A stretch of 64,000 bases of DNA from Propionicicella superfundia DSM 22317 (GTDB lineage Bacteria; Actinomycetota; Actinomycetes; Propionibacteriales; Propionibacteriaceae): contig NZ_KE384022.1 of the NCBI RefSeq assembly GCF_000423465.1, positions 186,001-250,000 of the forward strand, read 5' to 3'. Positions within the stretch are counted from its first letter, which is position 1, and each line of letters starts with the position of its first letter. The position numbers were made by a program, and so were the translations under genes. Below the pieces are notes generated by a model that did not search any database, was not told the DNA's origin, and worked only from the letters and a program-made list of their open reading frames with translations. Of the stretch, positions 1 to 64,000 are shown piece by piece.

Positions 1-320
1 GCCGGGTCGACCACGAACTCGGCGACCAGGGCGTCGGCGCTGGGGTCCGCGTCGGGATCGGGGCTCGGCCCGACGGCCGCGAACCCGCGGACCCCGCCAT
101 CGCCGTCCACGGCCACGAGCACGCGGAACTGCGCCAGCGGAGGACGCGAGATCGCACGCTCCCAGGCGCTCGCGGCCTCCTGCTCCGGCAGGGCGAGCAG
201 CTCGGCGGCCAGGCCGGCGGGCAGATGGGCGGCCCACGAGCGCCGCTGCACGGCGGCGATCTGGACCGCCTCGCGGGGCAGGGCGAGCCGCACCGCGGTC
301 GGGCCGGAGGGTTTCGTCAC
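1..320 (-). CDS. GNAT family N-acetyltransferase, C-terminus cut by window edge
   Basis: About 106 N-terminal codons are visible; the gene runs off the left end. The start is GTG at 320; the ATG at 328 is in another frame and stops after three codons. The protein begins MTKPSGPTAVRLALPREA, contains QRRSWAAHLP, and reaches a strand reading FRVLVAVDGDGGVRGFAAVG followed by ALVAEFVVDP. This is the usual GNAT order: N-terminal helices, an exposed-loop region, then the beta-4 strand before the acetyl-CoA loop. The acetyl-CoA motif itself lies outside the window, so the substrate cannot be suggested. It is divergent from the M20 gene at 425. The family call rests on fold-like pattern only. Confidence 0.6.
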   Translation of the reverse strand, partial: MTKPSGPTAVRLALPREAVQIAAVQRRSWAAHLPAGLAAELLALPEQEAASAWERAISRPPLAQFRVLVAVDGDGGVRGFAAVGPSPDPDADPSADALVAEFVVDP

Positions 321-411
321 GCGGGCATGCTACCGCCGGCACGCCACATCCCGGTCGCGGGCCTCACCCGACCGCATCGAGGCACGGGCGCCGTCGCCGC
401 GGCCGGCGCAC

Positions 412-417
412 TAGGGT
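412..417 (+). promoter_or_regulatory. Leaderless-type -10 box TAGGGT of the M20 gene
   Basis: TAGGGT ends 7 nt before the GTG start at 425 and no Shine-Dalgarno sequence lies between. This spacing puts the transcription start at or next to the start codon. The same arrangement recurs at several other genes in the window. Confidence 0.5.
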
Positions 418-424
418 CGGGCGT

Positions 425-1699
425 GTGACGGACACCGGAGCGGTCGCGCGGGCCAGGGTGCTCGCCGCGATCGATGTCGACGAGCTCCTCGCCCACCTCG
501 CCTCACTCGTCCGCATACCCAGCGTGACCGGGTCGGCGGCCGAATCGGAACTCCAGCACACGCTCGCCGCCCAACTGGCCGAGCTGGGCCTGGACGTCGA
601 CCACTGGAAACTGGATCTCGACGCCCTGCGCGCCGACCCGGACTACCCGGGCACGGAGACCGAGCGGACCGAGGGATACGGGGTCGCCGCCACGACGGGC
701 GCCGGAGTGCCCGGGCTCATCCTCCAGGGGCATGCGGACGTCGTTCCCGTCGGCGATGCGTCCGCCTGGGCCGATGTGGACCCGTTCGGCGGCGAGATCC
801 GCGACGGATGGCTGTACGGGCGCGGAGCATCCGACATGAAGGCGGGCGTCGCCGCGATCACCGCGGTCGCCCGGGCGCTGCGCCGTTCCGGTGTGCGACT
901 CGCCAAGCCCCTCGCGGTCCACTTCGTGGTCGGCGAGGAGGACGGTGGACTCGGCGCCCTGGCCACGCTTCGTCGCGGCCACACCGGCGAGGCGGCCGTG
1001 ATCCCCGAGCCCACCGACGGGCACCTCATCGTCGCCAATGCCGGCGCACTCACGTTCGAGCTCCGCGTCCCCGGCCTGGCCGCACACGGCAGTTCCCGAC
1101 ACGAGGGGCATTCCGCCTACGAGGCATTCGGCCCGGTCCACGACGCCCTCCGGGTGCTGGAGCGACGTCTCAATGCCGACCCCGATCCGCTCTTCGCCGG
1201 CAATCCGCTCCCCTATGCGCTGTCGATCGGCCGCATCCGCGCCGGGGACTGGTCGAGCACGGTGCCCGACCTGCTGATCGCCGAAGGGCGTCTCGGCGTC
1301 CCGCTGGACAGCGAACCGGCGGACGTCCGGCGCCAGTTCGAAGAGGTCGTCGCGGCTGCCTGCGCACGCGATGCGTGGCTGGCCGGCCACCCCGCCACCG
1401 TGACCTGGCCCGGTGGGCAGTTCGCCCCCGGCCGGCTGCCGGCCGGCCACCCCCTGATCGCCCAGGCCTCGGCCGCCGCGGAGGCCGTCACCGGGCACCG
1501 GCCACGGGTGTGCGCGGCACCGTACGGCAGCGACCTGCGCCTGTACACCCGGGTCGGCGGCATCCCCACCCTGCACTTCGGCCCCGGCGACATCCGCTGG
1601 GCGCACGCCATCGGGGAGCGTGTCCTCGTCGAGCAGGTCGTCGCCGCGACCCGGGCGCTGGCCGTGCTGGCGGTGGAACGCCTGGTCGCCCAGCCCTGA
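425..1699 (+). CDS. M20 family metallopeptidase / ArgE-DapE type deacylase
   Basis: This 424-residue protein is a cytoplasmic zinc amidohydrolase of the M20 family, which removes N-acyl groups or cleaves short peptides. Visible family motifs are GHADVVPVG at about 102-110 (metal ligand H103, helper D105), GRGASDMKAG with bridging D137, catalytic EE at 171-172 in VVGEEDGG, and a C-terminal WAHAIGE with ligand H404. The dimerisation domain occupies roughly 205-320. The length is normal for ArgE/DapE-related deacylases. The start is GTG with a TAGGGT box 7 nt upstream, suggesting a leaderless message. The substrate cannot be read from sequence: there is no arginine or lysine biosynthesis neighbour, and the next gene is on the opposite strand. 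Confidence 0.85.
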   Translation: MTDTGAVARARVLAAIDVDELLAHLASLVRIPSVTGSAAESELQHTLAAQLAELGLDVDHWKLDLDALRADPDYPGTETERTEGYGVAATTGAGVPGLILQGHADVVPVGDASAWADVDPFGGEIRDGWLYGRGASDMKAGVAAITAVARALRRSGVRLAKPLAVHFVVGEEDGGLGALATLRRGHTGEAAVIPEPTDGHLIVANAGALTFELRVPGLAAHGSSRHEGHSAYEAFGPVHDALRVLERRLNADPDPLFAGNPLPYALSIGRIRAGDWSSTVPDLLIAEGRLGVPLDSEPADVRRQFEEVVAAACARDAWLAGHPATVTWPGGQFAPGRLPAGHPLIAQASAAAEAVTGHRPRVCAAPYGSDLRLYTRVGGIPTLHFGPGDIRWAHAIGERVLVEQVVAATRALAVLAVERLVAQP

Positions 1700-1710
1700 C
1701 CGGGCGCCGG

Positions 1711-2856
1711 CTACATGGACTCCTCGACGATCCGCGTGACCTCGGCCTCGGTGAGCACGATCGGATTGCCCTTCATGCTGCTCGCCGCCAGGCCCTGCTT
1801 CACAGCGTCGGGAATCTGCTCGGCGGTCAGCCCCAGTCGAGACAGCGTCCGCACCCCGAGCAGGGAGACCGTCTCGGCGATCCAGGCGATGCCGTCGGCG
1901 GGCTTCGCGGCGGGGTCCCCGGTGAGGATCCGCGCGGCCTCCGCGTAGCGCTCCAGAGCGGGGTTGCCCGGGTCGCGCTCGGTCAGCGCGGCGATGTTCG
2001 CACGGGTGCAGGCGGCGAGCACCGCGGCGCACACCTCTCCGTGCGCACCGCCGGTCATTCCGCCCAGCGGCGCGGCCAGCCCGTGGACCGCACCCAGCTT
2101 CGCGTTCGCCAGAGCCATCCCGCCGAGCAGGCTGCACATGCTCATGTCGGTCCGCGCCGCGACGTCGCTGCCGTCGGCGTAGGCGGCGCGCAGGCCGAGC
2201 GCCGCGCGCCGCAGCCCCTCGCGTGCGAGGAGGTCGGTGAAGTCGTTGGCCTTGCAGGACGTCAGCGGCTCCAGGCACTGCGTGAGGGCGTCGAGCCCGG
2301 CCGACGCGGTGACGGCGGGCGGACATCCGACCGTCAGTTCGGGATCCACGAGCGCCACGGCGGGGATCATCGCCGGGCTGCGAAGGCTGGCCTTCACCTT
2401 GTGCTCGGGCGAGAAGATCGGCGTGTTCGCGGTGACCTCGGCACCCGTGCCGGCCGTCGTCGGCACGGCGATCACGGGCAGGGACCCCGCCGTCAGCGGC
2501 TTCCCGGCGCCGACGACCTCCAGGTAGTCGAGCGGCGCGCCGCCGTTGCCGAGCAGGATCCCGACGGCCTTGGCCGTGTCGACGACCGATCCCCCGCCGA
2601 TGCCGACGATCACGTCGGGGCCGAACTCGGACGCCGCGGCCACGGCTCGCTCGATTCCGGTGACGGTGGGTTCGCCCTGGGTCGGCCACAGGAGCCGCTC
2701 GTCGCCGACCCCGGTGACAAGGTCGCCGTCGGTGTCGATGTGGGTGTCCAGCACGAGGAAGACCCTCGATCCGTACCCCGTGACGATGCCGGGCAGTTGC
2801 CGGACGGCACCGGGCCCGAAGACCACCCGTTGTGCCGTGGTGAAGGTGAAGCTCAC
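1711..2856 (-). CDS. Iron-containing (group III) alcohol dehydrogenase
   Basis: An NAD(P)-dependent oxidoreductase of about 381 residues that interconverts alcohols and aldehydes or ketones. The cofactor loop GIGGGSVVDTAKAVG lies near residue 90 and PTTAGTGAEVT near 135. Of the four usual metal ligands, D (in GLDALTQCLE) and two His (in GAVHGLAAP and GGAHGEVC) are present, but the second ligand position is Gln instead of His. The start is taken as GTG at 2856, because GAGGAG sits 6 nt upstream; an ATG at 2874 would lie inside that ribosome site. It is the last gene of sugar module 1, 46 bp after the SorC regulator, and probably reduces or oxidises a pathway intermediate such as an aldehyde released by the DeoC aldolase. 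That role is inferred from context. Confidence 0.85.
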   Translation of the reverse strand: MSFTFTTAQRVVFGPGAVRQLPGIVTGYGSRVFLVLDTHIDTDGDLVTGVGDERLLWPTQGEPTVTGIERAVAAASEFGPDVIVGIGGGSVVDTAKAVGILLGNGGAPLDYLEVVGAGKPLTAGSLPVIAVPTTAGTGAEVTANTPIFSPEHKVKASLRSPAMIPAVALVDPELTVGCPPAVTASAGLDALTQCLEPLTSCKANDFTDLLAREGLRRAALGLRAAYADGSDVAARTDMSMCSLLGGMALANAKLGAVHGLAAPLGGMTGGAHGEVCAAVLAACTRANIAALTERDPGNPALERYAEAARILTGDPAAKPADGIAWIAETVSLLGVRTLSRLGLTAEQIPDAVKQGLAASSMKGNPIVLTEAEVTRIVEESM

Positions 2857-2902
2857 GATTGTCTCCTCATGCAACGGTGCGTCGCCGTGCCCGACGAGCC
2901 GA

Positions 2903-3835
2903 TCAGGGCTCGCCGACCAGGTACCGCGCGCTCGCGTCGTCCAGGATCATGACGTCCACGAGATCCAGCGAGAGCGCGATCTTGATCGCTTCGTGTTTGT
3001 CGGCGGCGCCGGCAACGCAGATTTTCTGTGGAATGGCCCGGAGCTGGTCCTCGCTGACGGACACGGTCCGATCACTGAGCTCGCGGCAGCAGTTCCTGCC
3101 GGCGTGGTCGAAGTAGCTGATCGAGATGAGGTCGCAGGCGGCTCCGGACGCCCGCAGGGTCTCGACATCGGCCGGCGTGTAGTAGCCGACCAGCTCGATG
3201 GTGGTGCTGGGAGAGAAGGGAGAACCGACGCTGAAGAGGCAGACGTCGGCTGCGGCGGCCTCCTCCAACGGCCCGCGAACCGCCGCGGAGGAGACCAGGA
3301 GCTCCCTGGCCTCGGCGCTCTCGGCGACGGCAGGGGCGAAGATCCGCATCGACGAACCGCCCGTGTTCTGCGCCATCGCCTCGGCGATGGAGTTCGCGTG
3401 GACGTCCAGGCCGGCGTGCACCTGTCCACCGATGAGCGGGATGAACCGCACCCCCGGCATCGGGTCGTCCAGGCAGCGCGCGACCTCGCGCAGCGTCGTC
3501 CCCCATCCCAGCGCCACGGAACTGTCGGCGGTCAGGACCTTCTGGAGGTAGTCGGCGGTCGCCGAGCCGAGCGAGCGCTTGAGGCCGTCGTCGCTGCCGT
3601 CGAGAGAATCGGTCACGATGAACGTCGTCCCGGGGTACAAGGCACGCAGCCGCCGTTCCAGGTGGGGGAAGAACCCGTCGTAGGTGATCGTGATGGACAC
3701 GATCCCCTCGGCCCGTGCCTGCTGCAGCATCCGGGAGACGCGCATTCGCGACAGGTTCAGCTCGTCGGCGATCTGCTGCTGCGTCATCCCCTGCTCGTAG
3801 TACATGTGACTGACGCGGGCGAGGGTGATGTACAT
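2903..3835 (-). CDS. SorC/DeoR-type sugar-binding transcriptional regulator (module 1)
   Basis: A 310-residue regulator of the SorC family (which includes DeoR of Bacillus, EryD and LsrR). The N-terminal helix-turn-helix reads GMTQQQIADELNLSRMRVS at about 17-35, and the remainder is the phosphosugar-binding domain with VALGWGTTLREVA, GGQVHAGLDVH, FSVGSPF and a C-terminal CVAGAADKHEAI. The start is ATG at 3835 with AAAGGAG 8 nt upstream; longer in-frame starts reach into the terminator after deoC and are unlikely. It sits between deoC and the alcohol dehydrogenase, behind a strong hairpin, so it may have its own promoter. It is closely similar in layout and wording to the regulator at 23148-24092. 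The likely ligand is a phosphorylated intermediate of its own pathway. Confidence 0.88.
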   Translation of the reverse strand: MYITLARVSHMYYEQGMTQQQIADELNLSRMRVSRMLQQARAEGIVSITITYDGFFPHLERRLRALYPGTTFIVTDSLDGSDDGLKRSLGSATADYLQKVLTADSSVALGWGTTLREVARCLDDPMPGVRFIPLIGGQVHAGLDVHANSIAEAMAQNTGGSSMRIFAPAVAESAEARELLVSSAAVRGPLEEAAAADVCLFSVGSPFSPSTTIELVGYYTPADVETLRASGAACDLISISYFDHAGRNCCRELSDRTVSVSEDQLRAIPQKICVAGAADKHEAIKIALSLDLVDVMILDDASARYLVGEP

Positions 3836-3922
3836 GGACGACGCTCCTTTGGACTCCGGGGCGAGTTCGGCCTCCCTACTCACCGCCGGCACGAAACTTA
3901 CCTCCCCTCGCGTGGAACGCCT

Positions 3923-3952
3923 GTGCCGGGACGCTCCGTGGCGTCCCGGCAC
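3923..3952 (-). terminator. Hairpin terminator after deoC of module 1
   Basis: GTGCCGGGACGC and GCGTCCCGGCAC form a perfect 12-bp stem with a 6-nt loop, 8 nt beyond the deoC stop. No U-tract follows, as is common in high-GC actinobacteria. It separates the aldo/keto reductase-deoC pair from the regulator gene. Confidence 0.65.
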
Positions 3953-3959
3953 GTACTGG

Positions 3960-4616
3960 TCAGAACTCGGCCAGAATCTGCTTCGTGCGGCTGATCCCCC
4001 ATCGCTGGGCGCCGGCCTCGTAGACCGCCTGGACGTCGGCGAGGTTGGACAGGCCACCGGATGCCTTCACCTTCACGCCCGGACCCGCGGCCCCCTTCAT
4101 GAGGGCGATGTTCTCCGGCGTCGCGCCTCCGGGGACGAACCCGGTGGCGGTCTTGACGAAAGCGACACCGGCATCGGAGGCGATCTCGGTGGCGCGGACG
4201 ATCTGCTCGTTGCTCAGGTAGGCGACCTCGAAGATCACCTTGACCGCGCCCGGTGTCGCCTGGACGACGGCCGCGATGTCGTCATGCACCTTCGCCTCCT
4301 CGCCGGACAGCATGGCGCCGATGTCCATGACCATGTCCAGCTCGACGGCGCCCTGCTCGTAGGCGATCTTCGCCTCGGCGACCTTGGCCTCGGTGGCGTG
4401 GCAGCCGGTCGGGAAGCCGATCACGGTCGCGATGTGGACGTCGGTGCCCGCGAGGATCTCCCGGGCCAGGTCGAGGCGGTGCGGGGAGATGCACACGGCG
4501 CCGCAGCCGACCTCGGCCGCGAATTCGAGACCTTCGCGCAGGTCCGTCATCGTCAGCGTCGGCTTCAGCAGCGAGTGGTCGTTGTTCTTCAAGAACACGT
4601 CACGTGTCAACTTCAT
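3960..4616 (-). CDS. deoC: DeoC-family aldolase (deoxyribose-phosphate aldolase type), module 1
   Basis: A 218-residue class I aldolase with a TIM-barrel fold. DeoC enzymes cleave 2-deoxyribose-5-phosphate to glyceraldehyde-3-phosphate and acetaldehyde through a lysine Schiff base. The key residues are visible: D94 in VELDMVMDIG, Schiff-base K155 in FVKTATGF and K184 in KVKASGG; the substrate loop SLLKPTL is at the N-terminus. The start ATG at 4616 has AAGGAG upstream. It follows the aldo/keto reductase by 29 bp and precedes a terminator hairpin. A second, clearly paralogous copy lies at 25633-26304. Because it sits with FGGY kinase and SorC genes rather than nucleoside phosphorylase, the real substrate may be another phosphosugar. 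Confidence 0.9.
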   Translation of the reverse strand: MKLTRDVFLKNNDHSLLKPTLTMTDLREGLEFAAEVGCGAVCISPHRLDLAREILAGTDVHIATVIGFPTGCHATEAKVAEAKIAYEQGAVELDMVMDIGAMLSGEEAKVHDDIAAVVQATPGAVKVIFEVAYLSNEQIVRATEIASDAGVAFVKTATGFVPGGATPENIALMKGAAGPGVKVKASGGLSNLADVQAVYEAGAQRWGISRTKQILAEF

Positions 4617-4645
4617 GGTTGTCTTTCTCCTTGTCAGGTCGGATG

Positions 4646-5548
4646 TCACGGCACACGCCGGCCGGTCTGCGCCGACCAGATCGCGAACCACTGCTCTTTG
4701 GTGAGCGTGTACTTGAGGGCCTGGAGCGGGCGCTCCACGTACTCCAGCTCGCACGATCCGGTGATCGGGACGAAGCCCACCGGATGCGTGAACAGCCAGG
4801 CGAAGGCGACGTCGTCGATGCGTTCGGCGCCGATCTCCGCGCGGACGCGTTCCAGTTCGTCGCGCACCCGGACCGACACCTCGTCGGTACCGGTGAAGAT
4901 GCGGCCGCCGGCCAGCGGGGACCACACGATCGGGTGGATCCGCTTCGTCAGGGCGTGCTGGATCGTCCGGTCGTCGAAGTTCTCGTGCTGCATCACCGAC
5001 ACCTCGACCTGGTTGGTGATGAGCGGCTGGTCGCAGTAGCTCGCCAGCATGTCGAAATCGAGCGGCTTGTAGTTCGAGACGCCGAAGTGGCCCACCTTTC
5101 CCGACGCGTGCAGCTTGTCGAATGCGCGAGCGGTGGACTCGGGGTCCATGAGGGGATCGGGCCTGTGCAGGAGCAGCAGGTCGATGTGGTCGGTCTGCAG
5201 CTTGCGCAGGGAGGTCTCCACCTGACGCAGGATGTACTCCTCGCTCGTGTCGTAGTACTTCACCCGCGATCCCGACCAGGGATAGACGAGCGTGCACTTC
5301 GTGATGAGCTGCATCCGGTCCCGTAGGGACGGGTTCTTCGCGAGGGCGGCGCCGAACGCCTCCTCGGCTGTGCCTTCGGCGTATCCGTCGGCGTGGTCGA
5401 TCGTCGTGATGCCGCGTTCCAGCACCTGAGGGATGAGGGCGGCGAGGTCATCGACCGTGATGCCCCACTCCGTCCAGCGCCAGAAGCCCCAGGCGACGCG
5501 CGAGAACTGCAAGCCGTCTGCCATCTGAATCCGCAACTTTGCCTCCAT
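4646..5548 (-). CDS. Aldo/keto reductase, module 1
   Basis: A 300-residue NADPH-type aldo/keto reductase with an (alpha/beta)8 barrel. The catalytic tetrad is readable as D51 and Y56 (TTIDHADGYAEG), K84 (LITKCTLVYP) and H128 (DLLLLHRPDP). The C-terminal cofactor-binding stretch WSPLAGGRIF and ITGSCE is present. It resembles the YdhF-type oxidoreductases. The ATG at 5548 lacks a ribosome site. A TTG at 5536 preceded 5 nt by GGAGG, and aligning with the start of the paralogue at 27216, is an equally good start; the difference is four residues. First gene of the leftward unit reductase-deoC; its partner kinase is transcribed divergently from the same 114-bp region. Confidence 0.88.
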   Translation of the reverse strand: MEAKLRIQMADGLQFSRVAWGFWRWTEWGITVDDLAALIPQVLERGITTIDHADGYAEGTAEEAFGAALAKNPSLRDRMQLITKCTLVYPWSGSRVKYYDTSEEYILRQVETSLRKLQTDHIDLLLLHRPDPLMDPESTARAFDKLHASGKVGHFGVSNYKPLDFDMLASYCDQPLITNQVEVSVMQHENFDDRTIQHALTKRIHPIVWSPLAGGRIFTGTDEVSVRVRDELERVRAEIGAERIDDVAFAWLFTHPVGFVPITGSCELEYVERPLQALKYTLTKEQWFAIWSAQTGRRVP

Positions 5549-5561
5549 GACTAGGGCTCAC

Positions 5562-5640
5562 GGGTCTTTCTTAGACCCAACGTGTTCACAATAACACACA
5601 CTGTGCATATGATAAGCCAACGGCTCCAACGGAGGAGCCG
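5562..5640. promoter_or_regulatory. Divergent control region of sugar module 1
   Basis: This region lies between the leftward reductase and rightward kinase. On the + strand TTCACA (5585-5590), a 17-nt spacer and TATGAT (5608-5613) form a convincing sigma-70 promoter for the kinase. Two inverted repeats flank it: GGGTCT/AGACCC at 5562-5567 and 5573-5578, and CGGCTCC/GGAGCCG at 5621-5627 and 5634-5640. TGTGCATATGA at 5602-5612 overlaps the -10 box and recurs with one change (TGTGCACATGA) before module 2, making it a possible SorC operator. The region is noticeably A+T richer than its surroundings. Confidence 0.6.
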
Positions 5641-5662
5641 CAGTTTCGATAGGAGCGCCGTA

Positions 5663-7246
5663 ATGACCAACGCCAATCGGGCCGTGGTCCTGACCGTCGA
5701 CGCCGGGTCGGGCAGCTGCCGAGCGCTGACATGGGATGAGAGTGGCCGGGTCCTGAGCCTGGTCCAGGAAGAGTGGGCCTACGACATCTCCGAGCACCCG
5801 GGAGGTCTCGACTTCAACACCGAAAAGGGCTGGACGTCCATCGCCAACTGCATCAGGGGAGCCCTGGCCGAAGGCGAGTCGACGATCCACCCCGAGGATG
5901 TCGTAGCGGTCACGTGCACGAGCATGCGCGAGGGATTCGTCGTCTACGACAAGGACGGCTCGGAGATCTGGGCCATCCCGAACGTGGACTCCCGCGCGCA
6001 GAAGGAGGCCGCCGACCTGCTCGACGAGGGGTACGGCGAGGAGTTCTTCCGCGAGAGCGGCGACTGGACGTCGCTGGCCGCATCCGCCCGCCTGCGGTGG
6101 ATCAGGAACAACGAGCCCGACCTGTGGAGCCGGGCCGCACACATGACGATGCTCGCCGACTGGGTGCTGTACCGGCTCTCGGGCGAGTTCGTGAGCGACC
6201 CGTCGCTCGGGTCGTCCTCCGCCCTGTTCAACCTCAAGGAACGCGACTGGTCCACGACCATCGCCGACACGCTCGGCATCGGCCACCTGCTCCCGCGCGT
6301 CGCCGAGTCGGGGACCGTGATCGGTCACGTCACAGCCAAGGCCGCCGCCGAGACGGGACTGCGCGAAGGGACGCCCGTCGTCACCGGTGGCGCGGACACC
6401 CAGCTCGGCCTCCTCGGCGCGGGCATCGTGGACAACAAGCAGGTGGGCGTCGTGGGCGGCACCTACTGGCTGACGTCCGGGATCGTCGACAGCCCCATGC
6501 TGGATCCGCAGATGCGTCTGCGCACCCTGTGCCACGCCCAGCCCGGGCAGTGGATGATCGAGGGCTGCGGCTTCGCCCACGGCATGTCGACCCGGTGGGT
6601 CCGCGACGGCCTCGTGCGCGCAGCCAATCCGAGCATCGGCATCGACGACGGCTACCCGTTCCTCACCGAGCTCGCCGGCGCGGTGCCGCCGGGCGCCAAC
6701 GGCGTGCACTACTTCGCGTCCAACGTGATGAACACGCGGTCGTGGAAGCACCCCGTCCCGTCCATCGTCGGGCTGAGCCCGTTCGACATCGACGGCACCG
6801 GCCTCGGCTCGGTCTTCCGCGCGGTGATGGAGGAGGGCACCTATGTCGCCCGCGGGCACAAGGAACTGCTCGAGGACGTGTGGGGCGAGCCGATCACGAA
6901 CGTCGCGTTCGTCGGCGGCCCCTCGCGCAGCGACCTGTGGTGTCAGATGGTGTCCGACGTCCTGAACGTCGACGTGCGGATCCCCGACGTGTCCGAGGGC
7001 ACCTGCCTCGGTGCCGCGCTGTGCGCGCTCGTCGGCGCCGGCGTGTACGCGACGCTGGCCGACGGCGTCCACGCAACCGTGCGGACGGCCAAGGAGCTCA
7101 CTCCGAACGCGGAGGCCGTCGACGCGTACAACGAGCTCTACCCGAAGTGGCGTGCCCTGAACGACCACATGCTCGAAGCGGCCGACAAGGGGCTTGCTCC
7201 GTACATGTGGGTCGGTGCCGGCGCGGCGAGCCCGCTGTCGCAGTAG
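5663..7246 (+). CDS. FGGY-family carbohydrate kinase, LsrK-like
   Basis: A 527-residue two-domain FGGY kinase. The start is ATG at 5663, preceded by AGGAG at 7 nt; upstream in-frame codons overlap the promoter. The N-domain opens with the ATP-phosphate loop VVLTVDAGSGSCRAL. Several blocks match my recollection of LsrK, the autoinducer-2 kinase of enterobacteria: GGLDFNTEKGW, TCTSMREGFVVYD, IWAIPNVDSRA, TMLADWVLYRLSGE and a C-terminal DKGLAPYMW. The FGGY C-domain has VGGTYWL and FVGGPSRSDLW. It is expressed divergently from reductase-deoC and ends at a strong hairpin. LsrK-like sequences in actinobacteria need not act on AI-2: no Lsr transporter, LsrF or LsrG lies nearby. A sugar or sugar-alcohol substrate is more probable. 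Confidence 0.85.
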   Translation: MTNANRAVVLTVDAGSGSCRALTWDESGRVLSLVQEEWAYDISEHPGGLDFNTEKGWTSIANCIRGALAEGESTIHPEDVVAVTCTSMREGFVVYDKDGSEIWAIPNVDSRAQKEAADLLDEGYGEEFFRESGDWTSLAASARLRWIRNNEPDLWSRAAHMTMLADWVLYRLSGEFVSDPSLGSSSALFNLKERDWSTTIADTLGIGHLLPRVAESGTVIGHVTAKAAAETGLREGTPVVTGGADTQLGLLGAGIVDNKQVGVVGGTYWLTSGIVDSPMLDPQMRLRTLCHAQPGQWMIEGCGFAHGMSTRWVRDGLVRAANPSIGIDDGYPFLTELAGAVPPGANGVHYFASNVMNTRSWKHPVPSIVGLSPFDIDGTGLGSVFRAVMEEGTYVARGHKELLEDVWGEPITNVAFVGGPSRSDLWCQMVSDVLNVDVRIPDVSEGTCLGAALCALVGAGVYATLADGVHATVRTAKELTPNAEAVDAYNELYPKWRALNDHMLEAADKGLAPYMWVGAGAASPLSQ

Positions 7247-7252
7247 CCACTC

Positions 7253-7284
7253 GGCGGGCACGGCTCCGCGGGGCCGTGCCCGCC
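7253..7284 (+). terminator. Hairpin terminator after the LsrK-like kinase
   Basis: GGCGGGCACGGC (7253-7264) and GCCGTGCCCGCC (7273-7284) form a perfect 12-bp stem with an 8-nt loop, 6 nt after the stop. The facing response regulator gene ends at 7368, so it may serve both directions. Confidence 0.65.
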
Positions 7285-7367
7285 GACGACGGGTCGCGGT
7301 GCCGTCCTGTTCGGGCGTCCGCCGGGCCGGAGGCGGTTCCGGCAGCGCCTGACGGTGTGAGCGACCC

Positions 7368-8048
7368 TCACGGGTCGAATCGATACCCCATGCCGGGCTC
7401 TGTGATGAAGTGGCGCGGGCTGCCCGGCTCGTCCTCCAGCTTGCGCCGCACCTGCGCGAAGTACACGCGCAGGTAATTGGTCTCCTTCTCGTACCCCGGC
7501 CCCCAGACCTCCGCGAGCAGGCTCGATCCCGGAACCAGCGTTCCGGGATGTCGCACGAGCATCTCGACGAGATGCCACTCCGTGGGCGTGAGCCGGACGT
7601 CGGCACCGCGGTGCGTCGCCCGCTTCGCCGCCAGGTCGAGCGTGAAGGACTCCGTCTCGACGACGGCTCCGGACGGCAGCGTGTTGATGTCGGCTCGCCG
7701 CAGCGAGGCCCGTACCCGCGCCACGAGCTCGTCCATCCCGAACGGCTTCGTCACGTAGTCGTCCGCGCCGGCGTCCAGGGCCGCCACTTTGGACGCCTGG
7801 GCGTCGCGCGCCGACAGCACGATGATCGGCGCCGTGCACCATCCGCGCAGCCCCGCGATGACATCGCCGCCGTCCATGTCGGGCAGTCCGAGGTCGACGA
7901 TCGCGAGATCGGGCGGGTTCGCCGCCGCCGCTCGCAGCGCGGACCCGCCGTCGGACACCGTGTCGACCTCGTAGCCCCGGGCATGCAGATTGATGGACAG
8001 CGCCCGGCGCAGCGCCGGCTCGTCCTCGACGATCAGCAGCCGCGGCAT
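7368..8048 (-). CDS. kdpE: OmpR-family response regulator, KdpE type
   Basis: A 226-residue two-component response regulator. The receiver domain (1-118) has acidic pocket EDE at 8-10, phospho-acceptor D52 and K101. The C-terminal winged helix (about 130-226) carries LTPTEWHLVEMLVRHPG and ends RHFITEPGMGYRF, which is characteristic of KdpE. The start ATG at 8048 has GGAGGTG upstream. Its natural partner is probably the Kdp-type histidine kinase at 12326-13729, encoded on the same strand but separated by a three-gene operon running the other way. No kdpFABC is present in the window. The nearby potassium-importer gene is the likely target. Confidence 0.88.
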   Translation of the reverse strand: MPRLLIVEDEPALRRALSINLHARGYEVDTVSDGGSALRAAAANPPDLAIVDLGLPDMDGGDVIAGLRGWCTAPIIVLSARDAQASKVAALDAGADDYVTKPFGMDELVARVRASLRRADINTLPSGAVVETESFTLDLAAKRATHRGADVRLTPTEWHLVEMLVRHPGTLVPGSSLLAEVWGPGYEKETNYLRVYFAQVRRKLEDEPGSPRHFITEPGMGYRFDP

Positions 8049-8141
8049 CGGCCACCTCCAGTGACACGGTCATGGTGGGTCGTCGCCGGTTCCCCGGCTG
8101 AAGGCGAGCGTACGCCCCCGACGGATGCCGCGCCCTTCCGG

Positions 8142-8191
8142 TTGACAGTGACCCCGTCCCGGAAGATACTCGATATGTAGATACCTAGTAT
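8142..8191 (+). promoter_or_regulatory. padR promoter with overlapping operator
   Basis: TTGACA at 8142-8147, a 17-nt spacer and GATACT at 8165-8170 form a near-consensus promoter. The -10 box overlaps the left arm of an inverted repeat ATACT (8166-8170) and AGTAT (8187-8191). That position fits an autoregulatory PadR operator blocking transcription of the exporter operon. Operator assignment is inferred. Confidence 0.6.
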
Positions 8192-8204
8192 GCACGGAGG
8201 GGTC

Positions 8205-8828
8205 ATGAGCGTCCGACAGAGCCTGCTTGCCATCCTCGACCAGGGTCCGTGCTACGGCTACCAGCTCCGCGCGGAGTTCGAGCGCCGCACCGGATCGGTG
8301 TGGCCCCTCAACATCGGCCAGGTGTACACCACGCTGGACCGCCTCAACCGCGACGGACTGGTGACCCAGGCGGGGACCGACGATCAGGGCCACATCTACT
8401 GGCAGATCACCCAGCACGGCCGGGAAGCCGCGCAGGCCTGGTGGGAGAAGCCTGTCGTCCAGGATCAGAACCCGCGTGACGAACTGGCCATGAAGCTGGC
8501 TCTGGCCAGCACGCTGCCCGGCGTCGACCTCGGAGCGATCTTCCAGGCCCAGCGCCGCGCCTCCCTGGAGCGGTTGCGCGATCTCAACCGTGCCAAGCGC
8601 ACCGGGGCCGCGGGCGCCGACACAGCCGAGGAGATCGGCTGGTCGCTGATCGTGGACGCCATGATCTTCGCGGTCGAGGCCCAGGTGCGCTGGCTCGATC
8701 ACAGCGAGCAACGCCTGACCGCACGGCCCGTGGACCGGCTCTCGCTCCGGACCGATCCCCCGGGCCGCAGCCGAACGGCGAACGCGGACGAGCCCACCAC
8801 CGCTCCGCAGCACGAGGCGCGACCATGA
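8205..8828 (+). CDS. PadR-family transcriptional regulator
   Basis: A 207-residue regulator with the PadR winged helix at the N-terminus: SVRQSLLAILDQGPCYGYQLRAEF, then VYTTLDRLNRDGLV and a wing DQGHIYWQIT. The C-terminal half (about 100-180) is the helical dimerisation region; the last 30 residues look disordered. The start is ATG at 8205 with GGAGG 5 nt upstream; an ATG at 8190 lies inside the operator. Its stop overlaps the ABC ATPase start (ATGA), so the three genes form one operon. PadR proteins next to MacB-like exporters usually repress them and respond to the exported or toxic compound. Confidence 0.88.
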   Translation: MSVRQSLLAILDQGPCYGYQLRAEFERRTGSVWPLNIGQVYTTLDRLNRDGLVTQAGTDDQGHIYWQITQHGREAAQAWWEKPVVQDQNPRDELAMKLALASTLPGVDLGAIFQAQRRASLERLRDLNRAKRTGAAGADTAEEIGWSLIVDAMIFAVEAQVRWLDHSEQRLTARPVDRLSLRTDPPGRSRTANADEPTTAPQHEARP

Positions 8829-9547
8829 GCACCCCGGCGCTCGAGTTCTGCGCCGTCGGCATGCGCTACGGCACCGACGCGACCGCCGTCCACGCGCTGC
8901 GGGATGTCTCGCTGACCGTCACGGCCGGCGAGCTCGTGGCCGTGATGGGCCCGTCCGGCTCGGGCAAGTCGACGCTGCTGGCGATCGCGGGGACGCTGCT
9001 CTCCCCCACCGAAGGCGACGTTCTGATCTCCGGGACGTCGCTGCGCGAGGCCTCGCGCAAGGAACTCGCCGGGCTGCGACGCCGCTCCCTGGGATTCGTG
9101 TTCCAGGACTTCAACCTGCTCCCGGCACTCACGGTCATCGAGAACACGGCCCTCCCGCTGGAGCTCGACGGCCTGCCGCGGGCATATTCCCGCGCGCAGG
9201 CCCGGGAGGTGCTCGCGAGCGTCGGCCTCTCGGACCGGCTGGACGCCTATCCCGACGAGCTCTCCGGCGGGCAGCAGCAGCGCATCGCCATCGCGCGCGC
9301 GGTTGTCGGCGAACGCTCGCTGGTCCTCGCCGACGAACCGACCGGCGCGCTCGACAGCGCGACGGGCGAGGAGGTCATGCGACTCCTGCGCGGCCGGGTG
9401 GACGCCGGCGCGGCGGGTGTGCTCGTGACCCACGAGGCCACCCACGCCGCCTGGGCCGACCGCATCGTGTTCCTGCGAGACGGACGGCTGGTCGACGAGA
9501 CGGCCCGCGACGACGCCGGGATCCTCCTGACGGGCAGCCGGGGATGA
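8825..9547 (+). CDS. ABC transporter ATP-binding protein, MacB/LolD type
   Basis: A 240-residue nucleotide-binding subunit. Walker A GPSGSGKST is at 42-50, the Q-loop FVFQDFN at about 91-97, signature LSGGQQQR at 146-153, Walker B LVLADEP with D170/E171, and the switch His in LVTHEATH. The tight LSGGQQQR wording and small size match ATPases paired with FtsX-type permeases that expel peptides, antibiotics or lipoproteins. It overlaps padR and the permease by four bases on either side, so the three are translationally coupled. Confidence 0.93.
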   Translation: MSTPALEFCAVGMRYGTDATAVHALRDVSLTVTAGELVAVMGPSGSGKSTLLAIAGTLLSPTEGDVLISGTSLREASRKELAGLRRRSLGFVFQDFNLLPALTVIENTALPLELDGLPRAYSRAQAREVLASVGLSDRLDAYPDELSGGQQQRIAIARAVVGERSLVLADEPTGALDSATGEEVMRLLRGRVDAGAAGVLVTHEATHAAWADRIVFLRDGRLVDETARDDAGILLTGSRG

Positions 9548-12303
9548 GACGCGCCGTCCGCTCACCCGCCCGGGCGGCCGCGCCGCGCCGCTCCCCGTGG
9601 CCGCGGTTCCTCGCGACGTGGCGGATCGCGACCGCCCACGTGCGGCGCATGGCCGGGTCCAGCCTGCTGGCGGTCTGTCTGATCGCCATGCCGATCGCCG
9701 TGATGAGCGCCGCGTTCACGACCTGGGCCGGCCGCGTGCCCACGCTGGGCGAGCTTCTCGCCTCCGAGCTCGGACACGTCGACGCCTGGGTCGCCGTCGT
9801 GGGCGGACCGGACCCGTCGCGACACCAGAAGCTGTCGGACCCGCTGTCCGCCGACATCGACAGGAACGAGGACGACACTCCCGTGAACCCCGAGCGGCCC
9901 CCCGTCGGGGATGCGGCAGCGGTCCTGCCGGCGGGGCTGGAGACGCTGCAGATCGGCGAGGGCTGGGCGAACGCGAGGACCGCCGGAGGGACCGGCTCGC
10001 TGCGAGCCGTGATCGGTCCCTCCTGGGACAGCCGCCTGTCCGGGCGCTACACCCTGGTCGCCGGACGCTCTCCCCACGGTCCGGACGAGGCCATGGTCTC
10101 CCCCGCAGCGCTGCATCGGCTCGGCGCGTCCCTCGGAGACACGCTCACCTTGACCGAGCCGGCGGCGACCTTCACGATCACCGGTGTGCTCCGGGGCGCC
10201 GCCGACGCCGACTCGGCCCAGACCCTCTTCCTGCCCGGAACGGACCGGACCCGCGCGTTGCAGACCGACGTCACGCTGACGCGCTGGCTCGTCCCCGACT
10301 GGACCCCGACGGAGGAGGACGTCCACGCCCTCAACGCCGTCGGCGTCGCCGTGTTCGCCCGCAATCTGGTCACCGATACGAGCCTCGTGGGGACCTCCTC
10401 CGGATTCTGGCCGTGGGCCGTGACGGCCGGCGCCGCCTTCGGGGCGTGGACGACGGCCCTGCTCGTCGGTGCGGCCATCTCGGCCGGCGCCCGGCGCGAG
10501 GCCCGCTCCATGGCCGTCATGTCAGGAGTCGGAGCACACCCGCGGGACCTGTTCGCCGTGATCCTGTGGCAGGGAACCGTCCTCGGAATCGTCGGCGGGA
10601 TCGCGGGCGCCTGCGCGGGGGTGGGAATCGGCACCGCCGTCCTGTCGGTGCTGGACGACGGCGCCGTCTCCTCGTTCTGGGGTGCCCATGTCCCCTGGGC
10701 GCATCTCGCCGGACTGGTGGCCTTCGGCGCGCTCGTCGGGACGGCGGCGGCCGTGCTCCCCGCACGCGCGGCCGCGCGCAGAGACGTGCTCACCGCCCTG
10801 CGCGAGACCCGGACTCCTCCCGCGCTGCGCCACCGCTGGCCACTGATCGGTGTGGCCGGCCTGATCGCGGGAGTCGCGACGACGGCGCTCGGCGCGTCCG
10901 CGCTCGCCGCGCTCAACGCCATCGAGGTCGTCCGCGCGGACAGCATCCAGCGCCGCGCCCTCGAGGCGGCCCTCCTCTGCGGACCGCTGCTGTGCCTGGC
11001 CGGTCTCATGCTGAGCGGCCACGCGCTGTTCTCGGCCCTGTCGCGCCCGTTGTCCCGGATGGGGGTCGCGCTGCGCATCGCGGCGCGGGACCTCGCCGCG
11101 CACCCCGGGCGGACCGTCCCCGCCTTCGGCACCATTGCGACCTGCGCCTTCCTGGCGTCGACGCTCCTCAGCGTGGGTGGCGTGTTCGCGGCAGCCTTGC
11201 GGCTGGCCGTGACGAGCTCCGCGCCTCCGGGCACCGTGCTGGTCACGGCGTACCCCGCTCACGAGGAGGCCGGTCCGGCGGACACGTCCGCCGCACTCAC
11301 TGCGGCCCGCCCGATCCTGCAACGCACCGGACCCGCGGCCATCGGGTCGCTCTCGTACGTGTCCGCGGACACGGAGGGAGACCGTGTCCTGCCGCAACTG
11401 CAGCACTATCTCTCGTGCCGGGAGGCCGTGACGCTGTGCACCGACGAGGACTCCGCACTCGCACGACAGCACAACCGCCTCGCCGTGGTGGCACCCGAGG
11501 ACCTCCCTGCCGTGCTGGGAACCGAGGTGCCCGAGGCGGCGCTCGCCGCCTTCCGGAACGGAGCGGCGCTCGTGCTCAGCCCCGACTGGCTGACCGCGGA
11601 CGGAAAGGTCGTCCTCAACGGCTGGCGCGAGGAGCAGTTGTGGCAGTCTTCCGCGCCCGCGCCGCGCACGACCCGCGCGCTCTCCGCGGTCGCGATCGCC
11701 TCTCCGCATCCCCTCGCGTACCAGGTGCTCGTCTCGCCCACCCTCGCGCTGGGCCTCGGGCTGCTGCCCGAGGCCCAGCAACTGATCGCGCACTACGACA
11801 CCCCACCGTCGCAGTCGGTCATGGACAGCCTGTCGATGAACATCCAGGCTGTGGACTCGCGCCATCCTCGCGCGGACGCCTCCGTCGAACTCGTCGAGGG
11901 CCCACCCGATGCCGCCGGATGGCTGTGGCTCATCCTCGGCGTCTCGGGCGTCCTCATCCTCGTCGCATCCACCGTGGCGCTGTCCCTCGGCCGGGCGGAG
12001 CGCGGGCCGGACGAGGAGACGCTCGCCTCCCTCGGCGCCGACCCCGGGCTGCTCCGCAGCATCAATGCCCGCCAGGCGCTGGTCCTCACCGGTGTGGGAA
12101 CGCTCGCGGGCGCCGCGACAGGCATCCTGCCCACCTGGGGTCTTCTCATGGCGGAGTTTCCGACCGGGCTCCTCACCCTCGCAGTCGCGCCCTGGCCTCT
12201 GCTCGGGCTGCTGGCCGGCGGGCTCCCCCTGCTGCTGGGGATATCCGCCTGGGTCATCCCGCCCCGCGCGCCCCGCCCGTCCCGACGAGCCGCGATCGGC
12301 TGA
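9544..12303 (+). CDS. ABC transporter permease, FtsX/MacB-like, duplicated
   Basis: A 919-residue membrane protein partnered with the preceding ATPase. One transmembrane segment near the N-terminus (LLAVCLIAMPIAVMSAAF) is followed by an extracytoplasmic domain of about 220 residues. A first FtsX bundle lies at about 295-410, further hydrophobic segments at about 435-560, a second external domain to about 785, and a C-terminal FtsX bundle at about 790-905. Two FtsX units in one chain is the common actinobacterial arrangement. The substrate is unknown; PadR linkage suggests toxic compound or peptide export. It ends 22 bp from the convergent histidine kinase gene. Confidence 0.88.
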   Translation: MRRAVRSPARAAAPRRSPWPRFLATWRIATAHVRRMAGSSLLAVCLIAMPIAVMSAAFTTWAGRVPTLGELLASELGHVDAWVAVVGGPDPSRHQKLSDPLSADIDRNEDDTPVNPERPPVGDAAAVLPAGLETLQIGEGWANARTAGGTGSLRAVIGPSWDSRLSGRYTLVAGRSPHGPDEAMVSPAALHRLGASLGDTLTLTEPAATFTITGVLRGAADADSAQTLFLPGTDRTRALQTDVTLTRWLVPDWTPTEEDVHALNAVGVAVFARNLVTDTSLVGTSSGFWPWAVTAGAAFGAWTTALLVGAAISAGARREARSMAVMSGVGAHPRDLFAVILWQGTVLGIVGGIAGACAGVGIGTAVLSVLDDGAVSSFWGAHVPWAHLAGLVAFGALVGTAAAVLPARAAARRDVLTALRETRTPPALRHRWPLIGVAGLIAGVATTALGASALAALNAIEVVRADSIQRRALEAALLCGPLLCLAGLMLSGHALFSALSRPLSRMGVALRIAARDLAAHPGRTVPAFGTIATCAFLASTLLSVGGVFAAALRLAVTSSAPPGTVLVTAYPAHEEAGPADTSAALTAARPILQRTGPAAIGSLSYVSADTEGDRVLPQLQHYLSCREAVTLCTDEDSALARQHNRLAVVAPEDLPAVLGTEVPEAALAAFRNGAALVLSPDWLTADGKVVLNGWREEQLWQSSAPAPRTTRALSAVAIASPHPLAYQVLVSPTLALGLGLLPEAQQLIAHYDTPPSQSVMDSLSMNIQAVDSRHPRADASVELVEGPPDAAGWLWLILGVSGVLILVASTVALSLGRAERGPDEETLASLGADPGLLRSINARQALVLTGVGTLAGAATGILPTWGLLMAEFPTGLLTLAVAPWPLLGLLAGGLPLLLGISAWVIPPRAPRPSRRAAIG

Positions 12304-12325
12304 GCACGACGGGGCCGGCTCCTCC

Positions 12326-13729
12326 TCAACGATCGGCGACCGCCGCCTCCAGCGACACCGTCATGGTCAGCCCTCCGCCGGGGGTCTCCGACGCCACCAG
12401 CGTGCCACCCATCGCCTCGGTGAACCCGCGCGAGATCGCCAGCCCGAGCCCGACGCCCGTCGTCGTCCGGTCGTCGAAGTGCTGGAACGGGGCGAAGATC
12501 CCCTCCCGCCGCCCGACCGGAACCCCCGGACCGGTGTCGGACACGGCGATGCGCACGAGCGGCCCGTCGAGCCCGGCGCGAACCCGGACGCGCTCCCCCG
12601 GCCGCTCGTGCCGCAACGCGTTGTCGACGAGGTTGGCGAGCACCCGCTCCAGCAGCCCCGCGTCCGCGAACACGAGCGGCAGCCCTTCGGGGACGTCGAT
12701 GCCGACTCGCTCGCCGAGACCGACGATGCTCGTCATGACCTCCATGACGTCGGTCGGGCGCAGCAGCACCGACACGACCCCGGCCTGCAACCGGCTCATG
12801 TCCAGCAGATTCGCGATGATGGCGTCGAGCCGGCCCGCGTGCTCGACCACGGTGTCCATGAGCTCGTCCCGTTCCTCCTCGCCGAGCACGATGTCGTGCT
12901 GCCGCAGCGTCGCGGCCGCGGCGGTGATCGCGGCGAGGGGGTTGCGCAGATCGTGCCCGACCGCGGCGAGCAGGCTGGATCGCACCTCGTCGATCCGCGC
13001 CAGCTCCTCGGCGTGCCGGGCCTGCTCGGCGAGACGGCGGCTGTGCCACAACCGCCCGGTGGTCAGGGCCAGAGACGTCAGCAGAGCGCGGTCGAGCCCG
13101 ATCCGCTCGGGGCCGCGCAATTCCAGGGTGAGACCCTCGCCCGCGGGGGCGTCGAAGACGGCGTCGCCGTCCTCGGGCTCGCCTGCCGCCGCCACGCTGA
13201 CGCCGTCCTCGGCGAGCGTCGCAGAGTGCACCCCGAACACCCGCCGCGTCTCGGCGAGGGCCACGTCGACCGAGTCGGGCGCGAACTCCCTGCTCCCCAG
13301 ATCGGCCAGCCACGCGGCCTCCAGCCGTCGCCGCTCCGTCCGGGCGAGCGACCAGGCGCTCACTTCGGCGATGACGCCGACCAGGGCCGCCACCGCCAGG
13401 AACACGACCAGGTCGAGCAGTTCCCCGCCGCTGGCCACGATCAGCGTCCCGTAGGGGGACGCGAAGAAGACGTTCGCCAGCCCGAAGTTGAGGAGCGACG
13501 CCACCAGGCCGGCGACGATCCCGCCCGCCGCCGACGCCGCCACCGACATGAGCACGAAGAACAGCAGGACGGTGTCGAGCCCGAGCGAGACGCGGAACGG
13601 CAGCAGGACCGCGGTCAGCAGCGGGCCGCCGATCCCCGCCACAGCCAGGCCCCACGCCCGGCGACGCCACCCCAGTCGCAGCGGGCTGGCCGGGACCGCG
13701 GGGATCCGGCCATCCGGGTATTCGCTCAC
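12326..13729 (-). CDS. Sensor histidine kinase, KdpD-like, lacking the N-terminal KdpD sensor
   Basis: A 467-residue membrane kinase. Four transmembrane helices at about 26-125 form the DUF4118 module found in KdpD. They are followed by a GAF-like linker, the H-box AAVGHDLRNPL with phospho-acceptor H259, and an ATPase with N-box LVDNALRH, DTGPGVP and GVGLGLAIS. KdpD is normally about 850-900 residues, so the cytosolic KdpD/USP half is absent. The start is GTG at 13729 with a weak ribosome site. It follows the KimA-like transporter by 56 bp on the same strand. The cognate regulator is probably the KdpE-type protein at 7368-8048. Confidence 0.87.
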   Translation of the reverse strand: MSEYPDGRIPAVPASPLRLGWRRRAWGLAVAGIGGPLLTAVLLPFRVSLGLDTVLLFFVLMSVAASAAGGIVAGLVASLLNFGLANVFFASPYGTLIVASGGELLDLVVFLAVAALVGVIAEVSAWSLARTERRRLEAAWLADLGSREFAPDSVDVALAETRRVFGVHSATLAEDGVSVAAAGEPEDGDAVFDAPAGEGLTLELRGPERIGLDRALLTSLALTTGRLWHSRRLAEQARHAEELARIDEVRSSLLAAVGHDLRNPLAAITAAAATLRQHDIVLGEEERDELMDTVVEHAGRLDAIIANLLDMSRLQAGVVSVLLRPTDVMEVMTSIVGLGERVGIDVPEGLPLVFADAGLLERVLANLVDNALRHERPGERVRVRAGLDGPLVRIAVSDTGPGVPVGRREGIFAPFQHFDDRTTTGVGLGLAISRGFTEAMGGTLVASETPGGGLTMTVSLEAAVADR

Positions 13730-13785
13730 CCGACCGAGCCTGCCAGAACCCACCCCTTCCGGCGCAATGCTTCGGGGTGGCCTCG

Positions 13786-15783
13786 CTACCGGCGTGACGA
13801 CGGGGGCGTCCCGACCGCACCGGGGACGCGAGCCCGGTGGACGGTCGAACCGGTGGCGACGCCGGCCTCCGCCCCCGGCCGCGCGAGGGAGTACGGCTCG
13901 GCCGAGCGAAGCTGGTACGGCACGCTGGTCACCATCACGCCCGGCATGTACAGCAGGCGGCTCTTCAGCCGGAACGCGCTCTGGTTGTGCAGCAGTGCCT
14001 CCCACCACCGTCCGACGACGTACTCGGGGATGAACACCTCGACCACGTCCCGCTCCCCGATGCGGATCCGCCTCAGGTGGTCCAGCACGGGCTGGGTGAG
14101 ATCGCGGTACTCCGACGCGACGATCGTGAGGGGGACGGGGATGTCGCGTGCCGCCCAGTCCTCCTGCAAGAGCTGCGTCCGCCGCGCGTTGATGTCGACC
14201 CGCAACGCGGTGATGGTGCTCGGCCTCATCGCGCGGGCGAACGCCAGGGCCTTGAGCGCCGGCTCGTTGAGCTGGCTGACGAGCACGATCGCGTGGACAC
14301 GGCTCGGCAGGGTGATGCCGGCCGCCTTCGGCCGCAACTGTCGTGTGACCCGCATGTAGTGGCGATGGATGCGGTGCATGACGAACACCAGCACGGGGAT
14401 GGCGATGACCACCAGGTAGGCACCGTGCGTGAACTTGGTGAACAGGACGATGACGAGGACGGCGGCGGTGGCGACCGCGCCCAGCGCGTTGACCAGGGTC
14501 GATCCCACGATCCTCGGCGACCAGCCTTCGGTCGCGGCGTGACGCCGCCAGTACCGCACCATGCCGGTCTGGCTCAAGGTGAACGAGACGAACACGCCCA
14601 GGATGTAGAGCTGGATGAGCCGGGTCACCGAGCCGTCGAAGATGACGATGAGCGCGGCGGCGACGCCGGCCAGGATGAGGATGCCGTTGGAGAACACGAG
14701 GCGGTCGCCGCGGCGGCCGAGCTGCTTGGGCAGGTACCGGTCCTGGGCGAGGATCGACGCGAGGACCGGGAACCCGTTGAAGGCGGTGTTGGCGGCCATC
14801 GCCAGGATCAGCGTCGTGAACCCCTGCACGACGAAGAAGAGCACCGAGTTATTGCCGAACACGGCCGCGGCGAGCTGCGCCAGCACGGTGCGCTGCTCGT
14901 ATCCCGCCGGAGTACCCACGAGCTCGGCCGGATTCTCGGCCATGTGGACATGGGAGATCGTGCTCAGCACCGCGATCCCACCCATCATGCCGATGCTCAG
15001 CACCGCCATCAGCAGCAGGGTCAGGGCGGCGTTGTGGGATTTCGGCTCGCGGAACGTGGGGACCCCGTTGCTGACGGCCTCCACACCGGTCAGCGACGTG
15101 CACCCCGACGCGAACGCCCGCAGCAGCAGCAGAAGCAGGGCGGCGCCGGCGGGGCTGGTCGGCGCGAGGGAGAACGCCGCCGACTCGGCGACCGGAGCGG
15201 TGCCCGTCGCGACCTTCCAGAACCCGACGGCGAGCATGGCGTACACGCTGACGACGAAGCCGTAGGTGGGAATCGCGAACAGCGTCCCGGACTCCCGGAC
15301 GCCGCGCAGGTTCATGAGCGTGAGGACGGCGATGAACCCGAGGCACAGCGGCACGGTGCGGGGACCGAGGCCGGGAAAGGCCGACACCAGATTCTGGACA
15401 CTGGCCGCGACGGACACCGCGACGGTCATCACATAGTCGACCATGAGTGCGGCGGCAGCCACGAGGGACGCGTTGCGGCCGAGGTTGGCGCGGCTCACGG
15501 CGTAGGCGCCCCCGCCGTCGGGATAGGCGTGACAGGTCTGCCGGTAGCTGATCGTGACGAGCGCGAGCAGAGCCACCACGGCGAGCGCGATCCACGGTGT
15601 GAGGAGCACCGCGGCCGTTCCGCCGAGCGCGAGCACGAGGATGATCTCCTGTGTCGCGTACGCGTTGGACGAGATCGGATCGGAACAGTACACCGGCAGC
15701 GCCAGTCGCTTCGGCAGGAGCGTCTGGTGCATCTGGTCGGACCGCATCGGGTTGCCCACGAGGATCCGCTTGGGGACGCGCAT
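13786..15783 (-). CDS. kimA: KimA-like high-affinity potassium transporter (APC superfamily)
   Basis: A 665-residue protein with about 12 transmembrane helices (roughly 30-480) and a cytoplasmic C-terminal domain. Blocks matching Bacillus KimA as I recall it include SSNAYATQEIILVLAL, SYRQTCHAYPDGGGAY, GCTSLTGVEAVSNGVP, VVQGFTTLILAMAANT and near the end LHNQSAFRLKSRLL. KimA imports K+ with protons and is inhibited by c-di-AMP in Firmicutes. The start is ATG at 15783 with a weak GGTGAG ribosome site. The following gene is the Kdp-like sensor kinase, which supports a potassium role. The last 40 residues are low-complexity. The alternative reading is a general amino acid permease; the C-terminal match argues against it. 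Confidence 0.82.
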   Translation of the reverse strand: MRVPKRILVGNPMRSDQMHQTLLPKRLALPVYCSDPISSNAYATQEIILVLALGGTAAVLLTPWIALAVVALLALVTISYRQTCHAYPDGGGAYAVSRANLGRNASLVAAAALMVDYVMTVAVSVAASVQNLVSAFPGLGPRTVPLCLGFIAVLTLMNLRGVRESGTLFAIPTYGFVVSVYAMLAVGFWKVATGTAPVAESAAFSLAPTSPAGAALLLLLLRAFASGCTSLTGVEAVSNGVPTFREPKSHNAALTLLLMAVLSIGMMGGIAVLSTISHVHMAENPAELVGTPAGYEQRTVLAQLAAAVFGNNSVLFFVVQGFTTLILAMAANTAFNGFPVLASILAQDRYLPKQLGRRGDRLVFSNGILILAGVAAALIVIFDGSVTRLIQLYILGVFVSFTLSQTGMVRYWRRHAATEGWSPRIVGSTLVNALGAVATAAVLVIVLFTKFTHGAYLVVIAIPVLVFVMHRIHRHYMRVTRQLRPKAAGITLPSRVHAIVLVSQLNEPALKALAFARAMRPSTITALRVDINARRTQLLQEDWAARDIPVPLTIVASEYRDLTQPVLDHLRRIRIGERDVVEVFIPEYVVGRWWEALLHNQSAFRLKSRLLYMPGVMVTSVPYQLRSAEPYSLARPGAEAGVATGSTVHRARVPGAVGTPPSSRR

Positions 15784-15831
15784 GCTGCTCACCGGACCAT
15801 CACAACGCGCGACGGCTGTCACGGCCCGATT

Positions 15832-15881
15832 CTTGACGGGTCCTTTGCGCCGTCCGGGCCGACCTTGACGCGTCCTTGACG
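15832..15881 (-). promoter_or_regulatory. Three CGTCAAG direct repeats upstream of kimA
   Basis: On the minus strand CGTCAAG occurs at 15881-15875, 15870-15864 and 15838-15832, giving start-to-start spacings of 11 and 32 bp. OmpR-family regulators bind direct repeats spaced by about one helical turn, so this could be the operator for the KdpE-type regulator. The repeats fill the 106-bp gap between hemL and kimA. No consensus promoter is obvious. Confidence 0.45.
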
Positions 15882-15889
15882 GCCCTGCC

Positions 15890-17215
15890 TCAGCGCGTCG
15901 CGGACGCCGCCGCGCGAGCCGCCGCCGGGAGGGCGTCGACGATCCTCGACAGCGCCGCATCGTCGTGCGCCGCCGACAGGAACCACGCCTCGAACACGCT
16001 CGGCGGGAGGGCGACGCCGGCATCCAGCATCGCGTGGAAGAACGGCGGATAGCGGAAGGTCTCCTGGGCCAGCGCCTCGTCGTACGTCCGGACGCCGTGA
16101 TCGGCGGCCTCCGGACCGAAGAACACGCTGAACAGACTCGACGCCGACTGGACGCGATGCGGGACGCCGGCCGCATCGAGCGCCTCCGTGACGGCCGCCC
16201 GCAGCGTCGCCGACGCGGCGTCCACATGCCGGTAGACGGCGTCGTCGGCCAGCCGGAGCGTGGCGATCCCCGCGGCCGTCGCCAGCGGATTCCCCGACAG
16301 CGTGCCCGCCTGGTAGACGGGCCCGACAGGCGCCAGGAGGTCCATCAGCTCGGCAGGCCCGCCCAGCGCGGCCAGCGGCATGCCGCCGCCCACCACCTTG
16401 CCGAACGTCACGAGATCCGGGACGTAGGCGGCCGTGGCACCGGCCTCGACCCCCCACCACCCCGAAGGCCCGACCCGGAACCCCGTGAGCACCTCGTCGG
16501 ACACCATGAGCGCGCCGTGTTCGCGGGTCAGACGGCGGATCGCCGCGTTGAAGCCCTCGTCGGGCGGGACGACCCCCATGTTGGCCGGGGCCGCCTCGGT
16601 GATCACGCAGGCGATCTCGGCTCCGCGGGCCGCGAACGCCTCTTCCAGCGCGGCGACGTCGTTGTACGGCAGGACGAGCGTGTCCGCGGCCGCCGCCCTG
16701 GTCACCCCGGACGACCCCGGCAGGCCCGCCGTCGCCACCCCCGACCCCGCGGCGGCGAGCAGCGCGTCGCTGTGCCCGTGGTAGCAGCCCGCGAACTTCA
16801 CGATGACATCGCGCCCCGTGGCCCCACGGGCGAGCCGAAGCGCGGTCATCGTCGCCTCGGTGCCGGTCGACACGAAACGCACCTTGTCGCAGAACGGCAT
16901 CCGGTCGCGGATCGCCGCGGCCAGGTCGACCTCGGCCGTGGTGGGTGCGCCGAAGCTGAGGCCGCGCGCCGCGGCGTCGGTCACCGCCGCCACGACGGCG
17001 GGATGCGCATGCCCCAGCAGCGCGGGACCCCAGGAACAGACCAGGTCCACGTACTCGCGACCCTCGATGTCGACGACGTACGGCCCACGGGCCGACGCCA
17101 GGAACACCGGCGTCCCGCCCACCGCGCCGAAGGCACGCACCGGCGAGCTCACACCGCCCGGGATCACGGCGCACGCCTGCGCGTAGACCTCCTCCATGCT
17201 GAGCCGGCTCGCCAT
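15890..17215 (-). CDS. hemL: Glutamate-1-semialdehyde 2,1-aminomutase
   Basis: A 441-residue PLP enzyme that isomerises glutamate-1-semialdehyde to 5-aminolevulinate in the C5 haem pathway. Diagnostic stretches are [15 protein letters not shown] at the N-terminus, [42 protein letters not shown] lysine K273 in [11 protein letters not shown], and [12 protein letters not shown]. The start at 17215 lies two bases after the hemB stop region; a longer in-frame start would run into hemB. It is the last gene of the hemE-hemCD-hemB-hemL operon. Its partner HemA is encoded divergently at 21078. Confidence 0.95.
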
Positions 17216-17217
17216 CG

Positions 17218-18246
17218 TCAGCGGTTCCCCCTCCGGCTCGCGCGCCGCAGCGGCTTCGTCGTCGGCGCCGCGTCGAGCCAGTCGGCGAGCTCCAGCGCCC
17301 AGTACGTGAGCAGGATGTCGGCGCCGGCCCGCGCGATGCACGTCACGGCCTCGGTCACGGCGGCCTCGCGGTTGATCCAGCCGTTCGCCGCGGCGGCCTC
17401 GATCATCGCGTACTCCCCGGACACCTGATAGGCGGCCACCGGCACGTCGGACGCCGTGGCCACGTCCGCGAGGACGTCCAGGTAGTGGCTGGCGGGCTTC
17501 ACCATGACGATGTCCGCGCCCTCGGCGAGGTCCAGCATCGCCTCGCGCAGGCCCTCGCGCCGGTTGGCCGGGTCCTGCTGATACGCCCGGCGGTTCCCGG
17601 TCAGCGACGATCCCACGGCCTCGCGGAACGGACCGAAGAACGCCGACGCGTACTTCGCGGCGTAGGCGAGGATCGCGACGTCGGGATGGCCGGCGGCGTC
17701 CAGCCCCTCCCGGATCGCGAGCACCTGGCCGTCCATCATCCCCGACGGTCCGACGACGTGTGCGCCCGCCTCGGCCTGGCTCACGGCCAGGCGGACGTAG
17801 GCGTCCACCGTGGCGTCGTTGTCGACGCCGCCGGCGGCGTCCAGGACGCCGCAGTGTCCATGGTCGGTGAACTCGTCCAGGCAGGTGTCCGACATCACCA
17901 CGAGAGAGTCGCCCACCTCGGCCCGGACGGCCTCGATCCCGCGGTTGAGGATTCCGTCGGGGCGCTCCCCCACCGAACCGGTGGCGTCCTTGTCGGTCTC
18001 GAGGGGGACGCCGAAGAGCATGATGCCTCCGAGCCCCGCTTCCACGGCGCGGGACGCCTCCCGGCGCAGCGAGTCGAGAGTGTGCTGGACGACGCCCGGC
18101 AGGGAGCCGACCGGCGCCGGCTCGCTCAGGCCGTCGCGCACGAACACGGGAAGGACGAGCTGCGCGGGGTGCACACGTGTCTCCCGCACGAGATTGCGCA
18201 TCGCGGGGGTCGTGCGGAGCCTCCGCTGACGGATGGTGGGACTCAT
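17218..18246 (-). CDS. hemB: Delta-aminolevulinic acid dehydratase (porphobilinogen synthase)
   Basis: A 342-residue TIM-barrel enzyme that condenses two 5-aminolevulinates to porphobilinogen. Schiff-base lysines are K198 ([16 protein letters not shown]) and K250 ([12 protein letters not shown]). The metal-site segment reads [15 protein letters not shown]122 and C132 are present but the middle cysteine of zinc-type enzymes is D124, so it is intermediate between the zinc and magnesium classes. The allosteric-magnesium side cannot be judged by eye. Its ATG overlaps the hemCD stop (ATGA at 18243-18246), and hemL follows after two bases. Confidence 0.95.
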
Positions 18247-19919
18247 GGGTTCTCCTCGCTCAAGGCCTCGGTGAGAGCGGTGATCACGCCGGGACCGTCC
18301 TGCGTCGCCGCGACGGCGGCGACCTGCAGGCCCAGTGCGCGGGCGGCTGCGGCGCTCGGCGCGCCCACGGCGACGACCCGGACGCCCTCCGGCGCACCCA
18401 GCAGGTCGACGACGGCCCGTGCGATCGATCCGGCGGTGACCACGACGGCATCGTACGCGTCCCACGACGCGACTCCGTCGGGGGTTCGGCTCACGGTCTC
18501 GGTCGTGTAGGTCGCAACGGCGTCCACCGCCCAGCCGCGCGCCCGCAGACCGTCGGCCAGGCGGGGGCCCGCCAGCGCGGAGCAGGGCCACAGGGCCGAC
18601 GCGGGGCCGGGGGGAAGGGCATCGATCAGCGCGGCCGCGTCCGAGCGGCCCGACGGCACCACGGACACGTCCGCTCCGGCCGCACGGATCGCGCCCGCGG
18701 TCGCCTGCCCCACGGCGGCGATGTCGCCGGCGAGGCCTGCGAGGTCGACCCCGGCGTCCGCCAGGACGCCGACGGCGGTCGGCGAGGTGAGGAGGAGCCA
18801 GTCGTGAGGACCGCCGAGGGCGAAAGGCAGGGTCCGGGTGACCGTGAGCGGGACGGCGTCGACCACCGCACCCGCCGCACGGATCTCCGCGGCGAGCGGT
18901 CCGTCGGCGCGAGGCAGCAGGATCCGGCGTCCCACCAGGGCGTGCCGGGTCGCCGCCGACCACAAGGACCGCTCGTGGTGGAAGTCCGTCAGTCTGCTGT
19001 CGCGGGCGGCTCCCAGCGGGGTCACCTCCGCCGCTCCGCGAGCGAGCAGTTCCTCGCCGACCAGCCGCCCCAGGGCGGCCGGGTCGGCTCCGGGATCCGA
19101 GGTGCGGGTGACCGTGACGGCCGCGCCGCCGTCGGCGGCCAGCACGGACGCCGCGAGGGTCACGCATCCGCCGGACACGGTGGCATGGGCGCCGACGGGC
19201 GCGGCGCAGCCGGCTTCCAGCGCCGCCAGGACCGCCCTCTCGGCCGTGACCGCCGTGTGCGCGGCGGGCTCGTCGAGCTCGGCGAGGGCCGCCCGGGTGG
19301 CCGCGTCGGTGGCCCGGCACTCGATCGCGAGCGCGCCCTGACCCGGCGCGGGGAGCAGGTCGAGGATGTCCGTCGCCGCGTCGGAGCGGCCGAGCCGCGC
19401 CAGGCCCGCCGACGCCAGCACGACGGCGTCCAGGTCCCCCGGAGCAGCGGCGTCCCCGTGAACGCGAGCCAGCCGGGTGCCCACATTCCCACGGATGTCG
19501 ACCACCACGAGGTCGGGACGCCGGGCGCGCAGTTGAGCGGCACGGCGAGGAGATCCCGTGCCCACGCGCGCCCCCGGGGGCAGGTCGGCGAGGGTGAGCC
19601 CGTCGCGTGCGCACAGCGCGTCGGACGGTGTCTCGCGCGCGGGCACCGCGGCCACGACCAGCCCCGCGACGGGCGCCGTGGGCAGGTCCTTGAGCGAGTG
19701 GACGGCCAGGTCGACGGTGCCGGTGAGCACGGCGCGGCGCAGTCTCGCCGCGAACAGGCCCAGCCCGCCCTCCTCGACGAGCGAGCCGGTCGCCACGTCG
19801 CCGTCGGATCGGATGGTCACGAGCTCGACGTCGTGGCCGAGCGCACGCAGGGCGTCCGCGACCTGCCCCGACTGTGCCATCGCCAGTTCGGAGCCCCGGG
19901 TGCCCAGCCGCAACCTCAC
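18243..19919 (-). CDS. hemCD: Fused porphobilinogen deaminase / uroporphyrinogen-III synthase
   Basis: A 558-residue bifunctional protein. Residues 1 to about 310 are porphobilinogen deaminase: [12 protein letters not shown] at the N-terminus, catalytic D78 in [19 protein letters not shown], and the dipyrromethane-cofactor cysteine C238 in [11 protein letters not shown]. Residues from about 325 are uroporphyrinogen-III synthase: [35 protein letters not shown] and the late [16 protein letters not shown]. Together they convert porphobilinogen to uroporphyrinogen III without releasing the labile linear tetrapyrrole. The reading frame is continuous through the junction. The GTG start at 19919 has AGGTGA upstream. 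Separate hemC and hemD are usual; fusions are known from a minority of bacteria. Confidence 0.93.
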
Positions 19920-19953
19920 CGGGAGGTCACCTGCCGGAGCGCGACGGTCGGCG

Positions 19954-21003
19954 TCATGCGGCGTGGATCCTCTCGACGAGCCGCGTCAGCAGGCGGGGGT
20001 CGGTGGCCGGCGGGACGCCGTGCCCCAGGTTCACGATGTGGCCCGGCGCCCGTCGTCCGCGCTCGATCACCTCGAGGGTGTGCCGCTCGAGGAAGTCCCA
20101 CCCGGCGAACAGGGCGGCAGGGTCGATGTTGCCCTGGACGGTCTTGCCCGGCAGCCGGTCGATCGCCGCGTCGAGCGGCGTCCGGTCGTCGACGCCCACG
20201 GCGTCGGCGCCTTTCGCGAGCTCCTCCAGCAGATGGTTCGTCCCGGTGCCGAAGTGGATGAGCGGCACGCGCCCCTGCACCGCCTGCATGGCGAGACGGG
20301 AGTACGGCGCGACGGACCGTGCGTAGTCGGCCAGGGACAACGACCCGCACCACGAGTCGAACACCTGGACGGCCGACGCGCCGGCGTCCACCTGCACGGC
20401 GAGGAACTCTCCGGAGATGCGGGCGCACCAGGTGAGCAGGTCGTCCCAGGACGCCGGATCGGCGTGCATGAGCGCGCGCGCGGCGAGGTGATCGCGGCTG
20501 GGACGTCCCTCGACGAGGTAGGCCGCCAGGGTGAAGGGCGCTCCGGCGAAGCCGATGAGCGGCGTCCACGACGCGTCTCCGGACGGCGTCGAGGACAGCT
20601 CGGTCACGGCTGTGCGCACCGCGTCGGCGATCATCGAGGCGTCCTCGATCTCGTGCGCGACCAGCGCGGCGATGTCGGATGCGGTGCGCAGCGGCGCCTC
20701 CATCACCGGGCCGACGCCCGGAACGATGTCCACGCCCACGCCCGCCAGGTGGAGCGGGACCATGATGTCGGAGAAGAGGATCGCGGCGTCCACCCGGTGG
20801 CGGCGGACGGGCTGCAGCGTGATCTCGGCGGCCAGGTCGGGCACCAGGCACGCGTCGAGCATCGCAACACCGGCACGGGCCTCGCGGTATTCGGGAAGGG
20901 ACCGCCCGGCCTGGCGCATGAACCACACCGGCGGCGTCGCCGGCCTGGCCCCACGCAACGCCTGCAGGAGGGGAGGTGTCGTGGAATCGCCGTCGTCGGT
21001 CAC
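19954..21003 (-). CDS. hemE: Uroporphyrinogen decarboxylase
   Basis: A 349-residue cytoplasmic enzyme that removes four acetate carboxyls from uroporphyrinogen III to give coproporphyrinogen III. The family signature PVWFMRQAGRSLPEYR lies at about 25-40, followed by DAAILFSDIMVP with the substrate-binding Asp, GFAGAPFTLAAY, and a C-terminal NLGHGVPPATDP. The start is GTG at 21003. First gene of the leftward operon; the hemCD start lies 34 bp beyond its stop. HemA is divergent across a 74-bp gap. Confidence 0.95.
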   Translation of the reverse strand: MTDDGDSTTPPLLQALRGARPATPPVWFMRQAGRSLPEYREARAGVAMLDACLVPDLAAEITLQPVRRHRVDAAILFSDIMVPLHLAGVGVDIVPGVGPVMEAPLRTASDIAALVAHEIEDASMIADAVRTAVTELSSTPSGDASWTPLIGFAGAPFTLAAYLVEGRPSRDHLAARALMHADPASWDDLLTWCARISGEFLAVQVDAGASAVQVFDSWCGSLSLADYARSVAPYSRLAMQAVQGRVPLIHFGTGTNHLLEELAKGADAVGVDDRTPLDAAIDRLPGKTVQGNIDPAALFAGWDFLERHTLEVIERGRRAPGHIVNLGHGVPPATDPRLLTRLVERIHAA

Positions 21004-21077
21004 ACCCGAGATCTTAGGCCCGCCCCCTGCGCGGGAGTTTCTGGTTCCGGTCCCGGCGGTGGTTCAATGGCCTTCTT

Positions 21078-22439
21078 GTGGGTCTACATCTCTGCGCCGT
21101 TCACCACGTCGAGCACGGTCTCCCCGCGGTCGAGGCCGTGACCCCTGCGGTTCCCGGTCTGGGTGTGCGTGTGGCGGCGTCGAACGCCGTCCGCGGCGCG
21201 GTGGTCCTCGCCACGTGCAACCGGGTGGAGGTCTACGTCGACTCCGACGGCACCGCGTCCGAGGTGACCGCCATCGTCCGCCGCGCGATGAACGAGGCCC
21301 TCGACGCGCCCACGACCATCCCGATGACCGTCAGGGCGGATGCCGACGCGTTGGAGCACCTGTTCCGCGTCGGCGCGGGGCTCGACTCCATGGTGATGGG
21401 GGATCGTCAGATCGCCGGGCAGCTCCGGAGCGCGCTGAGGTCGGCACTCGACACCGGCACCGCGACCGGCCTTCTCACCGACGCGGTCGAACACGCCCTG
21501 CGCACGGCGCACAAGGTGTCCGCCCAGACCCGGTTCGGGTCGACGGGGCGATCCGTCGTGTCGGTCTCGCTGGACCTGCTGCGGCGGGAGTGGCCGTCCA
21601 GTCGCGTTCTCCTCCTGGGAACGGGTTCCTACGCCGGAGCGGTCGTCGCCGACCTGCGCCGGCGCGGGTGCACGGACATCCGCGTCCATTCGTCGTCGCA
21701 CCGTGCGCCGGCCTTCGCGGCGTCGCATCCCGGGGTGGCGGCCGTGACCGCGCCGTTGGACGCGGCGCTGCTGGACGCGGACGTCGTGGTCTCCTGCCGG
21801 GGCACCGGCACGATCCTGACCGCCGGCGACGTGGCCACCGCGATGACGCGGCGAGGGGGGCGCGACATCGTGTTCGTCGACCTGGCGATCACCCGCGACA
21901 TCGACCCTGCCGCCAGGGCGCTGGACGGCGTGCTGCTCATCGACCTGTCGACCATCGCGCACCATGTGCCCGACGTGGCGCGGCGCGAGGTGCACAACGC
22001 GCACGACCTCGTCGCCGAGGGCGTCCAGGACCTGGTCACCCGGCTGAAGGGCCGCGAGATGAACCCTGCCGTCATCGCCCTGCGGGATGTCGTCAACGAC
22101 ATGCTCTCCGACGAGATCGACCGGCTGCCCCACGGGCGTCCGGTCACCCGCGAGGAGGCGGCCCATGCGCTCCGCCGCCTTGCCGCGCGCCTCGTGCACG
22201 TGCCGAGCGTGCGGGCGCGCAAGGCGGCCGAGGAGGGACGGCACAGCGAGTACCTCGCGGCGCTCAGCGAGCTGTGGGGGCTGGAGCCGCAGGTGCGTCC
22301 GGTGCTGCAGAACCTCGAGCTCTCTCGCGAAGCCGCACCCGCGATCGTCTCGCCCGACAGCATCGAGAGCGATGCCTGCCCCGCAACGGGCCTGTCGCTG
22401 TACGACCTCGGAGACCGTCCGCGCCGCGAAGCCATCTGA
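21078..22439 (+). CDS. hemA: Glutamyl-tRNA reductase
   Basis: A 453-residue NADPH enzyme that reduces glutamyl-tRNA to glutamate-1-semialdehyde, the committed step of C5 haem synthesis. The catalytic cysteine is C47 in VVLATCNRVEVYV. GLDSMVMGDRQIAGQLR, the nucleotide loop VLLLGTGSYAG and the C-terminal helical dimerisation domain (from about 320) are visible. The start is GTG at 21078 with no ribosome site, so it may be leaderless; the nearby ATG at 21067 is out of frame. It is divergent from hemE, and the five haem genes clearly form one functional locus. Confidence 0.93.
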   Translation: MGLHLCAVHHVEHGLPAVEAVTPAVPGLGVRVAASNAVRGAVVLATCNRVEVYVDSDGTASEVTAIVRRAMNEALDAPTTIPMTVRADADALEHLFRVGAGLDSMVMGDRQIAGQLRSALRSALDTGTATGLLTDAVEHALRTAHKVSAQTRFGSTGRSVVSVSLDLLRREWPSSRVLLLGTGSYAGAVVADLRRRGCTDIRVHSSSHRAPAFAASHPGVAAVTAPLDAALLDADVVVSCRGTGTILTAGDVATAMTRRGGRDIVFVDLAITRDIDPAARALDGVLLIDLSTIAHHVPDVARREVHNAHDLVAEGVQDLVTRLKGREMNPAVIALRDVVNDMLSDEIDRLPHGRPVTREEAAHALRRLAARLVHVPSVRARKAAEEGRHSEYLAALSELWGLEPQVRPVLQNLELSREAAPAIVSPDSIESDACPATGLSLYDLGDRPRREAI

Positions 22440-22443
22440 GGAT

Positions 22444-22476
22444 CGGCGCCGCGCACGTTCGGAGAGCACGGCGCCG
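22444..22476. terminator. Possible bidirectional hairpin between hemA and the nitroreductase gene
   Basis: CGGCGCCG occurs at 22444-22451 and 22469-22476; being self-complementary the two copies can pair into an 8-bp stem with a 17-nt loop. It fills the 43-bp gap between two convergent genes. Confidence 0.4.
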
Positions 22477-22482
22477 GCCGTG

Positions 22483-23076
22483 TCAGATCAGCGTGACGGC
22501 CTCGTCGAAGGCGAGCCGCGGGTTGCGGGGGAACGTGCCGTCGGGGGCCGCATGGCCGACGTTGACGACGAGGAAGCTGCGCAGCGGCGTGCCCGCGAAG
22601 AACGCCTCGTCGACCCCTGCGGTGTCGAATCCCGCCATCGGACCGGCGTCGAGGCCCGTCGCGCGGACGGCCATGATGAAGGCGCCGGCCTGCAGCCAGG
22701 CGTTGTTGCGCGCCATCGCCTCGCGATGCTTGACGTTCCCGGCGAGCTGATCGCGCGCCGCAGCGGTCTGGGGATTGAGATGCGGCAGGTGCTCGTGGAA
22801 GTCGGTGTCCGCGGCGAGGATCGCCACGACCGGGGCCGACGCGGCCTTTGCCCTGTTGCCCTCGCTGAGCAGCGGCAGCAGCTTCTGCCGCGCCTCCTCT
22901 GTGCGCACGAACGTGATCCGCAACGGCTGGCTGTTCATCGCGGTGGGGGTGAACTTGGCCAGCTCGTACACGCGGGTGAGCTCGTCGTCGGAGACGGGCT
23001 CGCCGGTGAAGCGGTAGGCCGTGTGCGCCTCGGTGAAGATGCGCTCCGCGGCGACGGGGTTCAGGGTCTCGGTCAT
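22483..23076 (-). CDS. Nitroreductase-family FMN oxidoreductase, RutE/malonic semialdehyde reductase type
   Basis: A 197-residue flavin oxidoreductase. The layout follows RutE (reducing malonic semialdehyde to 3-hydroxypropionate): AHTAYRFTGEPVSDDEL, KFTPTAMNSQPLR with the FMN-contacting region, NNAWLQAGAFIMAVRATGLDAGP split around the second FMN site, and FFAGTPLRSFLVVNVGH. No other rut gene is present, so the physiological substrate could equally be a quinone or an aldehyde detoxified by the cell. It lies 71 bp downstream of the SorC regulator of module 2 but has its own likely control site. Confidence 0.8.
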   Translation of the reverse strand: MTETLNPVAAERIFTEAHTAYRFTGEPVSDDELTRVYELAKFTPTAMNSQPLRITFVRTEEARQKLLPLLSEGNRAKAASAPVVAILAADTDFHEHLPHLNPQTAAARDQLAGNVKHREAMARNNAWLQAGAFIMAVRATGLDAGPMAGFDTAGVDEAFFAGTPLRSFLVVNVGHAAPDGTFPRNPRLAFDEAVTLI

Positions 23077-23087
23077 AGGTCCTTCTC

Positions 23088-23112
23088 AGATGTAGTTGAC
23101 ACCTAAATCATA
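23088..23112 (-). promoter_or_regulatory. Possible -10 box and inverted repeat upstream of the nitroreductase gene
   Basis: On the minus strand TATGAT occupies 23112-23107. Downstream of it AGRTGT-N5-ACAYCT forms an imperfect palindrome at 23088-23104. The A+T-rich island is distinct from the surroundings. The binding regulator is unknown and no matching -35 is evident. Confidence 0.35.
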
Positions 23113-23147
23113 TGACGAGAAGGCAAGGGCTCGTTCCGCGTCCAAAC

Positions 23148-24092
23148 TCACTCCTCCGCGCGACCGGCCGCCAGCAGGCACTCCGCCGTGTCGGCATCCG
23201 TCACGAGCACGTCGCAGAACCCCTTCTCCAGGGCGAGTCTCACCGCGAGGTGCTTGGACTCGCCACCGGCGACGCAGAGCTTGCGCGGGATGGCGCGCAG
23301 CTCGCCCGCGGACAGCGACACCGTCCGCGCGGTCAGGTCCTCGCAGCACGACCGTCCCTGCGCGTCGAAGTAGGCCGCCGAGATGATGTCGCACTCGACG
23401 CGGGCGGCCCGCAGGTGGTCGATCTCCGCCGCGGTGTAGTAGCCGACCTCGTGCAGCGTGCTCGTCCGCGAGAACGGCGAGCCGACGCTGAACACCGCGA
23501 CGTCCGCCGAACGCGCCAGCCGCATCGTGTCGGTGACCTGACGCGACCGCATCAGGCCTTCGCGCTCCTGCGCCGATGCCGCGACGGCAGGGGCGAACAG
23601 CCGCGCCGATCGCGCGCCGACCCGGCGCGCGAGACCCTCGGCGATCGTGGTCGCGTGCAGGTCGACCTCCGCATGCACCTGGCCGCCCGCGAGAGGAACG
23701 ACCGTGGTCCCGCGAAGGTCCCCCCGGACGTGAGCGGCGAGGGTCTTCAGCGTGCTCCCCCATCCCACCGCGATCGTCCCGGACGCGCGGACCAGGGCCG
23801 TCAGCACACCGGCCGCGGTCTGTGCGACGGACTCCTTCACCTCCTCGTCGCCGCCGTCGAGCGGATCGGCGACGACGAACCGACAGCCCGGGTACAGCGC
23901 GCCCAGCGCCTCCTCCAGCCGGGGGTAGTAGCCGTGGAAGTCGATCGTGATCTGCACGATCCCGTCGGCCCGTGCCTGCTGGAGGAGCCGCGAGACGCTG
24001 ATGCGCGACACCCCCAACTGCTCGGCTATCTGCTGCTGGGTGAGGCTCAGCCCGTAGTACATGTGACAGATGCGGGCGGGACTCGCATACAT
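23148..24092 (-). CDS. SorC/DeoR-type sugar-binding transcriptional regulator (module 2)
   Basis: A 314-residue paralogue of the regulator at 2903-3835. The helix-turn-helix reads SLTQQQIAEQLGVSRISVSR; the effector domain contains IAVGWGSTLKTLA, GGQVHAEVDLH, FSVGSPFSRTSTLHEVGYYT and KLCVAGGESKHLAV. These blocks align one-for-one with module 1. The start ATG at 24092 has GAGGAGG 8 nt upstream. It is the last gene of the leftward reductase-deoC-kinase-regulator unit, beyond a hairpin. The effector is probably a phosphorylated sugar made by the adjacent kinase. Confidence 0.88.
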   Translation of the reverse strand: MYASPARICHMYYGLSLTQQQIAEQLGVSRISVSRLLQQARADGIVQITIDFHGYYPRLEEALGALYPGCRFVVADPLDGGDEEVKESVAQTAAGVLTALVRASGTIAVGWGSTLKTLAAHVRGDLRGTTVVPLAGGQVHAEVDLHATTIAEGLARRVGARSARLFAPAVAASAQEREGLMRSRQVTDTMRLARSADVAVFSVGSPFSRTSTLHEVGYYTAAEIDHLRAARVECDIISAAYFDAQGRSCCEDLTARTVSLSAGELRAIPRKLCVAGGESKHLAVRLALEKGFCDVLVTDADTAECLLAAGRAEE

Positions 24093-24120
24093 CGCGGTTG
24101 CCTCCTCGGCGTCGGGACGA

Positions 24121-24161
24121 CCCTCGCCCCGCGCCGGCCGGGGACCGACGCGGGGCGAGGG
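24121..24161 (-). terminator. Hairpin between the module 2 kinase and regulator genes
   Basis: CCCTCGCCCCGCG (24121-24133) pairs with CGCGGGGCGAGGG (24149-24161), a perfect 13-bp stem with a 15-nt loop, 7 nt past the kinase stop. A hairpin before the regulator is also present in module 1. Confidence 0.6.
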
Positions 24162-24168
24162 CTGTCGG

Positions 24169-25593
24169 TCAGTTCGGGTAGCCCAAGGCCTGCTTGTACG
24201 CCTCGTGCTGCTCCATGATGACCGGCTGGTGCTCCGCCGCGGGCAGTTCCTCACCCGATTGCGGCCAGTTCGGGAAGTCGCCCGTGAGAGCGGCCACGGC
24301 CTGCATCGCGGCTCCCTGCGCCACGTACTCGCCCGGGTCGGGGACGAACACCGGCTCGCTGATGATCTGCGGCAGGACCGCTCGCACGGCCGGGTTCTTC
24401 GCGGCGCCGCCGATCAGGAACACGCGCTCCACCGGCACGCCGAGGCGCTTCGTCGCGTCGAGCATGACGACCTGGCTCGCCATCATGCCCTCGACCGCGG
24501 CCCGCGCCACGTTCATCGGGGTGAAGTTCGCCAGCGACATGCCGTGCAGGGAGGCGCGGGCGTCCGGCAGGTTCGGCGTCCGCTCGCCCTCGAAGTACGG
24601 CAGCATCGTCACGCCGTCCGCGCCCGGCTTCGCCTGCAGGGCGAGGAATGCCAGCTCGGCGTGGTCGCGCCCGAGCAGGCGCGCGGCGGCGTCGAGGTCG
24701 CGGGCCGCGTTCAACGTCGCCGACAGCGGCAGGTGGTCACCCGTGCAGTCGGCGTAGCTGGACACGATGCCGGTGAAGTCGTGCACGGGCTCGGCGGTGC
24801 GCGCATACACCGTTCCGGACGTCCCCAGCGAGATGACGGCGTCGCCGACCTGCAGGCCGAGCGCCAGGGCCGCCTCGGCGTTGTCGCCGCCTCCGACGCC
24901 CAGGGGCAGACCCTGCGGCACGCCGGGGATCCCCGCACCGGTCACGCCGGCCCTGTCGGTGGGGCCGAGCACGCGCGGCAGCAGCGCCTGCTTGCCGAAG
25001 GCGAACTCGAACAGATCGGGGCAGTAGTCGTCGGTGGCGCCCGACCAGTACGCCGTGCCGGACGCGTCGGAGCGGTCGGTCGTCAGCTCGCCGAGGTCGG
25101 CGTTGCCGGGGCCGTACCCCTTGAGCCGCCACGTGAGGTAGTCGTGCGGGAGGACGACCGCCGCCGTCCTGGCGACGTTGTCGGGCTCGTTGTCGCGCAG
25201 CCAGCGCACCTTGGTCACCGTGAAGGAGACCGACAGCGGCAGCCCCGTCCGGCGCACCCACTCGTCGGCGCCCAGCTCCTCGTTCAGCGAGGCCACCTGG
25301 GGGTGTGAGCTCGTGTCGTTCCACAGCAACGCGTCGCGGACGACGGTGCCGTCGGCGGCGATGCACACCATGCCGTGCTGCTGGGCCCCCACCGACAGCG
25401 CGGCGACGTCGTCGAGCCCGCCGGCGACCTGGATGGCGGCGAGCATGGCCTCCCACCACGCGACCGGATCGACGATGGTGCCCGGCGGATGCGGTGCGCG
25501 TCCCTCGCGGACCACACGGCCCGTCTCGAGCTCACGGATGATGACCTTGCAGCTCTGGGTCGAGCTGTCGATGCCTGCTATGAGAGTCGTCAT
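24169..25593 (-). CDS. xylB: Xylulokinase-like FGGY carbohydrate kinase
   Basis: A 474-residue FGGY kinase. The N-terminal phosphate loop is LIAGIDSSTQSCKVII; the substrate/ATP region has ALSVGAQQHGMV and LLWNDTSSH; the C-domain has GGGDNAEAALALGL, ISLGTSGTVYA and FLIGGAAKNPAV. The QQHG motif and overall length match D-xylulose kinases, which phosphorylate D-xylulose for the pentose phosphate pathway. No xylose isomerase is adjacent, and the neighbours (DeoC, aldo/keto reductase) are not usual for xylose use, so a related ketose or alditol may be the true substrate. It starts 39 bp after deoC. Confidence 0.82.
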   Translation of the reverse strand: MTTLIAGIDSSTQSCKVIIRELETGRVVREGRAPHPPGTIVDPVAWWEAMLAAIQVAGGLDDVAALSVGAQQHGMVCIAADGTVVRDALLWNDTSSHPQVASLNEELGADEWVRRTGLPLSVSFTVTKVRWLRDNEPDNVARTAAVVLPHDYLTWRLKGYGPGNADLGELTTDRSDASGTAYWSGATDDYCPDLFEFAFGKQALLPRVLGPTDRAGVTGAGIPGVPQGLPLGVGGGDNAEAALALGLQVGDAVISLGTSGTVYARTAEPVHDFTGIVSSYADCTGDHLPLSATLNAARDLDAAARLLGRDHAELAFLALQAKPGADGVTMLPYFEGERTPNLPDARASLHGMSLANFTPMNVARAAVEGMMASQVVMLDATKRLGVPVERVFLIGGAAKNPAVRAVLPQIISEPVFVPDPGEYVAQGAAMQAVAALTGDFPNWPQSGEELPAAEHQPVIMEQHEAYKQALGYPN

Positions 25594-25632
25594 GGAATCT
25601 GCCTTTCTTCGTTGAAAAGCGCTGATCTTCGA

Positions 25633-26304
25633 TCAGCTCTGCGCCTCGATCTCGTCGAGGATGGCCTGCGTTCTGCTGATGCCGATGCGGTCGGCACCGG
25701 CCTCGATGACGGCGATCACGTCGGCCAGCGTCGAGATGCCGCCGGCCGCCTTGACCTTGGTCAGGGGCGCCGCGCCCTGCCGCAGCAGAGCCACGTTGTG
25801 CGGCGTGGCGCCCGTCGGGGTGAAGCCGGTGGCGGTCTTGACGAATGCCGCCCCGGCCTCCGAGACGAGCTGAGCGCCGCGCACGATCTGCTCGTCGGTC
25901 AGGTAGTGGGTTTCGAGGATCACCTTGACGTGGGCCGGGTCGGCCGCCTCGACGACGGCGCGGATGTCATCGCGGACCATGTCGTCGCGCCCGCTCAGAA
26001 GGGCCCCGACGTCGATGACCATGTCCACCTCGGAGGCGCCGGCCTCGACGCACCTCCGCGCCTCGAACGCCTTCACCTCGGTCATGTGCGCACCCGACGG
26101 GAACGCGGCGACCGTGCCGATGATGACGGGCGTGCCCGAGAGGATCTCCCGCGCGATGCCCAGCCGGTGCGGCGAGATGCACACCGCCTTCGCTCCCACC
26201 TCGGCGGCGAACTCGCATCCTCGACGGATCTCGTCGAGGGTGAGGTTCGGCTTCAGCAGGGAGTGGTCGACGTAGCCGAGGAACTGCTCCTTGGTGAGTT
26301 TCAT
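25633..26304 (-). CDS. deoC: DeoC-family aldolase, module 2
   Basis: A 223-residue class I aldolase paralogous to 3960-4616. Catalytic residues are D94 (EVDMVIDVG), Schiff-base K156 (FVKTATGF) and K185 (KVKAAGG). N-terminal SLLKPNLTLDE and VCISPHRLGIAREIL are shared with the first copy. The ATG at 26304 has AAGGAGG upstream. It is the middle gene of reductase-deoC-kinase with gaps of 18 and 39 bp. The known activity is 2-deoxyribose-5-phosphate cleavage; here the physiological substrate is unproven. Confidence 0.9.
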   Translation of the reverse strand: MKLTKEQFLGYVDHSLLKPNLTLDEIRRGCEFAAEVGAKAVCISPHRLGIAREILSGTPVIIGTVAAFPSGAHMTEVKAFEARRCVEAGASEVDMVIDVGALLSGRDDMVRDDIRAVVEAADPAHVKVILETHYLTDEQIVRGAQLVSEAGAAFVKTATGFTPTGATPHNVALLRQGAAPLTKVKAAGGISTLADVIAVIEAGADRIGISRTQAILDEIEAQS

Positions 26305-26322
26305 GTCTTCCTCCTTCGAGCT

Positions 26323-27216
26323 TCACAGGACCTTGTGGCCGGTGCACGCCGACCAGATGGCGAACCACTGCTCATCGGTGAGGCGATGCCGCAGCGCGTC
26401 GACGGGCCGGCGCACGAACCCGAGGTCTTCGGCGCCGGTGATGGTGAGGAAGCCCACGGGGTGGCTCAGCAGCCAGGCGAGCGCGACCTCGTCGATGGTC
26501 GGCGCACCGATCTCGGCGCGTACGGTCTCCAACTCGGCGCGCACCCGCACCGCCGCGTCGTCCGTGCCGGTGAACACGCGTCCGCCGGCGAGCGGCGACC
26601 AGGCGATGGGATGGATCCGCCGCTGCTGGCAGTGCGCGACCGTGCCGTCGTCGAAGTTCTCGTGCTGCAGGACCGACGCCTCGATCTCGTTCGTGATCAA
26701 CGGCTGATCGCAGTAGCCGGCCAGCATCTCGTAGTGATGGGCCTTGTAGTTGGAGACGCCGAAGAAGCGCACCTTGCCCTGCTCGTGGAGCTGTGAGAAC
26801 GCCGCGGCCGTCTCCTCGGGGTTCATGTGCGGATCGGGTCGGTGGAGCAGCAGCAGGTCGACGTAGTCGGTCCGCAGCCGCCGCAGGGACGCCTCCAGCT
26901 CGGACACGATGTGGGCCCGGCTCGTGTCGTAGTACTTCACGCGCACCGACGCGCTCGGGTAGACGATGGTGGACTTCGTGATGATCTGCACGCTCTCGCG
27001 CAATCCCGGCCTGCGGGCGAGTACCTCCCCGAAGGCGGCCTCCGGGTTCCCGTGGTCGTAGATGTTCGCGTGATCGAACAGGGTGATACCGAGTTCCAGC
27101 GCCCCGTCGACGAGACGTTCGAGTTCGTCGACGCTGATGCCCCATTGGGCCCACCGCCAGAATCCGAGGGCCACGCGCGAGGTCTCCAGACCGTCCGCCA
27201 TGGTGATTCGTTGCAT
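26323..27216 (-). CDS. Aldo/keto reductase, module 2
   Basis: A 297-residue paralogue of the reductase at 4646-5548. The tetrad is D48 and Y53 (LFDHANIYDHG), K81 (IITKSTIVYP) and H125 (LLLLHRPDPH). Shared blocks include VKYYDTS, FFGVSNYKAHHYEML, CDQPLITNEIE and QHENFDDGT. The ATG at 27216 has GGAGG 10 nt upstream; longer in-frame starts run through the promoter region. It heads the module 2 operon. It probably reduces an aldose or ketose, or an aldehyde generated by the aldolase, with NADPH. Confidence 0.88.
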   Translation of the reverse strand: MQRITMADGLETSRVALGFWRWAQWGISVDELERLVDGALELGITLFDHANIYDHGNPEAAFGEVLARRPGLRESVQIITKSTIVYPSASVRVKYYDTSRAHIVSELEASLRRLRTDYVDLLLLHRPDPHMNPEETAAAFSQLHEQGKVRFFGVSNYKAHHYEMLAGYCDQPLITNEIEASVLQHENFDDGTVAHCQQRRIHPIAWSPLAGGRVFTGTDDAAVRVRAELETVRAEIGAPTIDEVALAWLLSHPVGFLTITGAEDLGFVRRPVDALRHRLTDEQWFAIWSACTGHKVL

Positions 27217-27232
27217 CGTCGCAACACCTCCT

Positions 27233-27265
27233 TGTGCACATGACCGTACTCTGATCATCTGATCA
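27233..27265 (-). promoter_or_regulatory. Candidate operator region of sugar module 2
   Basis: TGTGCACATGA (27233-27243) matches the module 1 sequence at 5602-5612 with one change. Just upstream, two TGATCA palindromes occur 8 bp apart (27252-27257 and 27260-27265). Their position before the first gene of the operon suits a SorC-type operator. No consensus promoter could be fixed. Confidence 0.4.
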
Positions 27266-27297
27266 CACCAGGGGTCGGCGAACTTCTTTCCCCGCGC

Positions 27298-27363
27298 CCT
27301 CCGCCGAGCGCTCCCCATCTGCCGGAAATCAGCGCAGATCCGGCGGTTTCAGAGCGCTCGGCG
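27298..27363. repeat. 66-bp palindromic intergenic repeat, copy 1
   Basis: The element starts CCTCCGCCGAGCGCTC and ends GAGCGCTCGGCG; its terminal 12-bp arms (27302-27313, 27352-27363) are perfect inverted repeats. A second copy at 61305-61370 has the same length and about 71% identity over 63 aligned bases, with the ends conserved and the middle variable. It lies between two divergent genes. The rest of this 316-bp gap (27364-27532) holds the HAD gene upstream region and nothing else recognisable. Confidence 0.75.
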
Positions 27364-27532
27364 TGGGTGGATCCCTGTTCGGCGCAGATGAGCATTGGCC
27401 CTCGAACCGGGCACACGGGTCCTCCGATCCCCGCTAACGTCGAGGCAAAGGACGACGACGGCGGGGTCTTCGCCCCGCTCCGCCCCGCCCCATGGCCCGC
27501 GCCGCCGCGCGGGCACGGCAGGTGGAGGACTC

Positions 27533-28174
27533 ATGCAGGCGGACACCGTCATCTTCGACATGGACGGCACCCTCACCGATTCCATGCCCTTCCTCGCAAG
27601 CGGGATCGGCACCGTGGCGGGTCGGCTCGCCGGGCGGACCATCACGAGGCACGAGGCCGAGGCGGCGTACGGGCCGCCGGACATGGACGTCCTCGCGCGA
27701 CTCGCCGGACGCCCCCTCACCCCCGCCGAGCAGGAGTCGTACCTCGACCACCTCCGGACACACGCGCCGACGGCGGTGCCGCCGATCCCCGGCCTCGCCT
27801 CGATGCTCGCCGACCTCCGGTCGGCCGGAATCGCGCTCGGCGTGTACTCGGCCCGCAGCCTCGCCGCAGGCACGGTGGTCCTCGAGGCGCTCGGGCTCGA
27901 CGAGTACTTCGACACGGTCGTCGCCGGCGACCTGGTGACCCACCCCAAGCCGCACGCCGAAGGCCTGGTGGTGGCCATGGCCGCGCTGGGCGCCACGCCG
28001 GCCCGGACCCTCTACGTCGGCGACACGCTGCACGACCTGCAGGTGGCACGAGGCGCCGGTGTCCGCTCGGTGCTCGCCCTGTGGGCCGACAGCCCGCGCA
28101 CGAACCTGATCCCGCAGGCCGACCAGCACTTCGCCGACGTGGCGTCCTTCGCCTCCTGGGTGCTCGCCGACTGA
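27533..28174 (+). CDS. HAD-superfamily phosphatase
   Basis: A 213-residue hydrolase of the phosphoglycolate phosphatase/beta-phosphoglucomutase type. HAD motif I is VIFDMDGTLTD (nucleophile D9, D11), motif II VYSARS, motif III lysine in THPKPHAEGL and motif IV YVGDTLHDLQ. The cap domain lies at about 15-80. The start is ATG at 27533, preceded by GGTGGAGG. It stands alone between sugar module 2 and the SWIM/MoxR operon, so no substrate is implied. The similarity of motif IV (GDTLHD) to pyrophosphatase/phosphoglycolate phosphatase is suggestive only. Confidence 0.85.
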   Translation: MQADTVIFDMDGTLTDSMPFLASGIGTVAGRLAGRTITRHEAEAAYGPPDMDVLARLAGRPLTPAEQESYLDHLRTHAPTAVPPIPGLASMLADLRSAGIALGVYSARSLAAGTVVLEALGLDEYFDTVVAGDLVTHPKPHAEGLVVAMAALGATPARTLYVGDTLHDLQVARGAGVRSVLALWADSPRTNLIPQADQHFADVASFASWVLAD

Positions 28175-28253
28175 TCCCGGTCCCGGGTCCGGCGGCGCCT
28201 TCCCCTGCCCACATGGCGAATGTGCGGTGCTCCGCACGATCCCGCCGGGCCGC

Positions 28254-28259
28254 TAATCT
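28254..28259 (+). promoter_or_regulatory. Leaderless-type -10 box TAATCT of the SWIM/MoxR/VWA operon
   Basis: TAATCT ends 6 nt before the ATG at 28266 and there is no Shine-Dalgarno sequence. A 6-bp inverted repeat GTGCGG/CCGCAC with a 4-nt loop at 28222-28237 lies just upstream, a possible operator or the end signal of the HAD gene. Confidence 0.5.
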
Positions 28260-28265
28260 GCGTCC

Positions 28266-29567
28266 ATGGCAAAGAGATGGACTCCGGAGCGTGTGATCGC
28301 CCTGGCGCCCGACTCCGCCTCCGAGGTCGCCGGCCGTCGGCTGGCCGTCCCCGCGCCGTGGTCCGACGTGGGGTGGGCCGATCCGCTGCTCTGGGGAGCG
28401 TGCCAGGGTTCCGGCAAGACTCCCTACACCGTCGCGGTCGATGTCTCCGGACCCACGTACCGCTGCTCCTGCCCGTCCCGCAAGTTCCCCTGCAAGCATG
28501 TCCTCGGGCTGCTGTTCCTCTGGGCCGAGGGCGGCATCCGCGAAGGCGGCACGCTCAGTGCGTTCGCCTCCGACTGGGCGGCGCGACGTGGCCGCGGCGG
28601 GAGCGCCGCCGACGGCTCCGGCAGCCCGCAGGCCGCCGAACGAACCCCGGAACAGGAGGCCGCCGCGGCAGCCCGAGCCGCCCGCCGCGAGGAACGCGTC
28701 GCCGACGGCATGGCCGAGCTCGAGCAGTGGTTGTCCGACCAGGTCACCCGTGGCCTCGCCGCCGCCCGCCCGGCCGAGGCGACCGAGACGGCCGCTCGCA
28801 TGGTGGACGCCCAGGCGCCCGGGGTCGCCACCCGGCTGCGGGAGGCCGCACGCCTTCCGCGGGGCGGACGGTGGCTGACGGACACCTTCGCCGCCTACTC
28901 GCTGCTGCACCTGCTGGCCCGCGCCGCCACGACCCTCGACACCGCGGATCCCATGCGCGACACCGTCCGGATGCGACTGGGCTTCACGACCTCCCGCGAG
29001 ACGGTGCTGGCCGAGCCCGCGGTGACCGACCGGTGGCTCGTCGCCGGCATGCGGGACTCCGACGAGGAGCAGGTCAGCGTACGCCGTGTCTGGCTCCACG
29101 GCATGGACACCGGGACGCCCGCGCTCGTGCTGTTCTTCGCCCCGCGCGGCCAGGCCCTGGCGAACCCGCTGCTCCCCGGGACGGCCGTCGACGCCGACCT
29201 CCACTTCCACCCGGGCCGGCCGCGGCTGCGGGCGGTCGTCGGCGACCAGCGCGACACCGTCCCGATCCGCGGGTGGACACCGGCCGTCACCGGCGTCGCC
29301 GTGGCCGTGGCGGCGTGGCGAGCGGCGCTCGCTGCGGACCCGTGGCTCACCGAGTGGCCGGTCGCCGTCTCCGGCACCGCCGCGCCGGCCGGGCGGCAAT
29401 GGACGTTCACCGGCATCGACGGGGGCGCCGTGAACCTCGTCGGGTCCGACCTGTGGACACTGCTCGCACTGACCGGTGGCCACCCGGCGACGGTCTTCGG
29501 CGAGCTCGGCGCCGAGGGCCTGCGCCCGAGCTCCGTCCTCCTCGACGAGGAGGTGCTCCCGCTGTGA
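28266..29567 (+). CDS. SWIM zinc-finger protein
   Basis: A 433-residue cytoplasmic protein. A SWIM zinc finger of form CxCx6CxH lies near the N-terminus (C67, C69, C76, H78 in YRCSCPSRKFPCKH); such fingers bind DNA or proteins. The rest has no motif I recognise; an Ala/Arg-rich stretch at about 98-150 looks helical and flexible. It is the first gene of six consecutive same-strand genes, with a leaderless-type start and a GTGA overlap with the next gene. SWIM proteins are frequent companions of MoxR/VWA loci, where they may act as nucleic-acid or target adaptors; that function is inferred. Confidence 0.85.
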   Translation: MAKRWTPERVIALAPDSASEVAGRRLAVPAPWSDVGWADPLLWGACQGSGKTPYTVAVDVSGPTYRCSCPSRKFPCKHVLGLLFLWAEGGIREGGTLSAFASDWAARRGRGGSAADGSGSPQAAERTPEQEAAAAARAARREERVADGMAELEQWLSDQVTRGLAAARPAEATETAARMVDAQAPGVATRLREAARLPRGGRWLTDTFAAYSLLHLLARAATTLDTADPMRDTVRMRLGFTTSRETVLAEPAVTDRWLVAGMRDSDEEQVSVRRVWLHGMDTGTPALVLFFAPRGQALANPLLPGTAVDADLHFHPGRPRLRAVVGDQRDTVPIRGWTPAVTGVAVAVAAWRAALAADPWLTEWPVAVSGTAAPAGRQWTFTGIDGGAVNLVGSDLWTLLALTGGHPATVFGELGAEGLRPSSVLLDEEVLPL

Positions 29568-31054
29568 CCGCGCTCGACGAGCTCTCCGCCGTGGCCGCCG
29601 TCGGCACGGGCCGGCGCTCGACCCTCCCGGCCGTCCCCCAGGTCGCCGGGGTCCTCCCGTCGCGAAACCCCGAGGAACGGGCGTTCGCGCTGTTGGACGC
29701 GGGCGCCGCGCTCGCCGTCGTGGCCAAGGGAGCGGTGGAGGTCCCGCCCGGGTCCCCGCTCGCCCCCGCCCCTCCCGACGCCTGGCCGGATCCGCCCGCC
29801 GCCTTCACCGCCGCGCTGAGGCAGCTCGGCTCCGACGGCGGTCCGGTCGCCGACGCCGCGAGCCGGTCCGCCGTGCTGGTGGAGGCCTTCGGCTGGATGG
29901 CCGCGCGACGGCTCCGGCTGTCGCACCGCCTCCTGCCGACCTTTCTCACCCACCCGTCCGCCGACGTACGCGCCGGCGTCGTCCCGGTTCTCGGGGAGCG
30001 CGGCCGGTGGCTCGTGTCGGTTCCCGGGGCACCCGGCGCCCCGGACGATCGCCGCATCGCGGACGACCCCTGGGAGCACGGGACCCCGGCCGAGCAGGTC
30101 GCCCACCTGACCCTCGTGAGAAGCACGGATCCAGCGGCCGGGCTGCGGCTCGTCACCGGGATCTGGAGCACGACGCCGGCGGCGACCCGCGCGCAGTTCG
30201 CGCTCGTGATCGCCGACACGGCCGGTCCGGCCGACGAGGACTTCCTGGAGAGCTGCCTGTCCGACCGCTCCGCCGCCGTCCGCGCCGTCGCCCCGCAGGG
30301 GCTGGTGCGGCTGCCCGGGTCCGCCTACGTGTCCCGTATGACCGCCCGCGCCGCCGACGTGTTCCGGTCGGCCGCTCCGGGCATGGTCGTCACGTCACCG
30401 GCGCCCGACGAACACGATCAGCTCGGCGCCGCCCTGTCCGCCCAGGAGCGGATCACCCGCCTTCTGGGCGCCGTCCCGCCGGGCGCCTGGCCGGGTCTCA
30501 CCGGCATCACCGCCTCCGACCTGCTGCGCGTGGCGCACGCCGATCCCGCGCTGGATCTGCGGCCGGGGCTCACGACCAGCGCCCTCCGCCACGGCGACGC
30601 GGCGCTCGCCGCCGCTCTCGTCGAGGCCGGCGCCGTCCACGAGGGCTTCGCCCCGTTCGTCCCGGTCGACCGGCTCGCCGCGGCCCTGGACCGGCTCGGC
30701 GCCGCCGCCGCCGCGCCCGACTCCGGCGGCAGCAGCCTGCTCGAACGCCTGCCCCGCCCGTGGCCCGACCCCATCGCCCGCGTCGTGCTCGCCCGACTCG
30801 ACGCCTCGCTGCCGACCGCGCGACGGTTCCCGGACTCGGTGTGGCGCCTCCTCGCACTGGCGACCCCGGCATCGTCCGCCGACGCCTGGGCGGCCCAGCT
30901 CCGCGCCGCGACCATCGGGCACGGCGCACGCACCCGCTCCAATCGCACGGTGCTCATGGCGGCCGCGATCCTCACCGTCCGCGGCGCGCTCTGGCGCGCG
31001 CTGCCCCCCGCCACCGATCCGCACGCCCACCACGTCCCCGGGAGCCCGCCATGA
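29564..31054 (+). CDS. DUF5691-type protein of a MoxR/VWA locus
   Basis: A 496-residue, Ala/Leu-rich soluble protein without transmembrane segments. I place it with DUF5691 by genomic context and by HEAT-like helical stretches such as HRLLPTFLTHPSADVRAG and FLESCLSDRSAAVRAVAPQG, which read like pairs of antiparallel helices. No catalytic motif is visible. The GTG start overlaps the SWIM gene stop (GTGA), and its stop overlaps the MoxR ATG (ATGA). A scaffold or substrate-binding role for the ATPase is plausible but unproven. Confidence 0.7.
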   Translation: MTALDELSAVAAVGTGRRSTLPAVPQVAGVLPSRNPEERAFALLDAGAALAVVAKGAVEVPPGSPLAPAPPDAWPDPPAAFTAALRQLGSDGGPVADAASRSAVLVEAFGWMAARRLRLSHRLLPTFLTHPSADVRAGVVPVLGERGRWLVSVPGAPGAPDDRRIADDPWEHGTPAEQVAHLTLVRSTDPAAGLRLVTGIWSTTPAATRAQFALVIADTAGPADEDFLESCLSDRSAAVRAVAPQGLVRLPGSAYVSRMTARAADVFRSAAPGMVVTSPAPDEHDQLGAALSAQERITRLLGAVPPGAWPGLTGITASDLLRVAHADPALDLRPGLTTSALRHGDAALAAALVEAGAVHEGFAPFVPVDRLAAALDRLGAAAAAPDSGGSSLLERLPRPWPDPIARVVLARLDASLPTARRFPDSVWRLLALATPASSADAWAAQLRAATIGHGARTRSNRTVLMAAAILTVRGALWRALPPATDPHAHHVPGSPP

Positions 31055-32145
31055 CCGACACCGCCGCCGCGCTGCAGCGACCCCACGCCGAGCAGCTCTT
31101 CGCCGCCGAGCTCGCCGCGCTCGCGGCCGCCGACGACCGTCCCCGCCCTCCGCAATGGCGCCTGTCCCCGTGGGCGGTGGTGACGTACCTGATGGGCGGC
31201 ACCCTGCCGGGCGGCGAGGTCGTGACCCCGAAGTACGTCGGCAGCCGGCGACTCATCGAGACGGCCGTCGCGACCGTCGCCACCGACCGCGCCCTCCTCC
31301 TGCTCGGCGTCCCCGGCACGGCGAAGTCGTGGGTGTCCGAACACCTCGCCGCCGCGATCTCGGGCGACTCGACCCTGCTCGTCCAGGGAACCGCGGGAAC
31401 GGCCGAGGAGGCGGTCCGGTACGGCTGGAACTACGCACGGCTGCTGGCCGAGGGACCGAGCCCGGCAGCGCTCGTGCCGTCACCGGTCATGGTTGCGATG
31501 GAGAAGGGGGCGATCGCACGGATCGAGGAGCTGACCCGGATGCCGTCCGACGTGCAGGACGCCCTCATCACCGTGCTGTCCGAGAAGTCGCTGCCGGTGC
31601 CCGAACTCACGTCCGAGGTGCAGGCGCGGCGCGGGTTCAACGTGGTCGCCACGGCCAACGACCGAGACCGCGGAGTGAACGACCTGTCGAGCGCGCTGCG
31701 CCGCCGGTTCAACACGGTCGTCCTCCCGGTGCCCGCCACGACCGAGGACGAGGTGCACATCGTCACCAGCAGGGTGGCTGAACTCGGCCGCGCCCTCGAC
31801 CTGCCGCCCGCCGACGGCGCCGATCACGAGATCCGGCGGGTGGTGACGATCTTCCGCGAGCTGCGCCGTGGCGTCACCGAGGACGGCAGAACGTCCCTCA
31901 AGACGCCGTCCGGCACGCTGTCGGTGGCCGAGGCCATCTCGGTCGTCACCAGCGGGCTCGCACTCGCCGCGCACTTCGGCGACGGGGTGCTGCGCGCGGG
32001 CGACGTGGCCGCGGGCATCCGCGGATCGGTCGTGAGGGACCCGGTCGGGGACGCGACCGTATGGTCGGAGTACCTGGAGACGGTCGTCCGCGAACGTCGC
32101 GACTGGAGCGACTTCTATCGCGCTGCCCGAGAGCTTGGGGACTGA
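31051..32145 (+). CDS. MoxR-family AAA+ ATPase
   Basis: A 364-residue AAA+ protein. Walker A is GVPGTAKS (86-93), the Walker B region is AIARIEELTRMP with E159/E160, sensor 1 is VVATANDRD, and an arginine finger cluster reads LRRRFN at about 226-231. MoxR proteins act as chaperones that insert metals or remodel complexes together with VWA-domain partners; the VWA gene is three genes downstream. In Walker B the usual Asp is replaced by Glu, so the ARIEEL wording is slightly atypical. Overlapping start/stop with the DUF5691 gene means coupled translation. Confidence 0.9.
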   Translation: MTDTAAALQRPHAEQLFAAELAALAAADDRPRPPQWRLSPWAVVTYLMGGTLPGGEVVTPKYVGSRRLIETAVATVATDRALLLLGVPGTAKSWVSEHLAAAISGDSTLLVQGTAGTAEEAVRYGWNYARLLAEGPSPAALVPSPVMVAMEKGAIARIEELTRMPSDVQDALITVLSEKSLPVPELTSEVQARRGFNVVATANDRDRGVNDLSSALRRRFNTVVLPVPATTEDEVHIVTSRVAELGRALDLPPADGADHEIRRVVTIFRELRRGVTEDGRTSLKTPSGTLSVAEAISVVTSGLALAAHFGDGVLRAGDVAAGIRGSVVRDPVGDATVWSEYLETVVRERRDWSDFYRAARELGD

Positions 32146-32154
32146 CTGCCTGTG

Positions 32155-34431
32155 ATGACCGACGAAGGCCGCGTGCGGGTGCTCGGCATCCGCCACCACG
32201 GCAGCGGATCCGCCCGCGCCGTGCGGGACGCCCTCACCGAACACGATCCGGGAGTCGTCCTCATCGAGGGCCCGCCGGAGGCCGATGCCCTCGTCGGCTG
32301 GATCGCCCGGGGGCTGAAGCCGCCCGTCGCCCTGCTCGCCTACGAGGTCGCCGATCCCGCCCGGGCCGCCTTCTGGCCGTTCGCGGTGTTCTCACCCGAA
32401 TGGCAGGCCCTCTCCTGGGCCGTGGAGAACCACCGGGAGGTGAGGTTCATCGACCTGCCGGCCGCGGTGACCCTCGCGACCGCCGGCGATCCCTCCGCCG
32501 GGGAGCAGACTCGCGGTCCCCGGAGCGAGGAGCCCGACGAGACGACGGAGCCGCCGTTCGCCGCGTCGCCACGATGCGCCGCGACCGATCCGTTGCGCGA
32601 CGACCCGCTGGCCGTGCTCGCACGGACGGCCGGCTACGACGACCCGGAGCGCTGGTGGGAGGACGCCGTCGAGACGCAGGCCAGCAGTTCCCTGTTCACC
32701 TCCATCACCGAGGCGATGGCCGAACTGCGGACCGCGACTCCCCCACCGGCCGAGACGGAGGACCAGCTCGTCGAGGAACGCCGCGAGGCGCACATGCGCA
32801 AGCTGCTCCGCGCGGCGCTGCGGATCCACGACCGGGTCGCGGTGGTCTGCGGCGCCTGGCACGCGCCCGCACTGTCCGGGCGGCTCCCGGCGGCGGCGGC
32901 CGATCAGAGGCTGCTGACCGGACTGCCGAAGGTGAAGGTCGCGACCGCCTGGGTGCCGTGGACGCATTCGCGCCTCACCTACGCCTCGGGCTACGGCGCC
33001 GGCATCGCCTCCCCCGGCTGGTACCGGCACCTGTTCGCCGCACCCGACGCGGTCGTCCCGCGCTGGTTCGCGGCCGTGGCCGCGGTGCTGCGCCGCCACG
33101 ATCTGCCGGTGTCGCCCGCGCACGCCATCGAGGCCACCCGGCTGGCCGAGGCGCTGGCCGCGCTCCGCGGCCGACCGCGAGCCGGCCTCGACGAGGTCCA
33201 GGAAGCGGCGCTGGCGGTGATGTGCGACGGCAATCCGACGACGCTGGCCTACGTCACGCGCGAGCTCGTCGTCGGCGAGGAGCTCGGCACCGTTCCCGAC
33301 GGCGCACCGCTCGTTCCGCTGGACGCCGACCTGCGCCGCCACGCGAAATCCCTGCGGCTGACGCTCGCACCGGCTCCCAAGGACCTCGTTCTCGACCTGC
33401 GCCGCACCTTCGACCGGGAGCGGTCCCGGCTGCTGCACCGGTTGCGCGCTCTCGACATCGACTGGGGCACGCCCGTCCAGGTGGCCGGGACCGGCACGTT
33501 CAAGGAGGCGTGGCAGGTGGCGTGGTCGCCCGACTTCGCCGTCGCCATCGTCCTCGCCTCGTCCTGGGGGACGACCGTCGCCGGGGCCGCCGCAGCTCGG
33601 CTCGTCGCCGATCCGGGGCCGCTGCCCGACGTGACCGCACGCGTGGAGCAGGCGCTGCTCGGGGAACTGCACACCGCTCTGCCGCCGCTCCTGACCGCCC
33701 TGGACGAGCGGGCCGCGCACGACGCGGACGTCGCCCACCTCCTCGATGCCCTGCCCGCCCTCATCCGTGCGCAGCGGTACGGCACGGTCCGCGGCACCGA
33801 CACGACCTCTCTCGGAGCCGTCGCTCACGCCATGCTGACCCGTGCGGCGGCGGGGCTCCCCGCGGCGGCAGGCGGCCTCTCCCCCGACGCGGCCACGGAG
33901 CTGTGCGGGTACATCGAGCGCGTGACCGACGTGGTCGGCATGCTCCCCGCCGCTGCGGGAGCCCTGTGGCACGACGCGCTGCGACGGGTGCTCGCGCGCG
34001 GGGACGTGCCCGGCCTGCTCGCCGGCCGGCTCACCCGCACCCTTCTCGACGCGGGCGACCTGCCCGCCGACGCGGCGAGGGACGCCCTGTCCAGGGCACT
34101 CACGCACGGTCCCACCGTGGCCGAGCGCGCGGCCTTCGCCGAGGGATTCCTGTCGGCGTCGGCGCTGCTCCTCATCCACGACCCGGAGGTGCTGGCCATC
34201 GTGGACGACTGGATGGCCGGTCTCGCCGACGACGACTTCCTGGAAGTGCTGCCCGTGCTGCGACGAGCGTTCGGCGGGTTCAACCGGCCCGAGCGCACCG
34301 CCATCGCCGAACGGGCCACCCGGCTGAGCGATCACGAGACCGCCGCGGCCACGCCCACCGACCTGCCGTACGCCGAGATGGCGGAGGCACTCGCCACGGT
34401 CCGCCACCTGCTGAGGAGGAAGGATGCCTGA
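32155..34431 (+). CDS. DUF5682-type protein, putative metal-dependent enzyme
   Basis: A protein of about 758 residues whose N-terminus is strongly patterned: VLGIRHHGSGSAR (H14, H15), VVLIEGPPEAD (E38, E42), then REAHMRKLLRAAL and VAVVCGAWHAPAL. Paired His, acidic residues after a beta-strand and a late GxWH motif recall the EreA/TraB/TIKI hydrolase superfamily, but I cannot prove homology. The C-terminal half is helical and Ala/Leu-rich. GTG at 32152 directly precedes the chosen ATG at 32155; neither has a good ribosome site. It follows the MoxR ATPase by 9 bp and overlaps the next gene by 8 bp. Confidence 0.72.
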   Translation: MTDEGRVRVLGIRHHGSGSARAVRDALTEHDPGVVLIEGPPEADALVGWIARGLKPPVALLAYEVADPARAAFWPFAVFSPEWQALSWAVENHREVRFIDLPAAVTLATAGDPSAGEQTRGPRSEEPDETTEPPFAASPRCAATDPLRDDPLAVLARTAGYDDPERWWEDAVETQASSSLFTSITEAMAELRTATPPPAETEDQLVEERREAHMRKLLRAALRIHDRVAVVCGAWHAPALSGRLPAAAADQRLLTGLPKVKVATAWVPWTHSRLTYASGYGAGIASPGWYRHLFAAPDAVVPRWFAAVAAVLRRHDLPVSPAHAIEATRLAEALAALRGRPRAGLDEVQEAALAVMCDGNPTTLAYVTRELVVGEELGTVPDGAPLVPLDADLRRHAKSLRLTLAPAPKDLVLDLRRTFDRERSRLLHRLRALDIDWGTPVQVAGTGTFKEAWQVAWSPDFAVAIVLASSWGTTVAGAAAARLVADPGPLPDVTARVEQALLGELHTALPPLLTALDERAAHDADVAHLLDALPALIRAQRYGTVRGTDTTSLGAVAHAMLTRAAAGLPAAAGGLSPDAATELCGYIERVTDVVGMLPAAAGALWHDALRRVLARGDVPGLLAGRLTRTLLDAGDLPADAARDALSRALTHGPTVAERAAFAEGFLSASALLLIHDPEVLAIVDDWMAGLADDDFLEVLPVLRRAFGGFNRPERTAIAERATRLSDHETAAATPTDLPYAEMAEALATVRHLLRRKDA

Positions 34432-35629
34432 CCGCTCCCCCGTCGTCCTGGACCCGATCGAACAGCGGGTCCTCGGGAGCCTGCTCGAGAAGCAGATCAC
34501 CGTTCCCGCGTCCTATCCGCTGAGCCTCACTGCGCTGCGCACCGCGTGCAATCAGGCCACGAGCCGCGAGCCGGTCACCGCCTATGACGACGACGCGCTC
34601 GTCGAGGCCGTGGACCGCCTCAAACAGCGGGGTCTGGCCCGCGTCGTGTGGGCGGGCAGCGGCTCGCGCGTCCTGAAGTACCACCAACTGCTCACCGACG
34701 TCCTCGAGCTGGAGCCGGCCGGGCGAGCCCTCGTCACGGTGCTGCTGCTGCGCGGACCCCAGTCGGCGGGCGAGCTGCGCACCCGCACGGAGCGGCTGCA
34801 TCCGTTCGCCGACAAGTCGGCCGTCGAGGAGGCGCTGCGCGAGCTCGCCGGGCGGCCGGTTCCGATCGTCCGCGAGGCCGGTCGTCGGCCGGGCCGGCAC
34901 GACGCCCGCTGGATCCACCTGCTCGGTCCCGTCGACGCCGAGGACGCCGCGCCGGCCGCGGACGTGGACCGGGAGTCCGTCCTCGCCGCCGGGGCGGAAC
35001 GACGCGACGAGGGCGTGCGGACGGCCTACGACGCGCTGGCCGAGGCGCCGGGCGCGATCGGGCCCGATCTCGCCGGCCTGCCGCTGGACCGGTGGCTGCT
35101 CGATCGGGTGTCGGCTGCCGCCGGAGGAGGGCCCGTGGCCGATCTCGGGTGCGGCCGGGGCCGCACGACCGCGTATCTGACGGAAGCGGGCGTCGACGTC
35201 GTCGGCAGCGACATGTCCCCCGCGACGATCGCCGCGGCGCGCGCCGACCATCCCGGTGTGTCGTTCGAGGTGGGCGACTTCGGCCGGCTGCTGCGCCCGC
35301 GGGCCGCAGCCGGGTGGGCCGCGATCACGGCCTGGTACGCGTTCGTCCATCTCGCCCCGTCCGAGCTCGCCGCGCTGCTGCCGGCGCTGGTCGCCACGCT
35401 CGTCCCCGGGGGCGTCCTCGCGTTCGCCGTCCAGCTCGGAGCCGAGGTGCGCAATGTCGCCCTCCCCGGCGACGCGGGTCGCGTGGACGTCGTGCTGTTC
35501 GACCGTGCACAGGTGCTGGCCGCGGTCACGGCGGCCGGAGGGATCGACGTCGAATGGTACGTGCGGGGCCCGGTCGGCGACGAGGACGCCGGTGACCGGC
35601 TCTACGTGTACGCCCGGAGCGGCGCGTGA
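34424..35629 (+). CDS. YceH-like DUF480 domain fused to a class I methyltransferase
   Basis: A 401-residue fusion. Residues 1 to about 165 match YceH (DUF480, two winged-helix units): RVLGSLLEKQITVPASYPLS, ACNQATSREP, VLLLRGPQSAGELRTRTERL and DARWIHLLGP. Residues from about 200 are a SAM-dependent Rossmann methyltransferase with motif I VADLGCGRGRTTAYL (about 238-252), DVVGSDMSP and a motif IV region AAITAWYAFVHL. The start ATG at 34424 has GAGGAGGAAGG upstream, overlaps the DUF5682 gene by 8 bp, and the stop overlaps the VWA start. The methylated substrate is unknown. Confidence 0.85.
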   Translation: MPDRSPVVLDPIEQRVLGSLLEKQITVPASYPLSLTALRTACNQATSREPVTAYDDDALVEAVDRLKQRGLARVVWAGSGSRVLKYHQLLTDVLELEPAGRALVTVLLLRGPQSAGELRTRTERLHPFADKSAVEEALRELAGRPVPIVREAGRRPGRHDARWIHLLGPVDAEDAAPAADVDRESVLAAGAERRDEGVRTAYDALAEAPGAIGPDLAGLPLDRWLLDRVSAAAGGGPVADLGCGRGRTTAYLTEAGVDVVGSDMSPATIAAARADHPGVSFEVGDFGRLLRPRAAAGWAAITAWYAFVHLAPSELAALLPALVATLVPGGVLAFAVQLGAEVRNVALPGDAGRVDVVLFDRAQVLAAVTAAGGIDVEWYVRGPVGDEDAGDRLYVYARSGA

Positions 35630-36822
35630 CGCGCGCACCCGATGCCGTGACCACCGAGCGTGCACGCCGGTGGCGGCTGGTGCTCGGCCGTCCGCCCTCC
35701 GAGGACGGCCCGGTCCTCGACGCCCGGGATCGTGCCATGGACGCGGCGCTCGCGGCGCTGTACGACAACGAGGCGACCGGGAAGCCCGGCGAGAAGGACC
35801 GGATCCTCGTCGGGATGGGTTCCTCGGCACCCCGCGTCGCGTCGTGGCTCGGTGACATCCGGAAGTTCTTCCCCAGCAGCGTCGTCCAGGTCATGCAGGC
35901 CGATGCGATCGAGCGGCTCGGGTTGAAGCGACTCCTGCTGGAGCCGGAGATGATGCGCACGGTCACCCCCGACGTCCACCTTGTGGCGACGCTGGTGGAG
36001 CTGCGGGCACTGATGCCGCAGCAGGCACGTGCGACGGCCCGGGCGGTCGTCGGGCAGGTCGTCGAGGAGGTCGAGCGGCGGCTGGCCGACCGGATCCGCA
36101 CGGCGACCCGAGGGGCGCTCAACCGGACCCGGCGGACGTCCCGGCCGCGCCCCGGCGACATCGACTGGAACCGCACGATCCGCGCGAACCTGAAGAACTA
36201 CCAGCAGCAGTACAACACCGTGATCGCGGAGCGGCTCGTGGGGTACGGACGCCGGCGCACGGGATTCGCCCGCGAGATCGTGCTGTGCGTGGACCAGTCC
36301 GGGTCGATGGCGACGTCGGTCGTGTACGCGTCGATCTTCGCATGCGTCCTCGCCTCGATCCGTGCCCTGCGCACGAGCCTCGTCGTGTACGACACCGCCG
36401 TCGTCGACCTGACGGATCAGCTCGCCGACCCCGTCGACGTCATCTTCGGCACCCAACTGGGCGGCGGGAACGACACCCCACGGGCCCTGGCCTACTGCGA
36501 GCGCCTCGTGACGCGACCCTCCGACACCGTGCTCGTCCTCATCAGCGACCTGTACGAGGGAGCGGGCTCGGAGGAGATGATCGGGCGCCTGGGCGCACTC
36601 CACGCCGACGGGGTCACGGTGGTCGTGCTGCTGGCGCTGGACGACGACGGCAAGCCGTCCTACGACCGGGACAACGCGGCCGCGCTCGCTGCCCTCGGCA
36701 TCCCGTGCTTCGCGTGTACGCCCGATGCGTTCCCCGACCTCATCGCGACCGCGCTCGGTCGCGCGGATGTCGCCGCGTGGGCCGCTCGGCGCGACGCCGA
36801 GCACGCATCGCGCCGGGACTGA
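35626..36822 (+). CDS. VWA-domain protein, partner of the MoxR ATPase
   Basis: A 398-residue soluble protein. The N-terminal 200 residues are helical and basic (RTRRTSRPRPGD near 158-168). The VWA domain from about 215 has an intact metal-ion-dependent adhesion site: DQSGS (D223, S225, S227), T274 in GGNDTPRAL and D298 in LVLISDLYEG. Such proteins hold a metal to bind partner proteins and present substrates to MoxR ATPases. The GTG start overlaps the preceding stop (GTGA). It is the last gene of the six-gene operon; no terminator is evident before lrp at 36857. Confidence 0.88.
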   Translation: MTRAPDAVTTERARRWRLVLGRPPSEDGPVLDARDRAMDAALAALYDNEATGKPGEKDRILVGMGSSAPRVASWLGDIRKFFPSSVVQVMQADAIERLGLKRLLLEPEMMRTVTPDVHLVATLVELRALMPQQARATARAVVGQVVEEVERRLADRIRTATRGALNRTRRTSRPRPGDIDWNRTIRANLKNYQQQYNTVIAERLVGYGRRRTGFAREIVLCVDQSGSMATSVVYASIFACVLASIRALRTSLVVYDTAVVDLTDQLADPVDVIFGTQLGGGNDTPRALAYCERLVTRPSDTVLVLISDLYEGAGSEEMIGRLGALHADGVTVVVLLALDDDGKPSYDRDNAAALAALGIPCFACTPDAFPDLIATALGRADVAAWAARRDAEHASRRD

Positions 36823-36844
36823 TTCGCTGCGTCCCGCTCCCGCG

Positions 36845-36850
36845 TAGTGT
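36845..36850 (+). promoter_or_regulatory. Leaderless-type -10 box TAGTGT of the lrp gene
   Basis: TAGTGT ends 6 nt before the ATG at 36857 and no ribosome site is present. Confidence 0.5.
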
Positions 36851-36856
36851 CGGACC

Positions 36857-37312
36857 ATGGACGAGACAGATGCGGTCATTCTCCGGCGGCTGCTGGCCGA
36901 CGGCCGGGCGACCCTGGGCACGCTCGCCGAGGCGACCGGGCTCTCCGTGTCCGCTGCCCAGAGCCGCGTCCGGCGGCTGGAGGAGCGCGGCCTGATCACC
37001 GGCTACCGCGCGCAGGTGGATGCCGAGGCGGTCGGCCTTCCGCTGTCGGCCTTCATCGAGGTGACGCCGCTCGATGCGGACGATCCCGACGACATCCCGC
37101 AGCGCCTGGGGCATCTCGCGGAGATCGAGGGGTGCTTCTCGGTCGCCGGGGACGCGTCCTACATCCTGTTCGTTCGGGTGGCGAGCCCGAAGCGGCTGGA
37201 GGACCTCATCCGCCAGATCCGCCAGGCGGCCCATGTCAGCACGCGGACGACGGTCGTGCTGCAGACCTGCTTCGCCGACCGGCCGCCCGCAATAAATGTG
37301 AAGACCGTGTAA
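36857..37312 (+). CDS. Lrp/AsnC-family transcriptional regulator
   Basis: A 151-residue regulator. The N-terminal helix-turn-helix reads DAVILRRLLADGRATLGTLA followed by GLSVSAAQSRVRRLEERGLITGY in part; the C-terminal RAM effector domain ends with VSTRTTVVLQTCF. Lrp/AsnC proteins bind an amino acid and act as octamers or dimers. Its position 52 bp before the lysine 6-aminotransferase gene, same strand, makes lysine or a lysine product the probable effector. The start is ATG at 36857, leaderless type. Confidence 0.9.
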   Translation: MDETDAVILRRLLADGRATLGTLAEATGLSVSAAQSRVRRLEERGLITGYRAQVDAEAVGLPLSAFIEVTPLDADDPDDIPQRLGHLAEIEGCFSVAGDASYILFVRVASPKRLEDLIRQIRQAAHVSTRTTVVLQTCFADRPPAINVKTV

Positions 37313-37317
37313 ACATT
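37295..37317 (+). promoter_or_regulatory. Candidate Lrp operator before the lysine aminotransferase gene
   Basis: AATGT (37295-37299) and ACATT (37313-37317) form an inverted repeat across the lrp stop codon, in a markedly A+T-rich stretch. Lrp sites are typically A+T-rich imperfect palindromes. This site would let the regulator control the downstream operon. Confidence 0.4.
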
Positions 37318-37364
37318 CCTGTCTCACCCTGCGCTCATCGGAACAAATCCGGCAGGCTTCAAGC

Positions 37365-38696
37365 ATGTCCACAATCATTCCACCCGCTCGGGTTCACGAG
37401 ACGCTCGCTCGGTCGATCCTCGCGGACGGCCTGCCGATCGTCCTGGATCTGGACGCCTCGTCGGGCAGCGATCTCGTGGATGCCCGGGACGGCAGCCACC
37501 ACATCGACCTGTTCAGCTTCTTCGCGTCCAACGCGCTCGGCCTGAACCATCCCGCGCTGCGGAATCCGCAGACGATGTCCCGGCTCGGCCGGATCGCGGT
37601 TCAGAAGCCCAGCAACTCCGACCTGTACACCGTCGAGCTGGCGGAGTTCGTGGCCACCTTCGCGCGGGTGCTCGGCGATCCGCGGCTGCCCCACCTGTTC
37701 TTCATCGAAGGCGGCGCGCTCGCCGTGGAGAACGCGCTCAAGGTCGCCTTCGACTACAAGAGCCGTCTCAACGAGTCCCGCGGCCTGTCGCCGGCGCTCG
37801 GCACGCGCATCATGCATCTCACAGACGCATTCCACGGCCGTTCCGGCTACACGCTGTCGCTCACCAACACCGATCCGAACAAGACGGCCCGCTTCCCCAC
37901 GTTCGACTGGCCGCGGATCACCTCGCCGTACCTCGGCACCCATGCGGACGGCACGCCACGGGATATCGCACGCCTGGAGGAACGAGCGCTCGCCGAGGCC
38001 GAGGCCGCCTTCGCCGCGCACGGGCCCGACATCGCCGCCTTCATCGCCGAGCCGATCCAGGGCGAGGGGGGCGACCATCACTTCCGGCCCGAGTTCCTGC
38101 AACGAATGCAGCGGCTGACCCATGATCACGACGCGCTGTTCATCATGGACGAGGTGCAGACCGGCGTCGGCATGACCGGCACGGCCTGGGCCTATCAGCA
38201 GCTCGGTCTGGAACCCGACGTGGTCGCGTTCGGGAAGAAGGCCCAGGTCTGTGGCGTCATGGCCGGAGGCCGGGTCGACGACATCCCCGACAACGTGTTC
38301 GCGGTGAGCTCCCGCATCAACTCAACCTGGGGCGGGAACCTGACCGACATGGTGCGAGCCCGGATCATCCTCGAGACCATCGAGTCGGACCACCTCATCG
38401 ACCACGCGGCCGAGACCGGGGACTGGCTGCTGGCCCGGCTGGAGGAGCTCGCGCTCCGGCACCCGCTCGTCACCGATCCGCGCGGCCGTGGCCTCATGTG
38501 CGCCTTCAGCCTGCCGGACACGGCGACCCGCGACGAGGTGCTGCGCCGGCTCACCGACAGGCGTGTGCTCCTGCTGGGATGCGGACGCCGCTCGGTGCGG
38601 TTCCGCCCGGCACTGACCATTGAGCGGGCCGAGCTGGCCCAGGCGCTGGACATCCTCGCGACGGTCCTCGCCGATGTGACTCGGAAGGCGGCGTGA
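37365..38696 (+). CDS. lat: L-lysine 6-aminotransferase
   Basis: A 443-residue class III PLP aminotransferase. The wording is typical of Lat: DLFSFFASNALGLNHPAL, FFIEGGALAVENALKVAFDY in part, DAFHGRSGYTLSLTNTDPNK, MDEVQTGVGMTGTAW, and the PLP lysine in VVAFGKKAQVCGVMAGGR. It transfers the epsilon-amino group of lysine to 2-oxoglutarate, giving 2-aminoadipate semialdehyde, which cyclises to piperideine-6-carboxylate. The downstream dehydrogenase (start overlaps the stop) removes that product. In this context the purpose is lysine catabolism; no beta-lactam genes are nearby. Confidence 0.92.
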   Translation: MSTIIPPARVHETLARSILADGLPIVLDLDASSGSDLVDARDGSHHIDLFSFFASNALGLNHPALRNPQTMSRLGRIAVQKPSNSDLYTVELAEFVATFARVLGDPRLPHLFFIEGGALAVENALKVAFDYKSRLNESRGLSPALGTRIMHLTDAFHGRSGYTLSLTNTDPNKTARFPTFDWPRITSPYLGTHADGTPRDIARLEERALAEAEAAFAAHGPDIAAFIAEPIQGEGGDHHFRPEFLQRMQRLTHDHDALFIMDEVQTGVGMTGTAWAYQQLGLEPDVVAFGKKAQVCGVMAGGRVDDIPDNVFAVSSRINSTWGGNLTDMVRARIILETIESDHLIDHAAETGDWLLARLEELALRHPLVTDPRGRGLMCAFSLPDTATRDEVLRRLTDRRVLLLGCGRRSVRFRPALTIERAELAQALDILATVLADVTRKAA

Positions 38697-40207
38697 TGAC
38701 CACTCCCGACGACCTGCGCGCGCTCGCCCGGGACCGGCTCGCCGCACTCGGCGTGGTCCTCCCCGCCCCCGGCGCCGAGGACCTGACCGCGCCGTCCGCG
38801 CTCAGCGCCGAACCGCTCGGCAGCCTGCCCGCGACGACCGAGCTGGACGGTGTGCTGGACGGCGCACGGGAGGCGTTCCTGGCCTGGCGAGAGGTCCCCG
38901 CGCCGGTGCGCGGCCACCTGGTCCGTCGCTACGGCGAGCTGCTCCGCGAGCACAAGAGCCTGCTGGCCGACCTCGTCACGCTGGAGACCGGCAAGATCAC
39001 CAGCGAGGCCCGCGGCGAGGTGCAGGAGATGATCGACGTCTGCGACTACGCCGTCGGCCTCTCCCGCCAGCTCTGGGGGAAGACGATCGCCAGCGAGCGA
39101 CCCGGGCACCGGCTGGCCGAGACCTGGCACCCGCTGGGCGTCGTGGGGATCATCTCGGCCTTCAACTTCCCCGTCGCCGTCTGGGCATGGAACGCCGCGA
39201 TCGCCCTCGTGTGCGGCGATCCCGTGGTCTGGAAGCCGTCCGAGCACGCGTCCCTGAGCGCGATGGGGGCCGCGGCGCTGCTGCAGACCGCCGTGACCGA
39301 GCTCGGTCATCCCTCGGCGGTGTCCCAGGTCGTCCTGGGAGACGCCCGCACCGGTGAGGCTCTGGTCGACGACCCGCGCGTCGCGCTCATCAGCGCGACC
39401 GGGTCGGTGCGGATGGGCCGCGCCGTCGGGCCGCGCGTCGCGGCGCGCTTCGGACGGAGCCTGCTGGAGCTCGGTGGCAACAACGCGGCGGTCGTCACGC
39501 CGTCGGCACCCCTGGAGCTCGCCATTCGCGGCGTCGTCTTCGCCGCAGCGGGCACGGCCGGGCAGCGCTGCACGACGCTGCGCCGGCTGATCGTCCACCG
39601 CAGTCTGGTCGACGAGGTCGGCCGGCGACTCGTCCGCGCGTACCGCAGTCTTCCCATCGGGGATCCGTTCGCGTCGTCGACTCTCGTCGGGCCCCTGCTC
39701 AACGCCGCCTCCGGCACCGCGTTCGAGGCGGCCGTCGCCCAGGCGGTGGCCGAGGGCGGGACAGTGCTCACCGGCGGGCGCCTCGTCGACGTGACGGGCT
39801 GCGGCGGCACGTTCGCCGAGCCGACCGTCATCGCCATGCCGGGCCAGACTCCGATCGTCCACGAGGAGACCTTCGCCCCGATCCTCTATCTGCTGGCCTA
39901 CGACGACTTCGACGAGGCCATCGAGCTCAACAACGCCGTCGTCCAGGGGCTCTCGGCCTCGGTCTTCACGCGCGACCAGGCCGAGGCGGAACGATTCGTC
40001 TCGGCCGCCGGCGCCGACACAGGGATCGCCAACGTCAACATCGGCACGTCCGGTGCCGAGATCGGCGGCGCCTTCGGCGGGGAGAAGGCGACAGGCGGCG
40101 GCCGCGAGTCGGGCTCGGACTCCTGGCATGCGTACATGCGGCAGGCGACGAACACGATCAACTACTCCGATGCCCTGCCCCTCGCCCAGGGCGTGAGCTT
40201 CGGGTGA
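38696..40207 (+). CDS. pcd: Aminoadipate-semialdehyde / piperideine-6-carboxylate dehydrogenase
   Basis: A 503-residue ALDH7-type NAD-dependent aldehyde dehydrogenase. GIISAFNFPVAVWAWN, VWKPSEHASL, the catalytic Glu in LELGGNNAAVV and the nucleophile Cys in GTAGQRCTTLRRL are visible. It converts aminoadipate semialdehyde (open form of piperideine-6-carboxylate) to 2-aminoadipate. The ATG at 38696 shares an A with the lat stop and has GGAAGG 7 nt upstream; a GTG one codon earlier is possible. It overlaps the MFS gene by four bases, so lat-pcd-MFS is one operon. Confidence 0.92.
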   Translation: MTTPDDLRALARDRLAALGVVLPAPGAEDLTAPSALSAEPLGSLPATTELDGVLDGAREAFLAWREVPAPVRGHLVRRYGELLREHKSLLADLVTLETGKITSEARGEVQEMIDVCDYAVGLSRQLWGKTIASERPGHRLAETWHPLGVVGIISAFNFPVAVWAWNAAIALVCGDPVVWKPSEHASLSAMGAAALLQTAVTELGHPSAVSQVVLGDARTGEALVDDPRVALISATGSVRMGRAVGPRVAARFGRSLLELGGNNAAVVTPSAPLELAIRGVVFAAAGTAGQRCTTLRRLIVHRSLVDEVGRRLVRAYRSLPIGDPFASSTLVGPLLNAASGTAFEAAVAQAVAEGGTVLTGGRLVDVTGCGGTFAEPTVIAMPGQTPIVHEETFAPILYLLAYDDFDEAIELNNAVVQGLSASVFTRDQAEAERFVSAAGADTGIANVNIGTSGAEIGGAFGGEKATGGGRESGSDSWHAYMRQATNTINYSDALPLAQGVSFG

Positions 40208-41442
40208 CACGGCGGGGCCGGGACGTCGGCGATCCCGAGTACCGCCGCATCGCCGTGGCCCTGTTCGCCGCCGGATTCGCCACGTTCGCCCTCGTCTTCG
40301 ACGCGCAGGCCGCCCTGCCGGCGATCGGCGCCGCCTTCGAGGTGCCCTCGGCGACGGCGGCGCTCACCGTGTCCGCGACGACCCTGGGGCTGGCCGCATC
40401 GGTTCTTCCGTGGTCCTGGGTCGCGGACCGGGCCGGGCGGCTGGTCGCGATGCGGGTGAGCCTCGCCGCGGCGCTGCTGGTGTCGTTCGGCCAGCTCGCC
40501 GCCGTCGAGCTGTGGCAGGTGATCGCCGTCCGTGCCCTTCTGGGCGTCGCACTGGGCGCCGTCCCGGGGGTGGCCATGGCCTACCTGGCCGAGGAGCTGG
40601 CGCCGGCACGGGTGTCCATCGCGGCCGGCGTCTTCGTCGCGGGCAACACGGTCGGCGGCATCGTCGGGCGGATCGTGGCCGGGCTGGCCTCGGCGGAGTG
40701 GGGCTGGCGTGCAGGATTCGCCCTCGTCTCCCTGATCGCCGTCGCGATGGCGGCCTGGTTCCTGCTCGCGGCGCCCTCGCCGCGCGGGTTCGTGCCCCGC
40801 CCCGTGCCTGCTCGGCTGGTCTGGGCGCGGGCCCTCTTCCAGGTGCGCGACCCGACCATGCTGGCGCTGTACGCCCAGGGGCTGTTCCTGATGGGATCGT
40901 TCGGCGCCGTGTACAACTATCTCGGCTTCCGTCTGATGGCGGCGCCGTTCGGTCTCCCCGCGACCTGGGCGAGCCTGGTGTTCACCGCCTATCTCGCCGG
41001 GACCGCGGCCAGCCGCTGGTGCGGGATCCTCGCGCGGCGCTGGGGGCATCTGCGCGTCATGCTGGCCGGGATCGGGACGATGGTCTGCGGCGCGGTCATG
41101 ATGGTGGGCCCGTGGCTGTGGCTGGTGCTGACCGGGCTCGTCGTGTTCACCGTCGGCTGCTTCACCGCCCACCCGCTGGCCAGCGGCCTCACCGGACAGC
41201 GCGCCCAGGTGGGGCGCGCCCAGGGCAGCGCCCTGTACCAACTGTCCTGGCTCGGAGGCACGGCGCTGTTCGGCTGGCTGGGCGGAGTGTGCTACGACCG
41301 CTGGGGATGGGCCGCGACCGTCGCGATGGTCGCGGCGCTGTGCCTGGCCGCGGCGGCCTCGGCGATCGCCGGGCTGCACCTGCTGTCCCGCCGGCGTCCG
41401 GCACCGGCGCGGCACCTCGCCGAACTCGTCGTCCAGGACTGA
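40204..41442 (+). CDS. MFS transporter, YnfM-type, in the lysine operon
   Basis: A 412-residue carrier with 12 hydrophobic segments. The loop between helices 2 and 3 reads WVADRAGRLVAMR, close to the MFS GxxxDRxGRR signature, and SWVADRAGR identifies the YnfM-like subgroup. GTG at 40204 overlaps the dehydrogenase stop. Co-transcription with lat and pcd suggests transport of lysine, aminoadipate or a related compound, but MFS substrate cannot be read from sequence. Confidence 0.85.
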   Translation: MTRRGRDVGDPEYRRIAVALFAAGFATFALVFDAQAALPAIGAAFEVPSATAALTVSATTLGLAASVLPWSWVADRAGRLVAMRVSLAAALLVSFGQLAAVELWQVIAVRALLGVALGAVPGVAMAYLAEELAPARVSIAAGVFVAGNTVGGIVGRIVAGLASAEWGWRAGFALVSLIAVAMAAWFLLAAPSPRGFVPRPVPARLVWARALFQVRDPTMLALYAQGLFLMGSFGAVYNYLGFRLMAAPFGLPATWASLVFTAYLAGTAASRWCGILARRWGHLRVMLAGIGTMVCGAVMMVGPWLWLVLTGLVVFTVGCFTAHPLASGLTGQRAQVGRAQGSALYQLSWLGGTALFGWLGGVCYDRWGWAATVAMVAALCLAAAASAIAGLHLLSRRRPAPARHLAELVVQD

Positions 41443-41489
41443 TCGCCGCGGCTGCCGCCCCCGTGGACCGGCACGCTTAGTGTGGTCGC

Positions 41490-42080
41490 GTGCTGACGCC
41501 CATGGATTTCGACATCATCGCTCTCTTCACGCAGCTCGACACCTCGCTGTGGGAGAAGATCATCCGCACGATCGCCGTGTACCTCGGCATCACCGTCCTC
41601 GTCAGGGTCGCGGGAAAGCGGCTGCTGGCGCAGATGAACAACCTCGATCTCGTGGTGGTCCTGCTGCTGAGCAACGTGGTGCAGAACGCCATCATCGGTC
41701 CCGACAACTCGCTTGTCGGGGGCCTGGTGGGGGCCGTCGTCCTGGTCGGCTTCAACGCCGGTCTGGATCGGCTCGTGCAGGCCAGCCCGCGCCTGCGCGA
41801 CGCGCTCGAGGGGAGGCCGACGGAGGTCGTCGCCGACGGGCGCGTGGACCGGCCCGCGATGGCCCGGCTCGGGCTGACCGACGACGAGCTCGGCGTCGCG
41901 ATCGGGCGGCTCGGGGCCGACGACATCAGCGAGGTCAGGACCGCCCGTCTGCTGCCGGGCGGAGACATCGTGATCGATCTCGAACCCGACACCCGCCCCG
42001 CGACCCGCGCGGAGCTGCGGGACGCCGTCGCCGACCTCAAGGCGTACCTGGACGCGAGGCTTCCCGGACCGGCGGCCTGA
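41490..42080 (+). CDS. DUF421 (YetF-like) membrane protein
   Basis: A 196-residue protein with three transmembrane helices at about 24-44, 52-72 and 75-95, then the cytoplasmic DUF421 domain with RPTEVVADGRVDRPAMARLG and DDISEVRTARLLPGGDIVI. The GTG start at 41490 has a leaderless-type TAGTGT at 41478-41483 six nt upstream; ATG at 41502 is an alternative. YetF-type proteins are widespread and of unclear function. It faces dapB across a strong hairpin. Confidence 0.85.
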   Translation: MLTPMDFDIIALFTQLDTSLWEKIIRTIAVYLGITVLVRVAGKRLLAQMNNLDLVVVLLLSNVVQNAIIGPDNSLVGGLVGAVVLVGFNAGLDRLVQASPRLRDALEGRPTEVVADGRVDRPAMARLGLTDDELGVAIGRLGADDISEVRTARLLPGGDIVIDLEPDTRPATRAELRDAVADLKAYLDARLPGPAA

Positions 42081-42102
42081 CCCCCGACGCGGCCGGTCGG
42101 TT

Positions 42103-42126
42103 CCGCGACGCACGAATGCGTCGCGG
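42103..42126. terminator. Bidirectional hairpin between DUF421 and dapB genes
   Basis: CCGCGACGCA (42103-42112) and TGCGTCGCGG (42117-42126) form a perfect 10-bp stem with tetraloop CGAA. A wider CCCGACGC/GCGTCGGG pair surrounds it. It sits between two convergent genes. Confidence 0.7.
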
Positions 42127-42149
42127 CCCGGCGTCGGGCAGATCGTGCC

Positions 42150-44446
<2,297 letters not shown>

Positions 44447-44500
44447 CCCGGCCCGGCCTGTGCCGGGGGCCGGCACACGCCCCTGGAACGTGCGAACGAG

Positions 44501-44535
44501 GAAGGGCCCGGACGGTGTTCCCGTCCGGGCCCTTC
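44501..44535. terminator. Bidirectional terminator between MHS transporter and pnp
   Basis: GAAGGGCCCGGACGG (44501-44515) pairs perfectly with CCGTCCGGGCCCTTC (44521-44535): a 15-bp stem, 5-nt loop, between convergent genes. The base of the stem ends in TTC followed by T-containing sequence. Confidence 0.8.
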
Positions 44536-44563
44536 TGTCATCTGTCGTCGCGATGCAGACCGA

Positions 44564-46762
<2,199 letters not shown>

Positions 46763-46901
46763 GGGCCCTCCTTTCGGATCATGGCGCCCGATGAACCCGG
46801 TCTTCGATCGAAGCCCGCGGGGTGCCCCGCAGGCCACTACCGAGGACCGAGGTTCGCGGCGACCGATGGAGTTGTGCTGCTCCGTTGTCAGAGCATGGAC
46901 G

Positions 46902-46930
46902 TGGGGAGCGGCCGCTACGGCCGCTCCCCA
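46902..46930 (-). terminator. Hairpin between rpsO and pnp
   Basis: TGGGGAGCGGCCG (46902-46914) and CGGCCGCTCCCCA (46918-46930) form a perfect 13-bp stem with a 3-nt loop, 13 nt after the rpsO stop. It may end rpsO messages or serve as an RNA-processing site ahead of pnp, as the RNase III hairpin does in enterobacteria. Confidence 0.7.
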
Positions 46931-46943
46931 GATCCGAGATTGT

Positions 46944-47207
46944 TCACCGACGCAGACCCAGTCGCTCGATGAGGGACCGGTAGTGCGCGATGTCCTCGCG
47001 CGCGACGTAGTTCAGCAACCGTCGGCGTTGGCCGACGAGCAGCATGAGCCCGCGCTGGCTGTGATGGTCACCCTTGTGCTGCTTCAGGTGTTCGGTGAGG
47101 TGTGCGATCCGCTTCGTGAGGAGCGCGATCTGCACGTCGGGAGAGCCTGTGTCCCCCGGGTGGGTGGCGTACTCTTCGATGATCGCTTTCTTGGTGGCAG
47201 CATCCAT
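46944..47207 (-). CDS. rpsO: 30S ribosomal protein S15
   Basis: An 87-residue ribosomal protein that binds 16S rRNA early in 30S assembly. [39 protein letters not shown] and [16 protein letters not shown] are diagnostic S15 stretches. The start ATG at 47207 has AAAGGAG upstream. Length is normal. The next gene upstream in most actinobacteria is ribF; here a TetR/GH3/MFS/GNAT block intervenes. Confidence 0.97.
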
Positions 47208-47408
47208 GCGGAGGTGCTCTCCTTTCGTAGGTCCGTTGCGCGGCGCCCCCAGCCCGGCGGGCATCGCGCGTGGCGATAGGGAGCTCTTACACATCCGCGG
47301 CCGTCGTGACGGCAACCCCGTAAGGATACCCTGTGGCCCGAACGTTCGCGAAACCGGTGGGCGGACGCCCTGCTCACCGCCTCGATCGGGCCCGCCATGG
47401 GGCTGTCC

Positions 47409-47414
47409 TACAAT
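47409..47414 (+). promoter_or_regulatory. Leaderless-type -10 box TACAAT of the tetR gene
   Basis: TACAAT ends 6 nt before GTG at 47421. This decides the start: an ATG at 47397 lies upstream of the -10 box. Confidence 0.55.
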
Positions 47415-47420
47415 GGATCG

Positions 47421-48074
47421 GTGACGCCGCGAAGATACTCGAAAGGGGCCGCCAAACAGGCCGAAATCCTCGATGCGGCCCTCGATCTCATCGCGCGCAA
47501 TGGATATCGGGACACCTCCCTGAGGCAGATCGCGGCAGCGGCGAACATCTCCCTCAGCGGCCTCATGCACTACTTCGCGTCGAAGGAACACCTGCTCATC
47601 GAGGTGTTGCGGCATCGCGATGCCCTTGACGTGGAAGCCATCGGCGACCCCGGCGACAACGCCACGTTCCCGCGCCTCGATCACATCGTCGCGCTCATGT
47701 CGAAGAACATGACGCGCCCACGCGTCATCGAGCTCTACCTCATCATGGCGGCGGCGAGCGTCGAGCCGGACCATCCGGCGCATGCCTATTTCGCCGAGCG
47801 ATTCGCCACATTCCGAAACCTCGCGGCGACGGCCATCGCCGACGCCCAGCGCGACGGGCATTTCGACTCGCGGGTCGACCCGCTGCTCGCGGCGAACAAC
47901 CTGCTCGCGGTCATGGACGGCATCCAGATGCAATGGCTTCTCGACACCACGATCGACATGGCCGAGCAGGTCGAGTCCTACCTGTCCCGGATGGCATCCG
48001 GATACGCGATGACGACCGTCGCCCCCCGGAGCGGCGTCGCATCGGTTCGATCGCTGCCTGCCTCGACGCCCTGA
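47421..48074 (+). CDS. TetR-family transcriptional regulator of the beta-glucoside island
   Basis: A 217-residue regulator. The N-terminal helix-turn-helix is [49 protein letters not shown] in two pieces (about 11-60). The C-terminal ligand domain resembles TetR_C_6 (BetI-like): [20 protein letters not shown] and [17 protein letters not shown]. The start is GTG at 47421 because of the TACAAT box just upstream. It is convergent with the GH3 gene and probably represses the GH3-MFS operon, whose promoter overlaps a candidate operator. Confidence 0.88.
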
Positions 48075-48190
48075 CCCCGCCCTGTCCGGCGAGTCAACTG
48101 GGCTCACCTGGAATCCGGATGAGAGCGCCCGGGCCTAGCCTGGCTCGACGGCGCGCCCTCGTCGTTGATCCGGCATCGGGCCGGACGCCC

Positions 48191-50458
48191 CTAACTGTCC
48201 CCGCCGTTCGCGTGGGCGACGAACTGCTCCAGTTGTCCGATGCTCACCCCCGATTGGGTGAACGTCGCGATCGCGCTGAGCCGGGATCCGGCGATCATCT
48301 TCAGGATGAAGTCGCCGTCGGGGCCCTCGGGCAGGCCGAGCAGGCTCGTCAGCTCTGCGAAGCGATCGGCGAGGATCGGGCCTCCGATCGGATGATCGAG
48401 CCATTCGCCGACCGTCGAGTGGACGCCCAGTCGCGGGACGAAGCCGTCGCCCTCGATCTCCGCCGTCCCGGAGAGCCGGATGTCCCGGCTGGACGATCCC
48501 ACCTCGACCCGGTATCCGCCTCCTTCCAGCGCCCATCGGTGCCCGCTGGCGTCGAAGTAGGCGAGATTCGCACGAGTCAGCACCACGGTGACGTCCGCCG
48601 TCTCCCCGGGGGCCAGCTCGACCGACGCGTATCCCTTGAGCTCACGTTCGGGGCGATCCACCCGGGACGCGACGGGCGCGGCGTAGACCTGCGCGATCTC
48701 TCGGCCCCGAACCGCACCGGTGTTCGTCACCGAGAAGGTCGCCTCGATGCCCTCGCCGGTCGCTCGCAGAGTGAGATCCGCGTAGGCGAAGGTCGTGTAC
48801 GACAGCCCGAACCCGAAGGGGAAGGCGACGGCGAGATCCTTCGCGTCGTACCAGCGGTAGCCGACGTAGATCCCCTCGCCGTACCTCACGTGCCCGGCCT
48901 CTCCGGGGAAGTTGAGATAGGACGGGTTGTCCTCGATGCGCAGCGGGATCGTCTCGGTGAGCTTGCCCGACGGGTTCGCGGCTCCGAACAGCAGATCCGC
49001 GGTCGCCGACCCTCCCGCCTGCCCGAGCAGCCAGCCCTCCAGAACCGCCGGGACGCTGTCGATCCAGGGCGTCACCTGCACGACGGAGCCGTTGGAGAGG
49101 ACGACAGCCGTCCGAGGGTTGGCCGCCACGACGCGGCGAAGCAGCTCGAGCTGCGTCGACGGGAGAGACAGGTGGCTCCTGTCGTAGCCCTCCGACTCGT
49201 AGGAGGACGGCAGGCCGAGGAAGACGACGGCCACATCGGCCGCGCTCGCCGCCGAGACCGCTTCGCTCGCGAGTTCCTCGTCGGCGTCGTCGTCGAACGT
49301 GAATCCGGGCGCGAAGTCCACGATGCCCGACGCCTGTTCCCTGATCGCGTCGAGCGCGGAGTCGAGCCGGGTCGGGACGATCTGCGAGCTCCCGGCGCCC
49401 TGGAAACGCGGGGTGCGCGCGAACTCGCCGATGACGGCGATACGCGGAGTCCCGGGATCGAGCGGGAGGATGCCGTCGTTCTTCAGGAGAACCGCTCCGC
49501 GGGTGGCGGCCTCGCGGGCCAGACCGTGGTGTTCGCCCGGGTCGTAGCGGGACTCCGGATCGCGATGGAGATCGCCGAGCAGCGCCAGGCGCACGACGCG
49601 ACGCACGCTCGCGTCCACCGTGGCGATGTCGAGCTCGCCGGCGGCCACGGCGGCGACCACCCTGTTCGGGCCGATCTCACCCGTACCGGGCATCTCCAGG
49701 TCGAGGCCGGCCGCCACCGAGGCCGCCCGGTCGAGCACGGCTCCCCAGTCCGAGACGACGAGGCCGTCGAATCCCCAGTCGTGCCGGAGAGTCTCGGTCA
49801 GCAACCACGCGTTCTGCGAGGCGAACTCCCCGTTGACCCGGTTGTAGGCGCACATGACCGTCCAGGGGCGGGCCTCGACCGCGATCCGGAACGGCCGCAG
49901 GTAGGTCTCCTGCAGGGGCCGCTCGTCCACCTCGGCGCTGACGCTCATCCGTCCCGTCTCCTGGTTGTTCGCCGCGAAGTGCTTGAGGGATGAGCCGACT
50001 CCGCGCGATTGGATGCCCCGGATCCACGCCGCGCCGAGGTCTCCCGCGAGGATCGGGTCCTCGGAGTAGTACTCGAAGTTGCGTCCGCACAGCGGTGAGC
50101 GCTTGATGTTGACGCCCGGGCCGAGGACGACCGCCACGTCTTCCTGCTTCGCCTCCTCGCCGATCGCGGCGCCGACGCGGGCGACGAGCTCCGGGTCGAA
50201 GGCAGAGCCGAGGGCGACCGGGGGCGGAAAGCAGGTGGCCGGGGCGCTTCCGCCGATGCCGAGATGGTCGCTGCCGTCGGTCGGCTGCTTGCGCAGGCCG
50301 TAGGGCCCGTCGGTGACCATGACGGATGGCACGCCGGCCCGCTCGATGCCGAGGGTCGTCCAGAAGTCGGCGCCGCTCAGCAGCGCCGCCTTCTCCTCGA
50401 GGGTGAGCCGGGTGAGGACGGCCTCGACCTGTTCCGTGACGCTGGTCGTGTCGGTCAT
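48191..50458 (-). CDS. Glycoside hydrolase family 3, beta-glucosidase type
   Basis: A 755-residue cytoplasmic enzyme with no signal peptide. The GH3 N-terminal barrel has the nucleophile Asp in GLVVSDWGAV and the loop LKHFAANNQE; the C-terminal alpha/beta sandwich holds the acid/base region around 400-560; a fibronectin-III-like domain (GREIAQVYAAP, ELKGYASVELAPGETADVTV) lies toward the end. The start ATG at 50458 has AAGGAG upstream. GH3 enzymes of this form hydrolyse cellobiose, gentiobiose, saponins or xylosides taken up by the cell. It is preceded by an MFS sugar transporter gene in the same operon. Confidence 0.92.
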   Translation of the reverse strand: MTDTTSVTEQVEAVLTRLTLEEKAALLSGADFWTTLGIERAGVPSVMVTDGPYGLRKQPTDGSDHLGIGGSAPATCFPPPVALGSAFDPELVARVGAAIGEEAKQEDVAVVLGPGVNIKRSPLCGRNFEYYSEDPILAGDLGAAWIRGIQSRGVGSSLKHFAANNQETGRMSVSAEVDERPLQETYLRPFRIAVEARPWTVMCAYNRVNGEFASQNAWLLTETLRHDWGFDGLVVSDWGAVLDRAASVAAGLDLEMPGTGEIGPNRVVAAVAAGELDIATVDASVRRVVRLALLGDLHRDPESRYDPGEHHGLAREAATRGAVLLKNDGILPLDPGTPRIAVIGEFARTPRFQGAGSSQIVPTRLDSALDAIREQASGIVDFAPGFTFDDDADEELASEAVSAASAADVAVVFLGLPSSYESEGYDRSHLSLPSTQLELLRRVVAANPRTAVVLSNGSVVQVTPWIDSVPAVLEGWLLGQAGGSATADLLFGAANPSGKLTETIPLRIEDNPSYLNFPGEAGHVRYGEGIYVGYRWYDAKDLAVAFPFGFGLSYTTFAYADLTLRATGEGIEATFSVTNTGAVRGREIAQVYAAPVASRVDRPERELKGYASVELAPGETADVTVVLTRANLAYFDASGHRWALEGGGYRVEVGSSSRDIRLSGTAEIEGDGFVPRLGVHSTVGEWLDHPIGGPILADRFAELTSLLGLPEGPDGDFILKMIAGSRLSAIATFTQSGVSIGQLEQFVAHANGGDS

Positions 50459-50502
50459 GGTCTTCTCCTTGTGTGGTTGGTGTCTGGGAGGTGCGGAGTC
50501 CG

Positions 50503-51825
50503 TCACCGGACCCCCTTGATCGGGATGACGAAGAAGGCCGACGCGACCGCGATCACCGCCGCGACGATGTACACGGCCGCGTAGCTCTCACCGAATCCGA
50601 GGTACACGGCTCCGGCGAGCGCCGGGGCGAGAGCCTGGGGCAGGGTCGCGGCGATGTTGATCACGCCGAGGTCCTTGCCGTAGCCCTCCTTGGACGGAAG
50701 CACCTCGGAGATCAGTGCTGTGTCGACGGCCTGGAAGCACCCGTAGCCGAGCCCGCCGATGACGGCCATCACGATCACCGCGGTCAGGGTCGGGGAGATC
50801 ACGGGGATGATCAGGGACGCACCGAGGACGACCGAGGCGATGAGGACGAAGATCTTCCGCCGTCCGATCCTGTCGGAGATCGGGCCGGAGACGGTCACGG
50901 TGACGAGCAGGCTCGCCAACTGGACCAGGGCGATCAGCGGGACGACCTCCAGCGCCCCGTCGCCGAGGCCGATGTAGTCCTGGAGGATGTAGAGCTGGTA
51001 GACGCTCATGATCGTGAAGCCGAGGCCGAGGAGGAACCGGCCGGCGAAGGCGAAGAAGAAGTCCGGGTGCTTCGTGGGGCTCACCCAGAAGGTCTTGAGG
51101 AACGCGACGATGCTGAAGGGCTCCCGGCGGACGTCGGTGCTGGGCCGATCGGGGTTGAACAGCACGAACAGGACGGTCAGGACGAAGACGAGGACGCCGA
51201 GCACGATGTACCCGGCAGAGACGTTTCCGGCGAACCGGGTGCCGTAGATCTGGCCCGCGATCATTCCGCCCATCGTGGCCAGGCCCATGCCGGAGGAGAA
51301 GAGTCCACGGACCGCCTTGGGCACGCGGTCGGGCATGACGGCGCTCAGCGGCCCCTGCACGAAGTTGTACGAGATCTGGACGGCGACCCAGCACAGCGCC
51401 ATCGTCACGATCGTGTTGGCGGCGCCGAGGGAGACGAGGGCCAGGCCGCCGATGAGGGCCGCGAAGACCATGATGGGGGCCCTGCGACCGAACCTGCTGC
51501 GGGTGCGGTCGGAGATCACGCCGGCCAGGGGCTGGGCGATCATCGCGGCGAAGGCGCCGAACGAGGTGACGACGGCGAGACTGGCCTGTTTGTTGGCCGG
51601 GTCGATCGCGGAGACCTGGGTGGCCAGGAGGATGCCCGTCGTGGCACCCCAGAGAAGGAAGACCGTGATGTTGGTCGGGACGTACCAGGCCAGCAGCCTC
51701 CCGAGGGGTTTGCGGATCTTGACGGACCCTTCGTACGAACCGTCCAGGTAGCCGTCCGGCGTCAGGTAGGGCACGTCCCCCGCCGGCGCGCTCTTCGTCG
51801 AGGTGGCCAAGAGGCTGATCCTCAC
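50503..51825 (-). CDS. MFS sugar transporter paired with the GH3 enzyme
   Basis: A carrier of about 440 residues with 12 helices. It resembles the GPH/major-facilitator sugar cation symporters found beside beta-glucosidases: LAGVISDRTRSRFGRRAPIM is the helix 2-3 signature and ISDRIGRRKIFVLIASV appears in the second half. The start is uncertain: GTG at 51825, 51837 or 51840, or TTG downstream, all with imperfect ribosome sites; the N-terminal 40 residues are cytoplasmic. It is the first gene of the operon with GH3, with a 44-bp gap. The likely substrate is a beta-glucoside. Confidence 0.82.
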   Translation of the reverse strand: MRISLLATSTKSAPAGDVPYLTPDGYLDGSYEGSVKIRKPLGRLLAWYVPTNITVFLLWGATTGILLATQVSAIDPANKQASLAVVTSFGAFAAMIAQPLAGVISDRTRSRFGRRAPIMVFAALIGGLALVSLGAANTIVTMALCWVAVQISYNFVQGPLSAVMPDRVPKAVRGLFSSGMGLATMGGMIAGQIYGTRFAGNVSAGYIVLGVLVFVLTVLFVLFNPDRPSTDVRREPFSIVAFLKTFWVSPTKHPDFFFAFAGRFLLGLGFTIMSVYQLYILQDYIGLGDGALEVVPLIALVQLASLLVTVTVSGPISDRIGRRKIFVLIASVVLGASLIIPVISPTLTAVIVMAVIGGLGYGCFQAVDTALISEVLPSKEGYGKDLGVINIAATLPQALAPALAGAVYLGFGESYAAVYIVAAVIAVASAFFVIPIKGVR

Positions 51826-51900
51826 TCTCTCCTGCACCACTGCAGGCTTGCCGTCACATCGCTGTGGGCCAGTTCCCGTACAACGCACGGGATTGCAGAA

Positions 51901-51929
51901 AAAGTACACTGTCCTGTTTTAGAGCGCAA
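51901..51929 (-). promoter_or_regulatory. Promoter of the MFS-GH3 operon with candidate operator
   Basis: On the minus strand TTGCGC (51929-51924), a 17-nt spacer and TACTTT (51906-51901). The spacer, AAAACAGGACAGTG, is A+T-rich and may hold the TetR operator. The rest of the 313-bp gap to the GNAT gene contains a -10-like TAGGAT near 52106 for that gene and otherwise nothing I can assign. Confidence 0.45.
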
Positions 51930-52138
51930 CCATCGTCGGGGACATGCGTGGACCGGTGCGTCGGCGCAGGGGGCTCCACGGCGCCGGGCGCCGGATGCGA
52001 GGCCCCGCCCCGGCGCGGCCATGCCCTGTCCACGTGGCCGGATGGCGGTCCTTCGCTCCTGTTGGGTGGCACCCATTAGTGTGAGGGTGAAGCGACGTAG
52101 GATCGGAAACCGGGACCTTACCGAGAGGAAGGGGACGC

Positions 52139-52633
52139 ATGACGACGAGAAGTCAGACGTTCGTGAGGCTGTGCGACGAGTCCGACCTCGAGGCGCTGCG
52201 CCTGCGTGAGCCTCATTCGAGCGCGCGGTTCGCCGACAAGCACTTCCAGTTGCAGCAGGAGGGGTCGTATCTGTACGCGGTCGCCTTCATCTCCGACGAG
52301 CTCGCCGGCACCGGCGTGCTGGACCTGCGTCCCGGACCGCTCGTGCCCGAGCTGAAGAACCTGTGGGTCTACCCCGAGCATCGCCGCCTGGGCGCAGGCC
52401 GGGCCCTGACCGAGTTCCTGGAGGAGCACGCGGGACAGCGGGGCTACGAGGAGGTCTTCCTCGGCGTGGACCCCGACAACTACTCGGCGATCCCGCTGTA
52501 CCTCGATCTCGGGTACTCCCCCACCGGGCATCATCGCGAAGCCGTCTACGTGTGGGTCGACGGTGCCGGCGAGTCCCATAATCGCAAGCAGATGGACGCG
52601 ATCTACCGCAAGTCGTTGCTCATGCAGCGCTAG
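52139..52633 (+). CDS. GNAT family N-acetyltransferase
   Basis: A 164-residue acetyltransferase. The acetyl-CoA loop is [20 protein letters not shown] (R/Q-x-x-G-x-G/A form) at about 75-94, followed by the beta-5/alpha-4 segment YEEVFLGVDPDNYSAIPLYLDLGY, split here, with the asparagine and tyrosine typical of the fold. The start ATG at 52139 has AAGGGG upstream. The substrate is unknown. It is convergent with ribF. Confidence 0.85.
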   Translation: MTTRSQTFVRLCDESDLEALRLREPHSSARFADKHFQLQQEGSYLYAVAFISDELAGTGVLDLRPGPLVPELKNLWVYPEHRRLGAGRALTEFLEEHAGQRGYEEVFLGVDPDNYSAIPLYLDLGYSPTGHHREAVYVWVDGAGESHNRKQMDAIYRKSLLMQR

Positions 52634-52636
52634 GAG

Positions 52637-52674
52637 CGTCGGCCGCGGATCATCCCGCGTCCGGAGCGCCGACG
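52637..52674. terminator. Possible hairpin between GNAT and ribF genes
   Basis: CGTCGGC (52637-52643) pairs with GCCGACG (52668-52674), enclosing an inner CGCGG/CCGCG stem. It lies between convergent genes; the stem is interrupted. Confidence 0.4.
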
Positions 52675-52703
52675 TCGCACGACGGCATCGTCAGCGCCAG
52701 GAG

Positions 52704-53660
52704 TCAGGCGTACGCGGCGGGTTCCGCAAGACGCGAGCGCACCCGATCCACATCGGAGTTCATCGTCTCGATGAGTTCGTCGACATCGGCGAACTTCACC
52801 TGACCACGGATACGCGCGACGAAGTCGACCGCGATCGGGACGTCGTACAGCGCGAGATCGTCCCGGTCCAGGACATACGACTCGACCCGCCGCTGGACCC
52901 CGTCGAACGTCGGGTTGGACCCGACCGAGATGGCCGCCGGCCACACCTCGTCGGGATGCCCGTCGGGCAGCGGCACGCCGACCCCGTCCCGGCCGTCCAG
53001 CCTCGTCACCCAGCCCGCGTAGACCCCGTCGGCCGGGCACGCCAGATGCCTGGGCACGGGCAGGTTCGCGGTGGGGAACCCGAGGCCGCGGCCGCGCTTG
53101 TCCCCGACCGTCACGACCCCGGCGAACCGGAAGAGCCGACCCAGGTGCTCGGCCGCATGCTCGACGTCGCCGGACAGCAGCGCCTCCCGGATCCGCGACG
53201 AGCACGTGTCCTCGTCGCCGTAGCGGACCAGCCGAAGCGCCAGGACCTCGAAGACGCCGGCCCCGAGCTCGCGCAGCGTCTCGACGTTACCCGCCGCCCT
53301 GTGGCCGAAACGGAAGTTCTCCCCCACCACGACGCAGCGGGGATTCAGGGGCAGGAGACACTCGGCCACGAACTGCTCGGGACTCCAGGAGGCCAGTTCG
53401 GGCGTGAACCGGATCACCTCCACCCGGTCGGCTCCGGCATCCTGCAGCAGCTCGATGCGCTCCTCCAGTCGCGTCAGCAGCATCGGCCCCTCGCCGGGCT
53501 TCAGCACCGAACGCGGGTGCGGCCAGAAGGTGACGACGATCAGCGGAGCGTCGGGGCAGTGACGTCGCGCCTCGGCGAGCACCTCCCGGTGACCGAGATG
53601 CACGCCGTCGAAGTTCCCTATCGCCACGACTGAAGAGCGCACGGCGTCCTTTCGACACAT
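52704..53660 (-). CDS. ribF: Bifunctional riboflavin kinase / FAD synthetase
   Basis: A 318-residue enzyme that phosphorylates riboflavin to FMN and adenylates FMN to FAD. The N-terminal nucleotidyltransferase has VVAIGNFDGVHLGH and VGENFRFGHRAAGN; the C-terminal kinase domain (from about 185) has GRGLGFPTANL and ISVGSNPTFDG. GTG at 53663 and ATG at 53660 are adjacent; ATG is used. It lies downstream of truB, as is usual in this gene block. Confidence 0.95.
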   Translation of the reverse strand: MCRKDAVRSSVVAIGNFDGVHLGHREVLAEARRHCPDAPLIVVTFWPHPRSVLKPGEGPMLLTRLEERIELLQDAGADRVEVIRFTPELASWSPEQFVAECLLPLNPRCVVVGENFRFGHRAAGNVETLRELGAGVFEVLALRLVRYGDEDTCSSRIREALLSGDVEHAAEHLGRLFRFAGVVTVGDKRGRGLGFPTANLPVPRHLACPADGVYAGWVTRLDGRDGVGVPLPDGHPDEVWPAAISVGSNPTFDGVQRRVESYVLDRDDLALYDVPIAVDFVARIRGQVKFADVDELIETMNSDVDRVRSRLAEPAAYA

Positions 53661-53763
53661 CACGGTTTGGCCTCGGCCAGCCTACAACCTGCCCGCGTGT
53701 CCTCCAGAACCGCGAAGCGGGCACGGCAGGCCGGTCCGGGCGTCGGCCCCCGGCCCGGTGCCG

Positions 53764-54660
53764 TCACGACACGAAGACGGCCGCAGGGAGCGCGCTGCCG
53801 CGCTCCCCCGGTTCGTACAGCGCGTACAGCTCCCCCTCGAACAGCAGGGCCGTCAGGGTCTCCACCGGCAGCGGCAGCGGACGCCCGTGCCGGACGGCGG
53901 CCGCCTCGGAGGCGGACAGCGCCAAGGTCGGAAACGCGCGTGCGGCGGCCTCACCGGGGGACAGCACCGGCAGCGGGCCGGTCGGGGCGTCGAGCTCGCC
54001 CGGGGGCAGTGCCTCGCTCACCCCGAACGGCCCCACGCGGGTGCGTCGCAGCGCGGTCAGGTGCCCGCCGACGCCGAGGGCCTGGCCCAGGTCACGCGCC
54101 AGGGAGCGGATGTACGTCCCGGTAGAACAGTCCACGACGACGTCGACATCGGTCACCGGGACGGTGCGCGTCCGCGCGGAGCGGATGTCGACGACGCGGA
54201 AGGACGTGACGGTGACGGGGCGCGCAGCGAGTTCCACGGTCTCGCCGCGCCGCGCCCTGGCATAGGCCCGCTGGCCGTCGACCTTGATGGCCGACACGGT
54301 CGACGGGGTCTGCAGGATGTCGCCGGTCAGAGTGGCGACCTCGCGGTTCAGCAGGTCGCGGTCGACCTCCGGAGCGGGCGTCTCGGAGATCACCTCGCCC
54401 TCGGCGTCGTCGGTGAAGGTCGCCTGGCCGAGTCGGATCGTCGCCTCGTAGGTCTTGTCGTGCCCGGCGAGGTGGCCGAGCAGCCGCGTCGCGCGGTTCA
54501 GCCCGACGACCAGCACGCCGGTCGCCATCGGGTCGAGCGTGCCCGCGTGGCCGACCTTGCGCGTCCCGGCCAGGCGTCGCATCCGGCCGACGACCTGATG
54601 GGATGTCCACCCCGAGGGCTTGTCGACGATGACGATCCCCGCGGCGGGAGCGTCACTCAT
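53764..54660 (-). CDS. truB: tRNA pseudouridine(55) synthase
   Basis: A 298-residue enzyme that makes pseudouridine 55 in the T-loop of tRNAs. [13 protein letters not shown], the catalytic Asp in [14 protein letters not shown], and [14 protein letters not shown] are diagnostic; the C-terminal 60 residues form the actinobacterial PUA-like domain. The start ATG at 54660 overlaps the rbfA stop by 8 bp. Confidence 0.95.
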
Positions 54661-55081
54661 CGTCGTCGCGAGGCTTCTTGTACGGATCGGCGTCGCCGGC
54701 ATAGGTGGCCTCGGCCGCACGGGCGGCGATCTCGGCGTCACCCGATCGCGCCGTGGCGAGCAGCCCCTCGATCTGCGCGGCCGATTCGGGCACGGCGTCG
54801 AGGACGAACGCGAGGCTCGGAGTGAACTTCATCCCCAGGTGTCTGCCGACCTGCGATCGGATCATTCCTTTGGCCGACTCCAGGGCGAACGCCGTCTCGG
54901 CACGTTCGGCCTCGGTTCCCATGGTGGTGTAGAAGACCGTGGCCTCCCGGGCGTCGCCGGTGACACGGACCTCCGTGACCGTCACGAAACCCAGCCGGGG
55001 ATCCTTGACGCGGCGTTCGAGCATCTGGGCGACGACGGCGCGGATCTGCTCGGCCACCTTCGCGATGCGGGGATTGGACAT
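54653..55081 (-). CDS. rbfA: Ribosome-binding factor A
   Basis: A 142-residue KH-fold protein that assists 16S rRNA 5'-end maturation and cold adaptation. [38 protein letters not shown] and [16 protein letters not shown] are typical. The acidic, disordered tail ends in PRDDDE. The start ATG at 55081 has AAAGG upstream. A strong hairpin separates it from infB. Confidence 0.95.
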
Positions 55082-55106
55082 GGCAGGACCTTTCGAGGAA
55101 ACGCCG

Positions 55107-55134
55107 CCGGGCCGGCACCGCAGCGCCGGCCCGG
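55107..55134 (-). terminator. Hairpin between infB and rbfA
   Basis: CCGGGCCGGC (55107-55116) and GCCGGCCCGG (55125-55134) form a 10-bp stem with an 8-nt loop, 8 nt after the infB stop. It could end or attenuate transcription into rbfA-truB-ribF. Confidence 0.55.
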
Positions 55135-55142
55135 ACGGATTC

Positions 55143-58010
55143 TCAGTTACGCGGCTTCTCGACCAGCTCGTGCGTCTCGATGACGTCGCCGATCTTGATG
55201 TCCTGGAAGTTCTTGAGCGTGATACCGCACTCGTACCCCTCCCGGACCTCGGTGGCGTCGTCCTTCTCGCGGCGCAGCGAGTTGATCTCGGTCTCGACCA
55301 CGACGACGCCGTCTCGCACGAGACGGGTGCTGGCGTGGCGGCGCATCGTCCCGTCGAGGACCATGCAGCCGGCGATCGTGCCGACCTTCGACGACCGGAA
55401 GATCTCCCGGATCTCGGCGTGGCCGGTGACGCGCTCCTCGTAGATGGGCTTGAGCATGCCCTTGAGCGCGGCCTCGACCTCATCGATGGCGGCGTAGATG
55501 ACCGAGTAGTACCGGATGTCGACGCCCTCGCGGTCGGCCATCTCCGTCGCCTTGCCCTGCGGGCGGACGTTGAAGCCGATGATCACCGCGTCGGAGGCGG
55601 CGGCCAGCGAGACGTTGGTCTCGGTGATCGCGCCGACGCCCCGGTCGATGACGCGCAGGGAGACCTCGTCGCCCACGTCGATCTGCAGCAGCGAGTCCTC
55701 CAATGCCTCGACCGAGCCGGCGCTGTCGCCCTTCAGGATGAGGCGCAACTCCTGCGTCTCGCCCTTCTCCAACTGCTCGAACAACTGGTCGAGCGTCCTG
55801 CGGCGGGTGGCCTTGGCCAACGCGGCCGCACGCAGACGCGCCTCACGGCGTTCGGCGATCTGCCGGGCCATGCGGTCGTCCTCGACGACAAGGAAGTTGT
55901 CGCCGGCGCTGGGCACAGAGGTGAGGCCGAGCACCTGGACCGGCATCGACGGCATCGCCTCGTCGATGTTCTCCCCGGCATCGGCGATCATCGCGCGGAC
56001 GCGGCCGTGAGCCGACCCTGCGACGATCGAGTCGCCGATGCGCAGCGTCCCGCGATGCACCAGGACGGTCGCGACCGGACCGCGGCCCTTGTCGAGATGC
56101 GCTTCGATCGCGATCCCCTGGGCGGGCATGTCGGGGTTCGCGCGCAGGTCGAGCGTCGCGTCGGCGGTCAGGATGATCGCCTCCATCAGGTCGGGCAGGC
56201 CGTCCTTCGTGACCGCGGACACGTCGACGAACATGGTGTCGCCGCCGTACTCCTCGGGGACGAGCCCGTATTCGCTGAGCTGCCCGCGCACCTTGGTCGG
56301 GTCGGCGCCCGGCTTGTCGATCTTGTTCACGGCCACCACGATCGGGACGTCGGCCGCCTGCGCGTGGTTCAGCGCCTCGATCGTCTGCGGCATCACACCG
56401 TCATCGGCCGCCACCACGAGCACCGCGATGTCGGTCGACTTCGCACCGCGGGCACGCATGGCGGTGAACGCCTCGTGGCCGGGGGTGTCGATGAAGGTGA
56501 TCGTGCGTTCCTCGCCGTCGACCTCGGTGTGCACCTGGTACGCACCGATCTTCTGCGTGATTCCGCCTGCCTCGCCCGCGACGACGTTGGTGTGCCGCAG
56601 GGCGTCCAGGAGCTTCGTCTTGCCGTGGTCGACGTGGCCCATGACGGTCACGACGGGCGGACGCTTCACGAGATCGTCGTCGCCGCCCGCGTCGGCACCG
56701 AACTCGATGTCGAACGACTCGAGCAGTTCGCGGTCCTCGTCCTCGGGCGAGACCACCTCGATGTCGTAGTTCAACTCCGCACCCAGCACCTGCAAGGTGT
56801 CGTCGGACAGCGACTGCGTCGCGGTCACCATCTCGCCGAGATGGAACAGCACCTGCACGAGCGACGCGGGCTCGACGCCGATCTTCTCGGCAAGGTCGGT
56901 CAGGGAGGCGCCTCGGCGCAGCCGGACCTTCTGGCCGTCGCCCTGCCGGACGCGCACGCCACCGATCGACGGCGCCTCCATCTGGTCGAATTCCTGCCTG
57001 CGCTGCTTCTTCGACTTGCGACCCCGGCGCGACGGACCGCCGGGACGCCCGAAGGCCCCCTGCGTGCCCGAGCCGCCACGACCACCACGACCGCGGCCGG
57101 CGGGAGCCGGACCGCCACCACCCATGGGCGCGCCCATGCCCGGACGACCGCGACCGGCCGGACCGCCGCCACCGCCGCCGCCACCGCCGGGACGACCCCG
57201 GCCGCCGCCGGGACGATTGCGCGACGGCGCACCGAGACCGGGGTTGGCCTGCTTCGGCATCATGCCGGGATTCGGGCGCGGCATGCCTGCCGCGCCGCCG
57301 CCGGGCGCGCGTTGCGCGAACTGCGAGGGGCGCGGCATGCCCGAGCGCGAGCCACCCGAACGGTCACCGCCCTGCCGCTGTCCCGCTCCGGAGGCACCGC
57401 CCTCGGGCCGGGACCGGCGCACGCCCATTCCCTGGCTGGACGAGAACGGGTTGTTGCCCGGACGCGGGGTCCCGGACGGATTGCGACGCGGGCCCTGCCC
57501 GGAGGACGTCGGAAGTCCGCCCGAGCCGCCCGAGGTCGGGCGCGGGCCGGGACGGGGCCCTGGGCGCGGGGACGGCCCCGGGCGCGGTGCCGCCCCGCCT
57601 CCTCTGCCGGTGGGCGCGGCGGGCGCCGTCCCCTTGTCGACCGGGGACGATTCGGCGGGACGGGGTGCCGCCGGCGCGGGGGTGCTCCCGGACACGGGCG
57701 CCGCGCCGGGGGCGGAAGCCACGCCGGGCGCGGACGGCGCGCTCGCGGCAGGACGTTGGGGGCGGACGGACGCGGGCGACGGCCCGGGCCGCGCACCTCC
57801 GGGGCGCGCACCGCTCGGGCGCGTGGATCCGGGTGCGCCGGACGGCGCCTTCCCACCCTTGATCTTCTCCGTCAGGCGACGGACGACCGGGGCTTCGATC
57901 GTCGACGAGGCCGACCGGACGAACTCCCCCATGTCATTGAGGGTCTTCAGAAGTTCCTTGCTCTCCAGTCCGAGCTCCTTCGCGAGCTCGTAGACACGGA
58001 CCTTGGCCAC
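55143..58010 (-). CDS. infB: Translation initiation factor IF-2
   Basis: A 955-residue GTPase that places initiator tRNA on the 30S subunit. The N-terminal IF2_N domain ([19 protein letters not shown]) is followed by a very long Gly/Pro/Arg/Ala-rich low-complexity linker (about 57-345), a basic segment [11 protein letters not shown], then the G domain with GHVDHGKT at about 457, DTPGHEAF and NKIDKPGA. Domains II-IV follow. GTG start at 58010 has AAGGAG upstream. The linker is typical of actinobacterial IF-2 and is a frequent site of variation. Confidence 0.96.
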
Positions 58011-58173
58011 TACTCTCCTTTTGGTCCATGCCGGGCACGGACCAGTTAGTTGGAATGCATGCTCATTTCGCGGTACTCATCGAGTCGTCATGAGCGATTG
58101 CCCACTTTCTGATCTGGCTCGCACCACTCGCGCGAGTCGCACGAACAACAATAGTGCTCCGGCGGTGTTTCTC

Positions 58174-58425
58174 CTAAGCGGGATCCGCACCCCACCCGGT
58201 CGGCGGCTCCCCCACCGCGACAGGCCGACGCAGCGCGCGCGCGAAGGCTCGCCGCTTGACCGCGGCCTGCCAGCAGGCGACCGACGGATGCACATACGCA
58301 CCCCTGCCCGGAAGCACGGCCGCCGGATCCTGAACGAGCACGCCGTCGGCGGACAGGACGAACCGCACCAGTCGGGGCTTCTCGTCGCGGGCGCGGCACC
58401 CGATGCAGGTGCGGGTCACAACCAC
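58174..58425 (-). CDS. ylxR: YlxR (DUF448) RNA-binding protein
   Basis: An 83-residue protein, small and basic, with the YlxR signature RTCIGCRARDEKPRLVRFV and a C-terminal GRGAYVHPSVACWQAAVKRRAFARAL in two parts. It binds RNA and in some bacteria affects translation or RNase P. GTG at 58425 is preceded by TAGGCT 7 nt upstream, the leaderless pattern; GTG at 58419 is an alternative. It is separated from nusA by 348 bp and from infB by 163 bp, in which I see no further gene. Confidence 0.88.
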   Translation of the reverse strand: MVVTRTCIGCRARDEKPRLVRFVLSADGVLVQDPAAVLPGRGAYVHPSVACWQAAVKRRAFARALRRPVAVGEPPTGWGADPA

Positions 58426-58432
58426 GCCCGTC

Positions 58433-58438
58433 AGCCTA
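58433..58438 (-). promoter_or_regulatory. Leaderless-type -10 box TAGGCT of ylxR
   Basis: TAGGCT on the minus strand ends 7 nt before GTG at 58425. It implies that ylxR-infB has its own promoter independent of rimP-nusA. Confidence 0.5.
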
Positions 58439-58732
58439 CGGCACCCGTCGGCCGACGGCAGGGCGATCGGGCGCGAAGGCCGGCGTCGGCACCGCCCGCC
58501 CGACCCCACAGAACCCCGACAGGACGGGCATACAGGCCTGCCAGGGTGACGGGCTTGACTGGACGACGTCCGAGCAGGAGGAACGCTCACGCACAGTCCG
58601 CCCGGCCCGCCGGTTGGGGAGACCCACACGCGGATCGCGCGGGGGCGCGGACGGCCTCTGAGCGTCCTCCCGCCGGATCCAGCCGGACCGGAGCCCGGTC
58701 GTCGCCCCCGCCGTCGTGGGTGACGACACGAC

Positions 58733-58762
58733 GGCATCGCCCACAGCGTGGTGGGCGATGCC
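58733..58762 (-). terminator. Hairpin terminator after nusA
   Basis: GGCATCGCCCAC (58733-58744) pairs perfectly with GTGGGCGATGCC (58751-58762), loop of 6 nt, 11 nt past the nusA stop. The stretch from here to ylxR (58426-58732) contains no credible gene. Confidence 0.65.
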
Positions 58763-58773
58763 GCGCCGGTCGT

Positions 58774-59757
58774 TCAGGCGGTGGGAGTGTCGGGCGCCGT
58801 GTCGGGACGGATGTCGATCTTCCACCCCGTGAGGCGCGCGGCGAGGCGGGCGTTCTGGCCCTCACGCCCGATGGCCAGCGACAACTGGTAGTCGGGGACG
58901 ACCGCGATGGCCTCCTTGGCCGTGCGGTCGGTCACGATCACCTTCGACACCTTCGCCGGCGACAGCGCCTGGGCGATGAACCGGGCGGGATCGTCCGACC
59001 AGTCGACGATGTCGATCTTCTCCTCGTTCAACTCGTGCATCACCGCTCGCACCCGACCGCCGACAGGACCGATGCAGGCGCCCTTGGCCGACACGTCCGA
59101 GTTGTGCGAGGTGACGGCGATCTTGGACCGGTGGCCCGCCTCGCGCGCCACGGCCTTGATCTCGACGACACCCTGCTCGATCTCGGGCACCTCCATGCGG
59201 AACAGCCGCTGGACGAGGCCGGGATGGGTCCGCGAGACGACCACCTTCGGCCCGCCGGTCTCGCGGCGGGCGGACACCACGTACACGCGCAACCGCTTGC
59301 CGTGCGTGTATTCCTCGCCGGTGACCTGCTCGGCCGGCGGCATGATCGCCTCGATCCTGCCGAGATCGACCCGGACGACACGGGAGTCGCGGTCCTGCTG
59401 CACGACGCCGAGCATGATGTCTCCCTCGGCGCCGACGAAGTGGCCGTACTTCTGCTCGTCCTCGGCATCGCGAAGCCGCTGCAGGATCACCTGCCGGGCC
59501 GTGGCGGCGGCCACCCGCCCGAACCCGTGGGGGGTGTCGTCGTACTCGCCGAGGACGTTTCCCTCCTCATCGCGCTCGGGCACCCAGACCGTGAAGGTCC
59601 CCGACTTCCGGTTCAGTTCGACCCGTGCCCCCGGCACGGCCTCCGGGGACTTCTGGTAGGCGTTCAGCAGGGCGTCCTCGAGCGCCCCGATGACGACCTC
59701 CATCGGGATCTCTTTGTCGCGCTCCAAAGCCCTGAGCGCGCTCATGTCGATGTCCAT
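58774..59757 (-). CDS. nusA: Transcription termination/antitermination factor NusA
   Basis: A 327-residue RNA polymerase-binding factor. An N-terminal RNAP-binding domain (1-105), an S1 domain (GDIMLGVVQQDRDSRVVRVDLG) and two KH domains with GACIGPVGGRVRAVM and LAIGREGQNARLAARLTGW are visible. The C-terminal acidic repeats found in proteobacteria are absent, as usual for actinobacteria. It starts one base from the rimP stop and ends at a strong hairpin. Confidence 0.95.
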   Translation of the reverse strand: MDIDMSALRALERDKEIPMEVVIGALEDALLNAYQKSPEAVPGARVELNRKSGTFTVWVPERDEEGNVLGEYDDTPHGFGRVAAATARQVILQRLRDAEDEQKYGHFVGAEGDIMLGVVQQDRDSRVVRVDLGRIEAIMPPAEQVTGEEYTHGKRLRVYVVSARRETGGPKVVVSRTHPGLVQRLFRMEVPEIEQGVVEIKAVAREAGHRSKIAVTSHNSDVSAKGACIGPVGGRVRAVMHELNEEKIDIVDWSDDPARFIAQALSPAKVSKVIVTDRTAKEAIAVVPDYQLSLAIGREGQNARLAARLTGWKIDIRPDTAPDTPTA

Positions 59758-59758
59758 G

Positions 59759-60259
59759 TCACTCCTCCTCGGGCTGGTCCTGGTCGTCGAAGGCGGCGGG
59801 CCGGTTGAGCTCCACCTGGATGAGCGCCCGCGTCACATCGGCGAAGTCCACCGTGATCGTGCGCGCATCGAGAGTCAGGGTCGCACCCGTCGCGGTCGTG
59901 TCTGCGATCCGCGCCGTCACCGGCGCGCGTTCGTCGGAGAACCGCACCGTCACCAGGCGACCGGCGTTGCGCCGCCAGTGCTCCGGACGGGTCAGGGGAC
60001 GCCCGACCCCGCGCGTGCTCACCTCCAGCGTGTAGGGGCGCGAGCCTGCTTCGGGGGCATCGTCCAGAGCCGCCGACAAGGCCTTCGACGCCTCGGCGAT
60101 CTCGTCCAGCGTGGGCCCGCGGCCATTCGCGCCGTCACCGTCGACGACCACCCGGACGAGGGATCGACGCCCGGCGGACACGATTTCGACCGCTTCGAGT
60201 TCCAGACCGGCGGACGCCAGGATCGGTTCGAGGATCCGGCGCAGCGACTGCTCGTTCAT
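59759..60259 (-). CDS. rimP: Ribosome maturation factor RimP
   Basis: A 166-residue 30S maturation factor. LEPILASAGLELEAVEIVSAG, VRVVVDGDGANGRGPTLDE and YTLEVSTRGVGRPLTRPEHW are the characteristic blocks (Val-Ser-Thr/Ser-Pro/Arg-Gly). The ATG at 60259 has GGGAG upstream and gives a normal N-terminus; the ATG at 60304 would add 15 unlikely residues. It is divergent from the lipoprotein gene. Confidence 0.93.
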   Translation of the reverse strand: MNEQSLRRILEPILASAGLELEAVEIVSAGRRSLVRVVVDGDGANGRGPTLDEIAEASKALSAALDDAPEAGSRPYTLEVSTRGVGRPLTRPEHWRRNAGRLVTVRFSDERAPVTARIADTTATGATLTLDARTITVDFADVTRALIQVELNRPAAFDDQDQPEEE

Positions 60260-60323
60260 GGGAGCTCCCGATCCGATTGTGTCCGCAGTTGTCAGGCGAT
60301 CCATCGATCATAGCGCGGTGCGC

Positions 60324-60329
60324 TAGCCT
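60324..60329 (+). promoter_or_regulatory. Leaderless-type -10 box TAGCCT of the lipoprotein gene
   Basis: TAGCCT ends 6 nt before GTG at 60336 with no ribosome site between. Confidence 0.5.
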
Positions 60330-60335
60330 CCCTCC

Positions 60336-61292
60336 GTGACGAGTCGGAGGGCGTTCCTGGCGGCGGCGGGGCTGCTGGGGATCGGGGCTCTGACCGGCTG
60401 TTCCCTTCTCGACCCGACCATCGTGGGCCGGACGGCCGCACCCGGAACCGGATCCGCCGTCCCCGACACGGGCATCCCCTACCGCGACGAGGGTGTCACC
60501 GCGCTCAGCCGCGTGGAGGGCCTGGCTCGTGGCGTGCAGGCGGCGACCGAGCAGCGGCTCACGTCGGCGCAGACGGCCTTGCTGGCCTGGGTGGTCCCCG
60601 CGCTCGCCGCGCAACGCGCCGCGGTGATCCGCGGCACACCGGTCACCGACGAGACGCCCTCTCCCGGCGCATCGCCGTCGCCGTCGACCGGAGCGACCTG
60701 GCAGGCCTTCGTCGGCGAGCTGTCCGCCTCGGCGTCCGGTCACGCGCGGCGCGCCGCGGGGACGCGCGGCGCCGACTCGCTGCTGTGGGCGTCCCTCGCC
60801 GGGTTCGCGCAGTCCGTCGCCGACCATCCCGGCACGACGACCCGCTCGACGGCCCTCGTCCCCGCACTGCCCGTGGTGGGCAGCGAGGCCGACGCGCTCA
60901 CCGACGTCGTCACGCAGCTCCACGTGCTCGTGTTCGGAGTCGAGCTGGCGCTCGTCCCGCTGCGCGGATCCGACGCGGCGTACGAACAGATCTCCTCGGC
61001 GCAGAGCTCCTGGATGCAGTACCGCGACGACCTGTCGGAGACCCTCCGCTCGCTCGGCGCGCCCGTGCCCGGATCGCGCGCTCCGTACGACATCGCGGCG
61101 CCGGAGTCCGCTGCGGCCGCCACGACGCTCGTGGCCGATCTGGAGACCCGCTTCCTGCCGACGGCAGGCGTCTGGGTCGCGGCGGCCGACTCGACCCACC
61201 CGGCCGCCCTCGACCTCCTCGCGGCCGCCACCGCGGGCGCCGCGTCGTTCGGGGGCAAACTGCAGGTGTGGCCCGGCTGGCCGACGCGCTGA
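60336..61292 (+). CDS. Tat-exported lipoprotein with ferritin-like DUF4439 domain
   Basis: A 318-residue envelope protein. The signal peptide SRRAFLAAAGLLGIGALTGC combines a twin-arginine motif with a lipobox ending LTGC, so the folded protein is exported by Tat and lipid-anchored at Cys22. A Ser/Pro linker lies at about 108-118. The all-helical C-terminal part fits DUF4439, a ferritin-like domain often encoded beside rimP-nusA in actinobacteria. The function is unknown. GTG start, leaderless type. It is convergent with proS across a repeat element. Confidence 0.85.
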   Translation: MTSRRAFLAAAGLLGIGALTGCSLLDPTIVGRTAAPGTGSAVPDTGIPYRDEGVTALSRVEGLARGVQAATEQRLTSAQTALLAWVVPALAAQRAAVIRGTPVTDETPSPGASPSPSTGATWQAFVGELSASASGHARRAAGTRGADSLLWASLAGFAQSVADHPGTTTRSTALVPALPVVGSEADALTDVVTQLHVLVFGVELALVPLRGSDAAYEQISSAQSSWMQYRDDLSETLRSLGAPVPGSRAPYDIAAPESAAAATTLVADLETRFLPTAGVWVAAADSTHPAALDLLAAATAGAASFGGKLQVWPGWPTR

Positions 61293-61304
61293 TCTCGCGG
61301 CCCC

Positions 61305-61402
61305 CCTCCGCCGAACGCTCCGCTTCTGCCGGTTTCTCCCCGATTTCCGCGGGTTTGGGAGCGCTCGGCGCACCGCCCTGGGGGTTTGCGAGCGCTCGGC
61401 GC
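61305..61402. repeat. 66-bp palindromic intergenic repeat, copy 2, with an extra right end
   Basis: Positions 61305-61370 match the element at 27298-27363: ends CCTCCGCCGAACGCTC and GAGCGCTCGGCG, same length, about 71% identical over 63 bases. A second right end, GGGTTTGCGAGCGCTCGGCGC, is repeated at 61382-61402, 31 bp after GGGTTTGGGAGCGCTCGGCGC at 61351-61371. It lies between convergent genes and may double as their terminator. Confidence 0.75.
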
Positions 61403-61408
61403 GGCCGC

Positions 61409-63157
61409 CTACCCGCGCACCCGGGCGACGACGACCGACAGAACGTCGTCGGCGGGCACCTCGACCGAGTCCCGCGACGCCCGGTCGCGCACCTCCACGA
61501 CACCCCGGGACAGACCCTTTCCGACGACGACGGACGTCGGCATCCCGAGCAACTCGGCATCGGCGAACTTCACCCCGGGGCTGACCCGGCGATCGTCCAG
61601 CAGCACGGCGAGACCCTGCGCCTCCAGCCCGACGGCCAGTTCCTCGGCCGCGGTCACCACCGCGCCGTCCTTCCCGGCGACGACGATATGCACGTCATAG
61701 GGGGCGAGGGCCTTCGGCCAGGCCAGGCCGAGATCGTCGGCCGAGCTCTCGGCGACGGCCGCGACGGCCCGCGACACACCGATGCCGTAGGAGCCCATCG
61801 TGACCGTGACCAGCTTGCCGTTGGCGTCGAGCACCTTCAGCCCCAGCGCCTCGGCGTACTTGCGGCCGAGCTGGAAGATGTGGCCCATCTCGATCCCGCG
61901 CGCGAGGGTGAGAGGCCCACTGCCGTCGGGAGCGGGATCGCCAGGACGCACCTCGGCGACGTCGATCACCCCGTCGGGGACGAAATCCCGGCCGCAGACC
62001 AGGTCGAGGACGTGCGCCTCCGCCGCGTCGGCGCCGGTCACCCATCGCGTGCCGGCGACCACGCGCGGATCGACGAGGTACGTCGCCCCGGCGGCCTTCG
62101 CCCCGGCAGGTCCGATGTACCCCCGGACGAGCGCCGGGGTCGCGGCGAAGTCCTCCTCCGTGAACGGCACCGGCTCGGCCGGCGCCACCGCCGCCTCGAG
62201 CCGCTTGACATCGACGTCACGGTCGCCCGGCACGGCGACGATGAGGACGGACGTCGCACCCGACGGGTCAGCGAGCCGGAACACGACGTTCTTGAGCGTG
62301 TCGGCGCGCTCCCACGGCCGGTCCTCGCGCGGGAAGTCCCGGTTCAGCAACGCGACCACGTCGTCGATCGTCCCGGCGTCGGGAGTCGGCACGGTTCGCA
62401 CCGGACCGGCCCCGGACGCATCCACCGGGTCGGGTACCGGCACGGTGACGGCCTCGACGTTCGCGGCGTACCCACCGGGCGAACGCACGAAGGTGTCCTC
62501 GCCGTTGGCCGCGACCGCCAGGAACTCCTCGGACGCCGAGCCGCCCATCGCGCCCGATGTCGCCCTGACGATGACGTACTCCAGGCCGAGCCGGTCGAAC
62601 ACGTTCACATACGCCTGACGATGCCGCTCGTAGGACGCCTGCAGCCCCTCGTCGTCCACGTCGAACGAGTATGAGTCCTTCATGATGAACTCACGGCCGC
62701 GCAGCAGTCCCGCGCGGGGGCGCGCCTCGTCACGGTATTTCGTCTGGATCTGGTACAGCGCCAGCGGCAGATCCTTGTAGGACGAGTACAGATCCTTGAC
62801 CAGGAGCGTGAACATCTCCTCGTGCGTCGGCCCGAGCAGGTAGTCGCCGCCTTTGCGGTCGGTCAGGCGGAACAGGTTCGGGCCGTACTCGGTCCAGCGG
62901 TTCGTCGCCTCGTAGGGCTCACGCGGCAGCAGCGCCGGGAACCGCACCTCCTGCGCGCCGATGGCGTCCATCTCCTCGCGGACGATCTGCTCGACCTTCG
63001 CGAGAACCTTCAGCCCGAGCGGGAGCCACGTGTAGATCCCCGGCGCCGCCCGGCGGATGTACCCGGCGCGGACGAGCCAGCGGTGGCTCGGCACCTCGGC
63101 GTCGGCCGGATCCTCCCGCAGCGTGCGGACGAACAACTCTGACAGCCTGGCAACCAC
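61409..63157 (-). CDS. proS: Prolyl-tRNA synthetase, bacterial type with editing insertion
   Basis: A 582-residue class II synthetase. Motif 1 region [20 protein letters not shown], motif 2 [19 protein letters not shown] and [10 protein letters not shown] are visible, and an insertion of about 180 residues (about 215-395) before motif 3 is the INS editing domain that hydrolyses alanyl-tRNAPro. Motif 3 reads [14 protein letters not shown]. The C-terminal anticodon domain follows from about 485. The GTG at 63157 is preferred: GAGGAGG lies 8 nt upstream and a TAGGCT -10 box at 63185-63190 excludes longer starts. Confidence 0.95.
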
Positions 63158-63184
63158 CCCGAAGACCTCCTCGAATCGAGGCAA

Positions 63185-63190
63185 AGCCTA
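63185..63190 (-). promoter_or_regulatory. -10 box TAGGCT of proS
   Basis: TAGGCT on the minus strand lies about 28 nt before the GTG, leaving a short leader carrying GAGGAGG. In contrast to the leaderless genes nearby this message has a ribosome site. Confidence 0.45.
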
Positions 63191-63338
63191 GCGGCCCCGC
63201 TGTCCGCGCGAGATCTCGACCCCCGCTGCCGGACCGCGCGACGACCGGACCGCGGGAACGGGCGCCAACGGACGCGGGGTTTCCCGACCGGGCGTCGGGA
63301 AACACGCCGCGCATTTGGCCCTCCGCGCGCGGGCCCCG

Positions 63339-63344
63339 CAGAAT
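63339..63344 (+). promoter_or_regulatory. Leaderless-type -10 box CAGAAT of hemH
   Basis: CAGAAT ends 6 nt before ATG at 63351. The first base differs from the T found in the other boxes. Confidence 0.35.
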
Positions 63345-63350
63345 GCCTCC

Positions 63351-64000
63351 ATGCCCGTGACCGCGGACTCCGTCCTTCTCGTCGTCAATCTGGGAACGCC
63401 CGAGGCGCCCGCCGCACCCGAGGTGCGTCGCTACCTCGCCGAGTTCCTCGGCGATCGACGGGTCGTGAACCTGCCTGCCGTGCTGTGGAAACCCATCCTG
63501 CACGGATTCGTGCTGCCGTTCCGCGGCCCGAAGTCGGCGGCTCTGTACCAGAAGGTGTGGCTCGACGAGGGGTCGCCGCTTCTGGTGCACACGACCGCGC
63601 TGGCCGAGCGGATCGCGGCGAGGATGCCCGACTGGACGGTCATCCCCGCGATGACGTACGGCCGGCCGGCGCTGCGGGACATCCTGCGGGACCTGCGAGA
63701 GGATCCGCCGCAGCGCGTGGTCGTCCTGCCGCTGTACCCGCAGTACTCCACGACGACGACCGCGCCGATCTTCGACCAGCTCGACGCGCACGGAGCCGGC
63801 CTCCCGCTGACCCGGATCGACGACTACAGCGACGACGAGGCGTGGCTGAGTGCCGTCGTCGAGAGCATCCGGCGGGCACGCAGCCAGGACGACGAGCACC
63901 GCCACCTGCTGTTCTCGTTCCACGGACTCCCCCAGAAGGTCGCCGACGCCGGCGACCCATACCCCGTGCGCTGCGAGTCCAGCGCGCGGACGATCGCCGC
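63351..64000 (+). CDS. hemH: Ferrochelatase, N-terminal part, cut by window edge
   Basis: About 216 codons are visible. VLLVVNLGTPEAPAAPEVRR, EFLGDRRVVNLP, SAALYQKVWLDEGSPLLVH, VVLPLYPQYSTTTTAP and LLFSFHGLPQKVADAGDPYP are diagnostic. The last contains the catalytic His region. The wording follows proteobacterial protoporphyrin ferrochelatases rather than the actinobacterial coproporphyrin enzymes. It inserts iron into a porphyrin, completing the pathway encoded at 15890-22439. The gene stands 193 bp from proS, divergent. Confidence 0.92.
   Translation, partial: MPVTADSVLLVVNLGTPEAPAAPEVRRYLAEFLGDRRVVNLPAVLWKPILHGFVLPFRGPKSAALYQKVWLDEGSPLLVHTTALAERIAARMPDWTVIPAMTYGRPALRDILRDLREDPPQRVVVLPLYPQYSTTTTAPIFDQLDAHGAGLPLTRIDDYSDDEAWLSAVVESIRRARSQDDEHRHLLFSFHGLPQKVADAGDPYPVRCESSARTIA

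Follow-up and report, generated by a model that had tools for sequence, protein, structure and literature searches.

A YehL-type MoxR/VWA operon of Propionicicella superfundia and its predicted TIKI/TraB-type partner DUF5682

Based on the whole analysis, it was concluded that five of the six clustered genes probably encode a protein-remodelling machine, in which a YehL-type MoxR ATPase and a VWA protein drive a predicted TIKI-type hydrolase (the DUF5682 protein), with a SWIM-OB protein as the tether to nucleic acid. The operon was found in a 64,000-nucleotide stretch of P. superfundia DNA (hereafter the window). It is the Actinobacterial form of a protein-remodelling machine that is widespread in bacteria and uncharacterised; E. 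coli encodes it by yehL-yehM-yehP-yehQ.

A preliminary description of this DNA had proposed six same-strand genes with near-touching junctions, and all six open reading frames were located accordingly (Table 1). Inspection of the reading frames showed that the GTG at 29564, which starts the DUF5691 gene, overlapped the TGA ending the SWIM gene at 29567, and that the ATG of the MoxR gene at 31051 overlapped the TGA ending at 31054. The stop of the MoxR gene ended at 32145, and the DUF5682 gene started at either GTG 32152 or ATG 32155. The methyltransferase ATG (34424) lay inside the 3' end of the DUF5682 gene, the stop of which ended at 34431. The GTG of the VWA gene (35626) overlapped the methyltransferase stop (end 35629), and the VWA stop ended at 36822. 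The NCBIfam names matched by the MoxR protein (MadB_ATPase, GvpN), the DUF480-methyltransferase and the VWA protein were all below the cut-off and were rejected. A Pfam bpMoxR match among the six window proteins also remained below its cut-off (23.4 versus 27 bits).

Table 1. Genes of the operon, with positions in the window and Pfam matches
Product	Length (aa)	Position	Strand	Pfam match
SWIM zinc-finger protein, YehQ counterpart	433	28266..29567	+	SWIM 1.9e-6
DUF5691 protein	496	29564..31054	+	DUF5691 8.8e-64
YehL-type MoxR AAA+ ATPase	364	31051..32145	+	AAA_5 8.4e-37
DUF5682 protein, YehM counterpart	758 or 759	32152..34431	+	DUF5682 1.5e-244
DUF480-methyltransferase fusion		34424..35629	+	DUF480 1.4e-50; Methyltransf_25 1.4e-13
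CoxE-like VWA protein, YehP counterpart	398	35626..36822	+	VWA_CoxE 2.1e-51

The conservation of the neighbourhood was assessed in 142 DUF5682 loci. Besides the window and E. coli K-12, these comprised 60 regions chosen from matches in the searches of phylum and family genomes; a further 80 were the best of the 586 confirmed stretches. Every locus was selected for DUF5682, and Actinomycetota were over-represented. In this set, MoxR and VWA genes accompanied DUF5682 in 136 of the 142 loci, the SWIM protein was present in 134 (six of the eight loci lacking it ended at a contig edge), and DUF5691 was found in 117. Most loci held either DUF5691 or, in the E. coli-like branch, a DUF4132 protein. 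The neighbourhood was recorded in E. coli (L031), Leptolyngbya (L171, L181), Bacteroidota (L187, L206, L208) and Isosphaeraceae (L204). MoxR was not detected in L112, the flank of which was covered, and a SWIM motif protein was not found in L118 and L119. The five families recur side by side across phyla, a clustering beyond chance. The earlier proposal that MoxR and VWA form a remodelling system together with partners of their own was supported, and the expected conservation of the neighbourhood held for SWIM, DUF5691, MoxR, DUF5682 and VWA; it failed for the methyltransferase. Other neighbours, clustered when shared by at least six loci (30 clusters listed), reflected largely lineage-bound synteny and antisense reading frames, mostly without identification.

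Further, the motifs were examined in alignments from which short or cut sequences had been left out (137 MoxR, 135 VWA and 142 DUF5682 sequences). The SWIM CxCx6CxH finger was recovered as C67-x-C69-x6-C76-x-H78, and the AAA+ motifs of the MoxR protein were intact, as had been described: GVPGTAK at 86-92, E159, E160 and N203, the last three residues being identical in all 137 MoxR sequences. The VWA MIDAS had been called complete, which had to be corrected. Its D223-x-S225-x-S227 and D308 were in place, and the usual Thr position was occupied by Asn282. Thr was found there in 132 of the 135 sequences and Asn in three, the latter being common to the window, L095 and L096.

The window MoxR protein was homologous to E. 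coli YehL (phmmer E=1.1e-70 against the YehL reading frame) and shared with it the DUF5682, VWA and SWIM neighbourhood, which placed the system in the YehL type. YehL is one of seven MoxR subfamilies named in the available text of PMC3893208. Homologous MoxR, DUF5682 and VWA genes and a SWIM gene are clustered in both organisms; however, the E. coli order is MoxR-DUF5682-VWA-SWIM, unlike that of the window, and its SWIM protein (YehQ) is longer and divergent. DUF5691 was not detected in the E. coli cluster, which has a DUF4132 protein (YehI) upstream instead, and the DUF480-methyltransferase is missing there. The RavA-ViaA, NorQ-NorD and CoxD-CoxE pairs likewise combine a MoxR ATPase with a VWA co-chaperone; they are not known to have DUF5682, SWIM or DUF5691 partners. 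The ternary MoxR-vWA conflict systems (VMAP, iSTAND, FtsH and beta-propeller), as outlined in the available part of PMC7159879, resemble the window system in having MoxR, VWA and a further conserved protein. In the window this further protein is DUF5682, and none of the six gene products was assigned by Pfam to a VMAP, STAND, FtsH or propeller family.

On the combined evidence of profiles and a predicted model, the N-terminal domain of DUF5682, the His-Glu-His signature of which is invariant, was assigned to the TIKI/TraB/erythromycin-esterase superfamily, and this fold assignment was considered fairly firm. The protein resembles the hydrolases of the TraB/TIKI group; its catalysis and substrate are not firm. 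Residues H14, H15, E38, D100, E173, R210, E211, G233 and H236 were invariant in all 142 sequences, even in members with only 22-30% identity to the window protein, and H14, E38, R210, G233 and H236 followed the same order as in TraB proteins. As in the TIKI/TraB/PrgY/erythromycin-esterase superfamily (EreA, ChaN), a His follows strand 1, a Glu follows strand 2, and an Arg and a Gly-x-x-His motif lie close to the end of the core. DUF5682 differs from the superfamily by an extra alpha-solenoid, by the link to a MoxR/VWA operon and by the absence of the E-x-H Glu found in some members. This Glu belongs to the 2His/2Glu site of RRSP and Ere-type enzymes, and the positions two before H14 and H15 were occupied by I12 and R13. 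The aligned TraB members also lacked it, so its absence argued against an Ere/RRSP-type site and not against a TraB-type one.

The profile comparison by hhalign gave a score of 30.1 for DUF5682 against TraB, which was reached by none of 200 scrambled or reversed controls (maximum 26.9). The four other core families scored 13.2-15.4 against TraB, and the accepted TraB-Ere pair scored 15.4. The hhalign probabilities of the DUF5682 matches were low (14% at best), and the score against Ere (19.4) did not exceed all of its 200 controls, which reached up to 21.2. The R210...H236 stretch was paired with the Arg...His stretch of TraB and, in alignment A1, also with that of Ere. The structure alignments A2 and A3 comprised 58 and 42 sequences, respectively, and a larger sequence set existed; with A2, the TraB score was no more than 24.0, and another stretch was paired with Ere. 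Global-mode hhalign runs gave no meaningful alignment, and PDB sequence searches with DUF5682, as a single sequence or as a profile, returned no matches. A Pfam ChaN/Tiki match (E 0.05) was observed in one of 12 DUF5682 members. Also in one of 12, an AAA_lid_2 match at 318-356 (E 0.001) was below the cut-off and was not built upon. The sole actinobacterial PF01963 match (L221) lacked both His motifs and was of no use.

The AlphaFold model of DUF5682 (pLDDT 87.7) consisted of an N-terminal predicted TIKI/TraB-type domain (~1-275) and a C-terminal alpha-solenoid (~426-758), with H14, E38 and H236 placed just past strands 7-11, 34-37 and 228-232, respectively. When the model was searched with Foldseek against the PDB and a viral library, nothing fell under E 0.001; the first match in the viral library was a 'TraB family protein' (prob 1.00, E 0.027). 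The top VIA-align row was 7w5z_E, with Z 9.7 over 189 residues across 1-247, a modest excess, since models without a clear relative typically peak at Z 7-8. The ciliate complex IV in 7w5z contains a TraB-family protein according to the available text of PMC10060162, and chain E is a candidate for that subunit. Searches of the PDB with a TraB profile, and with two TraB-family proteins singly, gave no credible match that would name 7w5z_E. The TIKI-named chains (ChaN, Ere, PMT) were not among the 50 matches listed by Foldseek (PDB) and VIA-align, which excludes nothing because helical repeats fill those lists.

The SWIM protein was modelled with a mean pLDDT of 92.1. The model predicts an N-terminal SWIM domain, a helical middle and C-terminal tandem OB-like beta-barrels (~243-429). 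Its best VIA-align row was a ZSWIM8 chain (Z 8.8 across 3-114), and residues ~243-429 matched many OB-fold chains, mostly at Z 5-7 and below Z 8. A search of the PDB by sequence with the SWIM profile found nothing credible. Nucleic-acid binding, suggested earlier from the finger, is plausible for this protein, as the model ends in tandem OB-like folds. DUF5691 is possibly a HEAT-like helical scaffold, a suggestion resting on a HEAT_2 match in the window protein (E=0.0042) that was under its Pfam cut-off.

The sixth gene behaved differently. Within the cluster, the DUF480-methyltransferase was found in the window only (one of the 142 loci); near-full-length relatives were present in 34 of 147 family genomes, its own genome counted. 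In the other 33 genomes the gene lay elsewhere, being away from DUF5682 in 21 and accompanied by no DUF5682 match in 12. The gene was regarded as relocated rather than as a conserved member: judged from gene distribution, it is an independent gene of this bacterial family, which came to lie between the DUF5682 and VWA genes in the lineage of the window. We take its DUF480 half to be of the E. coli YceH type. The preliminary description had regarded the methyltransferase as a member and modification arm of one six-member complex, in which it would modify targets located by the SWIM finger. The start and stop codon overlaps at both ends of the gene agree with this. No DUF480 gene other than this one was found in the genome, so that its expression may by now be joined to that of the operon. 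However, the gene was missing from the other 141 loci, including the two others with Asn in the MIDAS (L095 and L096), and its relatives occur apart from such operons, so that a six-member complex was considered highly improbable. The case warns that tight overlap within an operon need not mean functional membership.

It was also considered that DUF5682 is a TIKI-like but non-catalytic adaptor, and that the operon encodes a plain MoxR/VWA maturation chaperone for cofactor insertion or complex assembly, like NorQ/NorD or RavA/ViaA. The MoxR/VWA pairs studied so far are described as maturation chaperones in the available texts of PMC3893208 and PMC7159879, a TIKI-fold protein without catalytic residues has a precedent in that of PMC6254334, and the VWA protein is CoxE-like by Pfam. 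However, the invariance of the putative active-site residues at such low identities is unusual for a scaffold, and no recurring client gene was recognised among the 30 neighbour clusters listed; the adaptor reading was judged rather unlikely. Still less likely is an anti-phage or anti-plasmid conflict system with DUF5682 as the effector and the SWIM-OB protein as a nucleic-acid sensor. Such a role would fit the patchy occurrence of DUF5682 (21 of 296 phylum and 57 of 147 family genomes), the use of MoxR/VWA cores by conflict systems described in PMC7159879, as far as its available text goes, and the plasmid-borne copies found by tblastn. Yet these copies amounted to 36 of 72,556 plasmid records, with one of 50,697 phage records, and the same families recurred with no variable effector module seen among the families scored and the neighbour clusters. 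A succinyl-CoA ligase-like gene near 18 Streptomyces-like loci (Pfam run on one of the 18) was taken to indicate that the chromosomal location is stable. The only PADLOC match, that of the methyltransferase half to mad2 (E 2.1e-10), covered a generic methyltransferase region in a gene that is no operon member, and the PADLOC assignment was rejected. The biological-conflict role raised earlier was thereby weakened, and a defence role is not supported.

For the remodelling machine with a hydrolytic partner, we proposed that the MoxR ATPase and the VWA co-chaperone would spend ATP on remodelling a client or DUF5682 itself, and that DUF5682 would hydrolyse a peptide, ester or related bond of the client. 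The SWIM-OB subunit would recruit the machine to nucleic acid or to a nucleic-acid-bound client, and DUF5691 would serve as a scaffold. A more general proposal is tentative, and we regard it as doubtful: the YehL systems, including that of E. coli, might form a new class of ATP-powered hydrolytic machine, in which a MoxR hexamer and a VWA adaptor drive a TIKI/TraB-type DUF5682. The SWIM and tandem-OB subunit would keep the client on DNA or RNA, and DUF5682 would cut or deprotect it there. As a likely TIKI/TraB-type enzyme, DUF5682/YehM would offer a concrete testable activity with defined residues (H14, E38 and H236).

The literature search on DUF5682 and DUF5691 returned no paper mentioning either, and no functional study of the yehL operon was found, by title, among the matches listed. 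The available text of PMC6442406 places yehQ among the genes mutated in butanol-selected strains, and that of PMC12409786 records a yehM mutation in copper-exposed populations; neither fixes a function. The machine occurs in laboratory E. coli as well as in several phyla.

The best-supported reading of the operon was a MoxR/VWA remodelling machine provided with its own hydrolase-like subunit, DUF5682, and a putative nucleic-acid-binding subunit, the SWIM protein. The six forward-strand ORFs were confirmed, with their junctions at the positions given in the preliminary description (Table). The AAA+ motifs of MoxR were intact as described there, but the VWA MIDAS, reported as complete, carried Asn282 in place of the usual Thr, the remaining residues being intact. 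Of the 135 VWA sequences aligned, 132 had Thr at this position, while Asn was common to the window and two comparison loci, L095 and L096. The GGGND of the MIDAS region was found in loci L118 and L119 too. The Walker B acidic pair is usually Asp-Glu; all 137 aligned MoxR sequences had Glu-Glu (E159-E160).

Coordinates of the operon and other features (window positions, except for locus L163)
Feature	Coordinates	Strand	Remarks
Six-ORF operon	28266-36822	+	Pfam names: SWIM, DUF5691, AAA_5 (MoxR), DUF5682, DUF480 + methyltransferase, VWA_CoxE
DUF5682	32155-34431	+	Start GTG 32152 or ATG 32155
VWA	35626-36822	+	Asn282 in MIDAS
Region past the VWA stop	36857-41442		Begins with AsnC/Lrp-type regulator
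ORF in L163	15643-15963	-	Downstream match of the DUF480-methyltransferase profile

The gene set was compared over 142 loci, namely the window, E. coli K-12, 60 regions picked from phylum and family searches and 80 named loci (the best 80 of 586), and family presence was scored with profiles made from the loci themselves. The resulting counts were biased because all loci had been selected for DUF5682 and were mostly actinomycetotal. MoxR, DUF5682 and VWA occurred together in 136 loci. Five of the six others ended at a contig edge (L180, L193, L203, L210 and L211); in L112, MoxR was not detected by the profile search of the locus. A SWIM-type protein was present in 134 loci; it was of the window type in 117 and of the YehQ type in 17, and each YehQ-type protein had the C-x-C...C-x-H motif. 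Among the eight loci without it, six ended at a contig edge (L102, L158, L165, L169, L193 and L203), and L118 and L119 showed a fourth arrangement, VWA-MoxR-DUF5682, with no SWIM motif in the ORFs of the region read. DUF5691 was found in 117 loci and a YehI-like DUF4132 protein in 13, two of which also had DUF5691. HEAT repeats exceeded the cut-off in one of three DUF4132 proteins scanned (L105, HEAT_2, 3.6e-8), and the window DUF5691 gave a sub-threshold HEAT_2 match in Pfam; judged from these matches, a scaffold built of helical repeats may also recur as a partner. Cyanobacteria (L171, L181), Bacteroidota (L187, L206, L208) and one planctomycete (L204) had the full set too. In a variant branch (L078, L080, L103, L104) a single open frame spanned the DUF5682 and VWA regions, and a protein of ~1,600 residues was encoded upstream of it; Pfam gave no match for the copy in L080.

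The DUF480-METHYLTRANSFERASE gene, which encodes the DUF480-methyltransferase, is not a member of this set. It had been proposed as one of six members of the complex; it lay between DUF5682 and VWA in the window only (1 of 142 loci). In 136 of the 137 other loci with both genes, a VWA start codon was within 150 bases of, or overlapped, the DUF5682 stop, a measure biased to near starts by the use of the nearest start codon. The DUF480-methyltransferase profile had one other match (26 bits), in L163, which was regarded as either a chance hit or some generic methyltransferase. In 198 genomes across the phylum, none of the matches listed outside its own genome extended over the whole fusion; each covered one half, either DUF480 or methyltransferase. 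A near-full-length fusion, matched along 370 or more of its 401 residues, was present in 34 of 147 family genomes, its own included, and the other 33 copies were 49-59% identical to that of the window. Twelve of these 33 genomes gave no DUF5682 match; in the other 21 the fusion was on another contig than DUF5682 or at least 146 kb away, and none of the 15 operons read among them contained it. Its own genome (3.6 Mb, window on contig C3) had one DUF480 gene, that in the operon. The simplest account is a relocation of a gene of this bacterial family into the DUF5682-VWA junction, after which start and stop codons would have come to overlap at both gene ends.

Eleven positions of DUF5682 were unvarying in all 142 sequences: H14, H15, E38, D100, E173, R192, R210, E211, M214, G233 and H236. 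Nine TraB-family sequences, taken from three genomes of Bacteroidota, had invariant positions in the same order: G-T-x-H, a Glu 26 residues on (24 in DUF5682), Arg and then G-x-x-H. By hhalign, R210...H236 was paired exactly with the TraB Arg...His stretch and, with alignment A1, with that of erythromycin esterases too. The TraB score was 30.1 (A1 residues 1-275, insertions removed) against a mean of 12.3 and a maximum of 26.9 for 200 controls (199 column shuffles and one reversal); the other four core operon families scored 13.2 to 15.4, and the accepted pair of TraB and erythromycin esterase 15.4. On the other hand, the hhalign probability was only 14%, global mode gave no sensible alignment of the DUF5682 profile, and the larger but narrower alignment A2 (58 sequences) scored 24.0 against TraB and paired a different stretch with erythromycin esterases. 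The score against erythromycin esterase, 19.4, was not above all controls (maximum 21.2). One of 12 DUF5682 members gave a Pfam ChaN/Tiki match (E 0.05). Residues 318-356 of the window DUF5682 showed a sub-threshold AAA_lid_2 similarity (E 0.001), present in one of 12 members, which could hint at docking to MoxR.

In the AlphaFold model of DUF5682 (mean pLDDT 87.7, pTM 0.83), H14, E38, D100 and H236 directly followed or lay past strands 7-11, 34-37, 95-98 and 228-232, respectively, and the C-terminal half was largely helical. The best VIA-align row was 7w5z_E (Z 9.7, 4.5 A, 189 residues, across 1-247), a modest support because models without a relative typically reach a best Z of 7 to 8; most remaining rows were helical repeats over about 426-758. 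The 7w5z entry is Tetrahymena complex IV, among whose subunits a TraB-family protein is listed in PMC10060162, and chain E is a candidate for it. Foldseek gave no match under E 0.001 in the PDB or the viral library; the first match in the latter was to a Marseillevirus LCMAC201 protein named 'TraB family protein' (probability 1.00, E 0.027). TIKI proteins have a parallel-sheet core and 2His/2Glu catalytic residues, according to PMC6254334; DUF5682 has both His and one Glu but lacks the E-x-H Glu, which was absent from the aligned TraB sequences too. In our judgement, the N-terminal region of DUF5682 very probably has a TIKI/TraB-type fold, and catalysis is somewhat more likely than not.

The SWIM protein model (mean pLDDT 92.1) matched best a ZSWIM8 chain over the SWIM region (Z 8.8). 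Residues 243-429 next matched many OB-fold proteins, HIN domains among them, and both OB folds of RPA70 were matched (Z 5.9, 166 residues); with scores below Z 8, OB folds in this part of the model are suggestive only. We infer that the SWIM protein binds nucleic acid.

A defence role, in which the operon would act in biological conflict, was not supported. DUF5682 occurred patchily (21 of 296 genomes sampled across the phylum, 57 of 147 family genomes), and MoxR/VWA cores serve in conflict systems described in a survey (PMC7159879), the available portion of which mentions neither TraB nor YehL. However, the gene families scored did not swap across loci, DUF5682 was found in one of 50,697 phage records and in 36 of 72,556 plasmid records, several of these being as large as a chromosome, and a succinyl-CoA ligase-like gene lay near the operon in 18 Streptomyces-like loci (Pfam on one of them). 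YehL, the E. coli MoxR counterpart, is an already known MoxR subfamily (PMC3893208). In a search that most subscription journals and preprints lay outside, no paper found named DUF5682 or DUF5691, and no study of the function of the operon was among the matches listed.

The locus was also carried by family genome G438 and by a Propionibacteriaceae MAG contig (JAOPXN010000028.1, 42,011 bases). In the window, an AsnC/Lrp-type regulator (Pfam) began 35 bases past the VWA stop, followed 3' by ORFs that resembled, by eye, an aminotransferase, an aldehyde dehydrogenase and an MFS transporter; this region is possibly a lysine-degradation cluster.
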